Shown here one piece after another: positions 1 to 64,000 of a DNA stretch of 64,000 nucleotides. The notes below the pieces were generated by a model that was not told the DNA's origin, ran no database searches, and saw only the letters and a list, made by a program, of their open reading frames with translations. A program made the position numbers and the translations under genes. The stretch covers positions 372,001 through 436,000 of the forward strand of contig NZ_JAJNCU010000003.1 in NCBI RefSeq assembly GCF_021026095.1, in the 5' to 3' direction. Position 1 is the first letter of the stretch. Each line of letters opens with the position of its first letter. Source of the DNA: Salinicoccus halitifaciens. Lineage in GTDB: Bacteria; Bacillota; Bacilli; Staphylococcales; Salinicoccaceae.

Positions 1-196
1 TCATCGCAGGGCGTCCGCCGACGAACGAGATGATCACTGCAATAAGGAATGACGCATACAGTCCGACCATTGGATCGACCCCTGCAATGATCGAGAAGGC
101 GATGGCTTCCGGAATCAGGGCGAGTGCAACGACGATTCCGGCCATTATATTGGTGCCCGGATCGGTCAGCCACTCCCTTTTAAACTTTTCTACCAT
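1..196 (-). CDS. SulP family anion permease, N-terminal part
   Basis: Only the first 65 codons are inside the window; the gene continues past position 1. The translation starts MVEKFKREW and runs into a hydrophobic stretch containing [14 protein letters not shown], then GLYASF and GGRPAM. These are the conserved first membrane segments of SulP (SLC26-like) sulfate or bicarbonate/anion permeases. The protein would sit in the cytoplasmic membrane; the substrate cannot be told from this fragment. Just upstream on the minus strand lies a TATAAT box (236-241) and a small inverted repeat, TGACT-AA-AGTCA (225-236), which could be the promoter and an operator. It is transcribed divergently from the recombinase-like gene at 327. 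Confidence 0.85.
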
Positions 197-224
197 AATT
201 TAATACACTTCCTACTCTATAAAT

Positions 225-241
225 TGACTAAAGTCATTATA
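225..241 (-). promoter_or_regulatory. Candidate -10 box and small operator of the SulP gene
   Basis: On the minus strand a perfect TATAAT lies at 236-241, about 40 nt before the SulP start. It overlaps by one base the inverted repeat TGACT-AA-AGTCA at 225-236. No good -35 box is visible, so an activator or extended contacts would be needed. Confidence 0.35.
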
Positions 242-293
242 GCAGAAAAGTTTCATATGTATACCCCTTTTTGAGAAAAGCATGATGCAGTCA

Positions 294-302
294 TGTTATA
301 AT
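294..302 (+). promoter_or_regulatory. Extended -10 promoter of the recombinase-like gene
   Basis: TGTTATAAT is an extended -10 element (TGnTATAAT) ending 24 nt before the chosen ATG at 327. A TTGAGA lies too far upstream (20-nt spacer) to be a convincing -35 box, which is usual for extended -10 promoters. Confidence 0.4.
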
Positions 303-326
303 ATTGTAAAGACTGGAGGCCTTCCG

Positions 327-866
327 ATGAAATACGGATACATAAGACCTGTTGAATTATATGACGATGTTGAAGGTCAGAAGAAAAAAATCCTTGAATA
401 TACCGGGCATCTGTTCATTGAAGCACATGCCGACAATAAAAAGAGGACGGCACTTGAAGAGCTGCTGGAGACACTGGAGGACGGCGATGAATTATTTGTC
501 ACCGATTTTTGCGTCCTTGCGGATTCAACGAAACAGCTTGTCGATATCATCGACTCATGTATGGATAAATCCGTGAAGATACGCATACTCAACCCCGATA
601 TTCTGGTGGATGCCGGGACTCAGTACAGTTTCCAGAAAATCCTGAACGAAATCTCCAACTTCCAGAGCGATGCCGTGAAGTTCAGGACACAGTTGGGTGT
701 GAGCAAGGCAATCAAAGACGGCAAAAAGATGGGACGGCCGAGACGGAGCGATGACAATATAAAGAAAGCCGTCGAAATGTACATGTCGAAGCAGTATACG
801 CTTGATGAAATCAAGGAGAAAACGAACATCAGCAGAGCGACACTATACAGGCACCTGGAAAGCTGA
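327..866 (+). CDS. Serine-recombinase-like protein without catalytic residues
   Basis: The 179-aa protein has the two-part layout of small serine resolvases/invertases: an N-terminal resolvase fold starting MKYGYIRP and a C-terminal Hin-type helix-turn-helix (roughly residues 135-179, with KKMGRPRR followed by YTLDEIKEKTNISRATLYRH). The start at 327 is chosen for its GGAGG box. By eye alignment the catalytic Ser10 position (GYxRVS) reads RPVE, and the D-R-L-x-R active-site segment reads FCVLADS, so the Ser, Asp and both Arg are gone. Recombination seems impossible; DNA binding is probably kept. It may act as a transcription regulator or be a domesticated recombinase. Its 3' end precedes the GntR gene by 31 nt, so the two may be co-transcribed. 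Confidence 0.75.
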   Translation: MKYGYIRPVELYDDVEGQKKKILEYTGHLFIEAHADNKKRTALEELLETLEDGDELFVTDFCVLADSTKQLVDIIDSCMDKSVKIRILNPDILVDAGTQYSFQKILNEISNFQSDAVKFRTQLGVSKAIKDGKKMGRPRRSDDNIKKAVEMYMSKQYTLDEIKEKTNISRATLYRHLES

Positions 867-897
867 ACACCATATCAAGACTATCGGAAGTGATCGG

Positions 898-1587
898 ATG
901 AGCATTAAGAGAAAGAAGATATACGAGGAAATCGTCGATATCATACTGGAAGATATAAAATCAGGTGAGTTGGAACCGGGTGACCGGCTGCCCTCCATCA
1001 CCGACATGGCCAAGGCGCATCAAGTATCTTCAGCTTCTGTCAGGGAAGCCTTGAACAGTCTCCGGGTGATGGATGTCATCGAGGTAAAGCATGGCCAGGG
1101 CTCGTTCATCAAACAGAAGATGCCGCTCGGTTTTGAACAGAATTTTGAAATCATCACACGTGCGGATATAGAAAATCTGCTGGAACTGAGAAAAATCATA
1201 GAAGTGGGATGCGCGAGGACTGCAGCCCGGAAAGTGGATGAGTCAGGACTCGGGAAAATCAAAGCGGCCCTTGATAAAATGCCGACGGCCCTTGAGAATA
1301 ATGAACTCGGCGAGCAGGCGGATTATGAATTCCATATCAGCATAGCGGAAGCAACAGGTAATCCCCTCCTGGTCAGCCTGCTTGAAGATGTCTCGGAAAC
1401 GATGCTCCGCACGATGAAGGAAACACGGCGGATCTGGCTCTATGAAGGCCATAAATCCATTGAAAAAATTCATAATGAGCATAAGCTGATCTATGAAGCG
1501 ATCAGAGCCGGCAGTGATGAAGCGGCTGCCGGCCATATGTACGACCACCTCCAAGGGGTGGAGGAATTATTATTGAAGCATTATTGA
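898..1587 (+). CDS. GntR/FadR-family (FCD) transcriptional regulator
   Basis: The 229-aa protein has a GntR winged-helix N-terminus (YEEIVDIILEDIKSGEL...LPSITDMAKAHQVSSASVREAL) and an all-helical FCD ligand domain with the usual D-x-x-FH, ATGNP and C-terminal histidine positions that bind a metal and an organic acid. The ATG at 898 follows GGAAGTG; an upstream in-frame ATG at 802 overlaps the preceding gene and lacks a ribosome site. It sits directly before a lactate permease and an Mqo/Lqo-type dehydrogenase, the usual neighbourhood of LutR/LldR lactate regulators, and a 19-bp palindrome lies in the permease promoter region. Repression relieved by lactate is the likely mode, by inference. 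Confidence 0.85.
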   Translation: MSIKRKKIYEEIVDIILEDIKSGELEPGDRLPSITDMAKAHQVSSASVREALNSLRVMDVIEVKHGQGSFIKQKMPLGFEQNFEIITRADIENLLELRKIIEVGCARTAARKVDESGLGKIKAALDKMPTALENNELGEQADYEFHISIAEATGNPLLVSLLEDVSETMLRTMKETRRIWLYEGHKSIEKIHNEHKLIYEAIRAGSDEAAAGHMYDHLQGVEELLLKHY

Positions 1588-1611
1588 AGAGGCCGGGGCC
1601 TCTTCTTTCTT
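1586..1611 (+). terminator. Terminator behind the GntR gene
   Basis: A perfect hairpin GAAGAGGCC-GG-GGCCTCTTC is followed by TTTCTT. It starts within the gntR stop codon and separates the regulator from the lactate permease promoter. Confidence 0.75.
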
Positions 1612-1649
1612 ATATTTGACTGAAGATTCGTAAAACCTTCCAAAAGCCC

Positions 1650-1678
1650 TTGACAATCAGAAAGCGGTTACATATACT
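1650..1678 (+). promoter_or_regulatory. Sigma-A promoter of the lactate permease
   Basis: TTGACA (1650-1655), a 17-nt spacer and TATACT (1673-1678) make a near-consensus vegetative promoter. The likely start site falls just before or within the palindrome at 1691-1709, so a bound regulator would block initiation. Confidence 0.8.
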
Positions 1679-1690
1679 GTCGTTATATCT

Positions 1691-1709
1691 CTAGTCATCA
1701 GATGACTAG
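1691..1709. promoter_or_regulatory. 19-bp perfect palindrome, probable GntR operator
   Basis: CTAGTCATCAGATGACTAG has two perfect 9-nt arms around a central A. It begins 13 nt after the -10 box and ends 29 nt before the permease ATG, in front of a FadR-type regulator's presumed target operon. Position and symmetry fit a repressor dimer site; assignment to the adjacent regulator is inference. Confidence 0.7.
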
Positions 1710-1738
1710 ATGTCATGTGGAACAAAGGGGGAATTTTC

Positions 1739-3493
1739 ATGCTGGTGCTTTTAAGTCTTTTGCCGATCCTATCGATCTTCTTCTTCCTGGTCATCCTGAG
1801 ATGGCCGGCTAAGAAAGGGATGCTTTACAGTTTCATCATTACAATCCTGATCGCCTTCTTCGGCTGGCAGATGGGCGTCATTGAAATCGCGGCGGCCTCT
1901 TTCAAAGGGGTGATGACTGCCCTTGAAGTCGGCGTCATAGTATTCGGTGCAGTGCTGCTGCTCAATATGATGAAAGTGAGCGGTGCCGTCGACACCATCC
2001 GGTCTTCATTCACGAGCATCTCACCTGACCGGCGGGTCCAGGCGATCATCGTTGCATGGCTGTTCGGAACGTTTCTGGAAGGTGCGGCAGGATGGGGTGC
2101 ACCTGCGACCATCGTCGGGCCGCTTCTGATCGCACTTGGTTTCCCGGCGCTTGCAGCCGTCATCATCGCGCTCATGCTGCAGTCCACTCCGGTATCCTAC
2201 GGTGCAGTGGGCACACCGATACTGGTCGGCGTCAACACGAGCCTTGAAAACCAGCCGGTGGTGAATGAACATCTGAGCAGCGGAGGGATTGAACTGTCCA
2301 CTTTCATCTTTGATGTCGGTGCCCAGGTATCCATATTCCATGCGATGGTCGGCCTGTTCATTCCGCTCTTCATGTCAGCCATGCTGACGCGGTTCTTTGG
2401 GAAGAACAAGAGCTTCATGGAAGGTCTGGCAGTGTGGCCGTTTGCGATTTTTGCAGGTCTCGCGTTCGTGGTGCCCTACTCGCTTACGGCAAATTTCCTC
2501 GGACCGGAATTCCCTTCATTGATAGGCGGGCTCGTCGGCATGCTGATCGTCATCCCGCTTGCCAGAAAAGGGTTCCTGATGCCGAAGGAGACGTTCGAGT
2601 TTCAATCGCAGGACAAATGGCCCAAGTCCTGGTTGAGTGACATTACAAGTGAAGCGGCGGCGTCCCGCAACATTTCAATGATGAAAGCATGGCTGCCCTA
2701 CGTCCTGGTGGCACTGCTCCTCGTCGTTACAAGGATCGAAGCACTCGGCCTGAGGGCAATCGTTTCTGCGTGGCAGGTGACGTTTGATGACATATTGGGG
2801 ACCGGGATTACACACAGCTTATCACCGTTGATGATTCCGGGGGTGGTGTTCATCCTGGTCGCCGTTGCAACCGGATTCCTGCATAAAGTGGACTACAAAG
2901 GGATGGGCAGTGCATTCAAAGTATCGTGGAAGACGATCCTTTCAGCCATGGCCGCCCTCATCGTGTCGGTGCCGCTCGTCCAGGTCTTCATCAATTCAGG
3001 GATCAACGAAGCCGGCTATGAATCAATGCCATTGGTTCTCGCCCATGCAGCCGCAACATTATTCGGTGACGGCTGGCCGCTGGTCGCTCCTGCCATCGGC
3101 GCGCTCGGCGCATTTGCAGCAGGGAGCAACACGGTCAGCAACATGATGTTCGGACTGTTCCAGTTCGGCGTGGCGGACCAGATCAATGTCAGCCCGCTCG
3201 TCATCGTCTCGCTTCAGGCGGTCGGCGGCGCAGCAGGCAATATGATCTGTGTGCATAACGTGGTGGCGGCGAGTGCGGCGGTCGGTCTGATCGGCAAGGA
3301 GGGCTCCATCATCGCCAAGCTGCTGATACCGACGGCATTCTATATCATTTTCGCCGGGGCGATCGGCTATGTGTGGATCAACGGCATCAGCTTCAACGCC
3401 GGTTCCCTCATCATTGCAGCGATCCTCCTAACAATCATCAGCGGGATACTTTATTCTTATAAAAGCTTAAGGGAAAATAAAGAAATGCTTTAA
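1739..3493 (+). CDS. lctP: L-lactate permease (LctP/LldP family)
   Basis: The 584-aa very hydrophobic protein, with about 13-14 predicted membrane segments, matches the lactate permease family, including GTFLEGAAGWGAPATIVGPLL near residue 115 and GAVGTPI further on. It imports lactate (and perhaps glycolate) with protons. The ATG at 1739 is preceded by AAAGGGGG with a 7-nt gap, so this start is preferred over the ATG at 1715. It has its own sigma-A promoter and a palindromic operator. The oxidoreductase at 3512 follows within 20 nt and is surely in the same operon, so import and respiration of lactate are coupled. Confidence 0.93.
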   Translation: MLVLLSLLPILSIFFFLVILRWPAKKGMLYSFIITILIAFFGWQMGVIEIAAASFKGVMTALEVGVIVFGAVLLLNMMKVSGAVDTIRSSFTSISPDRRVQAIIVAWLFGTFLEGAAGWGAPATIVGPLLIALGFPALAAVIIALMLQSTPVSYGAVGTPILVGVNTSLENQPVVNEHLSSGGIELSTFIFDVGAQVSIFHAMVGLFIPLFMSAMLTRFFGKNKSFMEGLAVWPFAIFAGLAFVVPYSLTANFLGPEFPSLIGGLVGMLIVIPLARKGFLMPKETFEFQSQDKWPKSWLSDITSEAAASRNISMMKAWLPYVLVALLLVVTRIEALGLRAIVSAWQVTFDDILGTGITHSLSPLMIPGVVFILVAVATGFLHKVDYKGMGSAFKVSWKTILSAMAALIVSVPLVQVFINSGINEAGYESMPLVLAHAAATLFGDGWPLVAPAIGALGAFAAGSNTVSNMMFGLFQFGVADQINVSPLVIVSLQAVGGAAGNMICVHNVVAASAAVGLIGKEGSIIAKLLIPTAFYIIFAGAIGYVWINGISFNAGSLIIAAILLTIISGILYSYKSLRENKEML

Positions 3494-3511
3494 ATGGAAG
3501 GAAGACTGGTT

Positions 3512-4996
3512 ATGAATAATACGGATTCGAAAAAAGTCATATTGATCGGTGCAGGCATCATGAGTGCGACATTCGGCTCATTCCTGAAGGAAATCGAGCC
3601 CGGCTGGAATATTAAGCTCTTTGAACGGCTGGATGCACCGGCCATGGAAAGCTCGCACGGCCAGAACAATGCCGGCACCGGCCATGCGGCGTTATGTGAA
3701 CTGAACTATACGGTCGAGCAGCCGGACGGCTCTGTGGATATCGAGAAGGCGAAGGAAATCAATGAGCAATTTGAGGTGTCACTCCAATTCTGGTCGTACC
3801 TGGTGAGGAACGGACGCATCGATGATCCGGAGTCGTTCATCCGTCCCCTTCCCCATATCAGTTTCGTATACGGGGAGGATAATGTGAATTTCCTGAAGAA
3901 GCGTTATGAGGCACTCTCCCCCCTGTCTATGTTTGCAGGCATGGAATATTCGGAGGACCACTCACGGCTGGCTGAATGGATGCCTTTGATGATGGAAGGG
4001 CGTGATCCGGGCGAACGCGTTGCTGCAAGCAGAATGGACGGGGGCACCGATGTGAACTTCGGTGAACTGACCCGGAAGATGATTCAGGATTTAAGCGGGC
4101 ATAAGAATGCCGAAGTCCATTACAGACAAGAAGTGGTTGATTTCAGGCAGCGGGATAATTCACAGTGGGAAGTGAAAGTGCGTAATCTTGAAGATGGCAG
4201 CATCGAGTACCATGTGGCGGATCATATTTTCATCGGTGCGGGCGGCCATGCAATCCCCCTTCTGCAGAAGACGGGCATCCCGGAAAGCAGGCAGCTCGGC
4301 GGGTTCCCGATCAGCGGGACGTTCCTGGTATGCAACAATCCTGATGTCGTCGAGCGGCATGACGCGAAAGTGTACGGAAAAGAACCGAAGGGCACGCCGC
4401 CGATGACCGTCCCCCACCTGGACAGACGGTATCTTGAGGATAAGACGAGCCTGTTGTTCGGCCCTTTTGCAGCGATCGGACCGAAGTTCCTGAAGGCAGG
4501 TTCGAATACGGACCTGTTCAAATCAATCAAGTCCAATAACGTATTGACGCTGTTGTCCGCCGGGGCGAAAAACCTGCCGCTGGTCAAATATTCCATCCAG
4601 CAGGTCATGATGGATAAGGAAGACCGTATGAAAGAGCTCCGTAAATTCGTGCCCGATGCAAAAGATGAAGACTGGGATCTCCATGTGGCCGGGAAACGGG
4701 TGCAGGTCATCAAGGATACGGAAGAGCATGGCCGCGGCTACATCCAGTTCGGCACGGAAGTCGTCCATTCGGAAGACAACACCGTCATCGCACTGCTCGG
4801 TGAGTCCCCGGGCGCCTCAGTATCGGTATCAACGGCGCTTGAAGTTTTTGAAAGGAGCTTCCCGGACCATATTGGAAAATGGACGCCAAGGATACAGGAG
4901 ATCATCCCCTCCTACGGCCATTCTTTAATAGAGGACAGCACTTTATTGAAACAAATCCGGAAATCGACCGCCGGGGATCTGAACCTCGATCAATGA
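3512..4996 (+). CDS. lqo: Mqo-family FAD quinone oxidoreductase, probably L-lactate:quinone (Lqo)
   Basis: The 494-aa protein shows the malate:quinone oxidoreductase family signature: a FAD-binding [10 protein letters not shown] near the N-terminus, [21 protein letters not shown] after it and [11 protein letters not shown] near the C-terminus. Such enzymes sit on the inner membrane face and pass electrons from a 2-hydroxy acid to menaquinone. One of the two S. aureus members is known to be an L-lactate:quinone oxidoreductase; the tight operon with a lactate permease here favours that activity, but sequence alone cannot separate malate from lactate. The start at 3512 is chosen because GGAAGGA precedes it; the ATG at 3494 directly abutting the permease stop has no ribosome site. 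Confidence 0.85.
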
Positions 4997-5012
4997 ATCT
5001 ATAAGACATAAG

Positions 5013-5056
5013 AAAACCCGTATCATCCGGAAAAGTCCGGCCGATACGGGTTTATT
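5013..5056. terminator. Bidirectional terminator between lqo and the sceD-like gene
   Basis: AAACCCGTATC and GATACGGGTTT form the outer stem, with A-runs and T-runs on both sides. It serves the converging lactate operon and the sceD-like gene. Confidence 0.8.
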
Positions 5057-5067
5057 TCATGTGGATC

Positions 5068-5766
5068 TTACCACCAGTTGTTTGCGTTGCGGAATTCCAT
5101 TGCTGCTTCAACAGAACCGTAGCGTTCTTCAGCATAATTGATCATGCCGGATGTCTGTTCTGCAACAGAGCCGGTGCCCCATGATTCTTTCGTCTGTCCA
5201 AGGCCTCTGTAGCCAAGTTCGTTGACTGCATCCGGATTGCCGCTGGATTCAGGCATGACGATGTTTTCCCACATTGCTTCAGTGCCGCCCGCTTCAAGGA
5301 ACTGCGCCTTGGTGGAGCCGCTCTCTGCCGGTGCTGCAGACTGGCTGTCCTGTGCAGGCTGCTGTACAGTTTGTGCCGGTGCTTCCTGTGCCTCTTCCAC
5401 CTGTGGCGCTTCCTGCGTCACTTCAACAGTTTCCTGTGCAGGCTGTTCCTGCTGGACAGGCGTCTCATTCACCTGAGGTGCAGGCTGTTCTGCAGCTTCA
5501 GGTTGTGCTGCGCCGTTGCCGTATGCCCAAGTGTAATTGACACCGTCGGATTTGAAGTCATAGTCGACATTGTTCAAGTTGAAATTGTAGTGGTACTCGC
5601 CTTCATGAAGCGGTGCATCGTCAAGTTCGCTTGAATGAGACTGCGCCATTTCAGCAAGTTCCTGTTTATTTATATTGTGCTCTGAAGCTTCTGCATCATC
5701 CGCTGCCGTAAAGCCGCCGATGCCCAGGCCAAGAGCTAAAGTTGTAGTCAGTATTGTTTTTTTCAT
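5068..5766 (-). CDS. sceD: SceD/IsaA-type secreted lytic transglycosylase
   Basis: The 232-aa protein opens with a signal peptide (MKKTILTTTLALGLGIGGF, likely cleaved after AEA). A short domain follows (to about residue 85), then a Gln/Pro/Ala/Glu-rich low-complexity linker (about 90-160), and a C-terminal transglycosylase-like domain with MWENIVMPESSGNPDAVN, GYRGLGQTKESW and a final ANNWW. The Glu in PESSG is the likely catalytic acid. This is the layout of staphylococcal SceD/IsaA, which trim peptidoglycan during growth. The start at 5766 is set by GGAGGAAT. Upstream lies a perfect WalR box, in keeping with control by the WalKR cell-wall system. Which of the paralogues it equals is uncertain. 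Confidence 0.85.
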   Translation of the reverse strand: MKKTILTTTLALGLGIGGFTAADDAEASEHNINKQELAEMAQSHSSELDDAPLHEGEYHYNFNLNNVDYDFKSDGVNYTWAYGNGAAQPEAAEQPAPQVNETPVQQEQPAQETVEVTQEAPQVEEAQEAPAQTVQQPAQDSQSAAPAESGSTKAQFLEAGGTEAMWENIVMPESSGNPDAVNELGYRGLGQTKESWGTGSVAEQTSGMINYAEERYGSVEAAMEFRNANNWW

Positions 5767-5933
5767 AATTAAATTCCTCCAAAACATGATTTATCTCAAA
5801 GCTTATGGTTCAAACTTTTGAGATAGATGTTTTCTTCCGGTCCTGCATTTCCAGGACATGACCCAATGTAACATGTAATGAGGCCCGGCAGGTTACAGTC
5901 CGGTGATAACGAGGTTACAATGACGTCATGTAC

Positions 5934-5950
5934 TGTAATGCGGATGTAAT
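5934..5950. promoter_or_regulatory. WalR (YycF) box upstream of the sceD-like gene
   Basis: TGTAAT-GCGGA-TGTAAT matches the WalR consensus TGTWAH-N5-TGTWAH exactly. It is about 170 bp upstream of the transglycosylase start. Further half-sites occur nearby, including two TGTAAC on the minus strand whose starts are 22 nt apart, near 5890-5920. SceD/IsaA genes are known WalR targets, so the site is well placed. Confidence 0.75.
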
Positions 5951-6199
5951 GTGGAAAGTGTGGAACTTTAAAAAGCCGCCGCACGTTGATCTGTCTCTAA
6001 ATGTACACCGTCCCTTCTTTTGAATAAAATCCTTAAAAATTATGTTGTAACTTCATATGCGCATCCAGTATAATCATATGTAAGCGCATTCAAAAATAGA
6101 GCGCGGGATTTTTATTTGCATCTGGCTGTAAATGCTCTGTTGTCTTCATGTCCATGTCATCAGAAGCTAAAAATATAAGGACAACAAATTTGCAGAGTA

Positions 6200-6228
6200 T
6201 TGACAATTTTTTGAAACAGGGATAAAAT
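6200..6228 (+). promoter_or_regulatory. Sigma-A promoter of the first TAXI-TRAP operon
   Basis: TTGACA (6200-6205), a 17-nt spacer and TAAAAT (6223-6228) precede the receptor gene at 6261 by about 32 nt. Confidence 0.75.
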
Positions 6229-6260
6229 TTCAATTAAGAACAAAAAAGGGGGATATAATT

Positions 6261-7337
6261 ATGAAGTTGAACAAGTTTTGGTTGTTGTCTGCTTTCCTGG
6301 TATTCGTACTCGTGCTTGCTGCCTGCGGCAACGGCGGGGACACCGGCGATGAAGGCGCCGAAGAAGATACCGGCACCGAAGAGGAGACGACTGAAGAGAG
6401 CGGAACTGAGGAAGACGGCGCAGAGGAAACGACGGATGACGGAGGGGAAGCTGAAGGGGAAACACCTGACTTCCTGACATTGCTCACCGGTGGTACAAGT
6501 GGTACTTACTATCCGTTAGGCGGCGAAATGGCGTCGAATATTTCTGATGAAACAGGTATTCAGACGGATGCATTATCTTCAAACGCTTCTGCTGACAACA
6601 TAATCGATCTGCAGAACGGCGAAGCGGAACTGGGCATGGTACAGACAGATACAATTGCTCAAGCTGTTGAAGGCGAAGGTGCATTTGAGGGCGACCCGGT
6701 CGATAACGTATTGGCATTGGGTGCACTTTATCCGGAAACTGTCCAGATCGTCACGACGGCCGACTCCGGCATAGAATCGGTTGAAGACCTTGAAGGCATG
6801 ACTGTTTCAGTTGGTGCACCGGGTTCAGGTACATTCTATAATGCAGAGCAGATCCTCGAAATCCACGGCCTTTCACTGGACGACATCGATGCTCAAAACC
6901 TCGACTTCGGTGAATCCACCGGTGGTATCCAGGATGGGAACATCGATGCTGCAATCATTACAGGTGGTACACCGACAGGTGCCGTTGAAGAATTGACAGC
7001 CACAGTCGATGTAAGAATTCTGCCGGTCGAACAGGATATGATCGATCAGTTGATCGAGCAGTATCCATTCTATACGGAAGATACGGTTGAGGCTGGAACT
7101 TACGGTATCGAAGAGGATGTCACTACAGTTGCAGTCGGTGCAATGATTGCCGTTACAGACAGCCTGTCCGAAGATGTGGTATATGACATCACCGCTGCGA
7201 TTTATGAAAATGCGGAATCCATGGCGCACGCCAGGGCTGCAGATATCACAGTGGACACTGCACTGGATGGCATCGGCATCGATATCCACCCGGGCGCACA
7301 GAGATACTTTGATGAGCAGGGTGTAGAGTCAGAATAA
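6261..7337 (+). CDS. TAXI-family TRAP transporter receptor lipoprotein (locus 1)
   Basis: The 358-aa protein is a lipoprotein: hydrophobic signal, lipobox LAAC (Cys22), then an acidic low-complexity linker of Glu/Asp/Thr/Gly to about residue 68. The binding domain begins FLTLLTGGTSGTYYPLGG and has the typical TAXI elements QNGEAELGMVQTD, VEDLEGMTVSVGAPGSGT and IHPGAQRYFDEQG. It captures an organic anion outside the membrane and hands it to the fused permease encoded two genes downstream. The ATG at 6261 follows AAGGGGG. Related receptors bind glutamate or other carboxylates; the substrate here is unknown. The acidic linker may suit a saline habitat. Confidence 0.9.
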   Translation: MKLNKFWLLSAFLVFVLVLAACGNGGDTGDEGAEEDTGTEEETTEESGTEEDGAEETTDDGGEAEGETPDFLTLLTGGTSGTYYPLGGEMASNISDETGIQTDALSSNASADNIIDLQNGEAELGMVQTDTIAQAVEGEGAFEGDPVDNVLALGALYPETVQIVTTADSGIESVEDLEGMTVSVGAPGSGTFYNAEQILEIHGLSLDDIDAQNLDFGESTGGIQDGNIDAAIITGGTPTGAVEELTATVDVRILPVEQDMIDQLIEQYPFYTEDTVEAGTYGIEEDVTTVAVGAMIAVTDSLSEDVVYDITAAIYENAESMAHARAADITVDTALDGIGIDIHPGAQRYFDEQGVESE

Positions 7338-7427
7338 GGTTCATAAACATTACGGATATATGACCGGCAGTCAATCTTGCTTTAAATGGATGACTTCCGG
7401 TCAATCCGTTTGTTAAGAGGTATTTTT

Positions 7428-7946
7428 ATGAAAAAAGTCTTAATCTTAATAGTGGTTCTGACATTTGCCGCCCTATTGGTGTTGTTTATTCCTGTGAAAC
7501 AGTCTCTTGTTTTTTATAAGGAGAACACCAGTGAAATAGAGGCTTATCTCCCATTGGAGAATCAGGAAACTTTTCAAATCATCTTCACCCACTCCATCCA
7601 CTTGACCGATGTGGTGGAAAAATACGTCGTTTTGGAAAATCAGCATATAAAACAGTATGAAATGATTTATGAAGAGTTTGGGATCGGCATGCCGGCCAAT
7701 GCTCAAGGGGAAGAAGAATTTCATTCTGAAGACGGTAAATATCATATTACGAACATGAACAATGTCTTCCCGGAAATCAAATTGAGGAACGGTAAGGCCG
7801 TCTCTGAGCACAGGCTTGTCTGGGGACCGGATCATGAGCATATTACAGAGTTCAATAACTACTTCGAACCCGGAGCATGGTTCACTATACAAATAGATAA
7901 TTTATCATTATGGCAAATGATACAAGGGGTGAGAATCCATGAGTGA
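7428..7946 (+). CDS. DUF1850 membrane-anchored protein (TAXI locus 1)
   Basis: The 172-aa protein has one N-terminal membrane anchor (MKKVLILIVVLTFAALLVL) and an extracellular domain with FTHSIHLTDVVEKYVV, EEFGIGMPAN and a His-rich end (GPDHEHITEF). This is DUF1850, a family regularly found between TAXI receptors and their fused permeases but without a proven role; an accessory or assembly function in transport is inference. The start at 7428 has AAGAGGT upstream; the earlier ATG at 7386 does not. Its last 8 nt overlap the permease gene, implying translational coupling. Confidence 0.8.
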   Translation: MKKVLILIVVLTFAALLVLFIPVKQSLVFYKENTSEIEAYLPLENQETFQIIFTHSIHLTDVVEKYVVLENQHIKQYEMIYEEFGIGMPANAQGEEEFHSEDGKYHITNMNNVFPEIKLRNGKAVSEHRLVWGPDHEHITEFNNYFEPGAWFTIQIDNLSLWQMIQGVRIHE

Positions 7947-10014
7947 TTCAAAGAAACAGCAGGAAGAACAGAAAAACCTGGAACGGGAAAATGAGAGAAT
8001 AGAAGAAAAAATGGCCGGGGGAGAAGAACTTTCCCAGGAAGAACAGGCTAAACTGATGGAAAAATATGATGCGGAATCCAACACGAGGAATCTCACCGGT
8101 ATCATTGGAAAAATTGTCTTTATCATACTTATCGCATTTTCAGTATTCCAGATCTATACGGGAATGTTCGGACAATATACAGCTTATGTACAGCGTACAG
8201 TCCACCTGGGCTTCGCCCTTGTCCTGATATTCATGCTGTTCCCGGCAAGAAGGGGCGGCCCTAAGGGGAAGGTTGCCTGGTACGATTACATCCTTGTAAT
8301 ATTATCGATAATAGTTTGTGGATACTGGCCGGTATATTACGATACCATCGTGCAGCAGCTTGGAGGCGCGACCGAAGCCCAACTCGTCATCGGAAGCATA
8401 GCCATCCTGCTTGTACTGGAAGGTTCGAGAAGGGCTGTCGGCCTGCCTATCGTCATCGTGGCAGCCGCGTTCCTCATTTATGCATATTTCGGACCGTATA
8501 TGCCGGGGGCTCTAGCCCACAGAGGGCTCAGCCTGAACCAGCTGGTCACGTCGATGTTCTTCACCACAGAAGGTATCCTCGGTACGCCGCTTGCGGTATC
8601 TTCAACTTATATTTTCCTGTTCCTTCTGTTTGGTGCCTTCCTCGTCCAGACGGGGGTCGGGTCATATTTCAACGATCTTGCTCTGGCCATTGCCGGAAAA
8701 AGGACCGGCGGGCCGGCAAAAGTGGCGATTTTCTCCAGTGCCCTGAATGGTACGATTTCAGGAAGCTCTGTTGCCAACACGGTGACCACAGGCTCTTACA
8801 CGATTCCAATGATGAAGAGGCTAGGCTACCATAAAAACTTTGCCGGGGCCGTAGAGGCAGCTTCCTCCACCGGGGGCCAGCTTATGCCGCCGATCATGGG
8901 AGCAGCAGCGTTCCTGATGATCGAGTTTGCCGGTGAGAGCTACTGGGACATCGCGAAAGCTGCAACCATCCCTGCCCTTCTATACTTCACCGGTATATGG
9001 ATAGTGACCCATTTCGAAGCCAAACGGATCGGCCTCCTCGGCCTGCCGGAGGATCAGCTTCCGCCTAAAAAGGAAGTATTGAAGAAGATACATCTGCTTC
9101 TGCCGATTGTAGCCATCGTCTGGCTGCTCTTCCAGGGGTTCAGTATTGAAAGGACGGCACTCTACGGTATCGCGATCACGATACTCGTCAGTCTCTTCCG
9201 TAAAGATACAAGAATCACTCCCGGCAGATTCATCATCGCCCTTACATCAGGTGCGCGTACAGCACTAGGAGTGGCCGCAGCCACTGCCTGTGCAGGCATC
9301 ATCGTCGGTGTTGTGACGAGGACCGGACTCGGATTGAAATTCGGGAATATGCTGGTCGATATCGCGGGTACACTTGCGTTCAATGTTGAGATGCAATTGA
9401 TCTTGACACTTGTGTTCACGATGATCGCATCCATCATCCTTGGTATGGGATCACCGACGACGGCCAACTACATCATCACTTCGACGATTGCACTGCCTGC
9501 GATTCTGGCACTGAATGACCAGTTGGATGTCGCAGTGCCGGTGCTTGCAGCGCATATGTTCGTATTCTACTTCGGTATCGTTGCAGACATCACCCCGCCG
9601 GTGGCCCTTGCCGCTTTCGCCGCAACGGGTATTTCCGGAGGGGAACCGATGCGGACTGGAGGGAATGCGGTCAAGCTTGCAATAGCCGCATTCATCATAC
9701 CTTACATGTTCGTACTCCAGCCGCAGATATTAATGATTGATACCACCTTTGGCGAAGTGGCTTTCATTACCCTTACGGCATTGATGGGGATGAATGCAAT
9801 AGGTGCCAGTATGGTCGGCTACTGGTACAGGAAGATTCCTTGGTATGTCAGGATCATCGCTTTCCTGACGGGAATTTTCCTTATGTATCCGGGACTGCCT
9901 TCCGATGTCATCGGCATTCCTATATTCGTCCTGTTGATCGTTCTGCAGTTCGTCATCAAAGGCGGGCCGACGTTCGGTAAAAATAAAAAAGAACAGGCTG
10001 CCAGCCAGTCATGA
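7939..10014 (+). CDS. TRAP transporter fused QM (4TM-12TM) permease (locus 1)
   Basis: The 691-aa membrane protein begins with a charged, Glu-rich cytoplasmic tail (about 60 residues) and then the fused DctQ-like and DctM-like regions of TAXI systems. Typical pieces are GGPAKVAIFSSALNGTISGSSVANTVTTG, ASSTGGQLMPPIMGAAAF, ILGMGSPTTANYII and ADITPPVALAAFAATGISGG. It moves the receptor-bound substrate inward, probably with sodium. The start overlaps the DUF1850 stop and a strong terminator follows the gene, so the operon is receptor, DUF1850, permease. It is related to, but not a copy of, the permease at 14400-16388. Confidence 0.93.
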   Translation: MSDSKKQQEEQKNLERENERIEEKMAGGEELSQEEQAKLMEKYDAESNTRNLTGIIGKIVFIILIAFSVFQIYTGMFGQYTAYVQRTVHLGFALVLIFMLFPARRGGPKGKVAWYDYILVILSIIVCGYWPVYYDTIVQQLGGATEAQLVIGSIAILLVLEGSRRAVGLPIVIVAAAFLIYAYFGPYMPGALAHRGLSLNQLVTSMFFTTEGILGTPLAVSSTYIFLFLLFGAFLVQTGVGSYFNDLALAIAGKRTGGPAKVAIFSSALNGTISGSSVANTVTTGSYTIPMMKRLGYHKNFAGAVEAASSTGGQLMPPIMGAAAFLMIEFAGESYWDIAKAATIPALLYFTGIWIVTHFEAKRIGLLGLPEDQLPPKKEVLKKIHLLLPIVAIVWLLFQGFSIERTALYGIAITILVSLFRKDTRITPGRFIIALTSGARTALGVAAATACAGIIVGVVTRTGLGLKFGNMLVDIAGTLAFNVEMQLILTLVFTMIASIILGMGSPTTANYIITSTIALPAILALNDQLDVAVPVLAAHMFVFYFGIVADITPPVALAAFAATGISGGEPMRTGGNAVKLAIAAFIIPYMFVLQPQILMIDTTFGEVAFITLTALMGMNAIGASMVGYWYRKIPWYVRIIAFLTGIFLMYPGLPSDVIGIPIFVLLIVLQFVIKGGPTFGKNKKEQAASQS

Positions 10015-10030
10015 CAAGAAACTTTTAAAA

Positions 10031-10074
10031 TCTCCCATGTTCAAGCGGGTCCATGCTTGAGCATGGGATTTTTA
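10031..10074 (+). terminator. Terminator of TAXI operon 1
   Basis: CCCATG-T-TCAAGC pairs with GCTTGA-G-CATGGG across an 8-nt loop and is followed by ATTTTTAA. Confidence 0.8.
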
Positions 10075-10183
10075 ATGGAGAAATTGATAAGAGAAAACCC
10101 ATATGATACACTTATCCATAAGGTGTAATATTTCATAATCAAGGGAAGGATTTTGATGAATAAGAATATGAAAGGAGCCGTGT

Positions 10184-10609
10184 ATGATGGAAAAGTCATT
10201 GTATGAACGTTTAGGCGGCATTTACAACATTGCAGCAGTGGTGGAACATTTTGCGGAGGGACTGGCGAAAGACCCCGTTGCGGGGGAACAGTCCGATAAC
10301 CCTTTCCTCAAAGACTGGTACAGTAACAGAAGGTGGCGTGAGCCCGGCTTTAAAGTGCTGACGACCTTGTGGGTCTGTGAAAAAGCGGGCGGCCCGTATC
10401 ATTACGTGAGCACAGAACCGAACGATGATTCCCTTGATCTGGAACCGACACACTATGATATGAAACTGACTGAAGAAGAATTTGACGCAGCAGGCAAAGT
10501 CCTCGCCGATACGCTCGATCACTTCAATGTGCCTGAAACAGAAAAAAATGAAGTGCTGGAGGCTTTTGCGGCACATAAAGAAGAAGTCATCAGCGGTACG
10601 ATCAAATGA
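10184..10609 (+). CDS. Group I truncated hemoglobin-like protein
   Basis: The 141-aa protein matches bacterial truncated globins: SLYERLGG at the N-terminus, a GG-x-Y segment in the middle (AGGPYHY, about residues 68-74), and the proximal-helix pattern THYDMKLTEEEFD, where His90 is the likely heme ligand. Such proteins bind oxygen or nitric oxide and often detoxify NO in the cytoplasm. Two adjacent ATGs (10184 and 10187) follow AAAGGAG; either may start translation. A globin beside an organic-acid transporter has no obvious link, and it has its own terminator, so it is probably a single-gene unit. Confidence 0.8.
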   Translation: MMEKSLYERLGGIYNIAAVVEHFAEGLAKDPVAGEQSDNPFLKDWYSNRRWREPGFKVLTTLWVCEKAGGPYHYVSTEPNDDSLDLEPTHYDMKLTEEEFDAAGKVLADTLDHFNVPETEKNEVLEAFAAHKEEVISGTIK

Positions 10610-10624
10610 TGCAAAACATAAAGG

Positions 10625-10666
10625 AACACTTCCCCTGTCGGTCTGAATCCGGGAAGTGTTTCTTTT
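10625..10666 (+). terminator. Terminator behind the globin gene
   Basis: AACACTTCCC and GGGAAGTGTT form a perfect 10-bp stem with a 16-nt loop, followed by TCTTTT. Confidence 0.8.
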
Positions 10667-10772
10667 ATGATAGCCCAGTAAATTTTTGGTGATTTTCACC
10701 CATTATTCATGAAAATTTAATCATGGCGAAGTATAATGCAGTGATACATAAATTATGACAGCAGGTGAAGAA

Positions 10773-12035
10773 ATGGCTGAAATTACACTCAATAAAAATA
10801 AATTGATGATAGATGAACTGATAGATATTAAGGTAATGACTTCGGAACCGGGGCAGCAGGTCAAAATAAGCATGGAACTTGCAGATGAGGAAGGTAAAAT
10901 GTTCCGTTCCTGTGCCGAATTCATATCTGATCAGAGCGGCAGAATAGATCTGGACACCGCTAAACCGCTCAACGGCACATATGAGCATGCAGACGGCACC
11001 GGACTGTTCTGGTCGATGGTCAGAAAAGACACAAAGCAGGATGACTACTTTATTAAAAAAACGGATGAAGATATGGAAGCGACGATTTATGTCACCGGCG
11101 ATGAGGAAATACTGGCTGCAGAAAAAGTGATGCTGCAGTTTAAAGGTGAAAGGGTTGTAGCACTCGAGATAGAACACCCTGAACTGAAGGGTAATCTGTA
11201 TGCTCCGGCGGAGGAAGGCACTTATCCGTCCGTCATGATACTCGGCGGATCGGATGGCGGCAACACTGCCCATGCCGCAGCTTATCTCGCAGGTAAAGGC
11301 TATCTGGTCCTCTCCCTGTCCTACTTCAATGATGAAGGGTTAAATGAACATTTGGAAAACGTCGATCTAAATTACTTTAAGCAAGCTTCCGGGTATCTAT
11401 CAAATCATGAAAAAAGCGATGGCAAAGTAAATCTGATCGGCTACTCCAAAGGTGCAGAGCTTGCGTTGCTGCTTGGAGAGACATTCAATTCATATCAGAC
11501 CATCATTGCAGGAGCAGGTTCGAACTATGTCACTTCAGGTATGAAAGGCGGTATTTTCGCCCCGGTAACCGGCTGGACGCATGACGGTGAAGCACTGCCC
11601 TATTTGAAAATGAAATTCCCGGTCAGTTTCATGTTCTCCACCATCAAAAACTATATTAAGAAGCGTCCGTTCTATTTCCTGGATGTATGGAAGAAATCCC
11701 TGAAGCGGAAAAAAGCAGCTGATCATAAAATCGATGTAACGGGAATCGATGCACCGCTGCTCATTATTTCAGGCGGCGAGGATAAGCTGTGGCCTTCAAC
11801 ATCTTTCAGCGGTGAAATAAAAAAGGAAAGGAACAATAAGGCCGATCGATACCTGGATTATCCCGGTGCAGGCCACTTCATCTCTTTTCCATACAGCTTT
11901 AACCAGATGCCTGCCAATGTCCTGATGAATGTGGATGGGATGATTATAGATTTCGGGGGCACCAAGCGGGAGAATGCATATGCAGCGGAAGAATCCCTGG
12001 AAGAGATTCTGGAGTTCCTGAATCGGAATAATTAA
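10773..12035 (+). CDS. BAAT-type acyl-CoA thioesterase / alpha-beta hydrolase
   Basis: The 420-aa protein has an N-terminal beta-sandwich like the acyl-CoA thioesterase/BAAT domain (to about residue 130) and a C-terminal alpha/beta hydrolase. The nucleophile elbow is GYSKGAE (Ser near residue 226), an acidic residue is in GGEDKLWP and the histidine in GAGHFISFP. Relatives hydrolyse acyl-CoA or transfer acyl groups to amino acids; the natural substrate cannot be told. The ATG at 10773 has AGGTG at good distance, while that at 10755 has none. A TATAAT about 35 nt upstream may be its -10 box. Confidence 0.8.
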   Translation: MAEITLNKNKLMIDELIDIKVMTSEPGQQVKISMELADEEGKMFRSCAEFISDQSGRIDLDTAKPLNGTYEHADGTGLFWSMVRKDTKQDDYFIKKTDEDMEATIYVTGDEEILAAEKVMLQFKGERVVALEIEHPELKGNLYAPAEEGTYPSVMILGGSDGGNTAHAAAYLAGKGYLVLSLSYFNDEGLNEHLENVDLNYFKQASGYLSNHEKSDGKVNLIGYSKGAELALLLGETFNSYQTIIAGAGSNYVTSGMKGGIFAPVTGWTHDGEALPYLKMKFPVSFMFSTIKNYIKKRPFYFLDVWKKSLKRKKAADHKIDVTGIDAPLLIISGGEDKLWPSTSFSGEIKKERNNKADRYLDYPGAGHFISFPYSFNQMPANVLMNVDGMIIDFGGTKRENAYAAEESLEEILEFLNRNN

Positions 12036-12039
12036 AAGT

Positions 12040-12078
12040 AACAGTGATTTCATTTGATATTGAAATCACTGTTTTTTA
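12040..12078 (+). terminator. Terminator behind the BAAT-type hydrolase
   Basis: ACAGTGATTTCA pairs with TGAAATCACTGT across a short loop and is followed by TTTTTT. Confidence 0.85.
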
Positions 12079-12175
12079 AACTTTTGTCCGGACTCGGCAT
12101 AGGAAGGATATTTCCCGGGTAATTATCATTAGGTACATATTGTCAGTATTATTGATCGAAAAGAGGAGGGATACC

Positions 12176-12784
12176 ATGACATCACTTCCCCGTATAGGTA
12201 AGCCGGCAGCGAATGCATTAAAGAATATCGGTGTCACAAATCTGGAGCAGCTCACCCGTGTGGATAAGGAAAGTTTATCCCGCATCCATGGCATCGGCCC
12301 GAAAGCCATCAGTACATTGGAGAACGAATTGGAAAGAGAAGACCTTGCGTTCAGAAAGCATGAACCACTCCCCTTCACTCCAGGTTTCATCGTCTTCGGC
12401 AGTCTGGACTGCAACAACGCACCGAAGAGGGAAATCATCAGGGACTTTGCGATTTCTTATGTGGAAGGAAATAAATATGGTTTTGTGATGACCTGTGATG
12501 AAGACATGAGTCTTAACATACTCCCTGATAAGGAATTACAGGGGATGGAAGAAATTCATCAGCACCTCCTAAAGAAGAGGCACGATATAAGAATGATGGA
12601 TTTGAAATCAATCATCATCCATGGTAAAGAAGGCGCTGCCTACGGTTCAGCTGTAACAATAAAAGGTGAAAGCATTGAATTGGCATGGTTCCTCGAGTTC
12701 AACAGCCATAAGAAAAATGCCTTGATTCAAAAGGTCACCTTCTTTGAAGTCAGACAACAGCTTAATCAATCTCTTCATAACTGA
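12176..12784 (+). CDS. Helix-hairpin-helix protein with NTF2-like C-terminus
   Basis: The 202-aa protein starts with a helix-hairpin-helix pair (LPRIGKPAANALKNIGVTNLEQL...SRIHGIGPKAISTLENEL, residues about 4-48), a fold that binds DNA backbone without sequence preference. After a linker, residues about 80-195 look like an NTF2/SnoaL-type alpha+beta cone (FAISYVEGNKYGFVM...AWFLEFNSHKKNALIQKVTFFE). The start follows AGAGGAGGG. Proteins of this layout exist in other Bacillota but have no established role. It seems to be a lone gene; no clear terminator follows. Confidence 0.6.
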   Translation: MTSLPRIGKPAANALKNIGVTNLEQLTRVDKESLSRIHGIGPKAISTLENELEREDLAFRKHEPLPFTPGFIVFGSLDCNNAPKREIIRDFAISYVEGNKYGFVMTCDEDMSLNILPDKELQGMEEIHQHLLKKRHDIRMMDLKSIIIHGKEGAAYGSAVTIKGESIELAWFLEFNSHKKNALIQKVTFFEVRQQLNQSLHN

Positions 12785-12951
12785 TTTTATATGCGTTATT
12801 TCAGTGTTATAGAAAATCTTTGAAGCCCGTCATTATGCGTTTTCAGAGGTAATGCATAGCGTTACAGGAAAGGGCGCATGGGATTAGGATGACACTTCAG
12901 AAAAAGGGGTAACGTATCAATAAAAGAAAATATATTAAGGAGCTGGTTTTA

Positions 12952-13707
12952 GTGTTTGATTTGACGGACAATATTGCAATGGTTACAGGCGGTGCGAACG
13001 GAATCGGTAAAGGAATCGCGGAAACTCTGACTAAAGCCGGAGCAAAAGTGATGATTTGTGATATTGATGAGGAAGCAGGTGAGAAAACGGCAGAAGTAAT
13101 CGATGGTGAATTTTTCAGGCTGGATGTAACAGACCCAGGTAACGCAGAACGAGTTGTCGAAGAAATACTAGAAAAATACGACAAGATCGATATACTCGCT
13201 GCCAACACTGGCATTTATCCTGAAGTCATGATTGAAGACATGACGGAAGAGGACTGGGATAAAATACAGAACATCAACTTGAAGGGGCTCTTTTTCACGG
13301 CAAAACCTGTATTGAAAGCGATGAAGGAACAAAATTATGGAAGGTTAATTCTAACCTCATCCATTACAGGAGATATCACAGGCTACCCCGGAGGCTCGAT
13401 TTATGGTGCAACAAAAGCCGGGATATTAGGATATATGAGAAATGCAGCGATGGAGTATGCTAAATATGGCGTGACGGTCAATGCAGTACAACCGGGTATG
13501 GTTGGTACAGAAACATTGAAGAAGGAACTGGGTGTTTTATATGACAAAGGGGCGGAATCGGTGCCTCTGAAGAGGCTTGGCAAACCGGAAGATATCGGTG
13601 CAGCCGTTGCTTTCTTCGCTTCGAAGGAAGCTGGATATATCACAGCCCAGTCGCTGGTGGTGGATGGTGGCCAGATTGTACCTGAGACACCTGATGTCCT
13701 GGATTAA
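12952..13707 (+). CDS. Short-chain dehydrogenase/reductase (UcpA-like)
   Basis: The 251-aa enzyme has the classical SDR layout: nucleotide-binding TGGANGIGKG near residue 13, the variant AANTG instead of NNAG, the catalytic Ser in LTSSITG, and the YGATK catalytic Tyr/Lys pair, with the C-terminal GGQIV. The acidic residue after the second strand (CDIDEE) favours NAD(H). The start is GTG at 12952, supported by AAGGAG eight nt upstream. Substrate is unknown. The gene stands alone between the HhH protein and the DUF378 protein, with no visible operon partner. Confidence 0.85.
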   Translation: MFDLTDNIAMVTGGANGIGKGIAETLTKAGAKVMICDIDEEAGEKTAEVIDGEFFRLDVTDPGNAERVVEEILEKYDKIDILAANTGIYPEVMIEDMTEEDWDKIQNINLKGLFFTAKPVLKAMKEQNYGRLILTSSITGDITGYPGGSIYGATKAGILGYMRNAAMEYAKYGVTVNAVQPGMVGTETLKKELGVLYDKGAESVPLKRLGKPEDIGAAVAFFASKEAGYITAQSLVVDGGQIVPETPDVLD

Positions 13708-13905
13708 AATATGAAGCACACTCCACAAGTAGATGGCTGAGAAAACATATATAATCAGCACTAATATTGGTGTGCCGCAAGGTATTTTCTCTAAGGTCCT
13801 CTGCCAATTCGATGAGATGCTTTCACTAAATCTATGTATTTTACGTTTATATCAATTCAGGGAGGGAACAAGTGGACTAGTACAAATTTATTAAGGAGGA
13901 ACATC

Positions 13906-14289
13906 ATGAAAGCATTAGACATGATTGCTTTGGCGCTTGTCATCATCGGTGGTTTGAACTGGCTGCTTGTCGGCTTGTTTGAATTTGATCTTGTTGCTTC
14001 GTTATTTGGAGGACAGGATGCCATTCTCTCCAAGATCGTTTACATCTTAGTAGGTCTTGCAGCGTTGTATTCACTTAAGTTCTTCAAGCATATTAATGAT
14101 CAGTATGAGGAACCACGTGCAGCGACTGCAACTGCCGGTACAGATTCATCAGCCCGCACTGACGGACGCGACGCTGAAGGCAGAGTTAAAGATCCGAATG
14201 TAAATGATTCAGTGAGCGGTACAGACAGAGCTGGAGACCCGAACAATCCGGACGATCCAAACAATCCAAGAAACCGTTCAGAAAGATAA
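13906..14289 (+). CDS. DUF378 membrane protein with polar tail
   Basis: The 127-aa protein begins with a DUF378 unit: two membrane helices around ALVIIGGLNWLLVGLFEFDLV and KIVYILVGLAALYSL (residues about 3-65). The last 55 residues are hydrophilic and low in complexity, ending in repeats of Asp/Pro/Asn (DPNNPDDPNNP) and Arg. The start at 13906 has AAGGAGG upstream. DUF378 proteins are common in Bacillota, often stress linked, with no known biochemical role; the disordered tail is unusual in length for the family, as far as I know. Confidence 0.75.
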   Translation: MKALDMIALALVIIGGLNWLLVGLFEFDLVASLFGGQDAILSKIVYILVGLAALYSLKFFKHINDQYEEPRAATATAGTDSSARTDGRDAEGRVKDPNVNDSVSGTDRAGDPNNPDDPNNPRNRSER

Positions 14290-14322
14290 CAGCAATTTAA
14301 ACGAAGTGATTTTAAAACACAT

Positions 14323-14369
14323 AAAAAAAGGATTAAGCTTTGGTTTCCCATCGCTTAATCCTTTTTTAT
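14323..14369. terminator. Bidirectional terminator between DUF378 gene and TAXI operon 2
   Basis: AAAAAAGGATTAAGC pairs with GCTTAATCCTTTTTT. A- and T-runs on both flanks let it work for both converging units. Confidence 0.85.
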
Positions 14370-14399
14370 TTACATATATATCTCTAAGTGAATCTCCAC

Positions 14400-16388
14400 T
14401 TATGATGTCGCTGGTGCATCCTGCCGCTTCCATTTCATATAGTTCAGCAGGAGTACAACGATTATGACCGCTATACCTGCAGCATCGGTGATCGGTTCCG
14501 GCACGACTGAAAGGAGCGCCGCAGCAATCAGGATGGCTCTGGATATCACATCGAGATGGGTCTTGAAGAAACCTTCGAGCCCTGCCGACAGTGCGGTCAA
14601 TCCTATGAGTGTCGTCAGGACGACCAGGGCGATATCAAAGAAGCCTGCGAGCGGGTATTCCCTCGCATTTGTGGCGAGCCCCTCCACATCGACCATGAGC
14701 AGTGCCGGTTCATAAATGAACAGGAACGGTATGAGGAAACCTGCTATGGACAGTTTCAGTGCCTGGAATCCGGTCTGCATCGGATCACCGCCCGAGACGC
14801 CCGCTCCGGCGAAGGCTGCGAGTGCCACTGGAGGTGTAACGTTTGCGAATATGCCGAAGTAGAATACAAACATATGTGCAAGCAGTATAGGTATGCCGAA
14901 TTCAGCGAGGGCAGGTGCTGCCATCGTTGCTGTGATGATATAGGCTGGAATCGACGGGAGCCCCATACCGAGCACCATTGATGCAATCATCGTGAAGAAC
15001 AGTGTCAGGAAGAGTGAACCTGCACCGATATTTGCGATTGCAGATGTCATCACTGCACCGAAGCCGGTCAATGAAACGACCCCGATGATGATGCCGACCA
15101 CAGCACAGGCGATCATGACGTTCAGCGCCTGCTGGGCACCGCTTGCCATCGCATCGAATATCTCCCGGACCGACATGCGTGTCGTCTTCCGGAGCGTAGC
15201 TACAATGATCGTGAGGAAAATCGTGTAGATCGCTGCTCTTGGGATTGGCATGTTCATGAAGAGCATGATGATCAGCCCTATAATCGGGATGAGCAGATGT
15301 CCCCTGTCTTTAAGGACTTCTTTGATCCTCGGCAGATCTGCCCGCGGGATGCCCTTCAGATCGCGTTTGCCCGCCCGGTAATGCACCTGCATGATCACTG
15401 CGAAGTAATACAGGATCGCAGGCAGGACGGCCGCAAGTGCGATCACACCGTAGTTGATCCCTGTCGTCTCTGCCATGATGAAAGCGCTGGCCCCCATGAT
15501 TGGCGGCAGTATCTGCCCGCCGACGGAGGCACTCGCTTCCACCGCTCCGGCAAAGTTCCGGTGGTATCCCACCTTTTTCATAAGGGGGATCGTAAATGCG
15601 CCGGTGCTGACCACGTTTGCGACGGCTGCACCGTTGATGCTCCCCATGAATCCGCTGGATACGACGGCCACTTTTGCAGGTCCGCCTTTATTCGCCCCGG
15701 CAAGGGCCATGGCAAGATCATTGAAGAACTGCCCCATACCCGACTTCTGGAGAAAAGCTCCAAATAGTATGAACAGGAAAATGAAGTTGACCGAGGCCGC
15801 GATTGCGGTGGAATATAAGCCCTCCGTACTCAAGTACAGCTGACCGAATATATCCCCGACGCTGTAAGGTCTGGTGAGCATCATATTTGGCAGGAAATCC
15901 ATATGGCTGAAGAATGGATACGCCAAAAATATGAGGGCGAGTATGGGAAGAATCAACCCGGTCACCCTTCTTGCCGCTTCAAGTATCAGTACAACTGCCA
16001 ATATCGCCACCGCAATATCCATATTGTTCGGTATACCGCCCCGTTCAGTGACGATGGCCTGGTATTCCGCCAGTATGTAGCCTGCAGTGAACAAACTCAA
16101 TCCCGCGAGAATCCAGTCGAACAAAGGCAGTTTTGTACGGTCCTGGCTTTTGAACATCGGATAGAGCATATAAATCAATGCGAGACCGACGGCAACGTGA
16201 ATGGAACGCTGCTGCAGTGCCGGCATCGGATTGAATACCATATAAAGATGGAATACTGAATATAATACTGCAATGATGGTGACGATCCAAAAAATGGTTT
16301 TACTGTTGAATTGTCTTGTGGTGGCATCTCTATCATATTTCTCCAGAACTTCCTGGGTATCAGGCGCCACCTGTGGCTCCTTTGTCAT
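14400..16388 (-). CDS. TRAP transporter fused QM permease (locus 2)
   Basis: The 662-aa polytopic protein repeats the layout of the permease of locus 1: short cytoplasmic N-terminus, DctQ-like four-helix region, then the DctM-like part with GGPAKVAVVSSGFMGSINGAAVANVV, ASVGGQILPPIMGASAF, VLGMGLPSIPAYII and ANVTPPVALAAFAGAGVSGG. The start at 16388 follows a run of seven G; the upstream ATG at 16412 lacks one. The two permeases clearly differ in sequence, so they probably serve different substrates. The start overlaps the DUF1850 stop codon by 4 nt. Confidence 0.93.
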   Translation of the reverse strand: MTKEPQVAPDTQEVLEKYDRDATTRQFNSKTIFWIVTIIAVLYSVFHLYMVFNPMPALQQRSIHVAVGLALIYMLYPMFKSQDRTKLPLFDWILAGLSLFTAGYILAEYQAIVTERGGIPNNMDIAVAILAVVLILEAARRVTGLILPILALIFLAYPFFSHMDFLPNMMLTRPYSVGDIFGQLYLSTEGLYSTAIAASVNFIFLFILFGAFLQKSGMGQFFNDLAMALAGANKGGPAKVAVVSSGFMGSINGAAVANVVSTGAFTIPLMKKVGYHRNFAGAVEASASVGGQILPPIMGASAFIMAETTGINYGVIALAAVLPAILYYFAVIMQVHYRAGKRDLKGIPRADLPRIKEVLKDRGHLLIPIIGLIIMLFMNMPIPRAAIYTIFLTIIVATLRKTTRMSVREIFDAMASGAQQALNVMIACAVVGIIIGVVSLTGFGAVMTSAIANIGAGSLFLTLFFTMIASMVLGMGLPSIPAYIITATMAAPALAEFGIPILLAHMFVFYFGIFANVTPPVALAAFAGAGVSGGDPMQTGFQALKLSIAGFLIPFLFIYEPALLMVDVEGLATNAREYPLAGFFDIALVVLTTLIGLTALSAGLEGFFKTHLDVISRAILIAAALLSVVPEPITDAAGIAVIIVVLLLNYMKWKRQDAPATS

Positions 16389-16864
16389 ATTAACCCCCCC
16401 TGTGAATTGCAAAATACTGATTTGTTGCCGATGCTGATATTTACCGAAGTGTTTGGTTCATACATTTCGTAAAGTAAATGCTCATGATTGCTCTGGACGA
16501 TCCTGGTCTTAACATTTTCGGAAACATTCACATTCAATTCAGGATAAGTGATGTTCACCGTAAATTCGACGAAGCCATCGTCTGTAATCTCAGGCGGCAC
16601 TTCTGAATCCGTCGGCACACCGGCCCCGAATGTTTTGAAGTAGGTCCTGGTGAGAAGAAGATCCTCACCTTCCACCTCATATACTTCATACCATTCTTCA
16701 TGTTCGATGGAATGGATCCAGTGCAGTTCGAATGTTTCCGGCTTCAGACACACCGGAGTGTAACCTTCCGCCTCGATGATCAGTGCAGATCTCGGCCAAA
16801 GGAAAAATAAGAGGAGCACTGTAATAATGCTCCCCGAGGCCACCCATAATTTCTTATTGCTCAT
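16385..16864 (-). CDS. DUF1850 membrane-anchored protein (TAXI locus 2)
   Basis: The 159-aa protein has an N-terminal anchor (LWVASGSIITVLLLFFLWP) and an outside domain with HWIHSIEHEEWYEVYEV, YFKTFGAGVPT and a His-containing NHEHLLYEM near the end. It shares with the locus 1 protein the His-Ser-Ile motif and a G-x-G-x-P segment, which suggests the conserved surface of DUF1850. Both ends overlap the neighbouring genes (11 nt with the receptor, 4 nt with the permease), so it must be translated with them. Function is unproven. Confidence 0.8.
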   Translation of the reverse strand: MSNKKLWVASGSIITVLLLFFLWPRSALIIEAEGYTPVCLKPETFELHWIHSIEHEEWYEVYEVEGEDLLLTRTYFKTFGAGVPTDSEVPPEITDDGFVEFTVNITYPELNVNVSENVKTRIVQSNHEHLLYEMYEPNTSVNISIGNKSVFCNSQGGLI

Positions 16865-17861
16865 CGTAGAAGCGCTGTGCTCCCGGATGAACGTCTATGA
16901 CCATATTATCCATTGAGTTTTCAATACTGATATCTGCTGCTGCCTGGTGTGAGTTTTCAAGAGACTCCAGGTTTTCAAACATATATCTCGTGAGATTGTA
17001 GACATCATCCTCGCTGAGGTCGGATCTTACGACCAATGCATTCATGATGGCAACAGTCGGCACCGCTTCTTCGTTACCGTAAGTATCTTCAGGGATTTCG
17101 AGCGATGTGAAGTAATCCTCTTCCATGCCTTCCACCACTTCAGGTTCGATTGGTACAATCTTCAAGTCGACGGAGTTTTCAAGCTCCATCACAGAAGCGT
17201 TCGGCAGACCGCTTGTCAGGAACGCCGCATCGAGCTGGCCGCCCCTCATGGCTTCTGCAGCTTCTGCGTAACCCAGGTAATCCACGCTGATATCGTCATA
17301 TGACATGTCGTGTGCATCCAGCACAGAACGTGTGGCGATTTCAACACCTGAGTTCTGGTCGCCGACTGCCACGCGTTTGCCTGCAAGGTCTTCGACACTT
17401 TCGATGCCTGCACCTTCAGTCGTGATGAGCTGTACGAAGTTAGGGTACAAAGCTGCGACCTGCTGTACATTCTCGATCGGCTCGGTGAATGTTTCTTCAC
17501 CGTTCACTGCCTGTACGAGTGCATCACTCATGACGAATGCCATTTCCACGCTTTCCTGAGCCATGAGGTTCAGGTTTTCTGCAGAAGCACCCGTCGTCTC
17601 GGTTCTGGAGTTCACTCCGAATTCACTGCTGTATCCGTCAGCCAGCGTCGTTGCAATGATGTTGTAAGGTCCTGATGATCCGCCGGTCGCAATGGTCACG
17701 ATATTCGTTTCAAGCTCTGCAGAGCCGCCGTCACCTTCTTCTGAAGACTCTTCTCCTTCTTCAGCCGGCTCCTCTGCGGTTTCACCGCCCCCGTCGTCTC
17801 CACATGCAGCCAGGAACAGCGTTGCGCCAAGAATTAAAGCCAGATATTTTTTGAAAATCAT
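16854..17861 (-). CDS. TAXI-family TRAP transporter receptor lipoprotein (locus 2)
   Basis: The 335-aa lipoprotein has lipobox LAAC (Cys20) and an acidic Glu/Gly/Ser linker to about residue 48. The domain begins VTIATGGSSGPYNIIATTLAD and has VEMAFVMSDALVQA, VEDLAGKRVAVGDQNSG and the C-terminal IDVHPGAQRFYDEQ. It is the substrate-catching part of the second TAXI system and is the first gene of the minus-strand operon, with GGGAGC upstream. Compared with locus 1 the receptor is shorter and its binding-site segments differ (QNSGVE against GSGTFY), in line with a different ligand. Confidence 0.9.
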   Translation of the reverse strand: MIFKKYLALILGATLFLAACGDDGGGETAEEPAEEGEESSEEGDGGSAELETNIVTIATGGSSGPYNIIATTLADGYSSEFGVNSRTETTGASAENLNLMAQESVEMAFVMSDALVQAVNGEETFTEPIENVQQVAALYPNFVQLITTEGAGIESVEDLAGKRVAVGDQNSGVEIATRSVLDAHDMSYDDISVDYLGYAEAAEAMRGGQLDAAFLTSGLPNASVMELENSVDLKIVPIEPEVVEGMEEDYFTSLEIPEDTYGNEEAVPTVAIMNALVVRSDLSEDDVYNLTRYMFENLESLENSHQAAADISIENSMDNMVIDVHPGAQRFYDEQ

Positions 17862-17976
17862 GAGTTTCAGCTCCCTTTTAGTTTGTAAGTCAAATTATAG
17901 CAGAGGTTCTACTAAATGAAAACGCTAACTTTTTAAATTATCTTTTTATTTCAAATAATGGATTATGGAAATAAAA

Positions 17977-18009
17977 TAAAAACCACGCCCGGTGATGACC
18001 GGAGCGTGG
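17977..18009 (-). terminator. Terminator of the cyclase gene
   Basis: Read on the minus strand, CCACGC-(T)-CCGG pairs with CCGG-GCGTGG around TCATCA, followed by TTTTTATTTT. Confidence 0.8.
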
Positions 18010-18028
18010 CCCGCTGAATGGAGCGTTC

Positions 18029-18727
18029 TCATTCTTCTATGATGGCGACCGGATTGCATATGCTGGCATCCCGTCCGACGATCCTGAGCGGCGTGCAGTA
18101 GATTTGTCTGATGGTCTGTCCGACGATCGGTGCGAGATTGACGTCCTCATAGATCAGTATGGTGCCGTTGGGCTTTTCAGGATCGAGAAATGCTTTGTGG
18201 GTCCTGAAGTTGTTGGTCTTGCCGATGGGGATGTTTTCAATGCTTAAAGTATCTATGGCCACTGCTTTGATGTTCGGGAGCTTCTCCCGGATATATTCCG
18301 CCGCTTCCGGGCTGACCGTGCTGAAGCCGTCGGCATAAGCTTCAAAGTCGGCGTCACGCTTCTTGTATGCGTGGGTGTTGAATATGAGGATATCCGCTTC
18401 GTGCAGCGCATCGCCGTATGCTTCAAGCTGTTCGATGGTGATCATGTCATTCTTCTTTTGTGCAGGCACATCAAGCATCAGCGGTTTGTCATAGACGAAA
18501 TTTTCCGCAGGTATGCTGTCGATGCCGAGGCCCTCCCCGCTGAAATGGTGGAAGGGTGCATCGACATGGGTGCCCGCATGCAGGTAGGTGGTGAGCACAC
18601 TGCCGTTCCAGTGGTCCCCCGCTTCCAGATTTTCCTTCAGTTCGACTTTCACTTCCGGCAGTCCCGGAAAGACGGGCATCCCTTCATAAATGGGGTAGCC
18701 CAAATCAACATATTTTACTGACATCAT
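18029..18727 (-). CDS. Cyclase/kynurenine formamidase-like metal hydrolase
   Basis: The 232-aa protein belongs to the cyclase superfamily, marked by the metal-binding HAGTHVDAPFHH (near residue 51-62). Members hydrolyse N-formylkynurenine or other amide/cyclic substrates with zinc or manganese. No tryptophan-degradation genes are visible nearby, so kynurenine as substrate is unsupported. The ATG at 18727 is followed by a second ATG; AGGGGA lies upstream. It is divergent from the CDF exporter, and the shared 166-bp promoter region contains a long inverted repeat (18768-18814). Confidence 0.8.
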   Translation of the reverse strand: MMSVKYVDLGYPIYEGMPVFPGLPEVKVELKENLEAGDHWNGSVLTTYLHAGTHVDAPFHHFSGEGLGIDSIPAENFVYDKPLMLDVPAQKKNDMITIEQLEAYGDALHEADILIFNTHAYKKRDADFEAYADGFSTVSPEAAEYIREKLPNIKAVAIDTLSIENIPIGKTNNFRTHKAFLDPEKPNGTILIYEDVNLAPIVGQTIRQIYCTPLRIVGRDASICNPVAIIEE

Positions 18728-18767
18728 CCATTCCCCTTTTTTCTGAATTTAACCTGATTATACCTTT

Positions 18768-18814
18768 CATCATACTTTTTGTTAAACGGATTGGAACCTC
18801 ATTGAAGTATGATG
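18768..18814. repeat. Spaced 10-bp inverted repeat between cyclase and CDF genes
   Basis: CATCATACTT (18768-18777) and its exact complement AAGTATGATG (18805-18814) flank 27 nt in the divergent promoter region. The distance suits two operator half-sites or looping, and neither side carries a T-run, so it is not a terminator. Confidence 0.5.
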
Positions 18815-18893
18815 TTAAAATGAAGTGGAAGCAGGCTATGTAAGGTATGATTCAGATGACGGGGAAATATGCTCTGTAAAGGAAGTTATATAA

Positions 18894-19802
18894 ATGACCA
18901 ACAGGTATAAGGAAGCGCAGCGGGCAACAATAATAGGGATCATAGTAAACCTCATCCTGGCGGTAGTGAAGGGGATCGGCGGGATCATGGGCAACAGCCG
19001 TGCACTCGTCGCGGATGCCGCCCATTCCGCATCGGATGTGGTGAGCTCGATCGCCGTCTACATCGGTGTCAGGGCCGCGCAGAAGCCGCCTGACCGGGAG
19101 CACCCGTACGGGCACGGAAAATCTGAAAATGTCGCAACATTGATCGTTGCGATACTGCTTGTCGTCGTCGGCTTTGAGATCATGTACAACTCCATCTCAT
19201 CGATATGGTCGGATACGACGAATGAGGTCACGTCGATGATCGTGCTTTATATCATCATTTTTTCACTGATTGTCAAAGAAATACTCTTCCAGTATAAATA
19301 CCGGCTGGGGACCAGAATCAACAGCCCCGCCCTCATTGCGGATGCCTGGCACCACCGCACGGATGCGATTTCATCTGCCGTCGCGCTCGTCGGCGTCGGC
19401 CTCACGCTCATCGGGGCCCGTTATGATATACCGTACCTCGAATTTTTCGATCCGATCGCAGGTGCAGTGATCGCGGTCATCATCATGTACATGGGTTTCC
19501 AGCTCGCCAAGGAAGCGGTGAGCATGACTTTGGAAGTGGTCCTGAATGAGCGGGAGGCCGCGGGTCTGATGGATACGGCGATGTCAGTCGATAAAGTGGT
19601 GCAGGTCGATGCACTGAGTGCACGTTCCCATGGATCTTATGTCATCGTCGATATTAAAATATCGGTGGATGCCTCCATCACCGTGGAGGACGGCCACAGG
19701 ATCGGCAGGAACGTGAAACAGCAGCTGATCAGGAAACACGATATCGTGAGGGACGTCAATGTCCACGTAAACCCCTATGACTTTGATGAGACGGAAGATT
19801 AG
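18894..19802 (+). CDS. Cation diffusion facilitator metal exporter
   Basis: The 302-aa protein has about six membrane helices and a cytoplasmic C-terminal domain, as in CDF metal/proton antiporters. The metal site residues are visible in DAAHSASD (second helix, HxxxD) and DAWHHRTD (fifth helix, HxxxD), with HPYGHGKSE in the loop. It exports a divalent ion such as zinc or manganese; His/Asp pairs in both helices are more usual for zinc, but manganese exporters in Bacillota look similar. It is monocistronic and divergent from the cyclase gene. Confidence 0.9.
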   Translation: MTNRYKEAQRATIIGIIVNLILAVVKGIGGIMGNSRALVADAAHSASDVVSSIAVYIGVRAAQKPPDREHPYGHGKSENVATLIVAILLVVVGFEIMYNSISSIWSDTTNEVTSMIVLYIIIFSLIVKEILFQYKYRLGTRINSPALIADAWHHRTDAISSAVALVGVGLTLIGARYDIPYLEFFDPIAGAVIAVIIMYMGFQLAKEAVSMTLEVVLNEREAAGLMDTAMSVDKVVQVDALSARSHGSYVIVDIKISVDASITVEDGHRIGRNVKQQLIRKHDIVRDVNVHVNPYDFDETED

Positions 19803-19818
19803 AAGGACGGGAGAAAAT

Positions 19819-19857
19819 GAAAAAACACTTCCACAATATCATGTGGAAGTGTTTTTC
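19819..19857. terminator. Bidirectional terminator between CDF and aldo/keto reductase genes
   Basis: AAAAACACTTCCAC and GTGGAAGTGTTTTT form a perfect 14-bp stem with an 8-nt loop. Confidence 0.9.
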
Positions 19858-19858
19858 A

Positions 19859-20938
19859 TTATATTTCCTGATCTTTATTTTCCATGATTTCATTGTAGGA
19901 TTCCAGGTAGACCTTTTCCGGATCGGACGCCCTTTCCATTGAATTCATGGCCCTGTGCCAAAATGGGTATATGGCGTCGGGAGCAGTCAGGTCATTGATC
20001 TGAGTGACTTCCTCATCGTTGAGCTCCAGGTTGTAGGACGCAACATTTTCGCGCCACTGTTCCATATTGCGTGCACCGATGATGACGGAGTCGACATTCG
20101 GCCTCTCCCGCATCCATGCGAGCACGACCTGTGGCACAGTGGCATTGTGGCGTGCTGCAATATCCTTGAGCAGATCGACGAGGTCGAATAACAGTGCCTT
20201 ATCTTTGATGTAGGGCTCTGCCCATCCTTCCCCCTGGCGCGTGCCCGGCGGTGCTTTCTCATCCCTCGAAATTTTGCCTGTCAGCAAACCTTCGCCGAGC
20301 GGCGACCAGATCGTATTGCCTATCCCGAGCTCACGGCCGGCAGGCAGCAGCTCATATTCCGCTTCACGTGCTTCCGGCGTATAGTAGAGCTGATGGGCCG
20401 CCGGAGGTATCAGGCCGTTTTCTGCGGCGTACGTATGGGTTTTGCCCAGCTGCCAGCCGCTGTAGTTTGACACGCCCCAGTGGCGGACCTTCCCTTTTCT
20501 GATCAGGTCGTTCATCGCCTGCACCGTTTCAGCGACGGGCACCTGGCCGTCCCATGTATGGATATAATACAGATCGAGATAATCCGTGTTCAGCCTTTGA
20601 AGTGTCCTGTCGATCGATGCTTCGATGTTGATGCGTGTTGCTCCGACGTCGTTCGGGTTGTCGGAGAGCCGGAATCCCGTCTTGCTCGCGATCGTCATCT
20701 CCCGGCGTTTATCCCGGATCGCCCTGCCGAGCACTTTTTCCGCATCTCCCATGGCATACAGGTTTGCCGTGTCGAAATGGTTGATGCCCTGGTCGAGGGC
20801 GTAATCCACCATCTCATCCGCCGTCTCCTGTGACATGCCGCCCGCAGCTTCGAAGCCATTCGTGCCGCTGAACGGTATGGTGCCGAGGGCATATTTTGAA
20901 ACATTCAGCCCCGAGTCACCCAGTAATGTATAATCCAT
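19859..20938 (-). CDS. Aldo/keto reductase
   Basis: The 359-aa enzyme has the aldo/keto reductase barrel with a complete catalytic tetrad: Asp56 and Tyr61 in FDTANLYAMG, Lys86 in ASKTG and His127 in YYIHTWDG. The C-terminal IIGARNMEQW segment binds NADP(H). It reduces aldehydes or ketones in the cytosol; the substrate is not evident. GGAGGGA precedes the start. The next minus-strand gene upstream (cystathionine-type enzyme) ends 45 nt away, so both may be in one transcript. Confidence 0.9.
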   Translation of the reverse strand: MDYTLLGDSGLNVSKYALGTIPFSGTNGFEAAGGMSQETADEMVDYALDQGINHFDTANLYAMGDAEKVLGRAIRDKRREMTIASKTGFRLSDNPNDVGATRINIEASIDRTLQRLNTDYLDLYYIHTWDGQVPVAETVQAMNDLIRKGKVRHWGVSNYSGWQLGKTHTYAAENGLIPPAAHQLYYTPEAREAEYELLPAGRELGIGNTIWSPLGEGLLTGKISRDEKAPPGTRQGEGWAEPYIKDKALLFDLVDLLKDIAARHNATVPQVVLAWMRERPNVDSVIIGARNMEQWRENVASYNLELNDEEVTQINDLTAPDAIYPFWHRAMNSMERASDPEKVYLESYNEIMENKDQEI

Positions 20939-20983
20939 CTTTCATCCCTCCATTACATGGGTTTTTCCCGCAGCACCGGAGTT

Positions 20984-22123
20984 CTAAACCGTAATATGGC
21001 CGAGAGCCTGATCAAGGTCCTCTTTTAGATCCTCCACATGTTCAAGGCCGACTGAGAGGCGCAGCAGGTTGTCCGGTGCCTTCGTCAATTCTTTCTCTAC
21101 CGAGGCCCGGTGCTCGATGTAAGTGTGCGTACCGCCGAGGCTCGTCGCCTGTGTGATGAGGCCGACGGTGTTTGCCACCTTCAAAGCCTCCGCGGCGCCA
21201 CCCTTCACCTGGAAGGACAACAGTCCGCCGAAGCCGCTCATCTGACGGACGGCGATTTCATGGCCCGGATGGCTTTTAAGCCCCGGATAATAAACCGCTT
21301 CAACCTTCTCGTGGGCATCGAGGAAATCCACGATTGCTGCGGCACTCCTGCACTGCATATGAAGTCTTGCAGACAGTGACTGCACACCGCGGAGCGCAAG
21401 CCAGCAGTCGAATGAGGACGGGACCGCCCCTTTCGCATGCTGGGCAGTCCGGAGGTTTTCAAGCATCTCACTGTCCTCTTTCGCTATGACCGCACCGAGC
21501 AGCAGGTCACTGTGGCCGCCGATGTACTTGGTCACGGAATGGAGCGAGAAGTCCACACCGAGGGAAAGCGGCTGCTGCAGCATCGGTGTCGCGGCGGTAT
21601 TGTCGATCACCGAATAGGCGCCGGCGGCCTTTGCAATTCCGGCCACGGCTTCTATATCGATGATCTTGATTTGCGGGTTTGACGGGGATTCCATCCAGAT
21701 GAGGCCCGTCTCTGCGCTTTCAACCGCCTTCTTCACTTCATCAAGATTTGTCATGTCGACCGTGACGATATCATATCTTCTGCCGATATCCGTCTCCATC
21801 AGCAATGTGCGGACGCCGAAATACATATCGTCCGCCATGACGATCCGTTTCGGCTGATTTTCGGGCAGTGCCTCGATCACCGATGTTATGGCCGCCATGC
21901 CCGAAGCATAAGTTACACAGTCATGCCCATTTTCAAGTGCAGTCAGACATTCTTCCAGTGAACGGCGGTTCGGGTTGTCCCCTCTCGAGTACATGAATCC
22001 ATCGGTATATGAACCGTCTTCCGACCGCTCGTATGTCGTCGAGAGGTGGATTGGTGTGGTCACAGCCCCCGTGACCGGATCAATTCCGCGTCCGGCGTGG
22101 ACGGCTTTCGTTTCAAAACGCAT
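20984..22123 (-). CDS. Cystathionine gamma-synthase/lyase family PLP enzyme
   Basis: The 379-aa protein is a Cys/Met-metabolism PLP enzyme: ETKAVHAGRGIDPVTGAVTTPIH start, YSRGDNPNRRSLEE, ASGMAAI for the phosphate, and the PLP-binding lysine in HSVTKYIGGHSD (about residue 200). Members act on cystathionine, O-acyl-homoserine or methionine by beta/gamma elimination or replacement; the exact reaction cannot be read from these motifs. GAGGGAT precedes the ATG. No metE or other methionine genes lie nearby, and no SAM riboswitch or T-box is visible in the 120-nt leader. Confidence 0.88.
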   Translation of the reverse strand: MRFETKAVHAGRGIDPVTGAVTTPIHLSTTYERSEDGSYTDGFMYSRGDNPNRRSLEECLTALENGHDCVTYASGMAAITSVIEALPENQPKRIVMADDMYFGVRTLLMETDIGRRYDIVTVDMTNLDEVKKAVESAETGLIWMESPSNPQIKIIDIEAVAGIAKAAGAYSVIDNTAATPMLQQPLSLGVDFSLHSVTKYIGGHSDLLLGAVIAKEDSEMLENLRTAQHAKGAVPSSFDCWLALRGVQSLSARLHMQCRSAAAIVDFLDAHEKVEAVYYPGLKSHPGHEIAVRQMSGFGGLLSFQVKGGAAEALKVANTVGLITQATSLGGTHTYIEHRASVEKELTKAPDNLLRLSVGLEHVEDLKEDLDQALGHITV

Positions 22124-22191
22124 AAATATCCCTCATTTTTCATAATATAAAATCATTATATATTTTATTGGCGGAGTAATCATTAAATTCA

Positions 22192-22216
22192 ATAAAAAGA
22201 GCCTTGAAAAGGCCCT
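22192..22216 (-). terminator. Terminator behind the MBL-fold gene
   Basis: On the minus strand GGGCCTT-TTC-AAGGCTC is followed by TTTTTATTG. Confidence 0.7.
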
Positions 22217-22244
22217 TTTGCATTCCCTAAAAATCATCAGCCGG

Positions 22245-22979
22245 TCAAATATTAAAGACCATCCCGGCCTCCGCGAGCCTGATATCCTTGCCCCCCTGCT
22301 GGACGGCGCTGTCGAGCAGGGCTTCCAGTGCCCCCCGGTGCGGCAGGTTCGTCAACACGGTGAGGGCTGCGTCGGATTTCTCCGCAAGCCGGCCCGCCTC
22401 CGCTGCGTTCATATGCCCGTCGCTCCGTGCATCAAATCCTTCATAGTAGCTGCAGTCGGTGAAGAGCAGGTCGGCACCGAATGCAAAACGTACAAGACCC
22501 GCGTTATAGCTCGAGTCTGAAGTGTAGACGAAGACCGCCCCTGTATCATCCGTCACTTTGACGGCATAAGTTTCCACAGGATGTGCATTGCGGTGGAACT
22601 CGAACTTCAGCGGTCCGATCTGAAATTTGCTGTCAGGTTTGATCGGATGGAACTTACTGTGTCTTGCACGCCTCATCAGCCTGACCGGATCCCCGGTCCC
22701 CGGCCCGTACAGGTTGAGGTGCCTCTTGCGGTGCTTGAAGCGCCTTGCCAGCCGCCGCGCCTGCATGAACGCTTCCAGGTCCCCTGCGTGATCATGGTGG
22801 TAATGCGTCAGGATGAGATGGTGAAGGTCATGAATACTGATATAGTCCTGGACATGGGCCGCAACACCGCTGCCGGCATCAATCAGCACGGTGGCCTCAT
22901 CTTTTTGAACCAGATAGCCTGAAGATGGCTCATTATTTTTAGGGAAGCTGCTCCACATGCCTACAATAGTGACTTTCAT
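22245..22979 (-). CDS. MBL-fold metallohydrolase (RNase Z-like)
   Basis: The 244-aa protein carries the metallo-beta-lactamase metal motif LTHYHHDHAGD (HxHxDH, near residue 57-67), a later Asp/His (YTSDSSYN, HMNAAEAG) and an early GTG-like VGMWSSFPKNNEPSSGYLV typical of the RNase Z/arylsulfatase-like branch. It probably hydrolyses a phosphodiester or other ester in the cytosol with two zinc ions. It is shorter than true tRNase Z (about 300 aa), and I see no exosite arm, so tRNA processing is unlikely. GGGGGTGA precedes the start. Confidence 0.8.
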   Translation of the reverse strand: MKVTIVGMWSSFPKNNEPSSGYLVQKDEATVLIDAGSGVAAHVQDYISIHDLHHLILTHYHHDHAGDLEAFMQARRLARRFKHRKRHLNLYGPGTGDPVRLMRRARHSKFHPIKPDSKFQIGPLKFEFHRNAHPVETYAVKVTDDTGAVFVYTSDSSYNAGLVRFAFGADLLFTDCSYYEGFDARSDGHMNAAEAGRLAEKSDAALTVLTNLPHRGALEALLDSAVQQGGKDIRLAEAGMVFNI

Positions 22980-23063
22980 GATTTCACCCCCGGAGCCATT
23001 TCTTATCTATACCCCCATGAATGTTTAAACAAGCGGATGAATGCATAATTATATATGAGCATT

Positions 23064-23098
23064 TAAAAAAATCCCCCTGCAGATGATGTGCAGGGGGT
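23064..23098 (-). terminator. Terminator of the RND pump gene
   Basis: On the minus strand CCCCCTGCA pairs with TGCAGGGGG, followed by ATTTTTTT. Confidence 0.85.
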
Positions 23099-23119
23099 CA
23101 TGATTCAGTTTTAAGATTT

Positions 23120-26100
23120 TTATTTATCCGACCGGTCGTTCTTTATCTTATCGATCAGTTTCTGCATTTCCTCGATATAATCTTCGCGGGACGGTTCCTC
23201 ATCATATTCCCTGATTTCAGGCGCGTCCTCATCCGGCTCTTTATAGTCGTACTCATCTGCCGGATTTTCCTGCTGTTCTTCTTTGCGCTTATTCTCATCG
23301 ATTTCCTTCTGGGTGATGACCTGCCCGTCCGGCGTCACATACTTTTTATGCATGTTCCGGGTTTCCTTGTCGATGTAGCTGTAGAAGACCGGGATGACGA
23401 AGAGTGTGAAGATCGTGCTGCTCACAAGGCCGCCGATCACGACCGTACCCATCGGTGCGATCATGTCCCCGCCTTCCCCGAGGCCGAGTGCAAGCGGGAG
23501 CATGCCGAGTGCCGTGGTGAGTGCGGTGATGACGATCGGCCTGAAGCGGTGCTGCACACTCAGTTCAAGTGCTTCGAGCGTCCCCATGCCTTTTTCCTTC
23601 TGCTGGTTGGTGTAATCCACAAGCAGTATGGAGTTGTTGACCACGATGCCGAGCAGCAGGATGATACCGACGAAAGCGACCACACTCAAAGGACTGTTCG
23701 TGATGAACAGTGCAACCATCACACCGATGATGCTGAGCGGCATGGCGATGATGACGATGAACGGGTGCCTGAATGATTCAAACTGCGCGACCATCACAAG
23801 ATATATGAATATGATCCCGAGAATCAGAGCGAGAAGCATCTGGGGCATGGCATCCATGAGCATTTCCAGATCCCCGCCGATCGAGTAGGAGGTTTCATCG
23901 CTGAAGTCCGCATCGGCGATGATGTCCTCCACATGGCTGCCGGCCTGGTCGAGTGACATGGATGAAGAATAACTCACCAGCAGTTCACTTGTCTGCTCGC
24001 CTTCATTACGGTTGATGACCGGAAGGATTTCAGCTTCTTCAAAATCTGCCACTTCGCTGATCGCGATATACTCGCCTTCACCGTTCGGTATTTCAATGTC
24101 CTCGAAATTTTCAAGGCTTTCATGGAATTCCGCAGGATACCTCACATTGATGGACAGGTAATCCCCGCCCGTCTCGACGGTGGAAGCAAAGACGCCGTTT
24201 GAGGCATCGTAAAGGGCAGAGCCGATTTCAGAGGGCTGAAGGCCGTTCTCCCTTGCCGCCTGCCTGTCGACTGCGACCTGCATCTCTTCGACCATATCTT
24301 CACGGCTGGACGACACACTGTCTATATCTGCATCGTCCTCCAGTTCAGCGATGATGGTCTCTTCCGATTCAACGAGGCGGTCCGGATTGTCGTCCGAAAT
24401 ATTGAGTGTCAGTGTATTCGGTTCGGAGCCCATCCCCGTCTGGGACATCGGGCTTACATTGATTTCAGCCGACTCATCCAGAGCCTCGATGTCGTCCTCG
24501 ATGCTGTCGACGAATTCATTTGTCGTGATGCTGCGGTCACCTGCACTGACGAGCGTTGCAGTGATCATGGCTCTGTGCGGTTCCTCAGTCATGGACATCA
24601 TCTGCTGGGAGCCGACATTGCTCAGGTAAATATCCACCTCATCGTGGCCGGCGAGTTCCTCCTCGATATCCTCAACGAGTTCGAGGGTTTCGGAGTAGAT
24701 GGTGCCCTGCTCTTTTTCAACTTCGATGGTGAGTGCACCTTCATCACTTTCGGGCATCAATGTGAGCCCTTTGACATATATGCCGACGATGCCGATGACG
24801 AGCAACAGTGCGGTGACGATTAAAACAATCAGGCGGTGCCTGAGCGTCCAGCGTGAAAGTCTGCCCAGTAATTTCATATAAGGTCTTTCGCTTCTTGCTT
24901 TTTCCAGATTTTCCTTCGGCGCAGTCAGCACGCGGCTTGCAATCATCGGCACGACAGTCAGTGCGACGAAGAGCGATGCGAATAAACTGAACACCACCGT
25001 GATGGCGAGCGGGGTGAACAGCTGCCCGACCAGGCCGGTGACGAACACGACAGGGACGAATACGGCGCCTGTGGTGATGGTCGCTGCAGTGATTGCGGTG
25101 GCGACCTCTTTCGTTCCGTCACTCGCCGCCTTCCTTGGTGACTTGCCCATCGACAGGTGGCGGTATATGTTCTCAATGACGACGACCGAGTTGTCGATGA
25201 GCAGGCCGATGCCGAGGGCGAGGCCTCCGAGCGTCATGAGGTTGATGCTGATATCGGTGAAGAACAACAGTGCGAATGTCGTGATCACCGAAAACGGGAT
25301 GGCCAGACCGATGATCAGTGGCGCCTTCAGGTTCCTCAGGAAAGCGAACAGGACGGCCATCGCGAGCACCGCCCCGAGGATCAGGGAGGTGAAGACGCTG
25401 TTGATCGCGATGTCTATGAATTCACCTTCATCATATAAGGTCTCCACTCTCAGATTGCTGAATTCATCTTCGGCGAGCTTTTCATCCAGAATATCATTGA
25501 ATTCATTATTCACGCTCGATGCGTTCGCATCGGAGGAAAGCATCACATCGACGGATAAGGCATCTTCCTGGTTCAGCCTTGTGATGATGTTGTTGTCCTT
25601 CTCGCCGATGGAAACATCAGCGACATCGGAAACAGCAAGTGACTCCCCGTCCGGCAGATTGGTGATGACGAGCGCCTCGAGTTCTTCGACCCCGTCGATA
25701 TTGCTGACTGTCCGGGTGGAGATCGCCTGCCCCTCTTCCTCATCTATGATTGTGGTGTTGGGTATCGTGACATTATTGGCTTCGATGATCCCGGCGATAT
25801 CGTTTTGCGAAAGGCCGAATTCAGAAAGTGCGTCAATGTCGAGGTTCACCTGGACTTCTTCGGTGATTGAGCCGTTCTCTGTGATGGAGGCGACCCCTTC
25901 AATATTTTCCAGTTCAGAGATGAGGTCTTCGACCTGGTCCTGGTAGTCGACGACGTCTTCACCGGCCGAGGTCACTGCCATCTGGATGCTCGGCAGCATG
26001 GAGATGTCGAATTCCAGGAAAACCGGGTCCCCGGCCTGCTCCGGAAGATCGACCCCGTCAAGTGCACGGGTGATGTCACTTTCGACTTCATCGATGGTCA

Positions 26101-26395
26101 TGTCGTAACCGAACTCCATGATGATGACTGAAGAGTTTTCCTGCGATTGTGATGATATGTTGGTGAGTCCGCTGAGGGATGAAAGTTCCGATTCGATCGG
26201 CACGGTGACATCCTCCATCACCTCTTCAGGCCCTGCGCCCTGGTATGTAGTCGCGACGGCCGCAACGGGCGGGTTGATGTTCGGCATGAGCTGCAGGGGG
26301 AGCTGTGTGAATGAGACGGCCCCGATCAGCAGCAGGATGATCATGACGACGATTGTGAATTTGGGACGTTTTATGGAAAAATCCGATAGTTTCAA
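23120..26395 (-). CDS. RND-family efflux permease (AcrB/SwrC-like)
   Basis: The 1091-aa protein has the doubled RND architecture: N-terminal FSIKRPKFTIVVMIILLLIG, two large extracellular loops and two six-helix membrane bundles. In TM4 the proton-relay segment reads GLLIDNSVVVIENI, so one of the two usual Asp is Asn, as in Gram-positive SwrC-type pumps; TM10 has GIVVNNSILLVDYTNQ. A charged tail of about 90 residues follows the last helix and makes the protein longer than AcrB. Such pumps export lipopeptides, fatty acids or drugs without an outer-membrane partner. The start is TTG at 26395, supported by AAGGAGAG. A TetR regulator is divergent. Confidence 0.92.
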   Translation of the reverse strand: MKLSDFSIKRPKFTIVVMIILLLIGAVSFTQLPLQLMPNINPPVAAVATTYQGAGPEEVMEDVTVPIESELSSLSGLTNISSQSQENSSVIIMEFGYDMTIDEVESDITRALDGVDLPEQAGDPVFLEFDISMLPSIQMAVTSAGEDVVDYQDQVEDLISELENIEGVASITENGSITEEVQVNLDIDALSEFGLSQNDIAGIIEANNVTIPNTTIIDEEEGQAISTRTVSNIDGVEELEALVITNLPDGESLAVSDVADVSIGEKDNNIITRLNQEDALSVDVMLSSDANASSVNNEFNDILDEKLAEDEFSNLRVETLYDEGEFIDIAINSVFTSLILGAVLAMAVLFAFLRNLKAPLIIGLAIPFSVITTFALLFFTDISINLMTLGGLALGIGLLIDNSVVVIENIYRHLSMGKSPRKAASDGTKEVATAITAATITTGAVFVPVVFVTGLVGQLFTPLAITVVFSLFASLFVALTVVPMIASRVLTAPKENLEKARSERPYMKLLGRLSRWTLRHRLIVLIVTALLLVIGIVGIYVKGLTLMPESDEGALTIEVEKEQGTIYSETLELVEDIEEELAGHDEVDIYLSNVGSQQMMSMTEEPHRAMITATLVSAGDRSITTNEFVDSIEDDIEALDESAEINVSPMSQTGMGSEPNTLTLNISDDNPDRLVESEETIIAELEDDADIDSVSSSREDMVEEMQVAVDRQAARENGLQPSEIGSALYDASNGVFASTVETGGDYLSINVRYPAEFHESLENFEDIEIPNGEGEYIAISEVADFEEAEILPVINRNEGEQTSELLVSYSSSMSLDQAGSHVEDIIADADFSDETSYSIGGDLEMLMDAMPQMLLALILGIIFIYLVMVAQFESFRHPFIVIIAMPLSIIGVMVALFITNSPLSVVAFVGIILLLGIVVNNSILLVDYTNQQKEKGMGTLEALELSVQHRFRPIVITALTTALGMLPLALGLGEGGDMIAPMGTVVIGGLVSSTIFTLFVIPVFYSYIDKETRNMHKKYVTPDGQVITQKEIDENKRKEEQQENPADEYDYKEPDEDAPEIREYDEEPSREDYIEEMQKLIDKIKNDRSDK

Positions 26396-26446
26396 ACTGT
26401 TTTCTCTCCTTGAATATATACAGTAGTTTATTTTAAGTGTAACCCG

Positions 26447-26462
26447 ACAACGTGTTGTACAA
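26447..26462. promoter_or_regulatory. Overlapping palindromes, probable TetR operator
   Basis: ACAAC-GT-GTTGT (26447-26458) overlaps the perfect palindrome TTGTACAA (26455-26462). Both lie midway in the 140-bp region between the RND pump and the TetR gene, the usual place for an autoregulatory site. Confidence 0.5.
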
Positions 26463-26535
26463 TGTTAAATGATAAATGTATTGATGTAAGCTTTCAATAA
26501 ACAATATTCGGGATAATGTCGGAAGGAGCAGAGTT

Positions 26536-27126
26536 ATGTCCAAAATGAGTCAGACTGAAGTGACGAGGAGCAACCTGATGGAGGCGTTCTGGGAGCTGTA
26601 TAAAGAAAAACCGCTCGCCAAAATGACGGTGAGGGAGATCACGGACAGGGCCGGTTACAACCGGGGCACGTTCTATGCCTACTTCGCCGATGTCTACGAA
26701 ATCCAAAAAGTCTTCAAAAATTCGCTGATCCCTGAAAAGGATATGATCATCGGGCATCTGAGGCACCTTGATAAAGATGATGCAGGGGTGTTTGAATCCT
26801 TTGACAAGACCAATGCGTATATAAGGGAGAACTGGGAGAAGATTGCGGTGATGATCGGGCCGGAAGGCGACCCGAGCTTTGTGTACGAGTTCAGGAGTGA
26901 AATCAGGAAAATCATCATGGGCTATGTCGAAGAAATCGGCATCAGGGAACCGGAGAAGTTCGAGTATATCATCGAGTATCAGATATCGGCCTATATCAGC
27001 GTCTTCCAGCTGTGGATCGAAAGATGCGGCGAGCCGGATGAGAAAACATTGGCCGCAATGATGGAGGAAGTATCGAATACAGGTGCCAAGACGATGATGG
27101 CAGCCATGCTGAACGACAGGATGTAA
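26536..27126 (+). CDS. TetR-family regulator of the RND pump
   Basis: The 196-aa protein has a TetR N-terminal helix-turn-helix (MTVREITDRAGYNRGTFYAYFADVYEI, about residues 28-55) and a helical C-terminal ligand domain of the type often annotated as TetR-like C-terminal. GGAAGGAG precedes the ATG. It is divergent from the RND permease with a palindrome between them, the same arrangement as FarR/FarE and other TetR-controlled pumps, so it most likely represses that pump until a substrate binds. Which ligand is unknown. Confidence 0.88.
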   Translation: MSKMSQTEVTRSNLMEAFWELYKEKPLAKMTVREITDRAGYNRGTFYAYFADVYEIQKVFKNSLIPEKDMIIGHLRHLDKDDAGVFESFDKTNAYIRENWEKIAVMIGPEGDPSFVYEFRSEIRKIIMGYVEEIGIREPEKFEYIIEYQISAYISVFQLWIERCGEPDEKTLAAMMEEVSNTGAKTMMAAMLNDRM

Positions 27127-27152
27127 AAAAGCCGCCCGTTATCTGGGACGGC
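27125..27152 (-). terminator. Terminator of the OYE-type reductase at 27162
   Basis: On the minus strand GCCGTCCC pairs with GGGCGGC around AGATAAC and is followed by TTTTTT. It also lies at the stop of the convergent TetR gene. Confidence 0.7.
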
Positions 27153-27161
27153 CGGTTCTGT

Positions 27162-28307
27162 TTACCGCGACTGCTGTCTGCTGCGGACTCTTGGCAGGGG
27201 ATAGAAGCCGTCATGAAGCTGCTCCCATAGCCTTTCGGGCAGCTCATATTTGTCTTCCCGCTCCGGATCGAACATATTATTGACCGTGCTTTCGCGGCCG
27301 GCCTGAATCTTGCCGACGAAGTTATGGTCGAGCAGCAGTGCCCTGCCGAGGCCGATCAGTTCGATATTGCCGCCTTTGATGGCATCAAGCGCCTGATCGG
27401 CTGTAAAGACCGAACCGATGCCGATCAGCGGTATACGGCCGCCGATCCATTCATGGAGCAGTGCGATGCGCTCTGTCCCCGCGTATTTTCCTGTGCGTGT
27501 TTTCGAGTGCACTTCACCGAGGGATGCATGCAGATAATCCAGCGGTTTCTCAATCAGTTTTTCAATGAGTGTCTCCGTGATTTCCATATCGATGCCCGGC
27601 GTCTCGGTTTCTTCGGGTGAAAACCTGTACCCGATGATGAAGTCTTCATCGGCATGCTCCGCTTTTGCCTTCAGCACCTCATCGGTCACCGCCATGGCAA
27701 ACGAGTAGCGGTCCTCCCCCCACTTGTCCGTGCGCCTGTTGAAATGGGGCGAGACGAACTGATGGATGATATAGCGGTTGGCGCCGTGGATTTCAACACC
27801 GTCAAAACCCGCTTCAATCGCCCTCCGCGTGGCCTCGCCGAACGCTTTGACGGTTTCGAGGATTTCCTCCTCCGTCATTTCACGCGATTGATGCGGTTCC
27901 GTTTCATCGAAGCTCTGCAGCGTGATGGGGCTCGGCCCGGCGGAATCATAATCCGGCGTCAGCCTCGGCTGGGCCTGCACTCCGCCATGGTGGATCTGCA
28001 GGATCGCTTTTGCGCCGTTTTTCTTCATCTCCTCCGCCAGGTGTTTCAAGCCTTCGATGTCCGAATCACGGACGACCGAGGGCTGCCCGGGGAAGGCTTT
28101 GCCGAGGTCGGTCACATTGGAAGCGGCTGAGATCGCCATCCCGACATCTTTGGACCGTTTGCCCATATATTCAATCTCCTCGATCGAGGCAGTGCCGTCC
28201 TCATTCGAAGAAGTGTGGGTCAGCGGGGCAAGGACGAATCTGTTTTTAAGTTCGGCGCCGTTCGGCAGCCGCAGCGTCTTGAACAGTGGCTTGTATTTCT
28301 CGTCCAT
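27162..28307 (-). CDS. Old yellow enzyme-type NADH:flavin oxidoreductase
   Basis: The 381-aa protein is an FMN barrel of the OYE family: LKNRFVLAPLTHTSSNEDG at the first strand, ILQIHHGGVQ, then FDGVEIHGANRYIIHQFVSPHFNRRTDKWG and a C-terminal IGLGRALLLD phosphate-binding loop. These enzymes reduce activated double bonds with NAD(P)H. It resembles the second OYE at 40857 throughout (for instance the start EKYKPLF against KEYKDLF and YRFSPEE-ETPGI in both). GGAGGAAG precedes the ATG. Single-gene unit with its own terminator. Confidence 0.9.
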   Translation of the reverse strand: MDEKYKPLFKTLRLPNGAELKNRFVLAPLTHTSSNEDGTASIEEIEYMGKRSKDVGMAISAASNVTDLGKAFPGQPSVVRDSDIEGLKHLAEEMKKNGAKAILQIHHGGVQAQPRLTPDYDSAGPSPITLQSFDETEPHQSREMTEEEILETVKAFGEATRRAIEAGFDGVEIHGANRYIIHQFVSPHFNRRTDKWGEDRYSFAMAVTDEVLKAKAEHADEDFIIGYRFSPEETETPGIDMEITETLIEKLIEKPLDYLHASLGEVHSKTRTGKYAGTERIALLHEWIGGRIPLIGIGSVFTADQALDAIKGGNIELIGLGRALLLDHNFVGKIQAGRESTVNNMFDPEREDKYELPERLWEQLHDGFYPLPRVRSRQQSR

Positions 28308-28442
28308 ATATATTCTTCCTCCTCATTGGATTTCATTATATGCATATGGTCATGCTACCAATAAATACCCGAAACCCGGTTAAATATTCAAAAAGCACCC
28401 CTTTCCCGGAAAGGGGTGGAGGGGTGCCGGCTGAAATTCATT

Positions 28443-29372
28443 TTAAGATGCGGGCTCGAGTTCTTCAATGGATTCGATATCCATGTACTCCGGTACGACG
28501 ATCCCGTTTCTCGTATCGGTCGAGTTGGGTCCGAGGTCTTCAAAATCTCCCTCATGCTCCTCATAGTGATGGCCCTGGGTCACAGGCAGCCATGGTGCGA
28601 CTGTTGCATCAGCCTCACCGTTTGCGATGGCCTGGAAGACCACTGCCGGGTCCACGTCGGTGACGGTCACATCGTAACCGATTTCCTCAAGCACCGTGCG
28701 TACGACCTGCGCGGATGCCACTTCGGATTCCCAGGCCATTGAAACAAGTTCAAACGGCTCGCCGTCGACCGGTTCAATGTCAGCAACCCATTCGTCTACG
28801 GCATCCCGGTTGTTATCCACCCAGTTTTCAGCAGCTTCCGGATATGTGCTGTCTTCCCCGTCGTACATGACCTGCTCCACGTCTTCAACTTCCCAGTAGA
28901 ACCGGTCGAGCATCTGGTATGCTTCTGGTTTATCCTCTTCAAGTCCAAGGCGGACGATCGTATGTACATCTTCCGCATCTCCCATCGCACCTTCAGGATC
29001 TTCAAGATATTTCAGATCAAACTCCACGAATTTATAGTGCGGCGACCAGCCGGTGACCAAGATGGGCTCTTCATTGTCGATCGCTTCCCTCAGCACTGTC
29101 ATCATGCCGCCGGTGGAACTCTCTTCCAACGTCCAGCCGTCGAGATTGTCATAAGTGTCCAAAGTGTTGTGTGCGAGCTCAGTCAGCCCTGCACCCGGTT
29201 CGATGCCGTAAATCGTGTAATCCACGGCCTCACTCACGTCCGCAGCTCCGCCTTCAGCGTCACTCTCCGCGTTACCTTCCCCGCCGTTGCCGCAGGCTGC
29301 AAGAACCAGCATCAAGGCAAAAGCTGTGAATAAACCGAAAATCCTGAAATTTTTAATGATGAATCCCTCCAT
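28443..29372 (-). CDS. Glycine betaine/choline-type ABC substrate-binding lipoprotein (orphan)
   Basis: The 309-aa lipoprotein has lipobox LAAC and an OpuAC/ProX-type domain: YGIEPGAGLTELAHNTL, LVTGWSPHYKFVEFDLKYLEDPEG and APWLPVTQGHHYEEH, with Trp residues placed as in the aromatic box that holds quaternary amines. No ABC permease or ATPase is adjacent, so it must share those of another locus. The ATG at 29372 has no ribosome site; GGAGGG overlaps it and is ideally spaced (7 nt) for ATT at 29357, giving MKNFRIFGLF, a typical lipoprotein start. An osmoprotectant role is likely in a salt-tolerant host, by inference. Confidence 0.85.
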   Translation of the reverse strand: MEGFIIKNFRIFGLFTAFALMLVLAACGNGGEGNAESDAEGGAADVSEAVDYTIYGIEPGAGLTELAHNTLDTYDNLDGWTLEESSTGGMMTVLREAIDNEEPILVTGWSPHYKFVEFDLKYLEDPEGAMGDAEDVHTIVRLGLEEDKPEAYQMLDRFYWEVEDVEQVMYDGEDSTYPEAAENWVDNNRDAVDEWVADIEPVDGEPFELVSMAWESEVASAQVVRTVLEEIGYDVTVTDVDPAVVFQAIANGEADATVAPWLPVTQGHHYEEHEGDFEDLGPNSTDTRNGIVVPEYMDIESIEELEPAS

Positions 29373-29409
29373 TGTTTTTAGAAAATATAAAAATTTTCAC
29401 ATAATTCCA

Positions 29410-29437
29410 AGCCTATCACACTGGGTATTACTGTCAA
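29410..29437 (-). promoter_or_regulatory. Promoter of the orphan binding-protein gene
   Basis: On the minus strand TTGACA (29432-29437), a 16-nt spacer and TAGGCT (29410-29415) precede the gene. The -35 is perfect and the -10 is weak. Confidence 0.5.
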
Positions 29438-29531
29438 GCCCGTGAAATTCATCCGGTCTGCAGGCCGTCGGCAATCAGGGGACTTCATAATTTACATCCA
29501 ATCTGGAGCTTGATTTCCTTGATGAAGTAAA

Positions 29532-29559
29532 TAAAAACCAGCCGCGGGGTTGGTTTTTA
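29532..29559 (-). terminator. Terminator of the gene at 29566
   Basis: On the minus strand AAAACCA-A-CCC pairs with GG-C-TGGTTTT and is followed by TATTT. Confidence 0.75.
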
Positions 29560-29565
29560 TATCGG

Positions 29566-30234
29566 TCATGTCAGCTGTGACTTGAACATGTTGTCGTAGC
29601 GCGCCAGTGTGAACGCGGCATAAAATGATACAAGGGGTTTTTCGACGAGCTGTTCCTTCCAGGCCTTCTCGAATGCATTATCGATGTTATAGTCCAGCAC
29701 AGTGCCGTAGTATGTGGCATCATAGATTTTGCTCAAAATATGCGGGTTATCATTGATGAGGACCGTCATCACCGTCCGGAAGGTCTCATTGAAATCCCCT
29801 GCATTCTTTTCGATCAGCTGGAGGAACGGCTCGATGCTTTTGGTGAATTCGATGATCTTATCCCTGATCTCGATATTGATTTTCTCAAGGTCTTCAGGCA
29901 GCTCCAGTTCGTGGAAATCCATGTCGCTCTGATTCAGGGTGAATTTGCCGAGCACTTCATGCTCCATCGGATAGTAGGGTTTATCGCCGTCCGTGAATAC
30001 ACCATGTGTGCTCTGCATCAAAGACAGTTTCAGCAGGTCGACTTTGATGAATGTGCGGCACAGCTCGACTGCGGAAAGGTGGTTGAATCCTTCTTCCTTA
30101 TAAGTCTCCTGGATTTCTTTGAAGTGTGCTGCTTCCCCGTCCATCATTTCAGGCAGATATCTTGAGCGCACCGTGAAACTTCTATAATCTTCAGCTTTGA
30201 GCAGATCCTCTTTCGTTTTCTTATAGCTTTGCAT
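29566..30234 (-). CDS. Hypothetical protein, mostly helical
   Basis: I do not recognise this 222-aa protein. It has no signal peptide or membrane segment and looks soluble and largely helical, with charged segments such as KKTKEDLLKAEDYRSF and LPEDLEKINIEIRDKIIEF and a C-terminal LVSFYAAFTLARYDN. No cysteines beyond one (VELCRTF) and no catalytic motif can be seen. The start at 30234 (MQSYKK) is chosen because AAAGGATGG sits upstream; the ORF could begin at 30246. Strong ribosome site, own terminator and normal codon use show that it is a real single gene. Confidence 0.6.
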   Translation of the reverse strand: MQSYKKTKEDLLKAEDYRSFTVRSRYLPEMMDGEAAHFKEIQETYKEEGFNHLSAVELCRTFIKVDLLKLSLMQSTHGVFTDGDKPYYPMEHEVLGKFTLNQSDMDFHELELPEDLEKINIEIRDKIIEFTKSIEPFLQLIEKNAGDFNETFRTVMTVLINDNPHILSKIYDATYYGTVLDYNIDNAFEKAWKEQLVEKPLVSFYAAFTLARYDNMFKSQLT

Positions 30235-30505
30235 TGAAATACCCATCCTTTTTGTGTCTTTGAAAGTATTTTAACATACCTTACAAGCCTGCATGGCGCT
30301 CTGCTGTGCACTCCCGATATAATTGACGCATTATTTTGGAAAGTATCAATATTCCGTTAATCGGGGCGTGCAGGGTTAATTTATTTATCTTAATGCATTT
30401 TAAAGAGGGAGTGTATATAATTAATTTTAGGTTAAGATTGTAAAAATTAAATGAAGTCGGTTATAGATAGCAGGAAGCTCAAAGTATCAAAGTGGAGGAA
30501 TGAAA
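30235..30505. other. 271-bp AT-rich divergent spacer
   Basis: The region separates the hypothetical gene from the Na/Pi symporter and is AT-rich, especially 30360-30460. It contains TTAA-rich stretches that could hold promoters for both sides, but I see no convincing -35/-10 pair or PhoP-type repeat. No gene is evident. Confidence 0.4.
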
Positions 30506-32179
30506 ATGGAACTCAATCCGATGGAAGTACTGTTCATGTTTCTGGGTGGACTTGGTATATTTCTATACGGTATTAAAAGCATGGGCGACGGTCTTCAGGC
30601 TGCCGCGGGAGACCGTCTGCGGGAAATACTGAACCGCATGACGACGAACCCTTTTCTTGGAGTATTGGCGGGTATCATCATCACTGCATTGCTTCAAAGC
30701 AGTTCCGGAACGACTGCAATAACGATCGGTCTGGTCTCTGCAGGTTTCATGACGCTGAGGCAGGCGATCGGTGTCATCATGGGTGCAAACATCGGCACCA
30801 CAATCACAGCTTTTGTAATTGGTCTCGACATCGGGGCGTATTCACTGCCTATACTGGCATTCGGTGTCATTTTGCTGTTTTTCTTTAAAGCACCCAAGAT
30901 TAACAACTATGGACGCATCATCTTCGGATTCGGTGCATTATTCTATGGTCTGGAATTGATGGGCGACGGTGTCAGGCCGCTTGCGGATCTGCAGGGCTTT
31001 TCAGACCTCATGCTGATGCTCTCGGATAATCCGATACTCGGTTTTGCGGTGGGCACCGTATTGACGGTCATCGTTCAGAGCTCGAGTGCGACCATCGCGA
31101 TTTTGCAGAACTTTTATATGAATGATCTCGTTGATCTGACTGCGGCAATGCCGATCCTCCTCGGGGATAACGTCGGAACGACAATCACCGCAGTGCTTGC
31201 AGCGCTCGTCGGCACCATCGCAGCAAGGCGTGCAGCCGCGGTCCATGTCGTCTTCAACCTGTTCGGGGCGATCATATTCATGCTCATCCTGCCATTCTTC
31301 ACCATGTTCGTGGGATATCTGGAGACGGCGCTTGATTTGAACGGACGAATGACCATCGCATTTGCACACGGTTCATACAACCTGGTGAACACTTTGATAC
31401 ATCTGCCGTTGATCGGTTTCCTTGCATGGGTCGTGACGAAGCTTGTACCCGGTAAGGATTATGCAGAAGACTATCAGCCCGTCCATCTGGATAAATCACT
31501 GATGAAGCAGTCCCCGTCGATTGCACTGCAGGGCACCCAGAAGGAAATTCAGAATCTCGGCCAGCTGACACTCAGCATGCTTGAAGATGCGAGGGATTTC
31601 ACCCACGAGAATGATGCGAAGATTGAAAAACGCATACGTGAAAAGGCCGGTGTCGTCGACGGACTGACTGAAAGCATCAGGAAGTATCTGCAGGAATTGT
31701 CCAAGTACGACATTTCCAATGAAGATGCCATCAGGCAGACGACGCTGCTGGAAATCAACCGGATGCTCTATAAAGTCAGTGAACAGATCGTCGAGTTCAC
31801 GGACCTGAACGTCAAAAAATATAATAAGAACATCTATTTATCCGAATCCGCCCAGAAGGGGCTGAATGATTTCATCAAACATGTCGGCAAATCATTCAGG
31901 AAAGCTGTAAATGCCATAGACATATACAACCCTCAGGATGTCGAGATGATTCTGGATATGACCCAGAAATCGACGAACATCGAAAACAAGCTGCGGAAGC
32001 AGCATGTGAAGCGGATGAATAAAGGCATCTGTTCCACGGACGGCGGACATTTGTACGTCGATCTCATCAGCACTTTGGAAAGAATCGGCTACAATACACG
32101 CAATATTACAGAGCTGAACCTCGGCGATGACGGTTCTGACACAGAACATGAAGAAGAACAGATCGTTTTCGACCAGTAA
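30506..32179 (+). CDS. Na+/phosphate symporter with PhoU-like tail
   Basis: The 557-aa protein has the NptA/YjbB layout: an N-terminal membrane domain (to about residue 310) with the repeated glutamine-serine motifs LLQSSSGTTAITIGLVSAG and VQSSSATIAILQNF, and a cytoplasmic helical PhoU-like domain (about 340-540). It imports or exports phosphate with sodium; the PhoU part probably regulates it. The ATG at 30506 is preferred to 30500 because GGAGGA then lies 6 nt away. No phosphate regulon genes are nearby. A strong terminator follows. Confidence 0.9.
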   Translation: MELNPMEVLFMFLGGLGIFLYGIKSMGDGLQAAAGDRLREILNRMTTNPFLGVLAGIIITALLQSSSGTTAITIGLVSAGFMTLRQAIGVIMGANIGTTITAFVIGLDIGAYSLPILAFGVILLFFFKAPKINNYGRIIFGFGALFYGLELMGDGVRPLADLQGFSDLMLMLSDNPILGFAVGTVLTVIVQSSSATIAILQNFYMNDLVDLTAAMPILLGDNVGTTITAVLAALVGTIAARRAAAVHVVFNLFGAIIFMLILPFFTMFVGYLETALDLNGRMTIAFAHGSYNLVNTLIHLPLIGFLAWVVTKLVPGKDYAEDYQPVHLDKSLMKQSPSIALQGTQKEIQNLGQLTLSMLEDARDFTHENDAKIEKRIREKAGVVDGLTESIRKYLQELSKYDISNEDAIRQTTLLEINRMLYKVSEQIVEFTDLNVKKYNKNIYLSESAQKGLNDFIKHVGKSFRKAVNAIDIYNPQDVEMILDMTQKSTNIENKLRKQHVKRMNKGICSTDGGHLYVDLISTLERIGYNTRNITELNLGDDGSDTEHEEEQIVFDQ

Positions 32180-32186
32180 GCCTGAT

Positions 32187-32228
32187 CCCCGGTTTTGGAA
32201 TGCAGATTCCAGGCCGGGGTTTTTATTT
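32187..32228 (+). terminator. Terminator of the Na/Pi symporter gene
   Basis: CCCCGG and CCGGGG close a stem with an inner GGAAT/ATTCC pair, followed by TTTTTATTTT. Confidence 0.85.
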
Positions 32229-32304
32229 TGAGCACGCCTCTGAAAGAGTTTTACGGTTGTATGATACAATCAGGATATTATTAAAATGATGTGAGGAAAT
32301 GTAA

Positions 32305-32727
32305 ATGAATCAACTATTGGATGTATCTGATGTCAACAAGGTCAAGTTCACCGCCGTCTCTTTCATTGATGATATCGTCGGCCTCGGCGAGAAGAAGATT
32401 GCCATCAACATAGAGCATTTCAGCCGCCTGGATCTGAAGGAAGACCGGGTGGAGCTCGTCATCGACCGGAAATCTCTGGCCGACTACATGGAAGAACGCA
32501 ACGAAGTCCTGCTGGAACATGAAAATTATCCGGAGTTCGACCATGCCAACAGTATGCTCGTCATGCTGGAATATGACTTCAACAGCATTGATAGGATCAA
32601 ACTGTTCTATAAGGATGAGAGCAACTTGTCGGGTGAGTATGTCATCGACACTTCCGATGAGGAACTGGTCGATATGGAGAGTGTGACGGTGAACGGGGAG
32701 CTGGTCCTGAAGATCATCTCCAAATAA
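32305..32727 (+). CDS. Hypothetical protein of 140 aa
   Basis: I do not recognise the family. The protein is acidic, soluble and appears alpha+beta, with an Asp-rich second half (SNLSGEYVIDTSDEELVDMESV) ending in VTVNGELVLKIISK. No membrane segment, signal peptide or cysteine is present. GAGGAA precedes the ATG. A perfect 32-bp palindromic terminator follows, and the gene lies alone between terminators, so it is a monocistronic unit. Confidence 0.6.
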   Translation: MNQLLDVSDVNKVKFTAVSFIDDIVGLGEKKIAINIEHFSRLDLKEDRVELVIDRKSLADYMEERNEVLLEHENYPEFDHANSMLVMLEYDFNSIDRIKLFYKDESNLSGEYVIDTSDEELVDMESVTVNGELVLKIISK

Positions 32728-32732
32728 TCGCC

Positions 32733-32764
32733 AAAAAGGATGAAGCGGCCGCTTCATCCTTTTT
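32733..32764. terminator. Perfect 32-bp palindromic bidirectional terminator
   Basis: AAAAAGGATGAAGC and its exact complement GCTTCATCCTTTTT surround GGCC, so the whole element is symmetrical and carries a NotI site at its centre. It serves the hypothetical gene and the convergent monooxygenase operon. Confidence 0.85.
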
Positions 32765-32770
32765 ATATGC

Positions 32771-34096
32771 TTATACTCTGGTTTTCTGTGCATACCTGTT
32801 CTCTTTGAATTTCAGGCCGAGCTCCCCCCGCAATGTATCACTTGCGTAAGAGGTGTCATAATAGCCTTTTTCCACGAGGCGAGGTATCACTTCGTCCAGG
32901 AAATCATCGTATAATTCACCAAGCACATGGGGTGTCAGCACAAAGCCGTCGGCGGCACCCTCATCGATCCATCTGATGATCGTATCCGCAACTTCTTCAT
33001 AAGTCCCCATGAACGGTGTTTCTCGTGTCGTTTCCTGGAGGGCGGTTTCCCGGAGTGTGAGATTCTCCTCCTTCGCCCGCCTTTTGATCTCGTCGGTGGT
33101 CGACTGGAAACTGTTTTTGCCGATATCCCCAAGTTCCGGGAAAGGGGCATCCAGATCGTACTGCGTAAAGTCATGATGGTCGAAGTAGCGGCCGAGGTAA
33201 GCGAGTGCCTCCTCCACGGTCACGAGATGCTTTATCTCCTCATATCTTTCCCGGACTTCTTCACGGGACTTTCCGATGATCGGCGACAGTACCGGGAAGA
33301 CTTTGATTTCGTCTGCGCTCCTGCCCGCTTCGACTGCTTTTTGCTTCACATCTTTGTATGCCTCTTTGGCCTGCTCCAGCGTGCCGCCGTTGGTGAACAC
33401 GGCATCCGCATGTTTTGCTGCAAACGCAGAACCTTTCTTCGAAGCGCCGGCCTGGAATATGATCGGCTGCCCCTGCTCTGAACGGTCGATGTTGAGCGGG
33501 CCCTTCACCTGGAAGAACTCACCCTTATAGTTCAGTTCATGCATCTTATCCTTATCGAAATACCGGTTGTTTTCGGCATCGCGTACGAAGGCATCATCCT
33601 CCCATGAATCCCACAGGCCCTGGACGACTTCGAGGTGTTCCTCGGCGATGTCATACCGGAGGCTGTGATCGGGATGTTTGTCCTTGCTGAAGTTATCCGC
33701 GCTGCCTTCCAGCGGGGAGGTCACGACATTCCATCCCGCACGGCCGCCGCTGATCTTATCGATTGAAGCAAGCTGCCTTGCGATGGTGAAAGGCTCGCTG
33801 TATGAAGTGGAGATCGTGCCGACCAGGCCGATCCTGCTGGTCATCGGTGCAAGTGCTGCAAGTATCGTCAGCGGTTCAAAACGGCTCAGGAAATGAGGTA
33901 TGGATTTCTCATTGATATAGAGGCCGTCGGCAACGAAGACGAAGGAGAATCCTGCATCTTCTGCTCGTTTCGTGACACTCAGGTAATGTTCGAAATTCGT
34001 GCTGGCATCGGACGGTACATCAGCACTGCGCCATGCGTTCATATGGCCGCCGGGCCCGTGGAGCATGACGCCGAACTGTACTTTTTTACTGGTCAT
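32771..34096 (-). CDS. NtaA/SnaA/DszA-type flavin monooxygenase
   Basis: The 441-aa protein belongs to the NtaA/DszA branch of luciferase-like monooxygenases: FGVMLHGPGGHMNAWRS, a DGLYINEK segment, the flavin-binding ISTSYSEPFTIARQLASIDKISGGRAGWNVVTS and a long insertion typical of the branch. It needs reduced FMN from a separate reductase and attacks an organosulfur or chelator-type substrate. The start overlaps by 4 nt the stop of the upstream monooxygenase (34093), so the two are translationally coupled. No flavin reductase or sulfonate transporter is in the window. Confidence 0.85.
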   Translation of the reverse strand: MTSKKVQFGVMLHGPGGHMNAWRSADVPSDASTNFEHYLSVTKRAEDAGFSFVFVADGLYINEKSIPHFLSRFEPLTILAALAPMTSRIGLVGTISTSYSEPFTIARQLASIDKISGGRAGWNVVTSPLEGSADNFSKDKHPDHSLRYDIAEEHLEVVQGLWDSWEDDAFVRDAENNRYFDKDKMHELNYKGEFFQVKGPLNIDRSEQGQPIIFQAGASKKGSAFAAKHADAVFTNGGTLEQAKEAYKDVKQKAVEAGRSADEIKVFPVLSPIIGKSREEVRERYEEIKHLVTVEEALAYLGRYFDHHDFTQYDLDAPFPELGDIGKNSFQSTTDEIKRRAKEENLTLRETALQETTRETPFMGTYEEVADTIIRWIDEGAADGFVLTPHVLGELYDDFLDEVIPRLVEKGYYDTSYASDTLRGELGLKFKENRYAQKTRV

Positions 34097-35094
34097 ATAA
34101 TCCCTGCTTTCTCTCTGTTATGAATCGTATTGACAGGTGCCAGAGCTTCGATCGTACGGGTGCGGATGTCCGCGTCGGTGCTCGGCAGATGGAACATGAA
34201 TTCATCGATATAATTATTTTCATTCAGCTTTGAAAGCTGCTTCAGCACCTCGCCGGCGCTGCCCATGATGATGTTCGGCTTTTTCTTTGTCACTTCTATC
34301 TCTTCGTCGGAATTCCTGACAAAATTCTCCGCCTGTTCTTTAGTGATGACGCGTAGCGATCTGCCATCCTTGAAAGACAATTGATAGTATTCATTTTCCC
34401 GGATGGCAGCCTGCCTGTCCGCTTCCTCCTCAATCACAAGGACCGATAATGCAACGATGAACCTGCCGCGCCTGACATTGTTTTTATAGTTCATGGCGGC
34501 TTCATCCAGCAGGCGTGTATCGTTATTGATGAAATGTGCAAACATATAATTGACGTTTTCTTCAGCTGCGAACAGCGCCGACTCTATACTGCCGCCAAGA
34601 AGGAATAACCCCGGAGGATTTGATGTGTCCGGTGAGATCTTCAATTCTTCTGCATCGGCATGTGTGCTGTTCAAATATTTTTTCAGTTCAATGAAACGGT
34701 CATTGAACGGGGCCCGGTCCTCTTTCAGTTCACGCTGGAGCGCCTTTGTGGCGAGCGGCGTGCCGCCGGGCGCTTTGCCGATGCCGAGGTCGACCCTGCC
34801 CTCTGCAAGGTGGTTGATCAGCTGAAACTGTTCTGCGACATGGAACGGATTATGGTGGGACAACATGATGCCGCCTGCGCCGATATGTATTTTCCGGGTG
34901 TGTGCAGCGAGATGCGAGACGAGCACTTCGGGGGCGGTGCCGATCAATGTGTCGAGGTTATGGTGTTCCGAGACGAAGAACCTTTTGTATCCCAGGTTTT
35001 CCGCAAGGACCGCAAGTTCAATCGTGTTCTGCAGCGACTCTTTGACCGTATGCCCTTTAAGGATCGGACTCTGGTTCAATATACTGAATTCCAT
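34093..35094 (-). CDS. Luciferase-like (MsnO8-type) monooxygenase
   Basis: The 333-aa protein is of the group often called luciferase family oxidoreductase group 1: FSILNQSPILKG, AENLGYKRFFVSEHHN, TAPEVLVSHLAAHTRKIHIGAGGIMLSHHNP and GRVDLGIGKAPGG. The start at 35094 is set by GAGGGTGA; an ATG at 35109 is further upstream but without a ribosome site. It is the first gene of a two-gene operon with the NtaA-type enzyme, which hints at a shared pathway such as scavenging of organic sulfur. In the promoter is the inverted repeat CATACT-N5-AGTATG at 35117-35133. Confidence 0.85.
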   Translation of the reverse strand: MEFSILNQSPILKGHTVKESLQNTIELAVLAENLGYKRFFVSEHHNLDTLIGTAPEVLVSHLAAHTRKIHIGAGGIMLSHHNPFHVAEQFQLINHLAEGRVDLGIGKAPGGTPLATKALQRELKEDRAPFNDRFIELKKYLNSTHADAEELKISPDTSNPPGLFLLGGSIESALFAAEENVNYMFAHFINNDTRLLDEAAMNYKNNVRRGRFIVALSVLVIEEEADRQAAIRENEYYQLSFKDGRSLRVITKEQAENFVRNSDEEIEVTKKKPNIIMGSAGEVLKQLSKLNENNYIDEFMFHLPSTDADIRTRTIEALAPVNTIHNREKAGII

Positions 35095-35116
35095 ATGGAT
35101 CACCCTCACTTAATAA

Positions 35117-35133
35117 CATACTCATCAAGTATG
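35117..35133. promoter_or_regulatory. Inverted repeat before the monooxygenase operon
   Basis: CATACT-CATCA-AGTATG lies 23 nt upstream of the first gene of the operon. Its half-site AAGTATGAT recurs in the cyclase/CDF promoter region at 18768-18814, suggesting a common regulator; this is inference. Confidence 0.4.
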
Positions 35134-35214
35134 ATTTAAATACATACTAACATGATATGAATAAGAATCAAGGTTTTTATTGAAAACTCGGAAAAAACGA
35201 TATTGAAACAGAAA

Positions 35215-35259
35215 TAAAAAAAGCCACCATATCCCGATGATCAGGAGATGATGGCTTTT
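35215..35259 (-). terminator. Terminator of the SSS symporter operon
   Basis: On the minus strand AAAAGCCATCAT pairs with ATATGGTGGCTTTT (one mismatch) and a run of seven T follows. Confidence 0.75.
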
Positions 35260-35261
35260 GG

Positions 35262-36773
35262 TCATGTTCTTGTAAATTCAGGGCTGCCCTCCACTGTGGA
35301 AGTTTCGGTTTTTTCAGCCGGCACTCTGCCGAATATGAAGCTGCCGCCGACATAGATCGCAACGTTGATCATCAGACCCCAGATGCCGCTGAATATGCCG
35401 AGCGGGGTGAGTCCGAGGAAGGTGAAGGATGCCGCAACCAGTGCACCGACCAGCATGCCCGTGAAGACGGACTTCGCATGGCTGCGCTCCCAGTACAGGC
35501 CGAGTATGATTGCCGGTGCAACCTGTATCAATATTTCCAGTTTGAGGACGAAGATCTGATACAGCGTGCCGGGCGGGTTCCATGCGATGAGCAGCAGGAA
35601 CGCGACGACGATGACACCGATGATTTTACCGACATGTATCTTTTTAGTATCGGATGCTTCCGGATTGATGTATCTGCCGTAAATATCTTTTGAAATGATG
35701 GATGAGAATGTCAGCAGCACCGAATCCGCGGTGGAGACGATGGCTGCAATGATGCCGCCGAACAGGAGCACCATCGCGATATAGAAGATGATGTTCTGAT
35801 TGGCGAGCGTGCTGGCCATGATGCCGACAAGCTGTTCCGACTGCTCGACCGAAAGGTTCGGGTAGGCAGTGTAGGCCATGATGCCGATGAAGAAGACCAC
35901 GCCTGCGGTCAGAAATGGCATCCAGGCCATCTGTGTGAACGAGCGTTTCAAGGCCCGTTCATTTTTAGCGGAGAATATCCGCTGTATGGCGTTCGGATAG
36001 ACTGCAGCCCCGATGCCGACAAGGATCAGGAAGTTGCTCCACCTGACAAGGCCGCCGCCTTCCGGCACGCCAAGGTTTTCAGGAGAGTAGGTGCGCATAT
36101 AATCCCCTGCAGCCGGCACGCCGCCGAAATAGATGATGGTCCCGATCAGAAGCATGAAAACCCCGACAAGGAGGGCGATGCCCTGCATCGTATCCGTATA
36201 GGCGACCGAGCGCATGCCCCCGAGCCATCCGTAGGCGATCATGATGATGATGAAGAATATCACCCCGGCCTGATAAGGCACGGTGCCCCCCGTAAGGCCC
36301 GATACACCCTGCCCGATTGCGACAAGCTGTTCGAGCAGGAAATTCGCAAGTGCATACAGCATGATGATCGCCGCAAGGATCGAGACAGCCTTTGATTTGA
36401 ATTTCATCTCCAGCCAGTCGACGGGTGTGACTATATTATGTTTCTTCCCGAGTTTGTACATCCTCGGCGCAAAGCTCAAGTACACCAGGATGATCATGAT
36501 GAAGAACGGTATCGTCACCAAGTTCGCATAACCGACGCGGTACGCTTCGGCAGAATAGCCGACGACCGTATTTCCGCTGTACTGGGTGGCGAAGAAAGTG
36601 AAGAACAGCACCATCGTGCCCAGGCCGCGGCCGCCCAGATAGTACTCATCAAGGCTGCTGTGGACTTTTTTATTCTTCATATATGTAATGACGCCGATGC
36701 CGAGCATGATCAGCCCGTAGAACAGCATGATCAGGATGCCGGACATTCCTGAAAAAGCCAAATCCATTTCCAT
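35262..36773 (-). CDS. Sodium:solute symporter (SSS family)
   Basis: The 503-aa protein has about 13 membrane helices and SSS features: YYLGGRGLGTMVLFFTFFATQYSGNTVVGYSAEAY in the first helices and a STADSVLLTFSSIISKDIY segment that forms the sodium site. It imports an organic solute with Na+; whether a carboxylate, amino acid or other compound cannot be told. GGAGAAG precedes the ATG. The small membrane protein at 36776 ends two nt upstream and is co-transcribed, as often seen for a subgroup of SSS carriers. Confidence 0.9.
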   Translation of the reverse strand: MEMDLAFSGMSGILIMLFYGLIMLGIGVITYMKNKKVHSSLDEYYLGGRGLGTMVLFFTFFATQYSGNTVVGYSAEAYRVGYANLVTIPFFIMIILVYLSFAPRMYKLGKKHNIVTPVDWLEMKFKSKAVSILAAIIMLYALANFLLEQLVAIGQGVSGLTGGTVPYQAGVIFFIIIMIAYGWLGGMRSVAYTDTMQGIALLVGVFMLLIGTIIYFGGVPAAGDYMRTYSPENLGVPEGGGLVRWSNFLILVGIGAAVYPNAIQRIFSAKNERALKRSFTQMAWMPFLTAGVVFFIGIMAYTAYPNLSVEQSEQLVGIMASTLANQNIIFYIAMVLLFGGIIAAIVSTADSVLLTFSSIISKDIYGRYINPEASDTKKIHVGKIIGVIVVAFLLLIAWNPPGTLYQIFVLKLEILIQVAPAIILGLYWERSHAKSVFTGMLVGALVAASFTFLGLTPLGIFSGIWGLMINVAIYVGGSFIFGRVPAEKTETSTVEGSPEFTRT

Positions 36774-36775
36774 GA

Positions 36776-37006
36776 TTACTTCTCCTCCCCGTTTTCTTCC
36801 TCATCCAGAGTATCCCAGTGATAATGGATGACGTATGTGATGTAAAGCGATAAGACGATGCTCATGATGATGATGACGATTGCCCAGAGCGGTACGCCAT
36901 AGATGAGCACAGGTTCTCCCCCTGACGGGAAGTACCATGGGTTCAGCATGATGAAGATGACCAGAAAACCGAGCCAGATTTTCTTGTTTTTGATGGGTTC
37001 CTTCAT
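36776..37006 (-). CDS. DUF3311-like small membrane partner of the SSS symporter
   Basis: The 76-aa protein has two membrane helices (KIWLGFLVIFIMLNPWYF and PLWAIVIIIMSIVLSLYITYVI) and an acidic tail ending EENGEEK. Size, the PWYF after helix one and the position before an SSS symporter fit the DUF3311 family, thought to be an accessory of such transporters. AGGAGGAGAAGG precedes the ATG. The role is unproven. Confidence 0.75.
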   Translation of the reverse strand: MKEPIKNKKIWLGFLVIFIMLNPWYFPSGGEPVLIYGVPLWAIVIIIMSIVLSLYITYVIHYHWDTLDEEENGEEK

Positions 37007-37224
37007 TCCTTCTCCTCCTGATTTTGAATTTCCCGACTGCCTTGAAGCCCGGCAGTGAGCATAATTACCGAATACATTAACATTTTCAAACAGAAATTTC
37101 TATACTTTCTGAATTTTAAATTAATGAATGCGTTTTCAAATGTGTGAATAGGCTCACCCCTTCAGATTACTTCGTGGATTTCGGGGGAATGTATAAGGTA
37201 AACGCAATGAAAGGAAAGATGTTC

Positions 37225-38355
37225 ATGAAAACTGCTGCGGACATCATCATCGGACTCGTTGAAAAATTTGATGTGCATGATGCCGGCTCCAGGAGAGCAC
37301 ACGGCAAGGGAAATCATTATAAAGCACGCGTGGAACTGAATGAGGCGGGGAAAGACATCTTCGGGGAGGTGGAAAATGCGGTCGTGAGGTTGTCGAACGC
37401 CGCGACCAACGATAAAGTGCCGGACTGGCTGGTCAATATAAAGGGATGTTCGGTGAGGTTCAACCATCCCCTCCGGCCGATTGATATCATCGGCATCAAC
37501 TTCCCCTACTTTCCGTTCGATTCGGCTGCAGAGACTCTGGACGTGCTCTACAGGATCCATTTTTATCTGGAGGATAAAAGTGCAGGCCGTTTCATGGATA
37601 TATTCAGGGCCGGGGGACTATACAGGGATCTCGGCAAGATTCTCAAATGGATGCCGAAGCGCACGGATATGGACCACCTGTATTACACCGCACACAGTTA
37701 CGGCGGGGAACACTATAAGATGAAGCTGGATTATCACCCGGGAAATGACCGGATTGAAATATACGCGGAAAAAGATGAGCACCTCACGGATTATCATCCG
37801 GGACCGGCAATCCACCTCGGTTCGATACTCATCGATCCCCATTCCACCGGGAAGGAAGTGAAATATTTCGATGTCCTGAATGCACCTCCGGGAATGCCTC
37901 CGAATGGGAACCTGCCGCTGCTCCGCCACTACGTCTATAAACGCTCATTCCTGCGCCGGATGGAAGAGAAGCTGCTGGACGGGAAGGACCTCAGGATGCT
38001 CGAGGAAGTATGGGCGGAGGAGAAATATTTCGTCCTTTCGAAAAGCCAGCGGATTTATGATGAAATCCGTGAGCTGATCAAAAAAGGCACAGACATGTCC
38101 GCCACACGGTTCAGGGAGCTGCTTGATGAAGCCTATGCCTTAAAATATGAGGAGAAGCACCTGCGGAATTACCTGCAGCACGTGTGGGGGCATTTCAAAG
38201 ATGAAGCGGATGAAAGCGAGAAGGCACATTACACAAAACTTTCGGAGCATCCGGATCCCGAAGCGGTCAATGCCTTTATCCATGACCTTGCTTTAAAGTA
38301 CGAAGAGCCTTATATACTCCGCACGACCATGGTGAAGACAAGAGGACGGTCATAG
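37225..38355 (+). CDS. Divergent catalase-family heme protein with helical tail
   Basis: The 376-aa protein (from ATG 37225) has the catalase-fold marks in order: distal His26 in RRAHGKG, Arg55 in VVRLSNA, Asn92 in DIIGINFPYF, and the proximal heme-ligand pattern R-x3-Y-x6-R at Arg234, Tyr238 and Arg245. It is thus closer to small catalase-related peroxidases than to full-size catalases, and residues 246-376 form an extra charged helical tail not seen in typical minimal members. Peroxidase activity is inference. Several in-frame ATGs exist (37144, 37189, 37207); 37225 has AAAGGAAAG at suitable distance and an N-terminus without extra residues. Confidence 0.65.
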   Translation: MKTAADIIIGLVEKFDVHDAGSRRAHGKGNHYKARVELNEAGKDIFGEVENAVVRLSNAATNDKVPDWLVNIKGCSVRFNHPLRPIDIIGINFPYFPFDSAAETLDVLYRIHFYLEDKSAGRFMDIFRAGGLYRDLGKILKWMPKRTDMDHLYYTAHSYGGEHYKMKLDYHPGNDRIEIYAEKDEHLTDYHPGPAIHLGSILIDPHSTGKEVKYFDVLNAPPGMPPNGNLPLLRHYVYKRSFLRRMEEKLLDGKDLRMLEEVWAEEKYFVLSKSQRIYDEIRELIKKGTDMSATRFRELLDEAYALKYEEKHLRNYLQHVWGHFKDEADESEKAHYTKLSEHPDPEAVNAFIHDLALKYEEPYILRTTMVKTRGRS

Positions 38356-38384
38356 GATATGCCGGAAGCTGTCCGATAAAAATG

Positions 38385-38419
38385 AAAGAAGTCCGGTCAT
38401 CATGACCGGACTTCTTTTT
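38385..38419. terminator. Bidirectional terminator between catalase-like and TetR genes
   Basis: AAAGAAGTCCGGTCAT and ATGACCGGACTTCTTT are exact complements around a single C, followed by T-runs on both strands. Confidence 0.9.
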
Positions 38420-38445
38420 ATATCAGTAAGACTTTAGACCTGTGC

Positions 38446-39072
38446 TCAACGCAGGCGCTCCATATATATACCGCGGAGAATTTTAAGCTGTGCATCCCCA
38501 TCGGGATTGGTCTCCAGTTCGAGGACGCTTTTCATCAAGGCAAGCTTCCTGGCAAATAAGCCGTAGTTGTTGATCATCGTCATGATTTCATGGGTGACGG
38601 ATTTTCCTCCCGGCAGGGAACCGTCGGCCTGCCCTTCTGTCACCAGTACACTGACGATATCGGAGATTTCATTCCGTATTTCGAAGTATTCAGCGGCTGT
38701 CACTTCATAATCTGAAATTTCCCCGATGTTCGCATCGAATATATCGATGAACTTCGCCTGATTAAGGGAAACTTCATCCCCGAACTTGTTCATATGATCG
38801 AAAACCATTCCGATCTTTTCAATCCCGGGCAAAGTGCGCCGATGTAAATTATGGAAAAAATCAAGTTCACCGGTGAGTATTTCAACGGCCACAGCCACGA
38901 TGATCAGATGCTTCTTTGGAAAGTACCGGAAAAGTGTGGCGATCCCGATACCGGCATCATCGGCGATATCTTGCATCTGGACACTGTCCCAGCTGTTCCG
39001 GGTGAAGAGCTCAAGCGCCGCTTCGATGATGGCACGGTTCTTTTTTTCCCTGTTATTCTGCTGTTTTGTCAT
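38446..39072 (-). CDS. TetR-family regulator of the SDR gene at 39192
   Basis: The 208-aa protein has a TetR helix-turn-helix (VQMQDIADDAGIGIATLFRYFPKKHLIIVA, about residues 31-60) and a helical ligand domain. GGAGGTGG precedes the ATG. It is divergent from a short-chain dehydrogenase, and a 25-bp perfect palindrome lies between them beside a TATAAT box, so it likely represses both itself and the dehydrogenase. The ligand is unknown. Confidence 0.88.
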   Translation of the reverse strand: MTKQQNNREKKNRAIIEAALELFTRNSWDSVQMQDIADDAGIGIATLFRYFPKKHLIIVAVAVEILTGELDFFHNLHRRTLPGIEKIGMVFDHMNKFGDEVSLNQAKFIDIFDANIGEISDYEVTAAEYFEIRNEISDIVSVLVTEGQADGSLPGGKSVTHEIMTMINNYGLFARKLALMKSVLELETNPDGDAQLKILRGIYMERLR

Positions 39073-39143
39073 AATGCCACCTCCGGTTCATAAATATATT
39101 ATAATGCATGGGTCAAATGATGGCGCATCATTCTCCCGGGCGG

Positions 39144-39175
39144 TATAATGAAAATGATAGTCAGACTATCATTTT
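39144..39175. promoter_or_regulatory. TATAAT box and 25-bp palindromic TetR operator
   Basis: TATAAT at 39144-39149 is followed at 39151-39175 by a palindrome with perfect 12-nt arms (AAAATGATAGTC and GACTATCATTTT) around one A. The site ends 16 nt before the SDR start, overlapping its likely transcription start. This is the clearest operator in the window. Confidence 0.8.
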
Positions 39176-39191
39176 ATGGGGAGGTTCATTC

Positions 39192-39926
39192 ATGACAAGA
39201 TTATCAGAAAAAGTGGCCATCGTTACAGGTGGAGCAAGAGGTATGGGGGAAGCGCATGTCCGCCGTTTTTTAGAGGAAGGCGCGAAAGTCGTGTTCACGG
39301 ACATCAATGAGGAAGCGGGACAAAAGCTTGCTGAAGAACTCGGGGAGAATGCTGTTTTCATCAAGCATGATGTCACTGAGCAGTCCGGCTGGGAGCAGGT
39401 CGTTGAAACTGCAGAATCCACATTCGGATCTGTCAATGTGCTGGTCAACAATGCCGGCATCAGCATGAGCAAGACGATTTTTGACATGACGGAAGAAGAA
39501 TACAGGAAAATCATCGATATCAACCAGGTCTCCGTATTCCTCGGCATCAAGGCTGTACTGCCCTCAATGCAGAAAGCCGAAGGCGGATCGATCGTGAACA
39601 TCTCATCGATGAACGGGATCGTCGGCGGTGCGCCGGGCTATACGGATTCCAAATTTGCAGTCAGAGGCCTGACTAAAGCGGCGGCACTCCAACTGGGTGC
39701 CCTCGGCATCAGGGTCAATTCCGTCCACCCGGGCGTGATTGAAACACCGATGGTGTCTGAAGGCGATGCGGTCGAGCAGATCAGGCAGTTCGCGAAGCAG
39801 ATTCCGATGCAGCGCATGGCCCAGGCTGAAGAAGTCACGAACATGGTCGTCTTCCTCGCCTCGGATGAAGCAAGTTATTCCACAGGATCTGAATTCGTCA
39901 TCGACGGCGGTATGACGGCAATGTAA
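39192..39926 (+). CDS. Short-chain dehydrogenase/reductase, TetR-controlled
   Basis: The 244-aa enzyme is a classical SDR: TGGARGMGEAH, NNAGIS, catalytic Ser in NISSMNG, then YTDSKFA with the Tyr/Lys pair, and PGVIETPM. CDI-like FTDINEEAG after strand two prefers NAD(H). Relatives are annotated as glucose-1- or hydroxysteroid dehydrogenases but the substrate is open. The start at 39192 follows GGGGAGG; the upstream ATG at 39108 lies on the far side of the operator. A terminator follows at once. Confidence 0.88.
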   Translation: MTRLSEKVAIVTGGARGMGEAHVRRFLEEGAKVVFTDINEEAGQKLAEELGENAVFIKHDVTEQSGWEQVVETAESTFGSVNVLVNNAGISMSKTIFDMTEEEYRKIIDINQVSVFLGIKAVLPSMQKAEGGSIVNISSMNGIVGGAPGYTDSKFAVRGLTKAAALQLGALGIRVNSVHPGVIETPMVSEGDAVEQIRQFAKQIPMQRMAQAEEVTNMVVFLASDEASYSTGSEFVIDGGMTAM

Positions 39927-39937
39927 ATAAAATGGTG

Positions 39938-39974
39938 AAGGTCACGGCATTTTGATGCTGTGGCCTTTATTTTA
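39938..39974 (+). terminator. Terminator of the SDR gene at 39192
   Basis: AAGGTCAC-G-GCAT pairs with ATGC-T-GTGGCCTT, followed by TATTTTAT. Confidence 0.75.
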
Positions 39975-40072
39975 TAGCCAGGCAGCTTGAAAGTTTCATA
40001 TAATGAAACTGAAGGAGTACATTTTGAAGATATCGATGGTGCATCCTATACTATAACAGCGAGGTGGAAGCC

Positions 40073-40822
40073 ATGACGAAAAACCATTCGGCCACATTAA
40101 AAAAAGGGCTGCGTGTACTGGAGCTGATCAAGAAAAAAACGGGGACGACCATGCGGGATGTTCAGGAGGCATTCAACCTGAGCAAATCGACTGCATTCCG
40201 TCTGCTGACGACTTTGGAGGACATGGGTTACGTCTATAAAATCCAAACGCAGTACTACCTTGACCCGAACAACTTCATGGAAAAGTCCGAAAAGCAGTCC
40301 CTCCGGGAATGGACATCATTGAATTCCATCTACCAGATCGCAAAAAGCCTTCAGATGAGCACTTACCTCGGCAAAGTGGAAGGTACGGACCTCGTCATGT
40401 CACAAGTCCTGCACGCCCCTTTCACAGAGAAGGCCGAAGATGAAATCGGCAACAGGAGCGGACTCCATCAGACGGCGCTCGGCAAGGTCATACTTGCCCA
40501 CTATGAAGAGGTTAAAAGAGTGGCTTTGATGAAGAAGATGCAGCTTGAACCGAAGACCGAAAACACATTTCAGGATTCCCAGCTGTTTTCCTATCATTTA
40601 AAAGTGATCCGGGAAGATGGATATGCATTCGATGATGAGGAGCTCGAAATCGGCATCCGGTGCATCGCCGTGCCGGTCTACCGGAACGGGGAAGTGATCG
40701 CCGCGCTCGCCGTGGCCGCCCCGCCGGAAGACATCACGAAAAGCAACATGAGGGAAATCGTATCGAAACTACATCAGGGCAGCAAAGCGGTCACCGGGGA
40801 AATCGAGGCTTTGGACAAATAA
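40073..40822 (+). CDS. IclR-family transcriptional regulator
   Basis: The 249-aa protein has an IclR winged helix (LKKGLRVLELIKKKTGTTMRDVQEAFNLSKSTAFRLLTTLEDMGYV, about residues 8-52) and the IclR ligand domain with GLHQTALGKVILAH and RCIAVPVYRNGEVIAALAVAAP. GAGGTGG precedes the ATG at 40073. The OYE-type reductase at 40857 starts 34 nt after its stop, so they are probably one operon and the regulator may sense that enzyme's substrate. Confidence 0.88.
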   Translation: MTKNHSATLKKGLRVLELIKKKTGTTMRDVQEAFNLSKSTAFRLLTTLEDMGYVYKIQTQYYLDPNNFMEKSEKQSLREWTSLNSIYQIAKSLQMSTYLGKVEGTDLVMSQVLHAPFTEKAEDEIGNRSGLHQTALGKVILAHYEEVKRVALMKKMQLEPKTENTFQDSQLFSYHLKVIREDGYAFDDEELEIGIRCIAVPVYRNGEVIAALAVAAPPEDITKSNMREIVSKLHQGSKAVTGEIEALDK

Positions 40823-40856
40823 ATGAAGATCAATCATGAAAGAGGAATCAAATAGG

Positions 40857-42008
40857 ATGAATAAAGAGTACAAGGATTTATTTCAGGATTTTACATTCAA
40901 AAGTGGTGTGCATGTGAGGAACCGTTTGATGATGCCCCCGATGACGACATTTTCAGCGGATGAAAATGATTTTGTTTCGGATGAAGAACTCGCCTATTAT
41001 AAAGAGCGGGCGGACGGCGTGGGCACCATCATCACCGCATGTGCCTATGTGTCGGACAACGGCAAGGGCTTCGAAGGCCAGATGAGCATTGCGGACGATG
41101 AGACGATCGGCCGTCTGAAGGAACTTTCCGGCGTGATACATGAAGGCGGCGCCAAAGGCATCGTCCAGCTGTACCACGGCGGACGCCTTGCGGTACCGCA
41201 CCTCACTCCGGGCGGGGAGACCGTCAGCGCGAGCGCCGTCGTCCCTCTGTCAGACCGCGGTTTCTACAGCATCGACCAGACGCCGCGTGCACTTGGAACC
41301 GAAGAGGTGTACGGCATCATAGATGATTTCGCCGAGGCCACACGGAGATCGATCGAAGCGGGCTTCGACGGTGTGGAACTGCACGGTGCGACAGGCTACC
41401 TGCTGCAGCAGTTCGTCTCGCCCCACTCCAATTTACGGACGGATGAATTCCAGGACAGACATCTGTTTGCACTGAAATTGATTGAAGCGGTAAAAAAGGT
41501 TGTTGCGGAACATGCAGTGAAACCATTCATGGTGGGTTACCGATTTTCCCCTGAGGAACCGGAAACACCGGGCATCACGATGAGGGAGACATTCGCATTT
41601 CTGGATGCCCTGATTGAAACGGAATCTTTGGATTACCTGCATATGGCGGCGACTGATGCATGGTCCCCGGCACGGCGCGGTGTGGACAGCGAAAAGTCAC
41701 GTGCGGAATTGATTGCTGAACATGTGGATGGACGCCTGCCTGTGATCGGCGTGGGCAGCATCCTCACTCCTCGCGATGCATCGGCTGTGCTTGAAAAAGG
41801 CGGCATGGATTTTGCAGCGGTGGGCCGTGCACTGGTGGTCGATCCGAAATGGGTTGATAAGATCCGTGACGGCAAAGAAGAAACGATTATAGATCATCTG
41901 ACGGAAAACGACCGGACTAAAGCGGTCATCCCGGCACCATTATGGAAACACATCATGGAAGTGGAAGGCTGGTTCCCGGTCAGGCGGACAGCCGACAGCA
42001 TCAGATAA
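40857..42008 (+). CDS. OYE-type NADH:flavin oxidoreductase 2
   Basis: The 383-aa protein shows the same plan as the OYE at 27162: RNRLMMPPMTTFSADEND, IVQLYHGGRLA, FDGVELHGATGYLLQQFVSPHSNLRTDEF, GYRFSPEEPETPGI and AAVGRALVVDPKW. It is an FMN-dependent reductase of activated alkenes or related acceptors. The start at 40857 (MNKEYKDLF) aligns with the first residues of the other OYE; GAGGAA lies 11 nt before it. It follows the IclR gene in the same direction, and downstream lies an unusual nested hairpin before the convergent SDR gene. Confidence 0.88.
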   Translation: MNKEYKDLFQDFTFKSGVHVRNRLMMPPMTTFSADENDFVSDEELAYYKERADGVGTIITACAYVSDNGKGFEGQMSIADDETIGRLKELSGVIHEGGAKGIVQLYHGGRLAVPHLTPGGETVSASAVVPLSDRGFYSIDQTPRALGTEEVYGIIDDFAEATRRSIEAGFDGVELHGATGYLLQQFVSPHSNLRTDEFQDRHLFALKLIEAVKKVVAEHAVKPFMVGYRFSPEEPETPGITMRETFAFLDALIETESLDYLHMAATDAWSPARRGVDSEKSRAELIAEHVDGRLPVIGVGSILTPRDASAVLEKGGMDFAAVGRALVVDPKWVDKIRDGKEETIIDHLTENDRTKAVIPAPLWKHIMEVEGWFPVRRTADSIR

Positions 42009-42022
42009 AAAGCGGGAAAGGC

Positions 42023-42127
42023 AAGACCCCCGGACTCAGAGCACTCACTCTGGGGTGCCCCCATAAAGTTGAACTCCAAAATTCAACTTTATGGGTTCAC
42101 CTCACTCTGACTCCCGGGGGTCTTTTA
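42023..42127. terminator. Nested hairpin, bidirectional terminator
   Basis: The outer stem AAGACCCCCGG-ACTCAGAG pairs with CTCTGA-CTCCCGGGGGTCTT (one bulge). Inside it, CCCATAAAGTTGAA (42060-42073) and TTCAACTTTATGGG (42082-42095) form a second perfect 14-bp stem with an 8-nt loop. T-runs flank the plus side. It lies between converging OYE and SDR genes. A hairpin inside a hairpin with unpaired arms is not usual for an ordinary terminator. Confidence 0.65.
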
Positions 42128-42139
42128 TTCCTGTCGATA

Positions 42140-42928
42140 TCAATCAAAGCTGAGCGGGCGCGACACTTTGTTGATCTGCCCGCCGTCGACCATAATCGTC
42201 TGGCCGCTGATGTATGACGACTCATCCGAAGCGAGGAAGAGGCATGTTTTTGCGATGTCCTCGACCGTGCCGAAGCGGCCCATCGGATTGAACGCGAGCG
42301 ATTCCTCCAGCGCCTTCTCCGGATCTTCCAGGCTGTCGAACGTCTTTTGAAGCATCGGCGTCTCGACCGTGCTCGGCCCCACGGCATTCACCCGGATCTG
42401 GTCTTTACCGTAATCGAGGGCCATCTGGCGCGTCAGGGCAGTCAGGCCGCCTTTCGCCGTCGCATATGCTGCAAGTCTCGTGATCGTCGTTTCTGCATGC
42501 CAGGAGACGATGTTGATGATCGATCCCCCGCCCCGCTTCTGCATTTCGGGGATAGTGTATTTACTGCCGAGGAAGGCACCCGTCAGACTCACATTCATCA
42601 GGCTGTTCCACTCTTCCAGTGACGTTTCGAGCACTGATTTACGGTAATTGACTGCAGCATTGTTGACGAGGATGTCCACCCCGCTGAACTTTCCGGCAGT
42701 GAATCTTATGAGATCCTTCACGTCATCCTCATCACCGACATCCGTCCTATGAAAGGCAACCTGCAGATTTTCATTTTTGAACTCCGTTTCTGCGAGCATA
42801 CCGGTTTCGCTGTTGATGTCTGCAATGACGACTTTCGCCCCTTCTTCAGCGAACACTTTGGCTATACCCCTGCCGATCCCCTGGCTGCCGCCGGTGACGA
42901 TCGCAACTTTGTCTTTCAATCTCATCAT
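42140..42928 (-). CDS. Short-chain dehydrogenase/reductase
   Basis: The 262-aa enzyme has TGGSQGIGRGIA, NNAAVN, the catalytic segment IVSWHAETT...YATAKGG and VDGGQIN at the C-terminus. The serine-tyrosine-lysine triad is present, and IADINSETG suggests NAD(H). AGGAGATGAA precedes the two adjacent ATGs. The substrate is unknown; it stands beside the OYE/IclR operon but on the opposite strand, so a functional link is only by position. Confidence 0.88.
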   Translation of the reverse strand: MMRLKDKVAIVTGGSQGIGRGIAKVFAEEGAKVVIADINSETGMLAETEFKNENLQVAFHRTDVGDEDDVKDLIRFTAGKFSGVDILVNNAAVNYRKSVLETSLEEWNSLMNVSLTGAFLGSKYTIPEMQKRGGGSIINIVSWHAETTITRLAAYATAKGGLTALTRQMALDYGKDQIRVNAVGPSTVETPMLQKTFDSLEDPEKALEESLAFNPMGRFGTVEDIAKTCLFLASDESSYISGQTIMVDGGQINKVSRPLSFD

Positions 42929-43018
42929 TTCATCTCCTAAAGTTATTCTTCTATCAATTATACTTGAAGGAAACAGGAATAAACTACACCTTTCCTTTCG
43001 GATGGTTGTGGTTTATTT

Positions 43019-43711
43019 TCACAGTGGTTTTTCATGCAGAAGATCCGGGCTCCGGTCACGCCAGTTTTTATTCTCCATCCATCTTTTAAGCCGGGGCAGT
43101 GCCATATGGTACAAGCTGATTGAAATGAAGATGCCCGCCATGCCGAAGGTGAAGCCTCCGATGGTGTCTGAGGGATAGTGGACCCCGAGGTAGACTCTTG
43201 ATGCCATCACGAAAAGGACAATTGCGGAGGCCGCTGCGCCGATGAGGATTTTCTGCCATGGTGCTTTCACTGCAAGGATCAGTATGACTCCAAGGAAGCC
43301 GTAGAAAATCACCGCAGCGATCGAGTGGCCGCTCGGATAGCTCAGTGAAGTTTCCATCGTAATGACCAGCAGGTCAGGGCGTTCACGGCCGATCAGTGCT
43401 TTCATCGTGTCCATGAAGAAGGATGCACATATATAGATGGTGAGTCCGAACCACAATCCTGCGATATACATCCTTTTGATCATCAGTATCAATACGACGG
43501 CCACAGTGAGTATGAGCATGGCGGGGAAACCCGCAATGTCCGTCGCAACGGATATAAAACCAGCGCCCCTTTCGGTGAGCCGGCCCTGGATCAAAGCCGT
43601 GAGGGTATAATCGAAACGCTGCACCCACGAAAGGTCCATAAGGACGGCGATGGTGATGATGGCATACAACAGTAAAAAAATGATTCCTGCAATAAAGAAA
43701 TTCCTGATCAT
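43019..43711 (-). CDS. PAP2-family membrane phosphatase
   Basis: The 230-aa protein has about six membrane helices and the three PAP2 motifs: KALIGRERP (about residue 106-114), YPSGHS and SRVYLGVHYPSD. Such enzymes dephosphorylate undecaprenyl-pyrophosphate, phosphatidic acid or similar lipids at the outer membrane face. The start at 43711 is chosen for AAAAGGAG; the ORF can be extended to 43738. The DUF3021 gene ends 35 nt upstream of it in the same direction, so they may be co-transcribed. Confidence 0.88.
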   Translation of the reverse strand: MIRNFFIAGIIFLLLYAIITIAVLMDLSWVQRFDYTLTALIQGRLTERGAGFISVATDIAGFPAMLILTVAVVLILMIKRMYIAGLWFGLTIYICASFFMDTMKALIGRERPDLLVITMETSLSYPSGHSIAAVIFYGFLGVILILAVKAPWQKILIGAAASAIVLFVMASRVYLGVHYPSDTIGGFTFGMAGIFISISLYHMALPRLKRWMENKNWRDRSPDLLHEKPL

Positions 43712-43746
43712 CGCCCTGCTCCTTTTACCAAATTCCATATAAAATA

Positions 43747-44142
43747 TTATACATATTTACTGCCGGAAATTGTAAGGATTTCAGAAAGCGAATGTGCGAT
43801 GGACGGGGCAAGCACCTGGATGATATTGAATATGATGAAAGAGTTGGCAAAATCGGTGGTGAACATGACGGGGTCATAGGTGATAATCAACAGCAGAGGG
43901 TAGACGGTGACAAGAGTTGCTATGTAATGTACAAAGACGCGTTTTATAAGGCTCCAGCGGCAAATGTGATAAATTGCACTTCCACATCCCAGAAAAAAAG
44001 CGATGAAACCATAATAGAGGAAGGTTCTCACACTATCAGCCGGGCCGATGAACAGGCTCCATATCGAAAGCAGGACAAAGATCGACAAAAGTGCTGCGCC
44101 TCTGAAGAATCCACGAACAAAGAGATTAATATGAACCACCAC
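43747..44142 (-). CDS. DUF3021 membrane protein
   Basis: The protein (up to 131 aa) has four membrane helices: RGAALLSIFVLLSIWSLFIG, FLYYGFIAFFLGCGSAIYHI, VHYIATLVTVYPLLLII and FIIFNIIQVLAPSIAHSL, the layout of DUF3021. The tandem GTG codons at the 5' end have no properly spaced ribosome site. AAAGGTGG lies 8 nt before ATT at 44130, which would give MNLFVRGFFRGAALL, the usual family start. In other Bacillota DUF3021 genes follow LytTR regulators; none is here. Confidence 0.7.
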   Translation of the reverse strand: MVVHINLFVRGFFRGAALLSIFVLLSIWSLFIGPADSVRTFLYYGFIAFFLGCGSAIYHICRWSLIKRVFVHYIATLVTVYPLLLIITYDPVMFTTDFANSFIIFNIIQVLAPSIAHSLSEILTISGSKYV

Positions 44143-44645
44143 CTTTTTGAATAATTGAAGAATTTAGAATCTTTATTACATTATACCGTTAAAAGTCAAG
44201 AAAAAGCACCCCATTTTCAGCAAATTTTTTCAAATAAAGACTTATTCTCACAAATACTGACTCTGTATTTAATGCGGCGGGGCATTTTGAGCGCTCTGGT
44301 TCGCAACCCTCTGGCGGTTCTGGGATCAACCTTGCGGATTGAGTCCATGATTTCGCAACTCTCTGTCGGTTTGGAGTTCAATGTTGCGGATTGAGGCCAT
44401 GATTTCGCAACTCTCTGGCGGTTTGGAGTTCAATGTTGCGGATTGAGGCCATGATTTCGCAACCCTCTGTCGGTTTGGAGTTCAATGTTGCGGATTGAGG
44501 CCATGATTTCGCAACCTCCTGTTGGTTTCGGGAGCAACGTTGCAGCCCGACCGGCCCACGGGTCTTTATTCCATATGAAAATGATTGACCCTCTGCTGCG
44601 GGTGGTATACATAAGATGAATACATCAACTCAAGAGGTGAAATAT
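44143..44645. other. 503-bp non-coding spacer with tandem repeats
   Basis: The first 150 bp are AT-rich with no evident gene; a 79-codon frame at 44155-44394 runs into the repeats and has no ribosome site. From about 44294 to 44547 the 52-bp repeats occupy the region. TTGACC at 44585 and TATACA at 44606 could be a promoter (15-nt spacer) of the gene at 44646. Confidence 0.5.
44294..44547. repeat. 52-bp tandem repeat, about 4.5 copies
   Basis: The anchor TCGCAAC recurs at 44301, 44353, 44405, 44457 and 44509, and TTGCGG at 44332, 44384, 44436 and 44488 (with TTGCAG at 44540), giving an exact 52-nt period. The middle copies are nearly identical and the outer ones diverged. Each unit holds a dyad, CGCAAC and GTTGCG, separated by about 26 nt, so each copy could form a hairpin. 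No spacer variation is present, so it is not a CRISPR. Confidence 0.85.
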
Positions 44646-45065
44646 ATGGAACAGGAAAAAGCGATAGAACGCATCACTGAAATATTGAATGACTCTAAAA
44701 TCGGCATATTATCGACCGCAAAGGACAATGTCCCGAATGCGCGTTACATGTGGTTCTACAATGACGGCATCACATTGTATGCCAAGACGAATGATGAATC
44801 ACCGAAATTCGAGGAGATAGAGGAGAACCCGCAGGGGTTCGTACTGCTCGGCTTCCATGATGAAAAGAATCATGCGTTCGTGGAATATTACGGGGAGATT
44901 GAGGTCATCAGGGACCAGGAGACGATCGACTGGCTGTGGGAGGATGACGACAAGACGTTCTTCGACAATCAGGAGAACCCTCATCTGGTGGCCCTGAAGA
45001 TCAATCCGAGCGCCATCAAAATCATGAATGATGATGAGTTCCAGGATGTACAGCTTTCTCTTTAA
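44646..45065 (+). CDS. Pyridoxamine 5'-phosphate oxidase-like flavin protein
   Basis: The 139-aa protein is a split-barrel flavin-binding protein like general stress protein 26: ILNDSKIGILSTAKDNVPNARYMWF at the N-terminus, then ITLYAKTNDESPKFEEIEENP and VEYYGEIEVI. Relatives bind FMN or FAD and are stress induced, with unclear reactions. The start at 44646 follows AAGAGGTG; the longer ORF from 44616 has no ribosome site. It lies next to the 52-bp repeats. Confidence 0.8.
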   Translation: MEQEKAIERITEILNDSKIGILSTAKDNVPNARYMWFYNDGITLYAKTNDESPKFEEIEENPQGFVLLGFHDEKNHAFVEYYGEIEVIRDQETIDWLWEDDDKTFFDNQENPHLVALKINPSAIKIMNDDEFQDVQLSL

Positions 45066-45077
45066 AGAAGATTTTTG

Positions 45078-45108
45078 AAGGCGGGGCCCTTCCCCGCTTT
45101 CTTTTTTG
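45078..45108 (+). terminator. Terminator of the flavin-protein gene
   Basis: GCGGGG-CCCTT-CCCCGC is followed by TTTCTTTTTT. Confidence 0.8.
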
Positions 45109-45197
45109 TATCCATAACCGGGCAGGTTTTAAATTAACCGGCAGATTTTCGGGTAAAGGGAACTATAAACATCTTTTAGAGATAAGGAGAGATTTAG

Positions 45198-45689
45198 ATG
45201 CTTGCTTTTGTCTGGGCTGAAGATGAGAATAAACTGATCGGTAAAGGTGACGAACTGCCTTGGAGACTTCCGGCGGACGTGGCCTTCTTCAAGAAGGTGA
45301 CGATGCAGGGAGATATCGTGACGGGCAGGAAGACGTATGAGACGATCCCGAGACGGCCTTTGCCGGGACGTGAGAACATCGTGCTCACGACCCAGAAAGA
45401 TTACGAGGCGCCGGGGGCGACAGTTGTCCACTCCAAAGAAGAGATACTGGAGCTGGAAAAGAAGAATGATAAGGGTCTGTATATCATCGGCGGCGAGTCT
45501 TTATTCAGAATGTTCGAGGACGAAGTGGATGAGCTTTACAGGACCGTGATCCACGATACTTTCGAAGGTGACACGTACTTCCCGAAGGACTTTAATTACG
45601 AGCCTTTTGAACTGGTCGAATCCGAAGAAGGCCCGGTGGACGAGAAGAACCGTTATCCGCACACGTACGAACTGTGGAAAAGGAAGTAA
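45198..45689 (+). CDS. folA: Dihydrofolate reductase
   Basis: The 163-aa enzyme reduces dihydrofolate with NADPH. Visible family marks are IGKGDELPWRLPADVAFFKK with the catalytic acid Asp27, the NADPH-binding TGRKTYETIPRRPLPGR and YIIGGESLF. AGGAGAG precedes the ATG. In many Bacillota folA follows thyA; here thymidylate synthase is not adjacent and the gene is a single unit with its own terminator. The Phe in the GGESLF segment is the wild-type-like residue rather than the Tyr seen in some trimethoprim-resistant enzymes; this is read by eye only. Confidence 0.93.
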   Translation: MLAFVWAEDENKLIGKGDELPWRLPADVAFFKKVTMQGDIVTGRKTYETIPRRPLPGRENIVLTTQKDYEAPGATVVHSKEEILELEKKNDKGLYIIGGESLFRMFEDEVDELYRTVIHDTFEGDTYFPKDFNYEPFELVESEEGPVDEKNRYPHTYELWKRK

Positions 45690-45692
45690 ACG

Positions 45693-45728
45693 AAAATCCG
45701 CACACCGTTTTTGGTGTGCGGATTTTTT
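45693..45728. terminator. Bidirectional terminator between folA and the MarR gene
   Basis: AAAATCCGCACACC and GGTGTGCGGATTTT form a perfect stem with a 6-nt loop. Confidence 0.9.
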
Positions 45729-45746
45729 GGATGGTGCCGGGTCGTA

Positions 45747-46205
45747 TCACTGCCGGCTTTTCGTGATCATATCTTCAAGGGAAGTCTCGAGCATCTCTAA
45801 GACCTGCTTGACGGCTTTGTAATCTTCAATATTCACATCGTCGGCAACGCAGTCGGCGATTGCTTCCGATATCGCATGGCGCTCCTTCTCCGCCATTTCC
45901 GTAAGATGGACAGCCAGCTGCCTCCTGTCGGATGCGAGCCTCTCCCGCCTCACCCAGCCGGTGTCTTCAAGGCGTCTGAGCAGGGGTGTGAGCGTATTGC
46001 TGCCCAGACTCAGCTTCTCGCCGATCGAGTGCAGTGTCTGGGGTTCTTCACTCTCCCAAAGTATGGACAGCACGAGGTACTGGGTGAATGTGAGGTTATA
46101 TTTGGACAGCGCACTTTCATAAAATTTAGCAAACAGGCGGCTGAGATTATATGCCGAAAAGCAGAGCTGGTCTGCAATTTTAATACTTTCAGCTGGTATC
46201 ATCAT
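45747..46205 (-). CDS. MarR-family one-cysteine redox regulator (MgrA/SarZ/OhrR type)
   Basis: The 152-aa protein begins ADQLCFSAYNLSRLFAKFYE, where Cys15 and the surrounding residues match the peroxide-sensing cysteine of staphylococcal MgrA/SarZ and of OhrR. The winged helix follows (YLVLSILWESEEPQTLHSIGEKLSLGSNTLTPLLRRLEDTGWVRRE). Oxidation of the cysteine is known to release such regulators from DNA. GGAGGATT precedes the first ATG. It is divergent from the carotenoid operon, with a palindrome downstream of that operon's promoter, which suggests redox control of the antioxidant pigment; that is inference. Confidence 0.88.
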   Translation of the reverse strand: MMIPAESIKIADQLCFSAYNLSRLFAKFYESALSKYNLTFTQYLVLSILWESEEPQTLHSIGEKLSLGSNTLTPLLRRLEDTGWVRRERLASDRRQLAVHLTEMAEKERHAISEAIADCVADDVNIEDYKAVKQVLEMLETSLEDMITKSRQ

Positions 46206-46233
46206 TAAATCCTCCTAATTCAGTCTTGTACGA

Positions 46234-46261
46234 TTGACTTTGGGGTAAAGGTCTTTATAAT
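46234..46261 (+). promoter_or_regulatory. Sigma-A promoter of the carotenoid operon
   Basis: TTGACT (46234-46239), 16 nt and TATAAT (46256-46261) point toward fni, leaving a leader of about 120 nt. Confidence 0.75.
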
Positions 46262-46285
46262 TAAAAGCAATAAAGTCTGTTGGAA

Positions 46286-46305
46286 ATATAAGGTATATCT
46301 TATAT
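46286..46305. promoter_or_regulatory. Palindrome in the fni-crt leader, possible MarR operator
   Basis: ATATAAG-N6-CTTATAT has perfect 7-nt arms and lies 25-45 nt after the -10 box, between the MarR gene and fni. Size and AT content suit a MarR dimer. Confidence 0.6.
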
Positions 46306-46390
46306 ACATCTATTTTAATTCATTAGCCGGCTCACTACTAGTTTATGGTACCGGCATGACCGATAAATTTTTGCAGTGGAGGCGTCCCTT

Positions 46391-47455
46391 ATGAATAAAG
46401 AAATCCATCAGCGCAGTCAAAGGAAAAATGAACATGTGAAACATGCGATGCATCAGGAATCCACCGAGGTTGTATCGGATTTCGATTTGATCACCCTGCT
46501 GCATCACTCCCTCCCCGGCCTGAACGTGGATGAGGTCGATCTTTCCACCACGATGGCAGGCTTCGATGTTCCGGTTCCCCTGTATATCAATGCAATGACG
46601 GGAGGCAGCGAGTGGACAAAGTCGATCAACGAAAAACTCGCTTCCGTCGCTGCAGCAGCAGATATTCCGATGGCAGTGGGCTCCATGCATGCGGCAATCA
46701 GACACGCAGAACTCGCCGGGACTTACCGGGTGGTCAGGGAAGCGAATCCCGACGGGCTCCTCTTCGCAAATGTCGGTGCGGATGTTTCCCTGGAAGGTGC
46801 GCAGCAGGCGGTTGAAATAATCCGGGCCGATGCACTGCAGATCCATCTCAACGCCCCCCAGGAACTGATCATGCCCGAAGGGGACAGGGATTTCAAAAGC
46901 TGGCGGCAGAATATTGAACGCATCCTCAAACACGTGGATGTGCCGGTCATCGTCAAAGAAGTCGGCTTCGGGATGAGCCGGGCAAGTCTTCAGACGCTGA
47001 AGGACCTCGGCGTCAGGCATGTCGATATCAGCGGCAAAGGCGGCACGAACTTTGCAAGGATAGAGAATGCGCGGAGGAAAAGCCAGGATATGGCATATCT
47101 CGGTGACTGGGGGATTTCCACGGTACGTGCCCTCCTTGAATCCCAGAGTCTGCAGTCCGACATGTCAGTGATGGCAAGCGGCGGCATCCTCACACCACTG
47201 GACGCAATGAAGTGCCTCGCACTTGGTGCCCGGTCCGTGGGCATGTCACGGACACTTTTGAAATCTGTGGAAGAGGAAGGGATCGAGGCAACAATTGAAC
47301 ATGTAAAGGATTTCCATGATCAGATGAAAAGGATTGCTGTGATGATCAATGCACGGACGGTTGGGGACGTGAGGAAAAGTCCCATTGTACTCGACCCGGA
47401 ACTGTTGTCATGGATGACGCAGCGGCAGCTTGTTTTGAATGAGAGGGAGATTTGA
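46391..47455 (+). CDS. fni: Type 2 isopentenyl-diphosphate isomerase
   Basis: The 354-aa FMN enzyme interconverts IPP and DMAPP, feeding isoprenoid synthesis. Family marks: QRKNEHVKHA at the start, YINAMTGGSEWTKSIN, IHLNAPQEL, VIVKEVGFGMS, DISGKGGTNFARIEN and the C-terminal SGGILTPLDAMKCLALGARSVGMSR. GGAGG precedes the ATG at 46391. It is the first gene of the carotenoid operon; its TGA shares one base with the ATG of crtN. Having the isomerase in the operon ties precursor supply to pigment production. Confidence 0.93.
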   Translation: MNKEIHQRSQRKNEHVKHAMHQESTEVVSDFDLITLLHHSLPGLNVDEVDLSTTMAGFDVPVPLYINAMTGGSEWTKSINEKLASVAAAADIPMAVGSMHAAIRHAELAGTYRVVREANPDGLLFANVGADVSLEGAQQAVEIIRADALQIHLNAPQELIMPEGDRDFKSWRQNIERILKHVDVPVIVKEVGFGMSRASLQTLKDLGVRHVDISGKGGTNFARIENARRKSQDMAYLGDWGISTVRALLESQSLQSDMSVMASGGILTPLDAMKCLALGARSVGMSRTLLKSVEEEGIEATIEHVKDFHDQMKRIAVMINARTVGDVRKSPIVLDPELLSWMTQRQLVLNEREI

Positions 47456-48951
47456 TGAAAAAGACAGTCACAGTGATTGGTGCCGGTGTCGCGGGACTCG
47501 CAAGCGCGATCCGTCTGCAGAACAAAGGATATGATGTCACGATCCTGGAAAAAGATAAACTGCCCGGCGGCAAGATGAACAGGATTGAAATGGACGGCTA
47601 CAAGTTCGATCTCGGTCCGACGATCGTCATGATGCCTGAACTTTACAGGGAAGTCTTTGAAGAGGCGGGAAGGGATCCGGACGACTACATACCGATGGAG
47701 CGCCTCGATCCGATGTACAGCAGCTATTTTGATGAAGGCAAAGTGCATTATGAAGTCTCCAATGACCTCGTCAAAAACATCGAGATGTTCGAGTCGATCA
47801 GCAGTGAGGATGCGGAAGGCTTCCTGAAGTATATCAGTGATTTATACCACCGCTTCAATATTGCCAAAGACCACTTCCTTCAGCGGCCTTTCAGGGAGTC
47901 GAAGGATTTCTACAATCCATCCGTCATCAGGCAGGGATTGAAGCTCAAGACGCTGAATAATGCTGAAGATCTGCTTAAAAAATATATAAAAGATAAGCGG
48001 ATGCGCCAGATGATCAGCTTCCAGACACTCTACATCGGCATCTCCCCCGCGAAAGGGCCTTCGCTGTACACGATCATCCCGATGATCGAGTTCCTGTACG
48101 GCATCTGGTTCATCAAAGGCGGGATGCACACCATGGCTTCAGGGATGGAGCGGCTGTTCCTCGAGCTCGGCGGCAAAATCGAATACGGGACGGAGGTCGA
48201 GCAGATCGTCATAGAGGATGGCAAAGCCACAGGCGTCCTCCTCGAGGACGGTGTGAGGCCTTCAGACCTTGTGATGTGCAACGCAGACTTCCCATATGCG
48301 ATGAAGAACCTGGTCAAGGAACCGGACTACAAAGGCAAGTACACGAATAAAAAAATTGATGCAATGGATTATTCGTGTTCGTGTTTTGTGTTGTACCTCG
48401 GTATGGATAAGAAATATCCGGAACTCGACAACCTCCATAATTTCGTTTTCTCCGAAGACCTGGATACGAACATAGAACAGATCTTCAATGGCGAGATCAT
48501 CGAAGACCCGTCCCTGTACATGTATATGGCTTCCAAAAAGGATCCGTCGATGGCGCCTGAAGGGAAAGACGGCATCTATGTGCTCATGCCGATTTCGGAT
48601 TTGAAGACGATGAAATATGAATGGACGGATGAAGTCGCAGCGATGTACCGGAAGAAGATGATCGATAAGCTGAAGCATCTGCCGGGACTTGCCAATATTG
48701 AAGAAGAGATCGTCACCGAGACGATGACGACACCGCTTGATTTTGAGAGACGGTTCAATGCATACAACGGGGCGACCTTCGGGCTCAGGCCGACGCTGAC
48801 CCAAAGTGTGCATCTGAGGCCTCAGAGCAAGGCGACACACTGCGATAACCTCTACTTCACAGGCAGCAGCACCCATCCGGGCGCCGGGGTGCCGATCGTA
48901 TTACTGTCCTCGAAGATCGCAGTCGGCGAATTGTTGAAAGACGAAAGCTGA
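47455..48951 (+). CDS. crtN: Diapophytoene (dehydrosqualene) desaturase
   Basis: The 498-aa FAD enzyme shows the CrtN/CrtI family ends: VIGAGVAGLASAIRLQNKGYDVTILEK with the Rossmann glycines at the N-terminus and NLYFTGSSTHPGAGVPIVLLSSK at the C-terminus. It introduces double bonds into the C30 chain made by CrtM, giving yellow diaponeurosporene or more unsaturated products. The start shares one nucleotide with the fni stop, so translation is coupled. It is the first of two desaturase-like genes in the operon. Confidence 0.9.
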   Translation: MKKTVTVIGAGVAGLASAIRLQNKGYDVTILEKDKLPGGKMNRIEMDGYKFDLGPTIVMMPELYREVFEEAGRDPDDYIPMERLDPMYSSYFDEGKVHYEVSNDLVKNIEMFESISSEDAEGFLKYISDLYHRFNIAKDHFLQRPFRESKDFYNPSVIRQGLKLKTLNNAEDLLKKYIKDKRMRQMISFQTLYIGISPAKGPSLYTIIPMIEFLYGIWFIKGGMHTMASGMERLFLELGGKIEYGTEVEQIVIEDGKATGVLLEDGVRPSDLVMCNADFPYAMKNLVKEPDYKGKYTNKKIDAMDYSCSCFVLYLGMDKKYPELDNLHNFVFSEDLDTNIEQIFNGEIIEDPSLYMYMASKKDPSMAPEGKDGIYVLMPISDLKTMKYEWTDEVAAMYRKKMIDKLKHLPGLANIEEEIVTETMTTPLDFERRFNAYNGATFGLRPTLTQSVHLRPQSKATHCDNLYFTGSSTHPGAGVPIVLLSSKIAVGELLKDES

Positions 48952-48968
48952 ACATAGGAGCTGAAAAT

Positions 48969-49850
48969 ATGAATAATCCAGAACTCACACTAATCAATGA
49001 TTACAGGTTTTGTCAGTCTGTCATAAAAAAGTACTCCAAGAGCTTTTACTATGCTTTTTCAACATTGCCTGATGATGATGCGAGGGCGGTCTATGCAGTC
49101 TATGCCTTCTGCCGTATGGCGGATGATGCAATCGATGAAGCCGACAGTGAAGAAGAAGCAATCGCCAATCTTGAGGCCCTGAGGAGCGAACTCAACGGAT
49201 TCTGCATCGGCGATGTACCCGATGCCCCGATGTGGCGGGCGCTGGATGATGTCAGGAACCGGTATGACCTGGACCTTGAGATGTTGTATGCCCAGATTGC
49301 AGGCCAGGCATCGGATGTCCATTTCAGGCAGCCTGAGGAGCTGGAAGATCTGTTTGAATACAGCCGGAAAGTGGCCGGCTCCGTCGGGAGGCTGCTCCTG
49401 CCCATCCTTTCAGATGATACTTCACAGGAGAGGCAGCTGAACGCCGAAAATCTCGGGGTGGCCATGCAGCTCACCAATATCTTAAGGGACGTCGGTGAAG
49501 ATATCGATATACACAAAAGGGTCTATATTCCGAAGTCGGTGCTTGATCAATACGGATATTCACACGAAGCGCTGAAAAACAGGGAACTGAATGCCGCCTT
49601 CATCAGAGTCTGGGAGCATCTGGCTGATGAGGCCGAAGCACTTTATGACGGTTTCCGGGATGAGATCATCCATTATAAAAAAGAGGCGCGCGTCCCTCTC
49701 CTGCTTTCACTGTCCGTATACCGTGAAATTCTGACAGAAGTGAGGAACAATGGTCATGACTGCTTCAAAAGGCGCAACTTCGTGTCCATGAAGCGCAAAA
49801 TGGAAATAAAAAATCAGGTGAACGAGAATTTGAAAAGTCTTGAACGTTGA
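48969..49850 (+). CDS. crtM: Dehydrosqualene (diapophytoene) synthase
   Basis: The 293-aa trans-prenyl transferase condenses two farnesyl diphosphates. Both Asp-rich motifs are intact: DDAIDE (Asp52 to Asp56) and NILRDVGEDI (about residue 170). Further marks are SFYYAFSTLP and RVYIPKSVLDQYG. Length and motif spacing match CrtM of staphylococci better than bacterial phytoene synthases, but C30 or C40 specificity cannot be proved by eye. AGGAGCTG precedes the ATG, 17 nt after crtN. Confidence 0.92.
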   Translation: MNNPELTLINDYRFCQSVIKKYSKSFYYAFSTLPDDDARAVYAVYAFCRMADDAIDEADSEEEAIANLEALRSELNGFCIGDVPDAPMWRALDDVRNRYDLDLEMLYAQIAGQASDVHFRQPEELEDLFEYSRKVAGSVGRLLLPILSDDTSQERQLNAENLGVAMQLTNILRDVGEDIDIHKRVYIPKSVLDQYGYSHEALKNRELNAAFIRVWEHLADEAEALYDGFRDEIIHYKKEARVPLLLSLSVYREILTEVRNNGHDCFKRRNFVSMKRKMEIKNQVNENLKSLER

Positions 49851-49863
49851 TGGGAGGAAGACT

Positions 49864-51354
49864 ATGTCCCCTGTAAAGAAAGTCATTGTCATCGGAGGCG
49901 GTCTGGGCGGCCTGTCATCGGCGGTCACGCTCAGGCAGCATGGTTTTGATGTCACGCTGTATGAAAAGAACGGGCATCTCGGCGGCAAACTGAACCGGCA
50001 TGAACAGGACGGGTTCGGCTTCGACCTCGGCCCTTCCCTCCTCACGATGCCGTACATATTTGAGCGGTTGTTCGAAAGAAGCGGCAGGAAGATGGCGGAT
50101 TATGTGGAGATTGAGGAACTTCGCCACCAGTGGAAATCATTTTTCACGGACGGCGAAATCATCAATCTGTACAGCGATCTGGACAAAATGAAGCGGGAAA
50201 ATCCGTCCCTTACCAAAAAAGATATGAAAGAATATGAAAAATTCCTGAAGTACGCCCGGGGAATCGACCGCGTGACCGTCCCGGGCTATTTCGAAAAAGG
50301 TCTGGACGATATAAAGTCCGTCATCAAATTCCACGGGCCCCTCTCTGCGCTCAGGGGCTTCGATTATTTTTCCACGATGCAGCAGGGCATCGACAAACGC
50401 ATCAAAAATCCACATATGCGGGATATGCTCGGTTATTTCATCAAATATGTCGGATCGAGCGCCTACAACGCCCCGGCTGTGTTGAACATGATGGCACATA
50501 TGCAGCATGAACAGGGTGTGTGGTACGTAAAAGGCGGCCTGCACCACCTTGCCGAGGGCATTGCACGGCTGGCTGAAGAGATTGGGGTCGAGATTTGTAC
50601 GAACCAAGCGGTCAAAACGGCAATCACAAAGCATGGTGCAATTGAGAAACTCATATTTGAAGACGGTTCGGAAGCGTCAGCGGATTATTATGTATCCAAC
50701 ATGGAAGTCCTCCCGTTCTACAGGCATGTGCTTGATGTCCAGCCCAAAAATATGAAGCAGCTTGAAAACAGATTCGAGCCGGCAAGTTCGGGGCTTGTCC
50801 TCCATCTCGGGGTGGACAGGGAATATCCACAGCTCAGTCATCATAACTTCTTCTTCTCCACCAATTCAAGAAGGAATTATAAGGAAGTGTTCGATGACAA
50901 AGTGCTGCCGCAGGACCCGACGATCTACCTTGTGAACAGTAATAAGACAGACCCTTCCCAGGCAAGGCCGGGGCATGAAAACTTGAAGATCCTGCCGCAT
51001 ATTCCGCCGATTCAGGAAAAAGAGTATACGAAGGAAGACTACCTCAAATTCCGCGAACGGGTGCTGGTCAAGCTTGAGAACATGGGCCTCACTGATTTGA
51101 GGCAGTCGATCGTGACTGAATATATGCTGACACCCCACGACATCCAAAACCTTTATCATTCCGATCACGGGGCGATATACGGCACTTTATCCGACAGACG
51201 GAAGAATAAAGGATTCAAGCATCCCAAAAAGTCGGGGCATATAGATAACCTCTATTTTGCAGGCGGCACGGTGAACCCGGGAGGCGGCATGCCGATGGTG
51301 ACGCTGAGCGGTCAGCAGGTCGGTGCCATGATTGCAGAAAGGGAAAACAGATAA
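49864..51354 (+). CDS. Second CrtN-like desaturase/oxidase (CrtP/CrtNb type)
   Basis: The 496-aa protein has an FAD fold VIVIGGGLGGLSSAVTLRQHGFDVTLYEK and C-terminal NLYFAGGTVNPGGGMPMVTLSGQQ. The GTVNPGGG-x-P segment differs from the GSSTHPGAG of CrtN and resembles the oxidase branch (CrtP/CrtNb), which oxidises the terminal methyl of diaponeurosporene. The start at 49864 is backed by GGGAGGA. It overlaps no neighbour but is 13 nt behind crtM. A terminator follows, so the operon is fni-crtN-crtM-crtNb; no crtO or aldehyde dehydrogenase is in the window. Confidence 0.85.
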   Translation: MSPVKKVIVIGGGLGGLSSAVTLRQHGFDVTLYEKNGHLGGKLNRHEQDGFGFDLGPSLLTMPYIFERLFERSGRKMADYVEIEELRHQWKSFFTDGEIINLYSDLDKMKRENPSLTKKDMKEYEKFLKYARGIDRVTVPGYFEKGLDDIKSVIKFHGPLSALRGFDYFSTMQQGIDKRIKNPHMRDMLGYFIKYVGSSAYNAPAVLNMMAHMQHEQGVWYVKGGLHHLAEGIARLAEEIGVEICTNQAVKTAITKHGAIEKLIFEDGSEASADYYVSNMEVLPFYRHVLDVQPKNMKQLENRFEPASSGLVLHLGVDREYPQLSHHNFFFSTNSRRNYKEVFDDKVLPQDPTIYLVNSNKTDPSQARPGHENLKILPHIPPIQEKEYTKEDYLKFRERVLVKLENMGLTDLRQSIVTEYMLTPHDIQNLYHSDHGAIYGTLSDRRKNKGFKHPKKSGHIDNLYFAGGTVNPGGGMPMVTLSGQQVGAMIAERENR

Positions 51355-51394
51355 AGAGACCCGAAGGACCGTCTGCGGTCCCCCGGGTCTTTAT
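51353..51394. terminator. Bidirectional terminator after the carotenoid operon
   Basis: AGACCCG-A-AGGACCG pairs with CGGTCC-C-CCGGGTCT around TCTG, flanked by A- and T-rich ends; it serves the operon and the convergent HD gene. Confidence 0.8.
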
Positions 51395-51398
51395 TTCA

Positions 51399-52037
51399 TC
51401 AGCTGTCCCATTTGGAATTGATGATGCACGAGCAGAAGTTCGGATTGGAATAATCCGGCTGGAAATGTTTGATGACATCCTCTTTCATATTGCCAAATGT
51501 CGTCTCCGGCTTGTGCTTGATGCCGTTGTAGAATGCTTCGATGATATCATTTTTGAAATTGTTCCTCGGGAACTTCTGGACGACGGCTTTCCTGATCTCC
51601 TCGGAGAACTGTTCGAAGTTGTCCCCCATCACGTCCATGCCGACGCCGTGGAAAAGGAGTGCGACTTCACTTTCCTTATGCTCCGCCACACCCGGTGTCG
51701 TGTGGAGGGCGATCGCATCCCATACAAGCTGCATCTGGCTTGGCGTGATGTTGTGGGTCTCGAGGAACTGCCTTGCAGCATTGGCGCCGTCCACCTCGAA
51801 ACGTAAATCATCGCTGCTGTACTGCTTCGTCAGGCCGAGGTCGTGGAAAAGTGCACTGATGTATAATAGTTCATGATCATACTTCACCTGATCCTGATCG
51901 CCTTTGACTGCGCCGAAAAGATAGACTCTGTTCGAATGGTTCCAAATCAGTTCGTTTCCGTGCTCGTGCACGAGATCCTGTGCTTCCGTCACAATTTTAC
52001 TGTCCGGGACTATGATTTTGTCCAATTCTGTTATCAT
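51399..52037 (-). CDS. HD-domain hydrolase
   Basis: The 212-aa protein has the HD metal ligands: His in WNHSNRVYLFG (about residue 34), the HD pair in ISALFHDLGLTK, a later His in AIALHTTPGVAEH and Asp in GVGMDVMGDN. The plan resembles cyanamide-hydratase/HD families that act on small molecules or nucleotides. The reaction is unknown. AAGGAGCTG precedes the ATG. It is divergent from a LysR regulator, which may control it. Confidence 0.8.
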   Translation of the reverse strand: MITELDKIIVPDSKIVTEAQDLVHEHGNELIWNHSNRVYLFGAVKGDQDQVKYDHELLYISALFHDLGLTKQYSSDDLRFEVDGANAARQFLETHNITPSQMQLVWDAIALHTTPGVAEHKESEVALLFHGVGMDVMGDNFEQFSEEIRKAVVQKFPRNNFKNDIIEAFYNGIKHKPETTFGNMKEDVIKHFQPDYSNPNFCSCIINSKWDS

Positions 52038-52092
52038 CTTTGTATCAGCTCCTTATATATTACATACTATAAACGTTATGGACAGTATTCAA

Positions 52093-52108
52093 ACTATAGT
52101 GCTATAGT
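52093..52108. promoter_or_regulatory. Palindrome between HD and LysR genes
   Basis: ACTATAG-TG-CTATAGT has perfect 7-nt arms, 22 nt before the LysR start. It contains the T-N11-A spacing usual for LysR sites. Confidence 0.5.
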
Positions 52109-52129
52109 CTGGGGGAATGGAGAAAGGAC

Positions 52130-53002
52130 ATGTCATATAAAAGGCTGTATTACTTTTTCATATTGGGCCGGGAACGGAATTATTCGGAAGCGGCAAAGAG
52201 AATCGGCATCAAGCAGCCGACTTTAAGCCAGCAGATCAACCTTTTGGAAGAGGAGCTGCATATCAGGCTCTTTTACCGCAGCCCGAGGAAGGTGACGCTG
52301 ACGGCAGCCGGCGAAGCGCTGTACCGTAAAATTTCAACCATGAAAGAAGAACTGGATGAGACGGTCAATGAAATAAAGCACGAATATTCGGATACGAAAA
52401 CGTTGCGCATCGGTGTGATGCAGGGGGAGCTGACGGATCTCGTCTCCAACGTGCTCATCCGTTTCAAGATGGAACACCCTGATGTCCAGTGCGCCCTCTA
52501 TACGCTGGACCTTTCATCTTCGATGCTTGAGAAGGGGGAGCTCGATCTTTATTTCGATTATGATGCGACGGACAATAAAAATAATATGACCTTCTTATAT
52601 GAGGACGGGTTCAATATCATCTCTTCAAAAGATGTCGGGACTGTCAGGGCCGGGAACCTGTCCGGATACCCATGGGTGCTCATGAATGAAAATTATTCAT
52701 GCAGGCATATATTCAATGATCTCGCTGCCCATAACGGGGTGCACATCAGTCCGGCAATCGAACTGAGTGACCTGTCCGTCGTCTATAACATGGTGAACAG
52801 CGGTATGGGCATCTCACTTGTGTCGGATACTTCCCTCTCTTTTTATGACTCGGAAAACCTGGAGGTCCAAAAAGTGGAATCACCGCGGCTGAAGCGTAAT
52901 GTCGTGATGCACCATAATGGGACGGTGAAAACAGGCAGCCTGCTTGATGCGTTTCACCGGATGATCATTCAGGAACTGGAGCAGCTCACTATAATAAGAT
53001 GA
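52130..53002 (+). CDS. LysR-family transcriptional regulator
   Basis: The 290-aa protein has the LysR helix-turn-helix (YYFFILGRERNYSEAAKRIGIKQPTLSQQINLLEEELHIRLFYRSPRKVTLT, about residues 8-58) and a periplasmic-binding-type effector domain (LRIGVMQGELTDLVSNVLIRF...). AGAAAGGAC precedes the ATG. It is divergent from the HD hydrolase and upstream of an SDR gene in the same direction; which one it controls is not clear. A terminator follows its own stop. Confidence 0.88.
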   Translation: MSYKRLYYFFILGRERNYSEAAKRIGIKQPTLSQQINLLEEELHIRLFYRSPRKVTLTAAGEALYRKISTMKEELDETVNEIKHEYSDTKTLRIGVMQGELTDLVSNVLIRFKMEHPDVQCALYTLDLSSSMLEKGELDLYFDYDATDNKNNMTFLYEDGFNIISSKDVGTVRAGNLSGYPWVLMNENYSCRHIFNDLAAHNGVHISPAIELSDLSVVYNMVNSGMGISLVSDTSLSFYDSENLEVQKVESPRLKRNVVMHHNGTVKTGSLLDAFHRMIIQELEQLTIIR

Positions 53003-53010
53003 ATCATTAT

Positions 53011-53047
53011 ACAGTTTTCCAGATTAATCGTGGAAGACTGTTTTTTT
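53011..53047 (+). terminator. Terminator behind the LysR gene
   Basis: ACAGTTTTCCA pairs with TGGAAGACTGT (one G-T pair) and seven T follow. Confidence 0.8.
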
Positions 53048-53113
53048 GTGGTCGATCAAGGGTAAACGTGAACTGTATGTAAAATAAGTTCAAATTATTT
53101 AGGAGGACTTGAA

Positions 53114-53962
53114 ATGACTGAAGGAACAATCCTTGTGACAGGTGCGGGAACAGGTTTCGGCAAAGGCATCGCATTCAGCCTTGCGGAAAAAGGAAAATCG
53201 GTGATCGCGAGTGTGGAAGCGATGTCGCAGGTCTCCGCGCTGGAAAAAGAAGCGAAGGACCGCGGACTTGAAATGAAAATCGAAAAGCTGGACGTGACCA
53301 GCGAGAAAGACCGGCAGAAAGCATGGACGTGGGACGTCGATGTACTCGTCAACAACGCAGCAGTCAAAGAAGGCGGCTCTCTTGTCGACATACCGGAAGA
53401 CAACCTCCGTCATCAATTCGAGGTGAATACATTCGGCCCGATACTTTTGACGAAAGGATTCGCACGGAAAATGATTGAGAAGAGACAAGGCAGGATCGTC
53501 TTTGTGTCGTCGATTTCGGGGCTCGTCTCCACACCCTTATCCGGACCTTACAACGGCTCCAAACATGCGCTGGAAGCATTTGCCGAGGCGCTCAGCCAGG
53601 AACTCCAGGAGTTCAATGTCGAAGTGGCGACAATCAATCCGGGGCCTTATTTGACCGGATTCAACGACCGCGAGTTTGAGACATGGAAAAACTGGCAGGA
53701 AGTCGATGAAACGGTATTTGACTACGAGAACCTGGCGTTCCCGATGGAACAGTATGATCCGGAAGAAGTGATCGAACCATCGGTGAAAGTGATACTTGGT
53801 GAAACGAACAGTTACAGGAACGTCATTCCGGAAAGCATGGTGTCCATGATCAAGGACATGCGATCTGAATTATGGGATAAAAAGACGGATGAAGCGCTCG
53901 GTGAAAGGCATGAAACAGTACAGAATTCATATGATATAGAGCCTGGAACGAAAGCGGAATAA
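53114..53962 (+). CDS. Short-chain dehydrogenase/reductase, extended C-terminus
   Basis: The 282-aa SDR has VTGAGTGFGKGIA, NNAAVKEGG, the catalytic VSSISGLVST and YNGSKHA. Its last 90 residues (FNDREFETWKNWQEV onward) extend past the usual SDR fold and are similar to those of proteins related to oxidoreductases of the 17-beta-hydroxysteroid type. The cofactor loop ASVEAMSQV lacks a clear Asp, so NADP(H) use is possible. GGAGGACTTG precedes the ATG. The substrate is unknown. Confidence 0.85.
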   Translation: MTEGTILVTGAGTGFGKGIAFSLAEKGKSVIASVEAMSQVSALEKEAKDRGLEMKIEKLDVTSEKDRQKAWTWDVDVLVNNAAVKEGGSLVDIPEDNLRHQFEVNTFGPILLTKGFARKMIEKRQGRIVFVSSISGLVSTPLSGPYNGSKHALEAFAEALSQELQEFNVEVATINPGPYLTGFNDREFETWKNWQEVDETVFDYENLAFPMEQYDPEEVIEPSVKVILGETNSYRNVIPESMVSMIKDMRSELWDKKTDEALGERHETVQNSYDIEPGTKAE

Positions 53963-53972
53963 TATAAAAAAA

Positions 53973-54003
53973 GGAGTGGGGCATCGCCCCGCTTCCAATT
54001 TTC
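53973..54003 (+). terminator. Weak terminator behind the SDR gene
   Basis: GGAG-T-GGGGC pairs with GCCCC-G-CTTCC around ATC, followed by AATTTTC. The short T-run makes it a partial terminator at best. Confidence 0.45.
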
Positions 54004-54020
54004 ATAATAGGAGTGAGCAC

Positions 54021-54764
54021 ATGACTACACATAGAAAATGGGTCCTGGCATACTTTATCTTCTTCGTCCTCATGGTGGTTGCCAATTACACCGCAGGGCA
54101 GATGGGCTCGGATGTAGGCGGGACGGCCAATGAGAATGAAACCATCATCCAGCCGGCAGGATTTGCCTTTTCGATTTGGGGTTTGATCTATACCCTGCTT
54201 TTCATATGGATCATATATTTATTCTTTTCCAAAAAGGATAGATCATACATTACAGAACGTCTGAAATTCTGGCCGATCGCCAATTTCATATTGAATGGCC
54301 TATGGATTTTCGTCTTCACACAGGAGTGGCTCTTTGCTTCCGTCATCGTGATTGCAGCAATGTTGTATACTCTTGCGGAAATTTATACTTCAATCAGCGA
54401 AACCAATCATAACTGGTTCGACAGATTTCCGTTCGCGATATACTTTGCCTGGGTGACACTGGCGACCATCGTCAACATCTTCACATGGGTCACCGACCTC
54501 AATATCGACACCATTTTAGGAATGGGCGAATTGACGTGGACCATACTGCTGCTGATTATAGCAGGCATCATCGGCATTGCGATCGCGATATTCTTCAAAG
54601 ACTGGGTCTATCCGCTTGTCCTGATATGGCCTCTAATCGGCATATATGCAGAAAGCGGCGATGTCTCGACCGGACTCAACATCACATTGCTGATCGTGGG
54701 CATCGCACTTGCGATTATAGCGATTATAGTCATCGTCCAGAAAGCGAGAGCGTTGAGGGTTTAA
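54021..54764 (+). CDS. TspO/MBR-related tryptophan-rich membrane protein
   Basis: The 247-aa protein has about seven hydrophobic segments and tryptophans in the TspO pattern (PAGFAFSIWGLIYTLLFIW, ILNGLWIFVFTQEW, YFAWVTLATIVNIF). Larger than classical TspO (about 160 aa), it belongs to the tryptophan-rich sensory group found in Gram-positives. Relatives bind porphyrins or sterols and respond to oxygen or stress; the role here is open. The start at 54021 follows AGGAGTGAG. Confidence 0.8.
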   Translation: MTTHRKWVLAYFIFFVLMVVANYTAGQMGSDVGGTANENETIIQPAGFAFSIWGLIYTLLFIWIIYLFFSKKDRSYITERLKFWPIANFILNGLWIFVFTQEWLFASVIVIAAMLYTLAEIYTSISETNHNWFDRFPFAIYFAWVTLATIVNIFTWVTDLNIDTILGMGELTWTILLLIIAGIIGIAIAIFFKDWVYPLVLIWPLIGIYAESGDVSTGLNITLLIVGIALAIIAIIVIVQKARALRV

Positions 54765-54817
54765 AGTCAGCATATGGATATAGCCCCCTTTGGCCGGGGA
54801 GCGACGCCATTGCTGCT

Positions 54818-54916
54818 CGGCGGATATCGTATAACTTCTGATTTCGAGAAGACTTATACGATTATGGAGGCGGATATCGTATAACTTCTGATTTCGAGGA
54901 GACTTATACGATTTCG
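54818..54916. repeat. 50-bp tandem dyad repeat, two copies
   Basis: CGGATATCGTATAACTTCTG starts at 54821 and again at 54871, a 50-nt period. Each copy contains ATCGTATAA and its exact complement TTATACGAT around CTTCT-GATTTCG-AGAAG (AGGAG in the second copy), so each can form a long hairpin with the loop GATTTCG. It lies between the TspO-like gene and the terminator of the OCD gene, and there are no T-runs. Confidence 0.75.
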
Positions 54917-54953
54917 AAGTCGCGGCAGATTCTGACTTCCTTCAGCGCTAAAT

Positions 54954-54997
54954 AAAAAAACATCGAATCAACGATATAGGTTGATTCGATGTTTTAT
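54954..54997 (-). terminator. Terminator of the OCD operon
   Basis: AAAACATCGAATCAAC and GTTGATTCGATGTTTT are perfect complements; on the minus strand TTTTATTT follows. Confidence 0.88.
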
Positions 54998-55014
54998 TTT
55001 GCCTGAAATCCGGC

Positions 55015-55962
55015 TCACCGTAAGTTTTTGACTTTCATCACGCCGTTCGCCACTGCAAGGTCGAAATAACCGGCACCGACACATTTGTAGAGGGTGATTT
55101 CCTCACCCGACTGCCTTAAGAACTCCGCATCGAAAATATCTGCGAGGCTGCCGTCGATGTCATCCCATGAGATGATGCCTTCCTCCACTGCCTTGATGAT
55201 TTCGCCCGCTTCTTCCTTGGCACCGTCCATATCATCAAGATAAATCTGTCCGGCTTTCCTCACGGTTTCCATATCCATTTCAATCATTTCGGGTGTGAAT
55301 GAACCGACCCCGTTGAGATGTGTGCCGTCTTTCAACGCGTCACCGTCAAAAACAGGGGTCTTGGACTGGGTGGCACAGTTCACGATATCACTTTCTTCGA
55401 CCAGCCGGTTGACGTCATCCGCAATTTCCACCGGGATCTCGATTCCGAAATCCTGCAAATCCTGTTTGAACGTTTCGGCTTTGCTCCGTGTCCTGTTGAA
55501 TAAAACCATCTTCCTGATTTTGCGGACTTCAAGTACGCCGAGAACCTGTTCGAAGGCCATCCTGCCGGTGCCGATCACACCGAGCACGCCGGCATCTTTC
55601 CTTGCGAGTTTATCTGTCGCAATGGCGGTCATCGCCCCGGTGCGCAATCTCGTCAAATAGGATGCTTCAAGGGAGGCGATGTGTTTGCCGTCATTCAGAT
55701 CAGTAACAAGGATATTGCCCTGGGTCGTCGGCAGATCGGCGTTTTCCGGAAAAATCGACACCGTTTTGATGATCGAGACTTTCTGTTCCGTGCTGATGCA
55801 TGGCATATACAGCATGGACGAATGATCGCTCGCAGGCAGGACGATCCTGTTCGCCTCCACCAGCCTGCCGTTCCTGTAATCATCCAAAATCATCTTCACA
55901 TCTTCAATCGCATGATGAATCCTGTAAGTTTCCTGAATCTCTCCATCCGTTAAGAAATGCAT
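55015..55962 (-). CDS. Ornithine cyclodeaminase/mu-crystallin family dehydrogenase
   Basis: The 315-aa NAD(P)-binding protein has the OCD signature: LYMPCISTEQKVSIIKTVSIFPEN, then LTRLRTGAMTAIATDKLARKDAGVLGVIGTGRMAFEQVLG with the Rossmann GTGRMA. Members act as ornithine cyclodeaminase, alanine dehydrogenase or imine (ketimine) reductase. It is downstream of a flavin amino-acid oxidase in the same operon (71-nt gap), where an imine reductase partner would make sense; this is inference. AAGGGAGAA precedes the ATG. Confidence 0.85.
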   Translation of the reverse strand: MHFLTDGEIQETYRIHHAIEDVKMILDDYRNGRLVEANRIVLPASDHSSMLYMPCISTEQKVSIIKTVSIFPENADLPTTQGNILVTDLNDGKHIASLEASYLTRLRTGAMTAIATDKLARKDAGVLGVIGTGRMAFEQVLGVLEVRKIRKMVLFNRTRSKAETFKQDLQDFGIEIPVEIADDVNRLVEESDIVNCATQSKTPVFDGDALKDGTHLNGVGSFTPEMIEMDMETVRKAGQIYLDDMDGAKEEAGEIIKAVEEGIISWDDIDGSLADIFDAEFLRQSGEEITLYKCVGAGYFDLAVANGVMKVKNLR

Positions 55963-56033
55963 GGTTTATTCTCCCTTTCAAAAATCATTTTCCATATTCC
56001 CTTTATTGTATCACGGAGGAGGATGCTTTGAAT

Positions 56034-57188
56034 TTACAACTTGGCTGAACCTTTTTTCTCATACAGTGCTTCCCGTGTGATGGAGAATTCGGAGATATCA
56101 TGTTCAGTTTCACCTTCAGTGATGAGCTGGGTGAAGATCTCCCCGATCACCGGTACGTATTTGAAACCATGGCCCGAGAATCCGCCGGCTATAAGGATAT
56201 TTTCATGTTCAGGGTGCCGGTCGATGATGAAGTCTTCATCCGGAGTATTGTTGAAGATGCATGCGACACCCCTGTTGAGCTTACCATTGGCCTCTTTCAT
56301 ATATTCGCCCAGGAAATTCCTCAAGTTCTCTTCATCTTTTTCATACGCACCGAAGTTTTTATCCATATTTTCAGGTTCATCATCATCCTCTGAATCACCG
56401 TTGAAGCGCCCGATTTTGACCCCGGTCCCGTCTATACTTGGAAATCCGTAGAATGCCCCGTTTCTCGTTCTTCCGATGAAGCCGGGGAAATTATCGGAAC
56501 TGTAAAATGCTTCATCAGCTTCGAACCAGGCGATTGTACGCCTTGAAGGCTGCAGTTTCAGATCCAGCCCAAGGTCTTTGAGGAACCGTCCCGTCCATCC
56601 GCCGGCAGACAGGATGATCTGATCTCCCGTGAAAGTATCGTGTTCAGTTTTCACGGTCACTTTATCTTCTTCCGGATGAATGCTTTTTACGGGGGTATCG
56701 ATCAACAGCTTGGCACCATTTTGAAGTGCGAGCCTCCGATATGTCCGGATGGCGTTCTCCCCCATGATGACGCCGCCTTTTTCTTCGTAATAACCGATGT
56801 CCAGATCCTCGCCCTGCATATCCGGCCAGCGTTCCCGGATCTCCTCTTGTGTGAGTGTCTCGATTTCCAGGCCGTATTCACGTGCACCTTCTATCGTATT
56901 CGCAAGGAACTCGGAACCTTCGTAACCGAAGTTGATGATGCCGGTTTCCCGGAAAATCTCATCTTCTGAATGCTCCTGCAGCTCGTTCCACATCTCCTGG
57001 GAGCGCAGGGCAAGCGGGATATAATGAAGCCCTTCGCCCACTGCATGCCGTATCAGCCTCGTGTCCCCGCCGTGGCTGCCGTGCGCATGAGGCGGATCAT
57101 ATGCATCAACCATCAATACTTTCAGTCCCTTTTCAGATAAATAATAACCTGAAGACATTCCCATTGCGCCTGCGCCTACTATAATCAC
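56034..57188 (-). CDS. solA: Sarcosine/N-methyl-tryptophan oxidase-type flavoprotein
   Basis: The 384-aa protein is an MSOX/MTOX flavin oxidase: IIVGAGAMGMSSGYYLSEKGLKVLMVDAYDPPHAHGSHGGDTRLIRH, a C-terminal GVACIFNNTPDEDFIIDRHPEH whose Cys is the position that links FAD covalently, and GGFSGHGFKYVP. It oxidises N-methyl amino acids to give formaldehyde and H2O2. The GTG at 57188 cuts into the first strand. In the same frame the codons NKHYDV lie upstream, and a perfect AGGAGTG lies 5 nt before ATC at 57209, giving MTNKHYDVIIVGAG. Either ATC is a non-standard start or the ATG was lost by mutation or error. Confidence 0.85.
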   Translation of the reverse strand: MIIVGAGAMGMSSGYYLSEKGLKVLMVDAYDPPHAHGSHGGDTRLIRHAVGEGLHYIPLALRSQEMWNELQEHSEDEIFRETGIINFGYEGSEFLANTIEGAREYGLEIETLTQEEIRERWPDMQGEDLDIGYYEEKGGVIMGENAIRTYRRLALQNGAKLLIDTPVKSIHPEEDKVTVKTEHDTFTGDQIILSAGGWTGRFLKDLGLDLKLQPSRRTIAWFEADEAFYSSDNFPGFIGRTRNGAFYGFPSIDGTGVKIGRFNGDSEDDDEPENMDKNFGAYEKDEENLRNFLGEYMKEANGKLNRGVACIFNNTPDEDFIIDRHPEHENILIAGGFSGHGFKYVPVIGEIFTQLITEGETEHDISEFSITREALYEKKGSAKL

Positions 57189-57346
57189 GTCATAATGTTT
57201 GTTGGTGATAAGATCACTCCTAATGAATAGTCAGCGGCAGAGAGGTTTTTTATGCCGCTTTTTCCCCTCTCTACCACGAATATAAAGTAATTAATCACAA
57301 AATCAAGAAATCGCTTTCAATTGACTGCATTATGAAACTGAATTTT

Positions 57347-57374
57347 TTGAAAATTATCAGATTCATGAGATAAT
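57347..57374 (+). promoter_or_regulatory. Sigma-A promoter of the small protein gene at 57431
   Basis: TTGAAA (57347-57352), a 16-nt spacer and GATAAT (57369-57374) are well placed for a leader of about 50 nt. Confidence 0.6.
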
Positions 57375-57430
57375 GAACGTAAGCACGGGACACACAGGGA
57401 ATTCCATTATGGAGAGGGGGTGGACATCTA

Positions 57431-57706
57431 ATGGGCAAGAAGACGAAATTGATCACGGCAGCAGGTGTAACGGCAGGTGCCCTTTATGTAAGCGCCAATA
57501 CCGAGAAAGTGAAGAAAGGTATTGATAAGGGCATGGAGATGGCAGTCAGCCAGGTTGGTAAATGGACGGATGATCCATATATCAAAAACCTCGGCAGGCC
57601 GGAAGATTTGAGTGATTCCAATATGGTGGACGAAGGCGCGATGACGAGTGTCCTGTACTATTACGAATTGAGGGAAGCTTCACGTAAAAAAGCACAGAGC
57701 GGATAA
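57431..57706 (+). CDS. Small protein of 91 aa, function unknown
   Basis: I do not recognise the family. The protein begins with a short hydrophobic stretch (LITAAGVTAGALYVSA) that may be a weak membrane anchor, followed by a Lys-rich amphipathic helix (EKVKKGIDKGMEMAVSQVGKW) and a polar C-terminus with VLYYYELREASRKK. AGAGGGGGTGG precedes the ATG, and a sigma-A promoter and a terminator bracket it, so it is a real single-gene unit. YtxH-like small envelope proteins share the start pattern only loosely. Confidence 0.65.
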   Translation: MGKKTKLITAAGVTAGALYVSANTEKVKKGIDKGMEMAVSQVGKWTDDPYIKNLGRPEDLSDSNMVDEGAMTSVLYYYELREASRKKAQSG

Positions 57707-57710
57707 AGAG

Positions 57711-57739
57711 CGGGGACAGAGTCCCTGTTCTTTTTTTAA
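57711..57739 (+). terminator. Terminator behind the 91-aa protein gene
   Basis: GGGAC-AGA-GTCCC is followed by TGTTCTTTTTTT. It also lies just beyond the stop of the convergent methyltransferase gene. Confidence 0.7.
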
Positions 57740-58380
57740 TCTTTCAGTTTGAATGTCATATACCTGACATTGTTTGTATGGATGATTTCCAGTCCTGAAG
57801 CACCGGCAATATATTCAAGCGTTTTCGGGGTATAAAATGAAACATGCGTCGGGTCACGCATATAATGCCACTGTTTAAAATGTTCCGGGTCGTTTTTATG
57901 GAACAGGGTCATGACGGCGAGTATGCCATCCGCTTTCAAGAGCCTGGCAAAGAGCCTGAAGTGATGGACGGGATCTGCCATGTGCTCCACCACTTCGGTC
58001 GCTGTGATGAGGTCATACTTTTTATCCTCATAAATCGTCTCAGGCGCATAAAATTTATCATATATATCCATACGGTACCGGTGGCGTTCCAAAAGCCCGG
58101 CAAGCACGGGGGAAGGGCCGCTGCCGAAGTCGAGCCCGTCTTTCCCCGCAGGGGCGTAGGGGAAGACGGCATCATTTAAAAATTTGTAGAAAAAGTCGAC
58201 ATAATGCGGGTCATCTATTGAGTTGCGGTGGAGGTCATACACCTCCTTTTCGTCATCCAGGGAGAGTGTCCCGCTTTCATTTCGTGATATATACTCGCAT
58301 TCCGGACAGTGGAAGAAGGTTTCTTTCGGGCCGTACAGCATGGCCGTGTCCGACCCGCAAATCCTGCAGAAATGACTCAT
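57736..58380 (-). CDS. Class I SAM methyltransferase with N-terminal zinc ribbon
   Basis: The 214-aa protein starts with CRICGS...FHCPECEY, a four-cysteine zinc ribbon (about residues 4-30), followed by a class I methyltransferase with motif I GLDFGSGPSP and EVVEHMADP. Zinc-ribbon methyltransferases of this size are common but poorly characterised; rRNA, protein and small-molecule targets are all possible. The start at 58380 has GGGGGA upstream. The SprT gene ends 19 nt upstream in the same direction, so both are likely co-transcribed. Confidence 0.78.
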   Translation of the reverse strand: MSHFCRICGSDTAMLYGPKETFFHCPECEYISRNESGTLSLDDEKEVYDLHRNSIDDPHYVDFFYKFLNDAVFPYAPAGKDGLDFGSGPSPVLAGLLERHRYRMDIYDKFYAPETIYEDKKYDLITATEVVEHMADPVHHFRLFARLLKADGILAVMTLFHKNDPEHFKQWHYMRDPTHVSFYTPKTLEYIAGASGLEIIHTNNVRYMTFKLKD

Positions 58381-58399
58381 ATTGATGTCCCCCATTCTG

Positions 58400-58873
58400 T
58401 TATTGATGCTGCACGATCCCTCTGTAGACGAATCTGCCGCGGCAGCTGCGGCATCTGTAGCGCTTCTCGTACCCCTTCATATTTTTGCTGAAGCTGTATC
58501 TGCACTTCCTGCATTCATATAAAAAAGATTCGCCTCTGTATTGGTAGCTCCGTGTCCTTGAAATGCCGAGCCGGTCCAATGTGCGGATGAATGCCGCATC
58601 CGAATCCCTGTAGGGCTGTCCGGTCTTATACAGGGCGTAATGCACGCACTCATGATACAGGACATCGAGTACGGCGGTTTTTTCATTGTTTGTGATGAAG
58701 CTCTCCGAAATGACGATTTCGCTGCCGGTGACTTCATTCCCGCGATACTTCAAGATGAAGACGCCGAGCTTCGATTTCATGCGTTTTGATATGCGGATGG
58801 GTATTTCAAGCTCCAGGCTGAAATTGCTGCGCAGGAATTTCTCTGCACAGCGTCTCAATTCAAATTCGTTCAA
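58400..58873 (-). CDS. SprT-like zinc metalloprotease-domain protein
   Basis: The 157-aa protein has the SprT signature HExxH in YHECVHYAL (about residue 76), and a C-terminal zinc ribbon CRKC...CRSC. SprT-family proteins resemble the DNA-protein-crosslink protease SPRTN, but the bacterial role is uncertain. The start is taken as TTG at 58873, behind GAGAGTGA; another TTG at 58888 is possible and no ATG is available. Members are usually near 150 aa, which fits. Confidence 0.8.
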   Translation of the reverse strand: MNEFELRRCAEKFLRSNFSLELEIPIRISKRMKSKLGVFILKYRGNEVTGSEIVISESFITNNEKTAVLDVLYHECVHYALYKTGQPYRDSDAAFIRTLDRLGISRTRSYQYRGESFLYECRKCRYSFSKNMKGYEKRYRCRSCRGRFVYRGIVQHQ

Positions 58874-58926
58874 GGCAATCACTCTCAATCATATATAATT
58901 TCAAACATCCCATCCAATGGAAATAA

Positions 58927-58962
58927 AATCCCGGGTGAGATAAATATCATTCATCACCCGGG
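58927..58962 (-). terminator. Terminator near queT and sprT
   Basis: On the minus strand CCCGGGTGA and TCACCCGGG form a 9-bp stem followed by ATTTTATTT, just behind the queT stop. Confidence 0.8.
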
Positions 58963-58971
58963 AAATATCAT

Positions 58972-59433
58972 TTATTTTAAGCTGGGCAGCACTCTGTCAC
59001 CGATTTTGGAAAACAGGAAAGTGCCGAGGAAAGTCATGATCAGTGTGGAGATGGTTATGGTGACGAAACTGAACCAGAATGGCACACCGGCGACCGTAAG
59101 CAGCATCAGTCCGACGAATATGCCGCAAAGCACACTGTACTGTACCGCATTGACCCAGACATTTTTAATGAAATAGCTGATGGTATACGAGATTGCCGCG
59201 ATACCCACACCTGTTGCGACGTCGATCAGGCCGAGCGGTGAAAAGAAGTTCGCTATGGCAAGGCCGAGGATCATGCCGGGTATGAACCGGCGGTTGAAGA
59301 AAGGTATGACGGCAAGCATTTCGCTGATCCTGAGCTGTATCGCCATCGTACCGATTGGATTGATGACGGTGAGTGCAACATAGACAGCGGCGAGCACCGC
59401 ATTGTAAACGAGTATTTTATTTTTGATGATCAT
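58972..59433 (-). CDS. queT: QueT-type queuosine precursor transporter
   Basis: The 153-aa protein has about five membrane helices with VYNAVLAAVYVALTVINPIG, LRISEMLAVIPFFNRRFIPGMILG and ANFFSPLGLIDVATG, which are the QueT family marks. QueT imports preQ1/preQ0 for queuosine in tRNA, and is the membrane S-component of an ECF transporter. The ATG at 59433 follows AAGGAG of a preQ1-I riboswitch, which decides the start. Identification is strengthened by that riboswitch. No other queuosine gene is in the window. Confidence 0.9.
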   Translation of the reverse strand: MIIKNKILVYNAVLAAVYVALTVINPIGTMAIQLRISEMLAVIPFFNRRFIPGMILGLAIANFFSPLGLIDVATGVGIAAISYTISYFIKNVWVNAVQYSVLCGIFVGLMLLTVAGVPFWFSFVTITISTLIMTFLGTFLFSKIGDRVLPSLK

Positions 59434-59441
59434 CATTCTCC

Positions 59442-59473
59442 TTAGTTTTTTATACAGGGAGTTTGCGAACCTG
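59442..59473 (-). ncRNA. preQ1-I riboswitch controlling queT
   Basis: On the minus strand the leader reads CAGG-TTCGCAAAC-TCCCTG followed by TATAAAAAACTAA. This matches the class I preQ1 aptamer: short GC stem (CAGG/CCTG-like pairing), a loop with TTCGCAAAC and the A-rich tail whose CUAA pairs back. The tail runs straight into AAGGAG of queT, so ligand binding would hide the ribosome site (translational control). A TATAAT lies 30 nt upstream (59503-59508). Confidence 0.85.
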
Positions 59474-59560
59474 TGGATGGAACTTTTACAAACTGCCATA
59501 CTATTATAGCAGATTCATCACCGGGGGGCGCCTCTTGGGGTGACAGAAAAATGATAAATT

Positions 59561-60673
59561 CTACTTTTTATACTCGATGTTGCGGTCCTTCCATTCAACG
59601 GTCTTTTTGATCCTCGTCTGGTAGAGCGAAAGTGTATATACGAAGAAGAAAAAGTACTGATATAACGGATAGAATGCACTCCCGGCCCTGCCGACATTGA
59701 TCACCGGCCGGCATAACTGATGGAATTGGATGCAGCCGAGCAGATACAGGAATAATGCCGGGACAAGCATGTATGTATCGAATATGATGGCATACAAAAG
59801 GAAAACGGGGAATACGAGTCCCGATGACAGCCATATCATGATGGATGCCATCACAGCGGCGCCCGTATTCTCGGACCCGATGGAAATATGCTTCTTCCAG
59901 CCGTCCACCATCGAGCGGAATCCCCCGCTGTACATCCTGACGTGCACCGTATTTTTCCCGAGCAGGTGGTGTATGGGGATGTCCTGTGCCCTGTACGCTT
60001 CATAGATGCCTTTGCCTTCGATGATGGCGCCTTTTGCCGCCATATGGCCGCCGGTTTTATGATAGTCATCTTTATCCGTCAGCATCACCGGTCCGAAGAC
60101 CGTGCCGGCTTCATATCTGTTTTTGAAGACCGAGAATATATTGATGCCTGCGACGGTCATCAAATTGAAGACCGCCGAGAAAGTCTCGTGATTTTTCCCG
60201 GTTTCATGGAACGGCTGAACGGACACCAGCCCCTTTTCAGGGCGGCCCCCGTAATGATGGCACAAATCGGCCAGTGAATGTTCATCTGTAAAGAAGGTAT
60301 CGGCATCCATGAACAGGAGCAGGTGGCTGGCTGCATGCCGGCTGCCCGTGAAGCACGCAAAATACTTCCCCGGCAGATCTGTTTCGGGCACTTCGACCAC
60401 TTTCGCTCCAAGTTTTTCTGCGATTTCGGCTGTCCGGTCCGTTGAGCCGTCATCTGCGACGATGACTTCAGTGCGGACATTCTTCTGTTTTTTGATGCTC
60501 TCCAGCAGCACCGGCAGATTGTCAGCTTCATTCCTCGCGGGGATGATGACGCTGACGGCGCTGTTCCCCGCTTTGGAAGACCTCCTGATCAACCGGTTCC
60601 TCTCTTTGAAGAAAAGGGTGCCGCAGATGAAGGTGATGATGATCCAAATGATGAAGATGATGGGTATGATCAT
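59561..60673 (-). CDS. Family 2 glycosyltransferase, CrtQ-like
   Basis: The 370-aa protein has an N-terminal membrane anchor, a family 2 catalytic domain (VSVIIPARNEADNLPVLLESI, DDGSTDRTAE, LFMDADTFF as the DxD site) and two to three C-terminal helices. Size and the closing VEWKDRNI resemble 4,4'-diaponeurosporenoate glycosyltransferase (CrtQ), which attaches glucose to the carotenoid acid of staphyloxanthin. In this genome it lies about 8 kb from crtNb and on the other strand, so the pigment link is inference. GGGGAGGGG precedes the ATG; the ammonia-lyase gene ends 14 nt upstream, so they share a transcript. Confidence 0.8.
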   Translation of the reverse strand: MIIPIIFIIWIIITFICGTLFFKERNRLIRRSSKAGNSAVSVIIPARNEADNLPVLLESIKKQKNVRTEVIVADDGSTDRTAEIAEKLGAKVVEVPETDLPGKYFACFTGSRHAASHLLLFMDADTFFTDEHSLADLCHHYGGRPEKGLVSVQPFHETGKNHETFSAVFNLMTVAGINIFSVFKNRYEAGTVFGPVMLTDKDDYHKTGGHMAAKGAIIEGKGIYEAYRAQDIPIHHLLGKNTVHVRMYSGGFRSMVDGWKKHISIGSENTGAAVMASIMIWLSSGLVFPVFLLYAIIFDTYMLVPALFLYLLGCIQFHQLCRPVINVGRAGSAFYPLYQYFFFFVYTLSLYQTRIKKTVEWKDRNIEYKK

Positions 60674-60687
60674 TGTGGCCCCTCCCC

Positions 60688-61869
60688 TTATGCTTTCATC
60701 ACTTTTTTATAGTGGTCGGGATCGGTGGCCCCCTCGGTATTGATGAGCAGCACTTTTGAAGATTCATCCAGGCCGAGATTTTCTTTCAGCTCTGAAAAGC
60801 GCTCATCCGTCATCACTTCGGCAAGGAAGCCGAGCGGCAGGGCACCGGATGCGCCTGAAGTGACCGCCGGGTCTCCGTCGTCAGGTTTGCCGTACCATCG
60901 CATACCCCTGTCGCTCACCGCATCACCGCAGGAGACGAAGCAGTCGGCAGTCGATTTCAGTATATTCCATCCCACCGGGCTCGGCGCACCGCATGAAAGT
61001 CCGGCCATCGTCGTATCCATATCGCCGTAAACCCTGACCGGATCGCCGGTTTCACTCCCGGCGGAACGGTAAAGCGGATCAGCCGCCGCCGGCTCCACTA
61101 TGATAATCTTAGGCGGACGGCCGCCGGTGAAATTATATAATGCAGCCGCCATAGCTCCGGCGAATGACCCGACCCCAGCCTGCAGGATGACGTGGGAGAT
61201 ATCCTGCAGTGAGTTTTGGCCGAGCTGTGCCCTGATTTCGGAAATGATCGTCGTATAGCCCTTCATGATATGAATGGGTATTTCCGTATAGCCTTCCCAG
61301 GCGGTATCCTGCATCAGGATCCACCCGTTTTTCGCCGCCTCCTGAGCCGCATATTGCACGGTATCATCATAGTTCATATCCGTGACGATCGCTTCGGCAC
61401 CGAGGTCGGTGACCGCTTGGACCCGGGTTTCCGCAGCACCTTCCGGAAGGAAGACCTTCCCTTTTTGTCCGAAGATATGAGCGCCCCATGCGACACCTTT
61501 GCCATGGTTGCCTTCCGTTGCCGTGGCGAAAGTCTCCACCGGGTGACTGCCGGCTGCGCTGAGTAGATCGGTGAAAGAAAGACTCCGGCCGTCCCGCCCC
61601 ATTTTGCCGGCAAAGTGCTGTGCCATGGCGTAGGAAGCGCCGAGCCCTTTGAATGCATTCAACCCGAATCTTGCCGCCTCATCTTTGACGAATAAAGCCC
61701 CGAGGCCAAGTGACTGTGCACTATTTTTAAGCTCATGCAGCGGGGTTGCTTCATACTGTGGCATGGACGCATGGAAATTTGCCGCACCCTGAATCTCCTG
61801 CAGCGAAAAATCCCTTGTGTATTTTTCAGCATCAGCTGTACTCCTGAATTTATTCTGAATCCATTTCAT
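60688..61869 (-). CDS. dpaL: Diaminopropionate ammonia-lyase
   Basis: The 393-aa PLP enzyme splits 2,3-diaminopropionate to pyruvate and ammonia. The PLP lysine is in FGLNAFKGLGASYA (about residue 74), with ATATEGNHGKGVAWGA as the substrate loop and QAGVGSFAGAMAAALY as the glycine loop. GAPSPVGWNIL and GASGALPLGF further support the family. AGGAGGATGG precedes the ATG. It is upstream of the CrtQ-like transferase with only 14 nt between, a pairing without obvious metabolic sense. Confidence 0.88.
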   Translation of the reverse strand: MKWIQNKFRSTADAEKYTRDFSLQEIQGAANFHASMPQYEATPLHELKNSAQSLGLGALFVKDEAARFGLNAFKGLGASYAMAQHFAGKMGRDGRSLSFTDLLSAAGSHPVETFATATEGNHGKGVAWGAHIFGQKGKVFLPEGAAETRVQAVTDLGAEAIVTDMNYDDTVQYAAQEAAKNGWILMQDTAWEGYTEIPIHIMKGYTTIISEIRAQLGQNSLQDISHVILQAGVGSFAGAMAAALYNFTGGRPPKIIIVEPAAADPLYRSAGSETGDPVRVYGDMDTTMAGLSCGAPSPVGWNILKSTADCFVSCGDAVSDRGMRWYGKPDDGDPAVTSGASGALPLGFLAEVMTDERFSELKENLGLDESSKVLLINTEGATDPDHYKKVMKA

Positions 61870-61955
61870 AATCCATCCTCCTGAGACACCTTTGTCACCA
61901 TCATAACCTAAAATGCCCCGGTGTTAAGCCACTGGCGCAGATATTTTCACGGAAA

Positions 61956-61984
61956 ACAAAAATGACAGGGTCTACCTGTCATTT
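61956..61984 (-). terminator. Terminator overlapping the DUF421 stop
   Basis: On the minus strand AAATGACAGG-TAGA-CCCTGTCATTT is followed by TTGTTTT; the stem begins inside the gene's stop region. Confidence 0.75.
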
Positions 61985-62656
61985 CGCTTGTATGAAAAAC
62001 CCTTCATTCTCGTTCCATTCGGCAAGGAAAATATCTTTGACATCTTTCCCGGTCTCTTCTCTAATGGTGTTTTTCAGCCAGTCTTCGTCGAACCCTGCAG
62101 CCTGAAGCGACCTGTGTTCGACTTCCCCGCCGTCGATGAATAAGTAGGACATTTCATTTTCCTTGTAATCTTCCAGGACCTGGCCGCGTGACGGTGGTTC
62201 CTCTTCTGCACGTTTGATGACAGAGAGCATGCCGCTTGTCTCCATGATTGCATGCTTCACCTCACGTAATGAAAACACCCCGTTCATCCTGAGCAGTTCC
62301 CTGACTTCATCGACGTCCATATTATTCCTGTTCAGCACTTTTGTGTCGATCTTCCCGTCATTGATCAACAGCTGTGAACTGCCTTTCGTCAGCCTTCTGA
62401 AGCGTTCATTCTTCATGGCATACCTTTCAATCACGTAAATCAGCAGTGCCCAGTAGGCGAGCATGATCAGCATATGGTAGAAAGGTGTGTCCGTCTCATA
62501 GAGGGACTCTTCAACAATGCTTCCCAGGATCAGGGCATATACAAAGTCGAGCGGTGTGATCTGGGCAAGTTCTTTCGGCCCGAGCAGCCTGAGAATGATC
62601 ATGACCCCGATCAGCCCTGAGGTCAGCTTAACAAAATAAGACATTATATCTTCCAT
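61979..62656 (-). CDS. DUF421 (YetF-type) membrane protein
   Basis: The 225-aa protein has three N-terminal membrane helices (LTSGLIGVMIILRLLG, FVYALILGSIVEESL, MLIMLAYWALLIYVIE) and a cytoplasmic DUF421 domain with SSQLLINDGKIDTKVLNRNNMDVDEVRELLRMNGVFSLREVKHAIMETSG. YetF-type proteins are common in Bacillota; some are linked to spore or membrane stress but none has a proven activity. The start at 62656 follows AGGAGTGACGG; an upstream ATG at 62731 lacks a ribosome site. Confidence 0.85.
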   Translation of the reverse strand: MEDIMSYFVKLTSGLIGVMIILRLLGPKELAQITPLDFVYALILGSIVEESLYETDTPFYHMLIMLAYWALLIYVIERYAMKNERFRRLTKGSSQLLINDGKIDTKVLNRNNMDVDEVRELLRMNGVFSLREVKHAIMETSGMLSVIKRAEEEPPSRGQVLEDYKENEMSYLFIDGGEVEHRSLQAAGFDEDWLKNTIREETGKDVKDIFLAEWNENEGFFIQAK

Positions 62657-62789
62657 TTCCGTCACTCCTGTATAGAATTTTAAGTGAAAAAAATTTTCAA
62701 GCTTCCATGGATTATTCCATTCAGTAATCATAAATACCCCATTCCCGGAGAAAATAACTTTTTCAGGGCTTCTGCAGCAAAAGCATATA

Positions 62790-62823
62790 AAAAAACCGGG
62801 ATGTAATTTTATTACATCCCGGC
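62790..62823 (-). terminator. Terminator of the amidohydrolase gene
   Basis: On the minus strand CCGGGATGTAAT and ATTACATCCCGG form a perfect stem and TTTTTTTAT follows. Confidence 0.88.
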
Positions 62824-62837
62824 TTCACAGGTCCTGC

Positions 62838-64000
62838 CTAAATCATATTTTTGAACACTTTACCGTCTTTTGCGACGACTTTGATTGCATCATTGTCTTT
62901 CAGTATGCCGATATTTTCGAGCGGATTCTCTTCGGTCAATATGAAGTCCGCGATATAATCCTCTTTGATCAGTCCGAGATCCGTGTAGCCCATGCATTCT
63001 GCGGCGGTCTGAGTGGAAGCGACGATTGCATCCATCGGAGTCATGCCGCACTCCACCATAAGCTCAAGCTCCCGGAGGTTGGTGCCGTGTTTGAATACTC
63101 CTGCATCGGTGCCCATCGCGATTTTCACGCCGGCCTTATAGGCTTTTGTGAAGCTCTCCTTATGGATTTCGATGACTTCCTTGGACTTGTCGATGGATGT
63201 CTGTGCCATGCCGAGCTCATCTGCGAACTCGAGTACGGATACAGGCGCAAGAAGCGTCGGCACGAGATAAGTGCCCTGATCCTTCATCCTTTCACAGATT
63301 TCATCGTCCAGATAAATGCCGTGCTCTATCGAATGGATGCCCGCTTCGACACATTGTCTCACGCCTTCGAGGCCCTGTGCGTGCGCCATCACTTTCACGC
63401 CGTTCCTGAACTGTGATTCCTCGACGATCACTTTCAATTCTTCAAGGGAGAACTGTGTAAATTTCGGATGGTCGGTCGGGCTGGATACCCCGCCTGTTGC
63501 GTGGACCTTTATGACGTCCGCACCCGCCCTCAGCATTTCACGGGTCTTCTTCCTCACTTCCTCCACACCGTCACAGACGCCGGACGGCATGCCGGGATGC
63601 GGCTGCAGCATATCTGCAACAATCCCTGAATAGTTGTATCCGTCCCCGTGCCCGCCTGTAATGGTCAGGGCATTGACGCTGATCTGCATCCTTGGTCCGT
63701 CGACCAGGCCGTCGTCAATCGCCTTCTTCAAACCGAGGTCACTCCCCAGTGCATCACGCACTGTGGTGATTCCTGCGTTCAGTGCAGTGTTCAAGTGTTT
63801 TGCCGCTTCATAGAAATTATATGAAAACGGTGTGGTGAGGCGCTGCTCAAGTGGTTTCAGCTCAAACATCATATGCACGTGCGTATCGATCATGCCGGGG
63901 AGCATGTAACGTCCCCCGCCGTCGATCACTTCCGCACCACTGATGGAGGCGTCCGCATCCAATGATTTAAATCTGCCGTCTTCAATCAATATATTCGTGT
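62838..64000 (-). CDS. Amidohydrolase (imidazolonepropionase/prolidase-like), start outside window
   Basis: At least 387 residues are inside; the frame stays open to the window edge (TNILIEDGRF), so the true start lies beyond 64000 and perhaps 30 residues are missing. The protein has the amidohydrolase metal motif GMIDTHVHMMFE, the later VIKVHATGG with the Lys-like bridging region, HAQGLEGV and SIEHGIYLD for the other histidines and GTDAG for the catalytic Asp. It hydrolyses amide or ester bonds, probably in a cyclic or dipeptide-like substrate. The specific reaction is unknown. Confidence 0.82.
   Translation of the reverse strand, partial: TNILIEDGRFKSLDADASISGAEVIDGGGRYMLPGMIDTHVHMMFELKPLEQRLTTPFSYNFYEAAKHLNTALNAGITTVRDALGSDLGLKKAIDDGLVDGPRMQISVNALTITGGHGDGYNYSGIVADMLQPHPGMPSGVCDGVEEVRKKTREMLRAGADVIKVHATGGVSSPTDHPKFTQFSLEELKVIVEESQFRNGVKVMAHAQGLEGVRQCVEAGIHSIEHGIYLDDEICERMKDQGTYLVPTLLAPVSVLEFADELGMAQTSIDKSKEVIEIHKESFTKAYKAGVKIAMGTDAGVFKHGTNLRELELMVECGMTPMDAIVASTQTAAECMGYTDLGLIKEDYIADFILTEENPLENIGILKDNDAIKVVAKDGKVFKNMI

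Follow-up and report, generated by a model that had tools for sequence, protein, structure and literature searches.

Tandem arrays of inverted words at exact spacing in Salinicoccus: candidate helically phased binding sites for a DNA-wrapping protein

Salinicoccus halitifaciens carries a family of intergenic tandem arrays, here called TTCGYAAS arrays, in which the word WTTCGYAASNTT alternates with its inverse at exact distances. Both the words and the distances are under constraint, and the arrays recur at many loci and in more than one species. Units of 50-52 bp have a sequence rhythm of about 10.2 bp, and arrays of this general kind are biased towards the gaps between convergent genes. We infer that the arrays bind a protein, that the DNA is bent or wrapped there and that this serves chromosome topology. 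More specifically, we see a nearly even chance that they are helically phased arrays of paired inverted sites for a dedicated DNA-bending or DNA-wrapping protein with a role in topology at gene ends.

Anatomy of the array in the window

The window is the whole stretch of 64,000 nucleotides that was analysed. TRF reports a repeat in it at 44300-44528 (period 52, 4.4 copies, 92% match, score 363). The initial annotation had described a 52-nt tandem repeat with diverged outer copies in a spacer of about 500 bp, which TRF and the motif reading confirm, and a CGCAAC/GTTGCG dyad in each unit, which is real. Every unit has WTTCGYAASNTT twice, the two copies facing in opposite directions. A sites (TTCGCAAC) start at 44300, 44352, 44404, 44456 and 44508, and B sites, which are GTTGCGRA-like and the inverse of A, start at 44331, 44383, 44435, 44487 and 44539; from start to start, A to B is always +31 and B to the next A +21. 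The diverged B sites are the first (CTTGCGGA) and the last (GTTGCAGC). The array occupies a gap of about 0.5 kb between divergent genes. The features are as follows.

44300..44546, no strand: whole array, five 52-bp dyad units with ten motif sites (TRF, sequence and motif chain; 9 of 10 sites scored)
44300..44338, no strand: dyad unit 1; A 44300-44307, TTCGCAAC; B 44331-44338, CTTGCGGA, diverged (sequence)
44352..44390, no strand: dyad unit 2; A 44352-44359; B 44383-44390, GTTGCGGA (sequence)
44404..44442, no strand: dyad unit 3; A 44404-44411; B 44435-44442 (sequence)
44456..44494, no strand: dyad unit 4; A 44456-44463; B 44487-44494 (sequence)
44508..44546, no strand: dyad unit 5; A 44508-44515; B 44539-44546, GTTGCAGC, degenerate (sequence)
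43747..44142, minus strand: left neighbour gene, DUF3021, 131 aa, transcribed away from the array (ORF; Pfam PF11457, E 7.4e-7)
44616..45065, plus strand: right neighbour gene, pyridoxamine-phosphate-oxidase (PNPOx) family, transcribed away from the array (ORF; Pfam PF01243, E 7.6e-17)
54826..54912, no strand: second array of the window, two 50-bp units with arms ATCGTATAA / TTATACGAT (TRF 54819-54913, period 50; arms, sequence and ORFs)

The DUF3021 neighbour is also present at the corresponding S. kekensis locus (L113) and at L180 of G001, another Salinicoccus genome, and close matches to the PNPOx-family neighbour occur in 6/6 Salinicoccus genomes. For the latter gene an alternative start at 44646 is possible, with a better ribosome site by eye, and its promoter-like stretch, likewise judged by eye, falls at 44585-44611, outside the array.

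Sequence model R1, built in part from the window array, has that array as its sole match in the 64-kb window at E up to 5. The second array lies between convergent ORFs (53976-54764, plus strand, and 55015-55962, minus strand). We rejected an uptake-sequence-like role of the single word, the core TCGYAASNTT having 3 matches in the window against 1.8 expected, with 29 of 100 shuffles as high. Elsewhere, the window holds a PreQ1 riboswitch (59436-59479, minus strand; Rfam RF00522, 51.2 bits).

Distribution of the family

Searching the own genome (S. halitifaciens) with the window array returned 21 matches at E up to 10, of which seven, the array included, fell below 1e-4. A pattern with the measured spacing and at most two mismatches matched 80 times per strand, versus 0 for the reversed control. 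The 15 arrays fetched from the own genome are a minimum for it; 13 were fetched from S. kekensis DSM 23173 (G002). The suggestion that the repeat belongs to an intergenic family is thus borne out. The genome-wide search for the unit found many loci, which contradicts the picture of a single locus with constant copy number.

Across a named collection of 84,980 species, the only one in which we found the strict pattern was S. kekensis, the records of the own genome possibly lying outside that collection. Among 157 genomes from the order, the exact dyad pattern is confined to three, each from Salinicoccus; it misses the arrays of the Salinicoccus genome G005, whose arms end differently and which profile models recover. 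In a set of 33 genomes from the family, profile R1 has matches with E below 0.01 in Salinicoccus alone. Profile R2, applied to the 157 genomes at E up to 0.001, finds four Salinicoccus genomes and G099; we take the G099 match to be chance, as that stretch has neither a TRF tandem repeat nor a clear dyad. Viral contigs gave no match to the exact patterns of either motif version, and plasmids none to the window array.

Each genome has one imperfect parS-like site marking a possible origin region, with a second, weaker one in G005; some arrays lie near that region and others on different contigs. A separate 51-bp family around TCCGGAT adjoins or lies near some TTCGYAAS arrays (L091:4073-4341, L106:3435-3684, L112:2928-3280 and L084:7197-7507), and part of it is open in one frame, with PASPSGSGD-like repeats.

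Constraint on words and distances

Taking a two-unit stretch from every one of the 28 S. halitifaciens and S. kekensis arrays, we obtained an alignment free of gaps over 97 columns. The consensus is WTTCGYAASNTT plus its inverse; core positions C, G, A and A are near invariant, and the linkers differ. Spacings between sites are exactly 31 or 21 in 303 of 306 cases, in a count that permitted shifts of up to four bases at low cost, and the three odd spacings are each one base short and at most two spacings from an array end.

Pairwise comparison of units within arrays gives differences of 4.7% in the core versus 24.2% in the linkers, the linkers varying more than the core in 26 of 28 arrays and equally in one; by variability, the motif frame comes first among 52 circular shifts. 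For the G005 arrays the core is less variable in 5/5, and the motif frame ranks second of 51. A broader comparison took in 36 arrays that passed length and arm filters. There, the arms vary less than the rest of the unit in 16/17 arrays at TTCGYAAS loci, in 11/11 other Salinicoccus arrays and in 8/8 arrays of G014, a genome of another genus of the family; taken singly, few arrays stand out in the circular-shift test, where 0 to 28 shifts score as high.

As to the distances, the linkers have 443 or more substitutions versus 3 changes of spacing. Flanks of the same loci, compared between the own genome and S. kekensis, show 35 indels per 277 substitutions, from which about 56 linker indels would be expected; this comparison leaves out one low-scoring flank of the 26, and it includes some coding positions, which make the expectation smaller. 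Homogenisation could also erase odd units and longer indels may end a counted array, and the exact spacing could derive in part from homogenisation between copies.

Array loci across species

Each of the 13 S. kekensis arrays has beside it one or more genes whose proteins recur at an array locus of the own genome (87-99% identity). At these orthologous loci, linkers are each other's best match in 12 of 13 cases (one tie), the exception being L105/L108. Two own-genome arrays, L096 and L097, lack a fetched partner. L096 has as its S. kekensis counterpart (L200:11509-11860) a different 51-bp array with arms CTGCTCATTC/GAATGAGCAG, and L097 is matched there by a lone dyad. Five weak model matches in G001 adjoin genes that also flank array loci of the own genome; they are mostly single or few dyads, one with 30-bp spacing. 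At the window locus itself, nine scored sites in the own genome correspond to 12 in S. kekensis and to one degenerate dyad with 31-bp spacing in G001, which bears out, between species, the earlier impression of a locus that expands and contracts. Arrays therefore expand from single dyads or contract to them.

Five arrays fetched from G005 are built on an altered word, TTCGTAAG, in a 51-bp unit (30+21) with 0/58 odd spacings, and at one of the G005 array loci G004, also of Salinicoccus, has a single 51-bp array whose word is altered in yet another way. Two of the G005 arrays occupy loci that hold TTCGCAAC arrays in the own genome, one beside a DHH-family gene and the other beside a putative yidC (judged by sequence), with a NERD-domain gene on its other side. 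No linker homology between G005 and the own genome was detected at these two loci, so that the arrays may have grown independently at the same site. At another locus, matched across three species by 86-90% DNA identity, the 50-bp arrays differ in their words: TCGTAT in both arms in the own genome, TCGATT in both arms in G001, and an intermediate, less regular form in S. kekensis.

Further repeats were seen in these genomes. A 41-bp array (TTAACGGACCGTCCC...) is common to G005 and G004 (L169:446-766 and L176:437-556). Upstream of the relative of the window gene in G005, at the position of the window array, irregular repeats around TTTCGATTTGAGG occupy about 1320-1460 of L181. A 327-bp stretch at L165:4082-4698 of G005 is present in 1.9 tandem copies (75% match) and overlaps a gene adjoining a TTCGTAAG array.

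Arm pairing

TTCGYAAS stems have 79.4% paired cells versus 83.2% in shuffles, and 4 changes on both sides versus 15.3 by shuffling; an alternative stem of the same set has zero. Across 37 arrays of several motif families, compensations on both sides number 4 versus 3.3 by shuffling, and 64 single changes (cells) break a pair. RNAalifold reports one pair with one both-sided change, and no Rfam covariance model matches over the window array at gathering score. The arms show no covariation, and so it is the individual words, not their pairing, that are preserved. Two ideas of the initial annotation, the dyad as a folding unit and the array as a source of small RNAs, find no support here.

A wider class of non-coding arrays

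We surveyed about 400 kb from each of five genomes by TRF for non-coding arrays with units of at least 30 bp: the own genome, G005 and G001 from Salinicoccus, and G014 and G022 from two other genera of the family. The own genome yielded 12 arrays (five of 41 bp, one of 50, five of 51 and one of 93), G005 four and G001 three of 51 bp, and G014 sixteen of 41 bp plus one of 51 bp; the 400 kb of G022 held none. Unit length is 41 or 50-51 bp in 35 of 36 sampled arrays, which are not 36 independent cases, as arrays of the same genome may be related. Six further sampled arrays have units of 12 to 25 bp.

Counting as clear an inverted pair of 7 bp exact or 9 bp with one mismatch, 20 of 35 unit consensuses contain one, versus about 1.6 expected from shuffled units, and 15 do not. 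The stronger statement that every sampled array has inverted arms fell to the shuffle control, and weaker one-mismatch pairs may be chance. Words vary among the arrays (TCGATTA, CTGCTCAY, CGTTTAG, ATCGGCCAA, ACAACGG and others), and so does the arm spacing within the unit from family to family, being for example 14/27 in 41-bp units of G014. The 41-bp arrays of G014 (L282-L301) comprise several motif families, such as ACAACGG/CCGTTGT, and about half are without a clear inverted pair. In open-access papers we found no description of this class of arrays.

Helix rhythm and gene context

The unit lengths 41 and 51 are in the ratio of four to five turns at about 10.2 bp per turn. Within units of 50-52 bp, A/T versus G/C alternation has its power concentrated in the fifth harmonic, which corresponds to about 10.2 bp. 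This harmonic takes 0.110 of the power in 18 TTCGYAAS arrays, a non-independent set with one common motif, versus 0.039 in genomic DNA (0/5000 resamples). In seven other 50-52-bp arrays that share no 8-mer it is 0.089 versus 0.039 (9/5000; 17/5000 against a stop-rich background). The eighth harmonic is raised in these units as well. For 41-bp units, G014 as a whole has a strong rhythm (0/5000), which is not significant once related arrays are collapsed (628/5000), and neither is that of Salinicoccus (482/5000). The rhythm of about 10.2 bp is therefore shown for the five-turn class of 50-52 bp only.

Gene context was counted on mechanical ORFs, several of the listed array neighbours being spurious. 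With gene calls of this kind, gaps with arrays are convergent in 7/15 cases versus 154/1003 other gaps in the Salinicoccus samples (Fisher p 0.005), and in 10/17 versus 33/313 in the G014 sample (Fisher p 5e-6). Against gaps of 60 bp or more, the bias has p 0.013 in Salinicoccus and 4e-6 in G014. No array gap is divergent (0/32), whereas 136/1003 of the other gaps in Salinicoccus and 38/313 in G014 are. The window array, with its divergent neighbours, is an exception to these 32 counted gaps.

Discussion

How might such arrays work? We envision that the site is the word of about 12 bp, WTTCGYAASNTT, and that a putative sequence-specific DNA-binding protein bends or wraps the DNA to which it binds. 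Two facing sites would form a dyad of 39 bp, and dyads recurring every 52 bp, or roughly five helical turns, would present equivalent sites on nearly the same face, such that bound dimers could stack along the DNA. Single dyads would expand into arrays by tandem duplication, and selection would hold the words and distances while linkers drift. Given that arrays favour convergent gene ends and avoid divergent gaps, they would probably influence DNA topology or the folding of the chromosome instead of switching promoters. Consistent with separate recognition of each half-site, the arms vary independently and paired changes are not in excess. Between species, the words change jointly in both arms and at separate loci, and the occurrence of the altered word at separate loci of G005 points to a factor in trans and would be expected if such a recogniser had changed. 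A protein-binding array thus appears to be the best of the three options that the initial annotation had offered, judging by the constraint on motif and spacing.

Several observations sit uneasily with a single dedicated protein. Unrelated words share the same unit lengths, and reading them would take more than one protein or a single protein of low specificity. Of the 35 sampled arrays, 15 are without a clear inverted pair in their consensus. Arm spacing that differs between families speaks against a general phasing of half-sites, and whether 31 and 21 bp amount to whole turns depends on the base chosen as the centre of the site. The topology role at gene ends has to accommodate a window array that itself lies between divergent genes. 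Most troublesome are the many words and the arrays of the same unit lengths that have no clear inverted words, which would imply either several proteins or a less specific reader such as gyrase.

The latter is the main rival. The arrays might serve DNA gyrase or some general nucleoid protein as landing sites, much as BIME-2 does in E. coli. DNA made easy to wrap by the G/C rhythm of about 10 bp would then absorb positive supercoils downstream of genes, and the exact words would matter little. We consider this a minority prospect, if a serious one. The rhythm in 50-52-bp units of unrelated sequence, the enrichment between convergent genes and the arrays of equal unit length that have no clear inverted words are all in its favour. 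In E. coli, published gyrase sites show enrichment downstream of operons with high transcription, have a phased 10-bp variation in G/C and are over-represented in BIME-2 (PMC6379681), elements that bind gyrase (PMC2817692, PMC6379681). Yet near-invariant words with a CGYAA core exceed what a signal for bendability requires. Gyrase, moreover, occurs universally, whereas the 400 kb of G022, a genome from this family, contain no non-coding array. Alternatively, the arrays may be selfish or neutral satellite repeats that spread by slippage, were homogenised and have no function, the motif being that of the founder. The difference in copy number at the same locus between species would fit, as would linkers that are locus-specific and homogenised within arrays. 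This we regard as unlikely, because motif positions evolve far more slowly than linkers within the same array and small linker indels are rare, a combination that slippage alone does not explain, and because arrays have been retained at the same site in two species at 13 loci.

RNA hairpins at transcript ends, whether terminators, mRNA stabilisers or small RNAs, would account for the inverted arms of 28/28 TTCGYAAS arrays and of 20/35 sampled arrays, and for the avoidance of divergent gaps. The lack of covariation, the commonness of pair-breaking changes in the arms, the missing Rfam match at gathering score and a repeat length matched to the DNA helix, which is unexpected for RNA, make this improbable. 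Even less probable, to the point of being scarcely credible, are mobile palindromes of the REP/RAYT type or miniature transposons. Their layout of dispersed intergenic inverted units, single and in alternating arrays, is that described for BIMEs (PMC2817692). However, the Y1 transposase (PF01797, IS200/IS605-like) was absent from G000, G001, G002, G004 and G005 at E up to 0.001 and present in 5 of 14 control genomes; its sole match among six Salinicoccus genomes is in G003, where R1 gives one match at E 0.8. Arrays with locus-specific linkers at matching loci of two species, and the empty searches of viral contigs and plasmids, likewise argue against mobility. The G003 match itself is a transposase fragment (C70, locus L177).

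Among known repeats, the arrays resemble STAR and BIME elements but are members of neither. A likeness to staphylococcal STAR elements, raised in the initial annotation, holds in part, and of the known kinds these come closest. According to PMC3532100, STAR elements are direct repeats of a 14-bp motif, T(G/A/T)TGTTG(G/T)GGCCC(C/A), with spacers of 40-44 bp at the gapR locus. That paper describes no function for them and found no neighbourhood common to two species. Like the arrays reported here, they are intergenic and found at many loci, with a short constant motif in a tandem unit of about 50 nt; locus-specific spacers and variable copy number are present in both. In contrast, the motif of the 28 arrays is WTTCGYAASNTT, the sites form inverted pairs at 31/21 spacing instead of direct repeats with spacers of about 40-44 bp, and the loci are common to species. 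Taken as a whole, the interpretation given in that annotation is partly supported.

BIME and REP elements are extragenic units of alternating orientation that partly form tandem arrays, as do ours (PMC2817692). Set against BIMEs, the TTCGYAAS unit is 51-52 bp, a cognate Y1 transposase is missing from the array-bearing genomes, and compensatory changes on both sides are not in excess. CRISPR arrays have unique spacers, whereas the linkers here are near-copies of each other within an array; ten proteins flanking arrays, compared with Pfam, belonged to families other than cas or were unmatched. For the same genus, the genome report of Salinicoccus halodurans H3B36 counts 58 tandem repeats by Tandem Repeats Finder (PMC4667468); in the portion that concerns repeats this is a count alone, without family, motif or period.

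From a broader perspective, some members of the Salinicoccus family may possess a chromosome-organising system, phased to the helix, that has gone unrecognised in Bacillota. We put this forward tentatively, as a possibility rather than an expectation. It would consist of tens of non-coding tandem arrays per genome, as extrapolated from the 400-kb samples, with unit length set by the helix (41 bp for about four turns and 50-52 bp for about five), many of them built on inverted words and read as if by fast-evolving proteins. The precise geometry, the measurable constraint on words and spacing, and the natural variants (52 versus 51 bp, TTCGCAAC versus TTCGTAAG, two of them at the same loci) make the reader of these arrays directly testable. 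If units of 41 and 50-52 bp do reflect helical turns, then the arrays would provide a natural ruler for the stacking of bacterial proteins on DNA where genes end.
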